Positions 1-18,486 of a stretch of 18,486 bases of DNA are shown in pieces (the stretch's first letter is position 1; each line of letters begins with the position of its first letter). Origin of the DNA: Tychonema litorale BBK16 (GTDB lineage: Bacteria > Cyanobacteriota > Cyanobacteriia > Cyanobacteriales > Microcoleaceae). The notes under the pieces are model-generated. The model did no database searches, was not told where the DNA came from, and was given only the letters and a program-made list of their open reading frames with translations. A program made the translations under genes and the position numbers. Location of the stretch: the NCBI RefSeq assembly GCF_021648855.1, contig NZ_JAKJHX010000104.1, forward strand, positions 1 through 18,486, written 5' to 3'.

Positions 1-294
1 CAGTCTGTGAAGCGTAAAGAATCCCCGTGCGTTTACGCCGGGGAGTATTTCAACATCCATGAAGCACAGCAACGCCATCAAAATTTTGGTCAGGTGCAAA
101 ATGCCTTCGTGCGAATCGTTAATGACCAAACGCAACAAGAAGCTGTTCGCTACGACCTTGTAGAAGATTATTCTATAGAGACAGCGCTGATTATGGCTGA
201 ACTTTATCGCAAAGACGGTGAGTGGCGTCTCAATGCAGTCGGATCAGGTTATCAAGGTGGTTTACAAGCATTACTTGATCGCTATAGTACCTAA
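1..294 (+). CDS. TerD-family protein, C-terminal part (5' end outside window)
   Basis: The reading frame is open to the first base, so the gene begins upstream; the GTG at base 7 need not be its start. The visible 97 codons contain the conserved C-terminal TerD region: NIHEAQQRHQNFGQV, NAFVRIVN, then YDLVEDYSIETALIMAELYR and a GEWRLNAVGSGYQGGL ending. TerD proteins are Ca2+-binding beta-sandwich proteins linked to tellurite and other stress responses; the Ca2+ site of this copy would lie outside the window. It is a tandem paralogue of the next gene, 20 bp downstream. Oddity: between SVKR (residues 3-6 of the visible frame) and NIHEA the expected beta strand (compare KLVFTVNIYD in the neighbour) is replaced by about 12 unrelated residues encoded by a GC-rich palindrome (bases 22-44). 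It may be a repeat-modified or decaying copy. Family call firm, functionality uncertain. Confidence 0.75.
   Translation, partial: QSVKRKESPCVYAGEYFNIHEAQQRHQNFGQVQNAFVRIVNDQTQQEAVRYDLVEDYSIETALIMAELYRKDGEWRLNAVGSGYQGGLQALLDRYST
22..44. repeat. short GC-rich palindrome inside terD-like ORF
   Basis: CCCCG (23-27) pairs with CGGGG (39-43) and GCGT (29-32) with ACGC (35-38) around a two-base loop, with one bulged T. Such compact hairpins are typical of intergenic repeats in filamentous cyanobacteria, but this one lies inside an open reading frame. Confidence 0.55.
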
Positions 295-314
295 AAAGCT
301 AACAGGTAAAACAC

Positions 315-917
315 ATGGGAATTAACCTACAAAAAGGACAGCGGATATCCCTTTCCAAAGAAGCGCCAGGGCTGACAAAATTGGTCTGCGGATTAGGCTG
401 GGATGTGGCAAAACGCTCAGGTGGAGGTGTATTTGGGGCTTTTAGTAATGCTCCAGATTATGACCTGGATGCCTCAGTGATTTGTTTGGATCAAAATGGC
501 AAACTGAATGATACCACCAATGTCATTTATTTTAGCAATCTCTCCCATCGTTCAGGAGCTATTACACATTTAGGTGATAATCGCACTGGGGCGGGAGACG
601 GGGATGATGAGAAAATACTGATCGATTTATCTCGGATGCCCTCACAAATTGTCAAACTGGTTTTCACAGTTAACATTTACGATTGCATGGCACGTAAGCA
701 AGACTTTGGACAAGTTCAAAATGCCTTTGTGCGCTTGGTTAATCAGTCGAATAATCAAGAACTTGCAAAATATAACCTATCAGGTGCTGAATACCAAGGT
801 ATGACGGGGATGCTGATGGCAGAAATCTATAAGCACAATGATGAGTGGAAAATGGCTGCGATCGGCAACGGTGTTAAAGTTAATGGGTTAGAGGAACTTG
901 TGAAAACCTACGTTTAA
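315..917 (+). CDS. TerD-family stress protein
   Basis: A complete 200-residue protein, the usual length for single-domain TerD proteins. It begins MGINLQKGQRISLSKEAPGL, a typical TerD N-terminus. It has the GLGWD segment, the acidic DYDLDAS loop (about residues 48-54), the GDNRTGAGDGDDE Ca2+-binding loop (87-99), and the C-terminal NIYD...RKQDFGQVQNAFVRLVN block (120-143). The family binds calcium and occurs in ter operons for tellurite, phage or oxidative stress; the exact biochemical role is not settled. It is soluble, with no signal peptide or membrane segment. It follows its truncated paralogue by 20 bp in the same direction, so the pair is probably co-transcribed. No strong Shine-Dalgarno precedes the ATG. 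The transcript faces the DUF58 gene, with a perfect 36-bp palindrome between them. Confidence 0.9.
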   Translation: MGINLQKGQRISLSKEAPGLTKLVCGLGWDVAKRSGGGVFGAFSNAPDYDLDASVICLDQNGKLNDTTNVIYFSNLSHRSGAITHLGDNRTGAGDGDDEKILIDLSRMPSQIVKLVFTVNIYDCMARKQDFGQVQNAFVRLVNQSNNQELAKYNLSGAEYQGMTGMLMAEIYKHNDEWKMAAIGNGVKVNGLEELVKTYV

Positions 918-939
918 CTGTTTGCTCAATATACTGCTC

Positions 940-975
940 AAATGTAGGGGCAATTCATGAATTGCCCCTACATTT
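940..975. repeat. perfect 36-bp palindrome (TGTAGGGGC family) between convergent genes
   Basis: Bases 940-957 are the exact reverse complement of 958-975; the arm begins AAATGTAGGGGCAATTCA. It lies between the convergent terD-like gene and the DUF58 gene and could act as a bidirectional terminator or transcript-end stabiliser. Related copies starting TGTAGGGGC or GTAGGGGC lie near 3562, 6861 and 10631. Confidence 0.8.
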
Positions 976-1023
976 CAGAGGAAAATCATACTTTAAATCA
1001 GCAACGCCTCCTCTTCTAGGGAC

Positions 1024-2205
1024 TCAATAACTAATCGCTCTTTCTAGCGGTGATTGCAACTGAAGTTCCAAAGGTCGATCGGACCGAATTTCGATACCGG
1101 GAAAATCACTTTTTACTAATACTTTATCGCCGATTTCAGCATGAGAACTCGGCCAGAGTACCCAACGACTTCCTTGAGTAAGAGTGTTTAAACTTTCAGA
1201 ATGTTTTGTATCATACTGAGTCAGCCAAATAATCGGCAGTTTGGGGCGTTTTTCAACAACATCTTCCCCTGCATTTACTGCTGCTAAAGTTTCCAAAACT
1301 ACTCGGTTTCCCGATACTATTCCCGTTCCGGTAGTCCAAAGTTTGACGTTTAACAAACGCTTGCTAGCATAGAAGTAAAGGGATGCAGCTACTGTCACGG
1401 CTTGTTCAAATTCCTTTGGTTCCCAGGTGGCACCGCTGTCGAGAGCAATAATAATTTCTTGACCGCCGGCTGCAACTTCCAACTCCCGCACCCTTAGTTC
1501 CCCGTAGCGGGCGCTGGTGCGCCAGTGAATCAGTCTGGTGGGGTCTCCGTGTCGGTAGGGTCTGAGGTTACGGGTGAGGCCTTCTGTAGCATTTTGCGAT
1601 CTCCTGCGATCGTACAATTGCGGACTGTCTTCTTGACCGATGCGATCGATCAAAGGGCAAGTGTTCAATGGCAAAACCTGCGGGTAAACCACCGCCACCG
1701 CCTTCACCGGCTGGCTGCGTCGGCACCAAAACAACCCCAAAGGTGCTGCTGTCCTCAAGTACACCTCCTGCCAGCGATAAACGCCCCGCCGTTGGACTTC
1801 CAGGTAGTATGTATCCGTGTAAATACTGTGGGCTGCTATAAGTTCGATCGGGCGAACAACCACTTTTCCTAGTACAAATGGCAAGATGTCCACCAGTTGT
1901 AATAGGGTTTTAGGTTCCTGGGAGCGATTTTCGATTTGTAGTTCGATCGTAATTTGGTCGCCCACACTCACAGGCTCGATCGCACGACGGCGAACTTCCA
2001 ACGAATGGAGCGATCGAGTCGATAAAAACGCCGCTATTCCCAACAGCGCCAAACTCCCACCGCTGAGCGCATACAACCACCCAGACATTGTATTAGTAGC
2101 AGAACCAAAAAAGAAAACAGTCAACCCGATCAACACCCAACCCGTATGAGCGGGCGTTACAGCGCGAGTTTCTAGCCAGTCGGCAATGTTGTGACCGATG
2201 TTCAT
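1024..2205 (-). CDS. DUF58 domain membrane protein
   Basis: A 393-residue protein. Two hydrophobic segments near the N-terminus (about 21-37 and 44-62) anchor it in the membrane. A long region with the DUF58 signature follows: LRPYRHGDPTRLIHW (about 214-228), then RTSARYGELRVRE, followed by a von Willebrand A-like stretch (EIIIALDSGATWEP). DUF58 proteins are typically partners of MoxR-type AAA ATPases and are thought to help assemble or regulate other complexes. No moxR gene is visible, so the partner here is unknown. The ATG at 2205 has no clear Shine-Dalgarno, but the N-terminus is full for the family. It diverges from the pilT-like gene with only 75 bp between the starts, so the two promoters must be close or overlapping. 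Confidence 0.85.
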   Translation of the reverse strand: MNIGHNIADWLETRAVTPAHTGWVLIGLTVFFFGSATNTMSGWLYALSGGSLALLGIAAFLSTRSLHSLEVRRRAIEPVSVGDQITIELQIENRSQEPKTLLQLVDILPFVLGKVVVRPIELIAAHSIYTDTYYLEVQRRGVYRWQEVYLRTAAPLGLFWCRRSQPVKAVAVVYPQVLPLNTCPLIDRIGQEDSPQLYDRRRSQNATEGLTRNLRPYRHGDPTRLIHWRTSARYGELRVRELEVAAGGQEIIIALDSGATWEPKEFEQAVTVAASLYFYASKRLLNVKLWTTGTGIVSGNRVVLETLAAVNAGEDVVEKRPKLPIIWLTQYDTKHSESLNTLTQGSRWVLWPSSHAEIGDKVLVKSDFPGIEIRSDRPLELQLQSPLERAISY

Positions 2206-2267
2206 AGCAGCAGATATTAGCGATTAGATTGGAAATCGGCTATTTTTAGCAAAAAACCTACACTCAA

Positions 2268-2273
2268 TGGAGA
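2268..2273 (+). promoter_or_regulatory. ribosome-binding site of the pilT-like gene
   Basis: TGGAGA seven bases before the ATG at 2281 fixes this start and so includes the long proline-rich N-terminus in the protein. Confidence 0.6.
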
Positions 2274-2280
2274 CAAAAAA

Positions 2281-3552
2281 ATGAACCCATTAGACAATCC
2301 TACACCCGTTCGACCAGACGCTCAAGCCCGCCGTACACCGCCACCTCCACCGCCCTTGGCAGCGCATCCAGCACCACCTCCAGCGCCTTCTGCACCCGCA
2401 GCCCAGCGACAGCCGGAAGTTCCATCAAATACGATCGAGCAAATGGTCAGAGATGCCCATAGCGTCAGCGCTTCCGACATTCACATTCGAGTCGGCCAAG
2501 TACCTCGATTTCGGATTCGGGGGGTGATGCAACTAGCGATGAATCACGTCAAAGTAACCCCAGAAATTTTTGAACAATACTTAGCAGAAATGTTCTCTCC
2601 TGAACAACGAAAACAATTCGTAAATACCAAAGAATTAGATGCAGCAATTTTTTATCCAGGCTTCGTGCGGTGTCGGGTAAACTGTTTTGATTCTCTCAGT
2701 GGCGGTGCCATAGTATTGCGTTTGATTAATCTGGAAATACCGACTATCGACTCCATGCGATTACCAGAAGTGCTCAAAAGTATCATCCTGCGATCGCAAG
2801 GCTTAATCTTAGTTACAGGGCCGACCGGTTCGGGAAAATCGACAACAGTGGCTGCGATGATTGACCACCTCAATCAGATGGAGCAAAAGCACGTAGTGAC
2901 AATCGAAGACCCGATCGAATTCATTCACCCTTCTAAGAAATGCTTGGTTAGTCAGCGGGAAGTAGGCTTACACACCCACGAATTTGGGCAAGCATTGCGG
3001 GCTGTCTTGCGGGAAGATCCAGATGTCATTCTGATTGGCGAAATGCGCGATCGCGTCACCATCAATACAGCATTACAAGCAGCTCAAACTGGTCACTTAG
3101 TATTAGGAACTCTGCACACACGCAGCGCCATCAATGCTATCAACCGCTTGTTGAATATGTATCCGCCCGAAGAACAGCAGGCGATGCGGATTCAAATTTG
3201 CGACTCTTTAGTAGCAGTAATTGCCCAACTTTTGTTGCCAACTGTTGACAACCGCCGCGTCGCCGTTCACGACATTTTGGTAAATACACCTGCGATGAAT
3301 GATTACTTGATGAAAGGTGCTGATGACGAAGCTTTCCGGTTGATGGAACATGATACTTACGAAGGAATGCAGATTATTAACCAAGCTCTTTATGCACTTG
3401 TACTTGAGGGCAGAGTTACGATCGAAGAAGCAGCAAAAGCTTCCCCCGAAGCGACCGATTTAGACCGTCGCTTGCGGACAGGAGGCTACGATGTTGCCGA
3501 CGCTCGTGGCTTTGAAGGTAGTAAAAAAGAACGCCGCGTTACTTCTAGGTAA
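2281..3552 (+). CDS. pilT: type IV pilus retraction ATPase, PilT family (PilT2-like)
   Basis: A 423-residue GspE/PilT superfamily ATPase that would power pilus retraction at the inner membrane. An N-terminal Pro/Ala-rich tail (about 8-48) precedes a standard N-terminal domain (ASDIHIRVGQVPRFRI). Walker A is GPTGSGKS (180-187), the Asp box VTIEDPIEFIH (206-216), Walker B DPDVILIGEMRD (246-257) and the His box TGHLVLGTLHT (270-280). All catalytic motifs are intact. In place of the AIRNLIRE-type retraction motif of canonical PilT it has AMNDYLMKG (338-346), followed by GMQIINQAL, which aligns with the end of the family. Canonical PilT is about 350-370 residues, so this form is longer. The proline-rich tail and length recall the second cyanobacterial PilT paralogue, which acts in motility and phototaxis direction; that assignment is inference. 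It has no other pilus gene beside it. Confidence 0.88.
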   Translation: MNPLDNPTPVRPDAQARRTPPPPPPLAAHPAPPPAPSAPAAQRQPEVPSNTIEQMVRDAHSVSASDIHIRVGQVPRFRIRGVMQLAMNHVKVTPEIFEQYLAEMFSPEQRKQFVNTKELDAAIFYPGFVRCRVNCFDSLSGGAIVLRLINLEIPTIDSMRLPEVLKSIILRSQGLILVTGPTGSGKSTTVAAMIDHLNQMEQKHVVTIEDPIEFIHPSKKCLVSQREVGLHTHEFGQALRAVLREDPDVILIGEMRDRVTINTALQAAQTGHLVLGTLHTRSAINAINRLLNMYPPEEQQAMRIQICDSLVAVIAQLLLPTVDNRRVAVHDILVNTPAMNDYLMKGADDEAFRLMEHDTYEGMQIINQALYALVLEGRVTIEEAAKASPEATDLDRRLRTGGYDVADARGFEGSKKERRVTSR

Positions 3553-3561
3553 CAGAAAATT

Positions 3562-3588
3562 GTAGGGGCAAACCCGTGGTTGCCCCCA
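3562..3588 (+). terminator. hairpin after pilT-like gene (TGTAGGGGC family)
   Basis: GGGGCAA pairs with TTGCCCC around a short loop, ten bases after the stop codon. No immediate T run follows, so it is a repeat-derived hairpin that may end or protect the transcript rather than a textbook terminator. The rest of the 253-bp gap to the next gene is AT-rich. It probably holds the promoter for the epimerase gene, but I cannot place the boxes with confidence. Confidence 0.5.
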
Positions 3589-3791
3589 TATATCCAGAAG
3601 ATTTAAGATTAAGTTTTTTTAATAACCGCCTGACTTTACATTAACTTTAAAATTTGAGCTAAAATCTTATGTTATTGCAAAGAAATGGTAAAGATATGTT
3701 ATGACTGTTGCCAAGCTCTAGCCACTTAAGATTATAGTTGTAATAAGATTTTTTTGTAGAAAACGTTCCGATAAAGTATATTTTAAAATCA

Positions 3792-3797
3792 AAGGAG
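3792..3797 (+). promoter_or_regulatory. ribosome-binding site deciding a GTG start
   Basis: AAGGAG eight bases before the GTG at 3806 is the best Shine-Dalgarno in this part of the window and supports GTG as the true start of the epimerase gene. Confidence 0.7.
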
Positions 3798-3805
3798 CCC
3801 GAAAA

Positions 3806-5428
3806 GTGAAGACTGCATCTAACCCCTCACAAGTATTTAGCAAAGCCGAAATAATCGATCGCATCCAACAGCTAGTTCCCCCAGGCTCTCCCGAACCGAA
3901 AGACTCTGAAATCCTTGCTACTCTTCAAACTTTGACCGCACAGTTAATTGCAGCCTATCAAGCCGACGGACAATTAGAAAGCGAACCTTTTGACGACGTG
4001 CGCGATCGCACCGTTCACCTTTACAGCGCCGCAGTCAGTAGCAAACTCAAAGGAAAAACCATCCTAGTCACCGGCGGCGAAGGATGCGTCGGCAATTTCT
4101 TAATTGAAAAACTCCTCGAATTAGGTGCAAATCAAATCATTTCCGCCGACAAAGCCCGATGTCAAAACCTAGAAGAAACCCACCCAATTTTCGAGCGAAA
4201 AGGTGCTGTCACCTTCTATGCTGCCGACATTCGCAACTTTGAAGCCCTAAAACACATATTTGAAGTAGAAAAGCCAGATATTGTCTTTCACCTAGCAGCT
4301 CAACGCTCCCCTGGATTAGCTGAAATCCAAATCCGAGAAACAGTTACAACGAGCCTTTTGGGAACCCAAAACGTCATCCAACTCTGCGAAGAATACGGCA
4401 TAGAAAATTGTGTCTTTTCTTCCACAGGCAAAACCTCCAGATATTTTACAACCGAAGTTTATGCCGCTTCCAAAAAGTTTGCCGAATGGCAATTTGCCAG
4501 AGCAGCTCAATCCGGTAATGTCATTTACGGAATGGTTCGCTTTACTCATATGTTGGAAAACAGCTTGTTCTGTGAACAAATGTCCAACAAAGTAAAGGAA
4601 AGTAAGACTGTCAACGTTCATGCTCCCCACCGCTACGTCACTGCTCAAAATTTGGTCGAAGCCGTACATTTATTACTAAACGGACTGGTTTTATCACTTC
4701 CAGGAAAACTCAAACTTTTCACAGTCCGAAATCTCGGTTGGCCAACAGAAACCTTGGAAGTAGCACTTTACAAAATACTTGAGTCAGGCAAAAATCTCCC
4801 GATTTATTTTCAAGGACTTTTACCAGGCTATGAAGAACCATTTTTCATGGGACAATTTGACTGGAGCAAACCTACAGAAATTCACCTGCTCATTAATGTT
4901 CTCGAAGACCCTTTTAGAATTATTGAGGATTGTGGCGATATAGTGAGTGCAGAAGTAGCTCCTTTTTCTTTACGGGTATTCGACAAACAAGTGTCGCACC
5001 TAGAAAGCTTAATTAGCAATCCTGATTTCCCAGAAGCCCAAATTAAACAAGTGCTGGTAGCCGCCGAAAAAGAAGTGATAGCTTCCTCTTTTGCGTGGAG
5101 TTCAGCCCCAGACTTGTTGAAGATTTTGCAGTCAGGAGTCAACCCGAAGAAATTGCAAGGTTACGGAACAGATATCACCGACTACAGCGAGATTATCGAG
5201 CTACTTGTACAAGGAATATACGGCCGACTTAATGCAGAAGTGTTAGACAATGCTGAAGTTAATGCTGATGAATTTGATGAGTTAATTGAAAGTCTGTCAA
5301 CAGTGGATTCTATTGGAGTTGAGGTGCAGTATTTGCGATCGGTATCCAAAAATTTCAAAGAATTTACAGAACTACCACTGTGCATTCAAAAAAAATCAGA
5401 CCATTTTGTCCTCCGCGACGCAGCTTAA
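3806..5428 (+). CDS. NAD-dependent epimerase/dehydratase (polysaccharide biosynthesis, CapD-like)
   Basis: A 540-residue extended short-chain dehydrogenase/reductase. After an N-terminal helical region of about 80 residues, the Rossmann fold opens with ILVTGGEGCVG (TGGxGxxG at 89-96). It continues with the acidic DIR (141-143), HLAAQR (162-167), the catalytic Ser in FSST (about 205) and YAASK (Tyr219, Lys223). The segment VRFTHMLENSLF...RYVTAQNLVEAVHLLL matches the substrate region of the Polysacc_synt_2/CapD group, which modifies nucleotide sugars (4,6-dehydration or epimerisation). The last ~220 residues (about 320-540) do not match a domain I recognise. Whole length is well above the 330-350 typical of a lone CapD domain. 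A glycosyltransferase gene follows in the same direction, which fits exopolysaccharide or glycan synthesis. Substrate unknown. Confidence 0.8.
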   Translation: MKTASNPSQVFSKAEIIDRIQQLVPPGSPEPKDSEILATLQTLTAQLIAAYQADGQLESEPFDDVRDRTVHLYSAAVSSKLKGKTILVTGGEGCVGNFLIEKLLELGANQIISADKARCQNLEETHPIFERKGAVTFYAADIRNFEALKHIFEVEKPDIVFHLAAQRSPGLAEIQIRETVTTSLLGTQNVIQLCEEYGIENCVFSSTGKTSRYFTTEVYAASKKFAEWQFARAAQSGNVIYGMVRFTHMLENSLFCEQMSNKVKESKTVNVHAPHRYVTAQNLVEAVHLLLNGLVLSLPGKLKLFTVRNLGWPTETLEVALYKILESGKNLPIYFQGLLPGYEEPFFMGQFDWSKPTEIHLLINVLEDPFRIIEDCGDIVSAEVAPFSLRVFDKQVSHLESLISNPDFPEAQIKQVLVAAEKEVIASSFAWSSAPDLLKILQSGVNPKKLQGYGTDITDYSEIIELLVQGIYGRLNAEVLDNAEVNADEFDELIESLSTVDSIGVEVQYLRSVSKNFKEFTELPLCIQKKSDHFVLRDAA

Positions 5429-5447
5429 TATCAATTGCAGTTTTTGG

Positions 5448-5510
5448 TAGGGTGCGTCGCTTGCTATATCTTTGATAAAACTTGTATATTATAGATGGCG
5501 ACGCACCTTA
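5448..5510. repeat. inverted repeat with GGTGCGTCGC arms
   Basis: Arms of 13 bp (5448-5460 and 5498-5510, one mismatch) flank a 37-base AT-rich loop. It lies between the epimerase and glycosyltransferase genes. Compact GTGCGTCGC inverted repeats of this kind are common between cyanobacterial genes. It could weaken read-through between the two genes. Confidence 0.65.
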
Positions 5511-5563
5511 CTTGGAGCGCCAGATTGATTGACATATTGGCAAAATTCACATAATCTGCTACC

Positions 5564-6814
5564 TTGGATAGCGTGACTCAATCAGTTAACAAGTTTGGTA
5601 CTATAATTGTGCAAATTAATCACCTAGCGTTCCTATTTATTGATGTAATTCTATTTGCGATCGCCCTAATTCTCCTAATTCCCGTCACAGTTCTATTTCT
5701 AGAATGCACCGCAGCCTTATTATCGGGCCCAAGCAAAACATCCGAAACTAAATCGCCCCGTCCCAAAATAGCAGTTCTAATTCCCGCTTACAACGAAGCA
5801 GCAGGAATTGCAGCCACAATATCCACAATATTGCCACAGCTAACACCAGACGATCGCCTGTTAGTCATTGCAGACAACTGTACCGATGCTACAGCAGAAA
5901 TCGCCCGTAACTGTGGTGCAACTGCGATCGAGCGCCAAGACAACGAACGCAAGGGCAAAGGATATGCCCTAGACTTCGGCCTAGAGTCGATCGCCTCCGA
6001 CCCCCCAGAAGTAGTAATTATGGTTGACGCAGACTGTATCTGTCAGCCATTCGCCTTAGAGACATTAGCCAGAGTTGCAGTTACTTCCTCTCGGCCAGTT
6101 CAAGCAACCTATCTCATGGAACAGCCACCCAATCCTACTCCGAAAGATTCCATTTCCGCCTTAGCATTTCTAGTAAAAAACCTAGTCAGACCCAGCGGAT
6201 TAAAACAATTAGGATTCCCATCATTACTAACAGGAACTGGCATGGCTTTTCCCTGGTCAATCATTCGATCAGTTTCCCTAGCCAGCAGTAATATAGTTGA
6301 AGATATGCAAATGAGTCTCGATTTGGCGATCGCCGGATCTCCCACCGTATTCTGCCCCGAAGCCAGAGTCACTGGGTGTTTACCACAACAGCAAGAAGCA
6401 GCAAAAAGTCAAAGAACCAGATGGGAACACGGGCACATACAGACACTCCTCACCCAAACTCCCCGCCTGACAACAGCATCAGTCCAGCAAAAACGATTTG
6501 ACTTATTTGCGATCGCCCTAGACTTATCCGTCCCTCCCCTTTCGCTGTTAGTCGCCATCTGGCTAGCAGCTTTTGTCGCCTCATTACTAGCAGCAACCCT
6601 CGGAACATCTCCAATTCCCAGCATCTTGTTAGCAGTACAAGGAATACTAATTTTAGTTTCAATTGTCAGCGCTTGGGCTAAATTTGGACGTGCCGATATT
6701 TCCGGTTCCACTCTGTTATCTGTACCCTTTTACATCCTCTGGAAAATCCCTTTATATTTCGGTTTTATCCTCAAGCGACAAACCAAATGGATACGCACAG
6801 AACGAGATGCTTAA
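5564..6814 (+). CDS. family 2 glycosyltransferase, membrane-attached
   Basis: A processive-type GT2 of 416 residues. A long N-terminal hydrophobic segment (about 20-55) precedes the GT-A domain. That domain has AVLIPAYNEAAGI (70-82), the nucleotide-sugar-binding ADNCTDAT, DAD (155-157) for metal and UDP-sugar, TGTGMAF (about 223-229), the catalytic ED (246-247) and QRTRW (283-287, the Q..RW motif). Two or three C-terminal membrane segments follow. These are the marks of cellulose-synthase-like or polysaccharide-extending transferases acting at the cytoplasmic face. The start is uncertain: TTG at 5564 gives the longest form, GTG at 5573 is three codons in, and neither has a strong ribosome site. 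Placement behind a nucleotide-sugar epimerase suggests a shared surface-glycan pathway. It is convergent with the giant kinase gene. Donor and product unknown. Confidence 0.87.
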   Translation: MDSVTQSVNKFGTIIVQINHLAFLFIDVILFAIALILLIPVTVLFLECTAALLSGPSKTSETKSPRPKIAVLIPAYNEAAGIAATISTILPQLTPDDRLLVIADNCTDATAEIARNCGATAIERQDNERKGKGYALDFGLESIASDPPEVVIMVDADCICQPFALETLARVAVTSSRPVQATYLMEQPPNPTPKDSISALAFLVKNLVRPSGLKQLGFPSLLTGTGMAFPWSIIRSVSLASSNIVEDMQMSLDLAIAGSPTVFCPEARVTGCLPQQQEAAKSQRTRWEHGHIQTLLTQTPRLTTASVQQKRFDLFAIALDLSVPPLSLLVAIWLAAFVASLLAATLGTSPIPSILLAVQGILILVSIVSAWAKFGRADISGSTLLSVPFYILWKIPLYFGFILKRQTKWIRTERDA

Positions 6815-6860
6815 TCATATCAATTCCGGTAGCATCTTGATTCGCACTTGTATGAATTTT

Positions 6861-6920
6861 GTAGGGGCGGGTTCACCAATAATATAAGCCTGTAATCTAC
6901 AATATAATAAACCCGCCCTC
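6861..6920. repeat. inverted repeat between convergent genes (TGTAGGGGC family)
   Basis: GGGGCGGGTT (6864-6873) pairs with AACCCGCCCT (6910-6919) across a ~36-base AT-rich loop. It sits between the ends of the glycosyltransferase and kinase genes, where it may act as a terminator for both. Confidence 0.65.
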
Positions 6921-6927
6921 CCGATAC

Positions 6928-9900
6928 TCACTGATGCACCGGAATTTCAATCACAAACTCAGTCCCTTCAGCAGGTGCGGAAAAGCACATTAGCTTCCCC
7001 CCATGTTTGTCTACCACAATCTGATAACTGATACTCAACCCCAAACCAGTACCTTTCCCCACAGCTTTTGTAGTAAAGAAAGGGTCAAATATTCGCGATC
7101 GCACTTCCTCCCTCATCCCAGGGCCATTATCAGCAATATGAATTTTCACAAAACTTGTGTCACATACCTCAGTCCAAATCTCAATTTTTCGTTCACAGAC
7201 TTTAGATAAAGAATTGTCTAGTTCAGCCACTTTATCCTGCCGCCCAACTCCTAACTCCACTGCATCAATTGCATTACTCAAAACATTCATAAATACCTGA
7301 TTTAACCCAGAAGCATAACAAGTTACCTTCGGCAGCTTACCATAGTTTTTAATCACATTAATTCCCGTTCCCTCCCCATTCTTTTTCACCTTATGCTGCA
7401 AAATTAACAGAGTAGAGTCAATCCCAGAATGAATATCCACAGGTTTCATCTCAGCTTCATCAAGCCTTGAGAAATTCCGCAGCGACAACACAATATTGCG
7501 AACGCGATCGACTCCAACCTGCATTGATTCCAGCATTTTAGGCAAATCCTCTTGAATAAAACTGAGGTCAATATCTTCTGTTTTAGCAATAATATCCGAG
7601 GTTGGATTCGGGTAAGACTTTTGGTAAATATCGATCAATTCTAGCAAGTCTAAGCTATAATCGCTAGCATGAAGAACATTGCCATAAATGAAATTAATCG
7701 GATTATTAATTTCGTGAGCAACCCCTGCTACCAACTGCCCCAAAGAAGACATCTTTTCAGTTTGAATTAGTTGAATTTGTGTAGAGCGCAATTCAGACAA
7801 GGTAACTTCCAACTGTGTCGCTTTTCCTCTCAACTCTGCCTCCGACTGTCGCAAAGCATCCTGGACTAATACGCGCTCCGTAATGTCTTGTATAGTCCCA
7901 AATAACTGAATCACCTTACCAGCATCACAAATAGCTTGCGCCTTAACAAAAATATATCTGACACTTTCATCAGGGCGTAGAATTCTCAACTCAAATTCAC
8001 AAGATTTTCCTGACTGAATAATCTGCTCTAATTGCTCTAGCCAAAGCTGTAAGTCATCTGGATGAATCTGCTGTTTATGTTCTAAAACAGTCGGTTCAAG
8101 TAGTTGAGGTGCGCGATCAAAAATTCGGAATACTTCCTCAGACCAAGTTAATTTATTTGCCTCTAAATCAAATTCCCAGTTACCCAAGTGCGCCAGTTTC
8201 TGAGCTTCTTGAAGCTTCATTTCTTTAGTCTTTAACTCCTGCGTGCGCTCTTCTACTTTCACCTCCAGGGTCTGCGAATAATCCTCCAACTCTTCCTTCG
8301 CCACCGACAAATCAGCAACCAGTAACGCATTTTCCAGGGATATCGCCGCTTGCGAGGAAAGTATTTTTAAAACTTCCAACCTAGTGGGAGAGAATGCTTC
8401 CGAAGTTAAATTATTTTCCAGATAAAGAATGCCTACAAGTTTGCTTTGATTCAGAATCGGAAGACAAAGCGCCGATCGCACTTTCTGCCTTTTAATATAG
8501 GAATCCTGTGTAAATAGACCTTCCTTAGTAGCCTCACTTAACACCACATCAGAGTGCGTCCTTTCCACATAATTAATCACCGTTATTGGCAAAACCGACC
8601 CTGGGGCGACTGTCGGACACTGCTCAACCGTAATATCCGAAGACTCCACAGAAGCTGCTGCTTGAATCACCAATTTTCCTGACACGGGCATCAACAGAAA
8701 ACCTTTTTGTGCTCCAGCATTCTCGATCGCAATTTTCATCAACTTTTCCAACAACCTGTCCAGCACAATTTCACTAGCGAGTGCCTGAGATGCTTTCAAA
8801 ACAGTTGTCAAGTCTAATAAACCACTATGACTGCTTATTGAATTAGTATGAGTGCTAATCATAGTTGACTCTGCACCAGGTTTTGCAGCCGATGCAGGAG
8901 GTAAATACATCGGATACTGTGACTCCAAATGTTTGACCTTGGCGGTTGCTCCCCAATGAATATAGCCGTAGTAAGCATCTATCAGATAGATTTGAGATAC
9001 TTTTTTGCGATCGCAAGCCAGATAGAATTCTGCCGCTAATTCGTTTGCTAGCGCTGCTTCGTGAGTGTATTCATGCTCCGAGGCTCCTTTCACCGCGCGA
9101 TCGTAATACATAGCAGCTTTTTCATTTTGTCCCAATACTCGCGCTTTTTCGGCTTCTACCAAATCATATTTGTGCTGATAATTTCCCGGAGAATTCATAG
9201 CCCAATGCTTCATTTTTTTCTGAAGCGAATCCACCTTTTTTAACTGTTTTTTCTGTTCATTTTTTAAAGCTGTAGGATACAAAGCTAACAGCGCTAGGGA
9301 ATAGTAAAGATTGTGGATAGGAATATACATCATCGCCATTGCAGACTCAGAGTAATTTGATGCTGTCATGGCATTTTCAGCAGATTCTGCGTAATTTTTA
9401 AATAGATAATTTAGCCATGATCTAGACAAATATACTACAAATATTGCCAAATTATTTTGACTTTTTTTCAATACTGGCAGCATAGTTTCTTCATTAAATT
9501 GCTCGCCAATCAACAGGCAAGGATTAGCTGTTTTACCTTGTAAATTTAAGACAACTTGCGCTCCCACCCTGCTATGGTTCATCATAAATTCACTCTTATA
9601 ATTCACCAACATTTGAATATATTGACTCTGCTTAGTCTCCACAGAGTCCAGAGATTCGCCACTCAAAAATATATAATTGCTATAAAAACTAGCACAATAA
9701 CAAGCATTGTTGACATCTCCCGTTTCTAACCCGCTCTGAATACCTTCAAGTAAACCAGTAAAACTTGCTCTGCCACCCTCGGACCAGTGACGGATAAAAA
9801 CATTAAAAATTAGTGAGATTTGAGAGTTATACAAGTTGGTCTGAAATCTCTCTAAAAGTGCCTGAGCCATTTGACCGTATCGGTATCCAGAATCCATATC

Positions 9901-12861
9901 TCCTAACACTGCACAGTGGATCGTAGCATAGTTTGCATACCCGACACTAGACAGCGGCGCATTCCCGTATTTAAGAGAAAGAGTAACCATTTTAAATACG
10001 ATCAGTGGGAACATATCGGGTGCTACTACAAAAGCAGCAGGACCCATATTCGTTAAAATCCGTAGAGCCGCAATTTTATTAGCATCAGCCATTGGCGGCA
10101 ACTGGGATAAATCCTCAATCCGTTTATTTCCCACAGCTAATTTTGTCAGTATTAGCCCCATGAAAATCTTGAATTTATTGGGTTTTTGATGGAGATAGAC
10201 TCCCAGCAGTTTCAAAGCTTCGAGGCCTATATCTATCGAAGCTTGGGATTGATTTTGATTGAAGTAGAAAACAACTTTTAGCTCATAAACTTTGACTTTT
10301 TCTAGCAAACTTTTGGCGCGTAATATAATAACCTCTGATAGCTGGAACGCTCGCTCAAAATCAGTATTTATATAGGACAATTCCAGCGCTTCGGCATGGA
10401 GTTCCATGATTAAATCGTAGTGACTCTGCCAAGCTCGATCGGGTAGCAGTTCTATACCTGTATTAAAATATTTGAGTGCTGCTTCATAGGCGGCAGAATT
10501 CTTAGCTTTCTTACCAGCTATGAGATTAAAATTAGCTAGTTCATCCCGCTTGGACTGATTTGTGATGAATTCCACCCCGATATTGAGTTGGTTGACAATA
10601 TCAAAGATATTTTCTGCTATCTCCGATGCCGTAGGGGCGGTGGATGGTGCGTGCCCGCCCTCCAATAACAGATACCCGATTTTTAAGTGAGTTTGTTTTT
10701 TTTGGGAGTCAGGGATGAGAGAATAAGCAGCTTGTTGTACGCGATCGTGCAAAAATCTATAATCAATTGAGCGTTGCATAATTGCAGGATAATTTCGATT
10801 ATTTTGTGAGATAAACATCTCGCCCGTCCGGTATGTTTTAACAATTGCTTCATCAACCAAGGGAATTTTGTAAGCATCGCTCATTGGTAGAATTAAACCA
10901 GCTTGCAGCGCATCCCATAAATCAGCCGCCGTTTCCGAGCCAGATTTTTCCCTAACAATTGCCAAATTTTCTAAACTAAAACAGTTGCCCATACAAGCAG
11001 CTAATTTTAATACTTGCTGCGTCTCCTCCGGCAGTTTTTGAATATTCCGAGCAACTAATTCAACGACACTGTAATCTGTAACGCTAGCGACTTCAATTTC
11101 CCTGATATCCCACTGCCACTCACCAACAGTGAAATCAAAAGCTAACAGTTTTTCTGAATGAATAGTTGAGAGAAGTTGAGTTATAAAAAATGGATTTCCG
11201 CCAGTTTTATTAAAAATTAACTCTGTCAAAGACTTTAATCTTTCTGTTTCATTACCCAAAGTATCCCGCACTAGCTCAGTGACGCTGCTCAACTCCAAAC
11301 ACTGGAGGATCATGTGATGTACCGCCACACCAGCCTGTTGAATCTTTTCGACAGTTTGAACGAAAGGATGAGTCAAATTCACTTCGTTATCTCGATAGGC
11401 TCCTATCAGTAAAAAATATCGGCTATCCAAGTCTGTTACCAGTTCCTGGATTAATTTCAAAGAGGCTGAATCGGCCCACTGCAAATCATCCAGAAATATA
11501 ACTAAGGGGTGTTCTGCTTGGGCAAACACATTCAAAAATTCTTTGAAAAGTCGATGAAAGCAATTTTGAAATTCTGTCGGCCCCAATTGTGGAACAGCAG
11601 GCTGCGAACCAATTATTAGTTCGATAGAAGGGACAACATCAATAATAATTCCACCGCTTTGCCCCAGCTTTGACAACAGCTTTTCTTGCCAAATTGCCAA
11701 CTCCTCTGAGCTGGTTGTTAATAACTGCTGCATCAGTGACTCAAAGGCTTGAGTTATTGCAGCATAAGGAATATCCCTCTTAAACTGGTCAGATTTGCCA
11801 GTAATAAAATAACCGCGTCGCCGTACAATTGGTTTATGAATTTCATTGATAACTGAAGTTTTACCGATGCCTGAGTAACCGCTTACCAAAACCATTTCAC
11901 TTTTTCCAAAGCTGACTCTATCGAAAGCTGCTATTAAATCAGTAATTTCTTTTGTGCGACCATAAAGTTTTTGAGGAATCAAAAATTGACCTGATTTATC
12001 AATTCTCCCCGGAATAAAACTTTCTATTTTGCCAGTAGTTTGTAACTGATGCAGACAATTTTCTAGGTCTGCTTTCAATCCAAAGGCACTTTGATATCGG
12101 TCTTCGGCATTTTTAGCTAATAGTTTCATGACAATGGATGAAACTATCTGTGGAATTTCATTGTTTAGTTGATGAGGAGGAACTGGCATCACCGCAATGT
12201 GACTGTGAATTAATTCTAAGGGGTCGGTGGAGTTAAAAGGTAACTCTCCTGTAAGCATTTCATAAAACGTGATACCTAAAGAATACAAGTCAGTTCGGTA
12301 ATCTAGGTCGCGGTTCATCCGACCAGTTTGCTCTGGGGATATATAGGCGAGAGTGCCTTCTAGTACCGTGATATTGCTATTTTGGTGAACCTCTCTAGAT
12401 AGGCGCGTCGCCAGACTAAAGTCGGTGATTTTTACGTGTTCAAAATTTGGGCTAATGATAATATTGGAGGGTTTTATATCTTTATGAATAATCTGGTTTT
12501 GATGCACTTCTCCGAGAGTTTGAGCTACTTGAATAGCCAGTGGCAAAAATTTGTTAATTTTAATACTTTTACCAGCGAGATGGTGTCGGAGAGATTGACC
12601 TCCGCAATCTTCTAAGATCAGAGCGAAACTGTTTTTATATTTTTCTAAGCTATGGGGTTTGACAATCCCTTCGATTTGGAGATTCGAGCTAATTTTGTAT
12701 TCATGTCTCAAACGGGTAATTTCTTCTAGTGTGGGATATTCACTATTGAGTGTTTTAATGATGACTAACTCTTGATCTGATTCTCTGACTGCGCGATAAA
12801 TGATGGACTTCACACCAAGTTGAATAACTTCTGTGATTTTGTAACCGGGAAGTGCATTCAT
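6928..12861 (-). CDS. giant Ser/Thr kinase - NTPase - GAF - PAS - histidine kinase sensor
   Basis: A 1977-residue multidomain signalling protein of a type common in filamentous cyanobacteria (HstK-like). Order: Ser/Thr kinase domain, residues ~7-270, with Lys36, a degenerate glycine loop, HKDIKPSN (126-133), DFS instead of DFG (147-149) and SPEQTGR. Then an AAA-type NTPase, with Walker [10 protein letters not shown] (328-336) and Walker B DDLQWAD (458-464). Then a long helical TPR-like region (~760-1330), a GAF domain (~1345-1515), a short coiled coil, a PAS domain (~1547-1670), and a histidine kinase with GVAHEINNP (phospho-acceptor His1716), N box [15 protein letters not shown] and GTGLGLSIS. 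No membrane segment is seen, so it is probably cytosolic and senses through GAF/PAS. No receiver domain is present, so its response regulator must be elsewhere. An extra stretch [12 protein letters not shown] (~733-744) is encoded by a repeat palindrome. The gene is divergent from the oxygenase/peptide cluster. Signal unknown. Confidence 0.92.
10631..10662. repeat. GTAGGGGCGG repeat palindrome embedded in kinase ORF
   Basis: GTAGGGGCGG at 10631 and CCCGCCCTCC at 10653-10662 match the two ends of the intergenic element at 6861-6920. Here the element is short, in frame, and codes for about 11 residues ([10 protein letters not shown] region) of the giant kinase between the NTPase and the TPR-like part. 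Confidence 0.6.
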
Positions 12862-13126
12862 GCTTTTATTTTCTGACTAATTGTTGGGTTAATGTCGTGC
12901 TTGATGTCGATCGCACGGTGGACTGACTGTACTTAAGTATTTTTGGCTGCCATTGTACTTTTACAGACATTGAATTTCAAGTAATTACCCTGTTTTTTTC
13001 GAGGTCAGTAGATGAAAAAGGTTTAGAGGGTATCAACTGGCTGAAAACAGCACATCTGGTTGAATCACCCGCTGATATGTGCGGTTTGACACTTTATTTT
13101 ATTGATAATTACATTATTGTAGCAAA

Positions 13127-13157
13127 GTCAATGATGTCGATCGCATATATCATTGAC
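13127..13157. promoter_or_regulatory. operator-like inverted repeat GTCAATGAT-N13-ATCATTGAC
   Basis: Perfect 9-bp arms (13127-13135 and 13149-13157) around a 13-base centre that includes GATCGC. It lies about 200 bp upstream of the oxygenase gene. Arm length and spacing suit a dimeric regulator, but no family can be named. Confidence 0.4.
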
Positions 13158-13254
13158 AAATCCTGATAATTCAAGGTTAAGCTCTATTTTTGAGCCTTGT
13201 CACCAAGAACGAAGGGGAAGCCCTGGCCTGAAAATGCCGGCTTAGACGATCTAG

Positions 13255-13272
13255 ATCACAATTAAATGTGAT
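13255..13272 (+). promoter_or_regulatory. ATCACA-N6-TGTGAT palindrome upstream of TATGAT
   Basis: ATCACA (13255-13260) and TGTGAT (13267-13272) form a palindrome with a 6-base centre. It has CRP/FNR-like half-sites in the reversed order. It is 16 bases upstream of a good -10 box, TATGAT (13289-13294), which has no -35 box. This placement suits an activator-dependent promoter for the oxygenase/peptide cluster. TGTGATAT (13267-13274) also pairs with ATATCACA (13297-13304). The regulator is unknown. Confidence 0.4.
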
Positions 13273-13355
13273 ATAGACAACAAAATAATATGATTGATAT
13301 CACAGGTCTCTAGTGATGCAGTTGCTAGTATCTGTTCATAATCAGGTGCAACACA

Positions 13356-14102
13356 ATGAAAGAAGTCCTAGCATTGATTGAAAAGAAGAAGCAAGAATTT
13401 GCTAAATCTGGGCTATTTGAGTTTATGCGAGACAAAAGTATAGACCCAAGACAACGCCTAGCTTTCGCCCCCTGCCTTGCTCACTTTGCAATGAGTTTTG
13501 GTGAATTGAACCAGTCTATTTTCCGAGAAGAACCAACCAACGATCCTCTTCAGGCAATGGTTAACAATCATACTTACGAAGACGATCATCACTGGTTGTG
13601 GTTTTTGGCCGATATGGAAACACTGGGTATTAATCACAAATCGTTGAATTTCAGCGATGCTTTGAATTTTGTCTGGAGTGAAGAAATAAAAGCTTCACGG
13701 TTGGTAACATATCAAATTTTTCGATACGCTTTTGGAGCCAGTCCGATCGCTAAGCTAGCAATCTTGGAAGCGGTAGAAGCAACGGGTAACGTGTTCTTGT
13801 CAGCGACAGCATCAGTTGCCGAAGAAATCCGATCGACTACTAAAAAGGAGCTTGTTTATTTTGGTCGTTTTCATTTGGATGTGGAAACAGGTCATACTAC
13901 AGGGACGCCGGATGTGGAGCAATCGATCAAAAACATACCACTGACTATTGAAACCCGTCAAGAGGTTTTTGAGATAGTTGAGAATTTGTTTGAAATTTTT
14001 ACGGAACAGATTGATGAGCTTCTGGTTTTTGCAAAAAACCATAGCTTTGACCAACCTTTTATGGAGCCATCCGAGATATTTAATACTTTAAAAGTTGCGT
14101 AG
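13356..14102 (+). CDS. heme-oxygenase-fold (TenA/PqqC/CADD-like) putative metal-dependent oxygenase
   Basis: A 248-residue, all-helical soluble protein. It resembles the iron-containing redox enzyme group with a heme-oxygenase-like fold, whose diiron members hydroxylate, cleave or N-oxygenate amino acids and peptides. Candidate ligands are seen in order: His72/Glu75/His78/His79 in NHTYEDDHHW, Glu138/Glu141 in LEAVEATGN, and HLDVETGH with His173, Glu177 and His180. The HxxxExxH spacing equals the HxxxDxxH of CADD-type diiron enzymes. The start ATG has a fair ribosome site (CAGGTG, seven bases upstream). It is followed 84 bp later by the repeat-peptide gene and then the flavin halogenase-like gene on the same strand, which suggests a modifying enzyme acting on that peptide. 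TenA- or PqqC-like cofactor chemistry is the main alternative. Fold call reasonably good; reaction unknown. Confidence 0.65.
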   Translation: MKEVLALIEKKKQEFAKSGLFEFMRDKSIDPRQRLAFAPCLAHFAMSFGELNQSIFREEPTNDPLQAMVNNHTYEDDHHWLWFLADMETLGINHKSLNFSDALNFVWSEEIKASRLVTYQIFRYAFGASPIAKLAILEAVEATGNVFLSATASVAEEIRSTTKKELVYFGRFHLDVETGHTTGTPDVEQSIKNIPLTIETRQEVFEIVENLFEIFTEQIDELLVFAKNHSFDQPFMEPSEIFNTLKVA

Positions 14103-14123
14103 TTTACGAGATGTAAACTTTTT
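14101..14123 (+). terminator. weak hairpin plus T run after the oxygenase gene
   Basis: AGTTTAC (14101-14107) pairs with GTAAACT (14113-14119), followed by TTTT. The stem overlaps the TAG stop codon and is AT-rich. It may partially terminate, giving the repeat-peptide gene a separate or attenuated transcript. A TAGAAT (14147-14152) could be its -10 box, with no good -35. Confidence 0.35.
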
Positions 14124-14173
14124 AACTTTTAGAACCAGGTAAAGCTTAGAATTAGACGAAGTTCATTACTTAG

Positions 14174-14179
14174 AAGGAG
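14174..14179 (+). promoter_or_regulatory. strong ribosome-binding site of the repeat-peptide gene
   Basis: AAGGAG with a seven-base spacer to the ATG at 14187 is the best translation signal in the cluster. It shows that the short repeat ORF is meant to be translated in this frame, probably at a high rate. Confidence 0.8.
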
Positions 14180-14186
14180 ACGCATC

Positions 14187-14405
14187 ATGTCACAATCTAA
14201 CAGTAATTCTGCAACTGCGACTGAGAATTTAGATATCGCTCATACTTGGACTGAGAATCTGGATATCGCTCATACTTGGACTGAGAATTTGGATATCGCT
14301 CATACTTGGACTGAGAATTTGGATATTGCTCATACTTGGACTGAGAATTTGGATATTGCTCAGAGTTTTCATCTAGCTGAAGATGAGAAACTAGCGGTCG
14401 GATAA
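14187..14405 (+). CDS. tandem-repeat peptide, candidate multi-core RiPP precursor
   Basis: A 72-residue peptide. A short Ser/Asn-rich start (MSQSNSNSATA, 1-11) is followed by four exact copies of TENLDIAHTW (12-51), a fifth diverged copy TENLDIAQSF (52-61), and the tail HLAEDEKLAVG (62-72). It has no signal peptide, no membrane segment and no Cys. At DNA level units 1-4 differ only at Leu codons (TTA, CTG, TTG) and one Ile codon (ATC/ATT), all silent; the opposite-strand frame would change residues. The peptide sequence therefore appears to be kept by selection. It sits between a putative diiron oxygenase and a flavin halogenase-like enzyme, the layout of a peptide substrate with its modifying enzymes. 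Trp21, 31, 41 and 51 (Phe in the last copy) or the Asp/Asn/His residues could be modified. I do not recognise the family. The RiPP role is inference; a repeat-containing binding or structural peptide is the alternative. The gene ends immediately before a MITE-like insertion. Confidence 0.7.
   Translation: MSQSNSNSATATENLDIAHTWTENLDIAHTWTENLDIAHTWTENLDIAHTWTENLDIAQSFHLAEDEKLAVG
14220..14369 (+). repeat. five in-frame 30-bp tandem repeats
   Basis: Units at 14220, 14250, 14280, 14310 and 14340, each 30 bp and starting ACTGAGAAT. Units 1-4 differ by silent changes only. Unit 5 ends CAGAGTTTT in place of CATACTTGG. The period is an exact multiple of three, so unit number can expand or contract without loss of frame. 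Confidence 0.95.
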
Positions 14406-14536
14406 AACTGAGATATTGCACCAATGTAAATAAGTCTTTTATGAACGGGCATCTTGCCCGTTCCACAAGAGAGTTTATTTATTGTGGAACGGGCATCTTG
14501 CCTGTTCCTGACAATGGTGCAATATTTCAGATAAAA
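14402..14536. mobile_element. MITE-like element (123 bp) with 6-bp target duplication
   Basis: Terminal inverted repeats of 20 bp (14408-14427 and 14511-14530, two mismatches; the left one starts CTGAGATATTGCACC) are bounded on both sides by ATAAAA (14402-14407 and 14531-14536). Inside are two copies of GAACGGGCATCTTGCC that pair with each other in inverse orientation, so the whole element can fold as one long hairpin. It carries no gene, so a transposase elsewhere would have moved it. The left ATAAAA includes the TAA stop of the repeat-peptide gene, so the insertion left the coding sequence intact. In RNA it would form a strong hairpin between peptide and flavoenzyme genes. Confidence 0.75.
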
Positions 14537-14602
14537 CCTATTGCAAATAACTATTTAGCCTTGGAATTAGCGAGGCTGAATAGCTTTATATTTGTCTCGT
14601 AA

Positions 14603-16345
14603 ATGTCCAAATTTAGCATCTACTATCCCGAATTGCATATGAGCCATTATGACGTTGTGATTGTGGGCGGAGGCCCTGCTGGTACTACTGCTGGGACTCT
14701 GCTCAAGAAATACAATCCAAATCTGAGCGTGCTAATTGTAGAGAAAGAAAAGTTTCCTCGCGATCATGTTGGGGAAAGCCAATTACCTCAAATTAGTGAT
14801 GTGCTTCAAGAAATGGGATGCTGGGATAAAGTAGAAGCAGCGGACTTCCCGATTAAAATTGGTGCTACCTATCGCTGGGGAACCGATCCAAATCCTTGGG
14901 ATTTTAATTTTATTAACCCTGAACGGTTTCAAAATGAGCTGCGTCCTGCTAAATTTGAGGGACAAAGACGGCAAACTGCTTTCCAGGTCGATCGCGCAAA
15001 GTATGATGACATTCTGCTAAGACACGCCGAAGAAATGGGATGTGTGGTCAGAGAAGAAACTGCGGTTGTTAAAGTAGATACAGAGGGCGATCGCATTATT
15101 GCTCTTCACTTGCGATCGCAGGAACAAATCACAGCCCGTTACTACATCGACGCTTCTGGCCACATCGGCGTACTGCGCCGAGCTTTGGGAGTAGAAACAC
15201 ACTGTCCGACACGACTACAAAATATCGCTATCTGGGACTATTGGACAAACGCTGAATGGGCTGAGTGTATTGGGGTGGGTGGCACTCGCGTACAGGTAAT
15301 GAGCTTGAGTCACGGATGGATTTGGTTCATTCCCTTGGGGCCAACTCGCACCAGCATCGGCTTCATTTGCCCTGCGGAACATTACAAGGAAATGAAAAAG
15401 CGACCAGAGGAAATATATACCGAAGCGCTAAATAGCGAACCTCGCATCAGCAAGTTAATCGCTAATGCTACCAGTACGGGCAATATTGAAACCACAAAAG
15501 ACTGGTCATTTTTGTCTGAAAAAACAGTAGGAGAAAACTGGTTTTTGGTCGGAGAAGCTGCGGGCTTTGCTGACCCAATTTTAGCGGCTGGCATGACTTT
15601 GGCTCACACAGGTGCGCGGGAATTAGCTTACACGATTTTGGCGTTAGAGCAAGAGACAAATGATGCTCAATGGCTCAAAACTCAGTATGATGAGAATCAG
15701 CGTCGCCGAGTTAAACAGCACATTCGTTTCGCCGATTATTGGTATGCTGCGAATGGTCAATTCACCGATTTACAAGAGTATTCAAGTGAAATTGCGCGAG
15801 ATTCTGGATTAAATTTAAGCCCCGAAAAAGCTTTTCAGTGGTTAGCTCAAGGTGGATTTACTAATGATATTTTGGGTCAAGCTGTGATTGCTGGAGTTGA
15901 TTTGACTTCGATCAAGCAGGTGATTCAGCGCTTTTCACAGGAGGAGGTTCCTTGGCTACTTTCTGCCTACAATGTGTTTCAGCTAGATTTATTGGATGCG
16001 GAGATTGAGTTTGTAGCTGTTTATGATGCTGGTCAAATTAAAAAGATTAAGTGTTATGTAAAGAATGGTCAGCGGTTGCCTGCTACAGGATTATATGGTT
16101 TGCTGATTGAGATTTTGAACCGTACTGAGTGCATTGAACAAATTTATCGGCAGTTGGTGTTAGTGTTAAAAGAGCGTTTTTCTGTGCAACACGCTCGTGT
16201 AGTTCTTCATCAAGCCCTTGGTTGTTTGGAGGTGATGGTGAGTTCTGGTATTGTCAAGGCAATGTTGAACCCGGATTTGTCTAAGTTGAATATTTCTATT
16301 CCGATGGAAGGTGAGTTAATTCATACTCACAGAGATGCGAATTAA
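14603..16345 (+). CDS. flavin-dependent halogenase-like oxidoreductase with C-terminal winged-helix-like extension
   Basis: A 580-residue FAD enzyme of the tryptophan/phenol halogenase superfamily. GGGPAG (22-27) binds FAD. FPRDHVGES (51-59) is typical of flavin halogenases. Lys85 in IKIGATYRWG is at the catalytic lysine position. GWIWFIP (238-244) matches the halogenase signature GWxWxIP. GEAAGFADP (317-325) is the second FAD motif. In the FxxPxxSxG motif used to separate halogenases from monooxygenases, Ser is replaced by Ala (F322..P325..A328.G330), so halogenation is not assured. Residues ~466-552 (two strands, then RLPATGLYGLL...IEQIYRQL...LHQALGCLEVMVSSGIV) recall the PqqD/RRE winged-helix plan that binds RiPP leader peptides. 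M13 (ATG at 14639) is an equally good start, since GGGPAG normally lies near residue 10. It is downstream of the repeat-peptide gene and probably acts on it. Confidence 0.82.
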   Translation: MSKFSIYYPELHMSHYDVVIVGGGPAGTTAGTLLKKYNPNLSVLIVEKEKFPRDHVGESQLPQISDVLQEMGCWDKVEAADFPIKIGATYRWGTDPNPWDFNFINPERFQNELRPAKFEGQRRQTAFQVDRAKYDDILLRHAEEMGCVVREETAVVKVDTEGDRIIALHLRSQEQITARYYIDASGHIGVLRRALGVETHCPTRLQNIAIWDYWTNAEWAECIGVGGTRVQVMSLSHGWIWFIPLGPTRTSIGFICPAEHYKEMKKRPEEIYTEALNSEPRISKLIANATSTGNIETTKDWSFLSEKTVGENWFLVGEAAGFADPILAAGMTLAHTGARELAYTILALEQETNDAQWLKTQYDENQRRRVKQHIRFADYWYAANGQFTDLQEYSSEIARDSGLNLSPEKAFQWLAQGGFTNDILGQAVIAGVDLTSIKQVIQRFSQEEVPWLLSAYNVFQLDLLDAEIEFVAVYDAGQIKKIKCYVKNGQRLPATGLYGLLIEILNRTECIEQIYRQLVLVLKERFSVQHARVVLHQALGCLEVMVSSGIVKAMLNPDLSKLNISIPMEGELIHTHRDAN

Positions 16346-16388
16346 GCGGCTACAAGAAAGCTTGGCTTAAAACCATTAAACCGTTTTT

Positions 16389-16421
16389 AGCTCCCCGACT
16401 TCTTTAAGAAGTCGGGGAGCT
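16389..16421. terminator. strong hairpin after the flavoenzyme gene
   Basis: A 16-bp near-perfect stem (AGCTCCCCGACTTCTT and its complement) with a one-base centre, 43 bases after the stop codon. No T run follows on the plus strand. It is a common cyanobacterial repeat type that may serve to end the cluster transcript. Confidence 0.6.
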
Positions 16422-16457
16422 GGTTATTGGTTATTCTAAATACTAAGATTATTCAAA

Positions 16458-16501
16458 ACTAAAAGTCTGAAGCTAGAAAACTCTAACTTCAGACTTTTAG
16501 T
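16458..16501 (-). terminator. terminator of tRNA-Asn
   Basis: A perfect 15-bp inverted repeat (16458-16472 with 16487-16501). Read on the minus strand it begins two bases after the tRNA 3' end and is followed by TTTTG, as expected of an intrinsic terminator. Confidence 0.7.
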
Positions 16502-16503
16502 AA

Positions 16504-16575
16504 CTCCCCGGGTAGGATTTGAACCTACGACCAATCGGTTAACAGCCGACCGCTCTACCACTGAGCTACCGAGGA
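16504..16575 (-). tRNA. tRNA-Asn (anticodon GUU)
   Basis: A 72-base cloverleaf. Acceptor TCCTCGG pairs with CCGGGGA (one G-U pair) and the discriminator is G. The D stem is GCTC/GAGC. The anticodon arm is GTCGG-CTGTTAA-CCGAT with anticodon GTT. The T arm is GTAGG-TTCAAAT-CCTAC. CCA is not encoded, as usual in cyanobacteria. A strong hairpin follows directly downstream. Confidence 0.97.
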
Positions 16576-16604
16576 ATGGGGCTTTTTGCTTGCCACATTT
16601 ACTA

Positions 16605-16634
16605 ATAGTAATACGAACATACTGAATTTGGCAA
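16605..16634 (-). promoter_or_regulatory. likely promoter of tRNA-Asn
   Basis: On the minus strand TTGCCA (16629-16634) and TACTAT (16605-16610) are 18 bases apart, placing the transcript start about 20-25 bases before the tRNA. Assigned by eye. Confidence 0.45.
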
Positions 16635-16684
16635 GGCCTTTGGCAAACTTTTTTTTAAATCATACAGAATAAGGGTTTCAGGAG

Positions 16685-17239
16685 TTAAGGCAGTCCCATT
16701 CTTAGTCTAGCGAGACGCTGTTGGGATTCGGGATCGAGAGAACTGGCGAGAAAGCGACTGGAAGTTTTTTTGCGAGATTTGTGCAGGCGTTCGCTGCGGC
16801 GGGCGGTGGATTCGACGTCAGCAGCCAGTTGATCCGCTGACATCCATTCGGCGCCGTAGCCGACGACGGTTAGTTGCTGCGCTCGGTCTGAGGTGGCGAC
16901 AATCATGCGGCCTTTTCCCGATCGCGATCGCAATTCATAACGCAAATTAGCACAAGATTTTTCAATATAAGTATCTGCTGTTTGACCAAATTCAGTGTAG
17001 TGCACCGATAAATGTTTTGTAATAATTTCTTTGACGCTGGGAGTATCTCGATAGTGAGCATCAAACACGAGTCGAGCCTCAAAATCTTGAACAGCGCTGT
17101 AGTTAACTAAAACCTCAATTAACTCGCGGCGAGCTGTTTCGAGTTCATCGCGATCGCGTTTCTCTCGGAGTCGAGGCCAAAGCCCTATCATGTTATAGCC
17201 GTCTACAAGTAAAACCGCTTGGGATATATAGGTTGACAT
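16685..17239 (-). CDS. NYN-domain RNase, YacP/Rae1-like
   Basis: A 184-residue PIN-like NYN-domain protein of the YacP family (formerly DUF901); Bacillus Rae1 is a ribosome-associated endonuclease that cuts mRNA in the A site. The acidic centre is visible: LLVDGYNMIG (Asp13, Asn16), LVFDAHYR (Asp60), TADTYIE (Asp89) and ATSDRAQQ (Asp118). The C-terminus after residue ~143 is very basic (RRSERLHKSRKK), fitting RNA or ribosome contact. Length is close to the usual ~170. The ATG at 17239 has no close Shine-Dalgarno. It lies downstream of murI on the same strand across a 249-bp gap with a hairpin, so it is probably a separate transcript. In plastid and cyanobacterial relatives the target is unknown, so the nuclease role is inferred from family. 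Confidence 0.88.
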   Translation of the reverse strand: MSTYISQAVLLVDGYNMIGLWPRLREKRDRDELETARRELIEVLVNYSAVQDFEARLVFDAHYRDTPSVKEIITKHLSVHYTEFGQTADTYIEKSCANLRYELRSRSGKGRMIVATSDRAQQLTVVGYGAEWMSADQLAADVESTARRSERLHKSRKKTSSRFLASSLDPESQQRLARLRMGLP

Positions 17240-17420
17240 GGTTCAAGGCTGAAAGTCTCCAGCAGGTAGAGGACAATATTTGCATTGTTTATCAAAGCTT
17301 TTGTTATATATTATGACAAATTGTTGTCTGATTGCTAGGTTTTGACCGATCGCGATTTCCAGCCAAAGATAGCCATTGACAGAGATCACAGATTAAAAAT
17401 TCCACCAAAAATCAACCCCC

Positions 17421-17447
17421 CAAATCCTGATTCTTCTAAAGGATTTG
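17421..17447 (-). terminator. hairpin downstream of murI
   Basis: CAAATCCT (17421-17428) and AGGATTTG (17440-17447) form a perfect 8-bp stem about 40 bases past the murI stop. On the minus strand a G run and then GATTTTT follow, so termination is plausible but not classical. The rest of 17240-17488 shows no gene; it probably holds the yacP promoter. Confidence 0.4.
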
Positions 17448-17488
17448 AGAGGTTAGCTTGGTAAGAGATTCGATCGATAAATCTGGGC

Positions 17489-18328
17489 TTATTCAGCAGA
17501 TTCAATCGGTACGGGCGATCGTACAATAGTCGGCAGTATAACTTTCTCAACCGCAGGAGTACAGCCAAGCCACTGCACAGACAAGTCCGCAAACTGCTCT
17601 GGCTGACCACTGACACAAAAACGAGTCGGCAAAACAGTACCAGCATTCCGCAGCCCCAACAGCTCCAACTCCTGAGCAGCAGCAGCCACCACCCGCACAG
17701 CCGGATCGATTAAATTCACACCAGCAGGTAAGAGCGATCGCAATACCGGAGCCAATAACGGATAATGAGTACAGCCATAAATCAGCGTATCGATGCGCTG
17801 CTGAATCAAAGGAGCCAAATATTCCCGTGCTACCTCAGAAGTGTAGGCATCATAAATGCGGTTTTGCTCAATTAGTGGCACAAAAGCCGGACAGCTAACC
17901 TGCCAAACCCGGCAAGAATTATCCATTTCCAAAATCGCATTGCGATAAGCATTGGAAGCCGCCGTAGCAGGCGTGGCGATTACGCCGATGCGCTTCCCTT
18001 GCTGGACAGCAGCCTGGGCCCCTGGCAGAATAACTCCCAGTACCGGAATATCAAACTCAGCCTGCACCATCTCCATCGCCAAAGCAGAACTGGTGTTGCA
18101 GGCCATAATCACCATTTTCACATCCTGTTCGACCAGCCAAACCATAATTTCGCGGACAAACTGCACAATCTCCGCAGCCGTGCGAGTACCGTAAGGTAGC
18201 CTCGCCGTATCCCCAAAATAAAGTATTGATTCGTTGGGCAATTGTCGGTACAACTCCCTCAAAACAGTCAAACCACCTACACCGCTATCAAAAATACCGA
18301 TTCTTTGTTGTCCAGAGTCTGTTGTCAT
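17489..18328 (-). CDS. murI: glutamate racemase
   Basis: This 279-residue enzyme converts L-glutamate to D-glutamate for peptidoglycan precursors in the cytosol. The family marks are complete: IGIFDSGVGGLTVLREL with the Asp14-Ser15 pair, YFGDTARLPYG (37-47), the first catalytic Cys77 in MACNTSSA, and the second Cys186 in YGCTHYP with His188. No cofactor-binding domain is expected, since the two cysteines act as acid and base. Length is typical (260-285). The ATG at 18328 gives the usual short leader (MTTDSGQQ) before the first strand; no Shine-Dalgarno is seen, which is common in cyanobacteria. Heptanucleotide repeat arrays occupy its upstream region, so its promoter lies in or beyond them. 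Confidence 0.97.
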   Translation of the reverse strand: MTTDSGQQRIGIFDSGVGGLTVLRELYRQLPNESILYFGDTARLPYGTRTAAEIVQFVREIMVWLVEQDVKMVIMACNTSSALAMEMVQAEFDIPVLGVILPGAQAAVQQGKRIGVIATPATAASNAYRNAILEMDNSCRVWQVSCPAFVPLIEQNRIYDAYTSEVAREYLAPLIQQRIDTLIYGCTHYPLLAPVLRSLLPAGVNLIDPAVRVVAAAAQELELLGLRNAGTVLPTRFCVSGQPEQFADLSVQWLGCTPAVEKVILPTIVRSPVPIESAE

Positions 18329-18351
18329 TTTTTAATGATTAATTGTTAGTT

Positions 18352-18407
18352 GACTGTTGACTGTTGGCTGTTCACTGTTCACTGTTCACTGTTCACTGTT
18401 CACTGTT
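18352..18407. repeat. heptanucleotide tandem repeat, eight units
   Basis: Two GACTGTT, one GGCTGTT and five CACTGTT units, without interruption. Such 7-bp short tandemly repeated sequences (STRR type) are characteristic of filamentous cyanobacteria. The array begins 24 bp upstream of the murI start. Confidence 0.95.
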
Positions 18408-18420
18408 GTCATTAGTTATC

Positions 18421-18486
18421 AATACCCAATACCCAATGCCCAATGCCCAATGCCCAATGCCCAATGCCCAATGCCCAATGCCCAAT
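18421..18486. repeat. second heptanucleotide tandem repeat, running off the window
   Basis: Two AATACCC units followed by seven AATGCCC units and a partial unit that meets the window end. It is a different 7-mer from the neighbouring array and separated from it by 13 bases. Total copy number cannot be known. Confidence 0.95.

Follow-up and report, generated by a model that had tools for sequence, protein, structure and literature searches.

A cyanobacterial gene trio that points to an undescribed route from a ribosomal peptide to tryptophan products

Three adjacent genes of Tychonema litorale BBK16 point to an undescribed route from a ribosomal peptide to tryptophan products in some cyanobacteria. 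They encode an AetD/SktA-like diiron enzyme, a short repeat peptide and a flavin-dependent halogenase-like enzyme, and lie within the 18,486-nucleotide stretch of DNA analysed here, termed the window. An earlier note on this DNA described a RiPP-like trio of consecutive plus-strand genes with Trp as the obvious target. The three genes are indeed found at 13356-14102, 14187-14405 and 14603-16345, and the RiPP-like reading has gained support: the gene order is conserved in all 15 cassettes read, tandem HTWTEN/K units occur only together with both enzymes, and a fold similar to that of RiPP recognition elements is predicted for the C-terminal domain of the flavoprotein. The features of the window are as follows.

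6814..16454, no strand: block of kinase plus trio, missing in seven relatives between a glycosyltransferase gene and tRNA-Asn
6928..12861, minus strand: hybrid Ser/Thr-histidine kinase, 1977 aa (Pfam), linked to AetD-like genes
13356..14102, plus strand: AetD/SktA-like heme-oxygenase-fold diiron enzyme, 248 aa (phmmer match to AetD 8ji2, conserved ligand columns)
14175..14180, plus strand: ribosome-binding site AAGGAG of the peptide gene, read from the sequence
14187..14405, plus strand: repeat peptide of 72 aa that the flavoprotein likely takes as substrate (open reading frame, codon-level selection, order in 15 cassettes)
14219..14362, plus strand: 30-base tandem array coding for TENLDIAHTW units, four with HTW and one without (Tandem Repeats Finder)
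14603..16345, plus strand: CmlS/CndH-type flavin-dependent halogenase-like enzyme, 580 aa (Pfam, NCBIfam and solved-structure matches)
15944..16318, plus strand: flavoprotein C-terminal domain (residues 448-572), resembling RiPP recognition elements in its predicted fold

In the mechanism favoured here, translation yields the repeat peptide, which would be bound by the flavin halogenase-like enzyme, probably through the recognition-element-like C-terminal domain. Each HTWTE unit would have the indole of its Trp modified by this enzyme, halogenation being the most likely reaction. General proteolysis of the peptide would then free Trp or halo-Trp, which the AetD/SktA-like enzyme may convert to a small indole product of the skatole or nitrile type; this last step is suggested by homology and by pocket residues. 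The hybrid kinase, as its linkage suggests, probably senses or controls the pathway. The firmest inference, that the repeat peptide is the substrate of the flavoprotein, is considered probable. Taken from end to end, the mechanism would make the trio a RiPP-like cassette for modified tryptophan, a tentative proposal drawn from sequence that is given slightly less than an even chance.

If the proposal is correct, ribosomal peptide modification is joined to the diiron chemistry that makes nitrile or skatole from Trp, two lines that were not found joined in the literature searched. A system of this make-up was likewise not found in the partly seen sources of that search, which leaves most subscription journals outside its coverage.

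The repeat peptide and its distribution

The peptide array consists of 4.8 copies of 30 bases with 96% matches, far above chance level. The earlier note reported five TENLDIAHTW-type units and a strong ribosome site. TENLDIA is indeed present five times and AAGGAG lies just 5′ of the ATG; HTW, however, completes only four of the five units, and the last reads TENLDIAQSF. HTWTEN matches start at 14241, 14271, 14301 and 14331. When adjacent 30-base units are compared in 15 peptides, 84 differences fall at codon position 3, 17 at position 1 and none at position 2, and comparison of units inside the same peptide gives a pS of 0.357 versus a pN of 0.0156. A non-coding repeat is thus ruled out, since the differences avoid codon position 2. 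The repeat peptide is a real, selected protein, its production being evidenced by this codon-level selection.

The 15 distinct peptides from 15 genomes carry 3 to 7 HTW each, 73 in total. A full unit follows 72 of these, and HTWTE is read in every one; the 73rd is the last HTW of the Calothrix locus L083, where the end of the open reading frame cuts the unit. In the 56 units that have a next unit ten residues on, positions 1-5 (HTWTE) and 7 (L) are invariant; D, E or N is found at position 8 and I or F at position 9. The unit sequences were absent from the literature searched, most subscription journals being outside its coverage.

Perhaps the peptide is no substrate at all, but a scaffold or regulator whose repeated motifs gather or control the enzymes while both act on free Trp. 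In favour of this, unit number varies from 3 to 7, and Amm3, according to a source seen in part, offers a precedent. In addition, 15 of the 59 AetD-like loci have a PrnA-type halogenase beside the AetD-like gene and all 15 are free of the peptide, so free-Trp chemistry does exist in the AetD-like family. Yet Trp is kept in every full unit, which a scaffold does not need, and in the loci read the peptide accompanies the CmlS-type enzyme and never the PrnA type. A scaffold role is considered unlikely, and the peptide is preferred as a substrate.

The co-occurrence of the peptide pattern with both enzyme families, which the earlier note had put forward as a check, is conserved. HTWTEN/K is found in 16 of 388 order-level genomes. 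In 13 of them it occurs as three or more tandem copies, and all 13 have the trio; the other three (G006, G150, G538) give a single match. The single matches are at chance level, because the reversed control pattern gives single matches in 10 genomes; G150 does have a cassette, whose units read HTWTET and are missed by the pattern. In the genus of the window, an AetD-like orthologue at 69% identity or more is present in 9 of 29 genomes. The flavoprotein is found in the same nine among 28 genomes searched (split over two contigs in G011), and the peptide sits between the two enzymes in each. At E 1e-150 or better the flavoprotein is present in 6 of 386 phylum genomes, the window's own and five of family code f6 (Nostocaceae-type). 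The trio is complete in all five, and L083 also carries it.

The earlier note held that relatives with either enzyme gene but no repeat peptide would speak against its proposal. Such relatives exist for each enzyme alone, but not for the trio. Among 59 AetD-like loci, located in named genomes by two sequence patterns and including short contigs, 51 are without such a peptide and 8 have flavoprotein and peptide, as far as the available contigs extend. A second type of flavin monooxygenase is found in 15 of the 59. Four flavoprotein copies at 69-71% identity occur without peptide in two Okeania-type genomes (genus code g9), where neither an AetD-like gene nor HTWTEN/K was found. In all four (L140-L143) the gene immediately before the flavoprotein encodes an exported protein that ends, as judged by eye, in a PEP-CTERM-like stretch, and L141 has a further PEP-CTERM-like exported protein and a flavoprotein fragment upstream. 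This context fits an enzyme that acts on proteins.

Short open reading frames that code for repeats were scanned for within 5 kb of the 59 AetD-like genes and around the four Okeania-type flavoprotein genes, and appear at 15 loci: the 8 cassette loci and L061, L079, L080, L087, L089, L140 and L141. Those of the latter seven look like low-complexity DNA, unlike the cassette peptide.

Two known systems partly resemble the cassette. In the ammosamide pathway, according to the portion of the source available, the Trp of a small product is carried on a peptide and the cluster has a flavin halogenase, but a ligase adds Trp at the C-terminus and chlorination follows release. In the window, Trp is part of the coding sequence of the repeats, and no ligase is seen. 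Microviridin-type multi-core precursors also have several near-identical units per ribosomal peptide (PMC5934393, seen in part), but the enzymes and the target residue are others. The window peptide, if the favoured mechanism holds, would allow the repetition of recognition and core motifs inside one precursor to be tested.

The AetD-like diiron enzyme

Pfam gives the diiron enzyme only a weak PF14518 match. Residues 1-232 match AetD 8ji2 by phmmer with an E value of 2.6e-50, and all six AetD iron ligands (3-His/3-carboxylate) are kept as D76, H79, E141, H173, E177 and H180; the last three are the HxxxExxH signature pointed out in the earlier note. F44, F48 and Y168 are also conserved by position. 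AetD A142 and S214 are replaced by T143 and F215, which match those reported for SktA (T142, F214). The window enzyme differs from both in V140, where AetD has M139 and SktA has T139, and in adjoining a repeat peptide and a CmlS-type flavoprotein.

AetD converts 5,7-dibromo-Trp to an indole nitrile (PMC11611611) and takes plain Trp as well (PMC10654658), whereas SktA forms 5-bromoskatole from 5-bromo-Trp (PMC13108848), as stated in the parts of these papers that were available. The SktA reaction is also linked to cyanide by a paper title in the reference list of PMC13108848. Because of the conserved AetD ligands, the SktA-type pocket residues and SktA chemistry, the expected substrate of the window enzyme would be free Trp, or halo-Trp without the 7-bromine.

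This bears on the model of the earlier note, in which both enzymes modify Trp still inside the peptide and the product is a multi-unit modified peptide. All three genes are linked, and the part of PMC13108848 seen cites certain members of the diiron superfamily as modifying ribosomal peptides. However, Trp is held on iron Fe1 of AetD by its free amine and carboxylate (PMC11611611, in part), and the cassette enzymes keep the AetD residues concerned. Also, when the cassette enzymes are compared with 58 other AetD-like enzymes, a set from which five sequences absent from the tree and 12 with lost ligands are omitted, only columns 125, 193 and 213 separate the two groups. All three lie outside the 13 ligand and pocket columns, in which the cassette enzymes resemble their peptide-free relatives; there is thus no sign, at the level of sequence, of reshaping around a peptide. 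Modification of each repeat by both enzymes is therefore unsupported, and the model is quite unlikely. Action of the diiron enzyme on Trp freed from the peptide is preferred.

Two observations concern other members of the family. All three SktA-type residues, T140, T143 and F215 in window numbering, are present in nine of the 15 AetD-like enzymes beside a PrnA-type halogenase (L040, L041, L043, L044, L047, L048, L056, L065 and L090), which suggests bromoskatole-type pathways. Many Microcoleus genomes have a second AetD-like paralogue (L018-L028 and L031, near position 1501) with 37-41% identity to the window enzyme; several iron ligands are lost and it may be a pseudoenzyme.

The flavoprotein and its C-terminal domain

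A catalytic lysine and the motif WxWxIP are the defining marks of flavin-dependent halogenases. The flavoprotein carries GWIWFIP and the lysine of FPIK, and K85, W239, W241, I243 and P244 are invariant in 37 homologues. The Pfam model Trp_halogenase (PF04820) scores 136.9 bits against a cut-off of 21, in agreement with the assignment made in the earlier note. By homology and fold the protein thus belongs with the flavin-dependent halogenases; halogenating activity is predicted. Relatives are present in Planctomycetota and Gammaproteobacteria; a search of plasmid sequences for the flavoprotein found nothing at E 1e-60, and one of viral contigs no relative.

MibH, SrpI, MppI and ChlH are the four halogenases named as known to act on peptide Trp in the available part of PMC12715798. 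They share with the window enzyme the flavin-dependent halogenase fold and a Trp-containing peptide, but the nearest solved matches of the latter are CndH, FasV and CmlS. SrpI is without a recognition element (PMC10858898, as far as available), whereas the window flavoprotein possibly has a fused one: residues 448-572 have a predicted fold that resembles RiPP recognition elements, although Pfam and PDB sequence searches gave no convincing match for this domain. Recognition elements are frequent, though not universal, in RiPP modifying enzymes. If the prediction is correct, a CmlS-type enzyme with a built-in peptide-binding domain joins these four. A gene-encoded precursor peptide beside modifying enzymes, a mark of RiPP systems, is present in 15 of 15 cassettes, and modification of the peptide is predicted.

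Hydroxylation of peptide Trp by the flavoprotein without halogenation, as by QhpG for a tryptophylquinone cofactor, is improbable. QhpG and LodB are related flavoproteins that act on peptidyl Trp in quinone cofactor formation, but the window protein falls under the curated NCBIfam cut-offs of both models (143.5 against 240 bits and 112.7 against 400 bits).

The earlier note saw neither peptidase nor exporter in the window, which fits the nine open reading frames scanned with Pfam (those at 7-294, 1024-2205 and 2281-3552 are outside the scan). No dedicated peptidase or exporter, a frequent but not universal part of RiPP systems, was seen by eye among the listed genes of the cassette neighbourhoods. 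A flavin monooxygenase found 3′ of three Nostocaceae-type cassettes was considered as an AetF relative. This was not upheld; the one monooxygenase tested matches 50 PDB sequences at E 1e-10 or better, and AetF does not appear by name among them.

Recurrence of the cassette and linkage to a hybrid kinase

The AetD-like tree contains 84 proteins and was made by a quick method without bootstrap; of 89 proteins, it omits four that are truncated and the full-length cassette member L139 (G011). Fourteen cassette members are found on four branches: eight from Microcoleus, four Nostocaceae-type, one from Calothrix and one from G150, whose branch is long and unsure in placement. Four changes are needed, of which at least three are forced by well-supported branches. 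Chance neighbours are ruled out, since the trio recurs at different genomic places and on several AetD-like branches.

The kinase upstream of the trio has Ser/Thr kinase (Pkinase), AAA_16, GAF, PAS, HisKA and HATPase domains by Pfam. Such hybrid kinases are present in 50 of the 59 AetD-like loci as a raw linkage count, with or without halogenases, and in 34 of the 38 with at least 9 kb on both sides; about 8 such kinases were counted by eye in the 5.27 Mb genome of the window. A FastTree of 61 kinases has one supported branch in which 30 of the 41 linked non-cassette kinases are grouped with 4 of the 14 cassette kinases; it excludes all six own-genome paralogues. A second branch is made up of 10 Microcoleus cassette kinases, and 11 linked kinases belong to neither. 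The giant kinase of AetD-like loci may be a sensor of an indole signal. The linkage makes a role of AetD-like enzymes beyond toxin biosynthesis directly testable.

A joint reading can be put forward, doubtful as it is when taken in full. The peptide would be a disposable multi-copy carrier of Trp, each unit having its own recognition motif ENLDI, reminiscent of the FNLD box of lantibiotic leaders, and its own target HTWT. The flavoprotein would halogenate each Trp, the peptide would be dismantled, and the AetD-like enzyme would turn the halo-Trp into a halo-skatole or an indole nitrile, along with cyanide should it behave like SktA. The linked hybrid kinase would read this product as a signal.

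Among the 20 cassette-free members of the genus, seven have the glycosyltransferase gene that lies left of the kinase at 96-762 bases from the tRNA-Asn side, and therefore lack the block 6814-16454. Two cassette genomes, G034 and G036, have kinase and trio together at another site; kinase and trio appear to move as one. Cassette-free G014 has short AetD-like fragments, one with 78% identity over residues 1-41; there has therefore been loss as well as gain, or the assembly is incomplete.

Several minor features were observed. In two cassette-free relatives the tRNA-Asn gene is interrupted by a group I intron (L174, 2220-2488; L177, 1059-1327), and that of the window (16503-16576) has none. An inverted copy of a GGAACGGGCATCTTGCC-like stretch, possibly a mobile repeat, lies between the peptide and flavoprotein genes at 14441-14515. 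The contig end, at 18349-18486 of the window, has two arrays of 7-base repeats, GTTCACT and CAATGCC.
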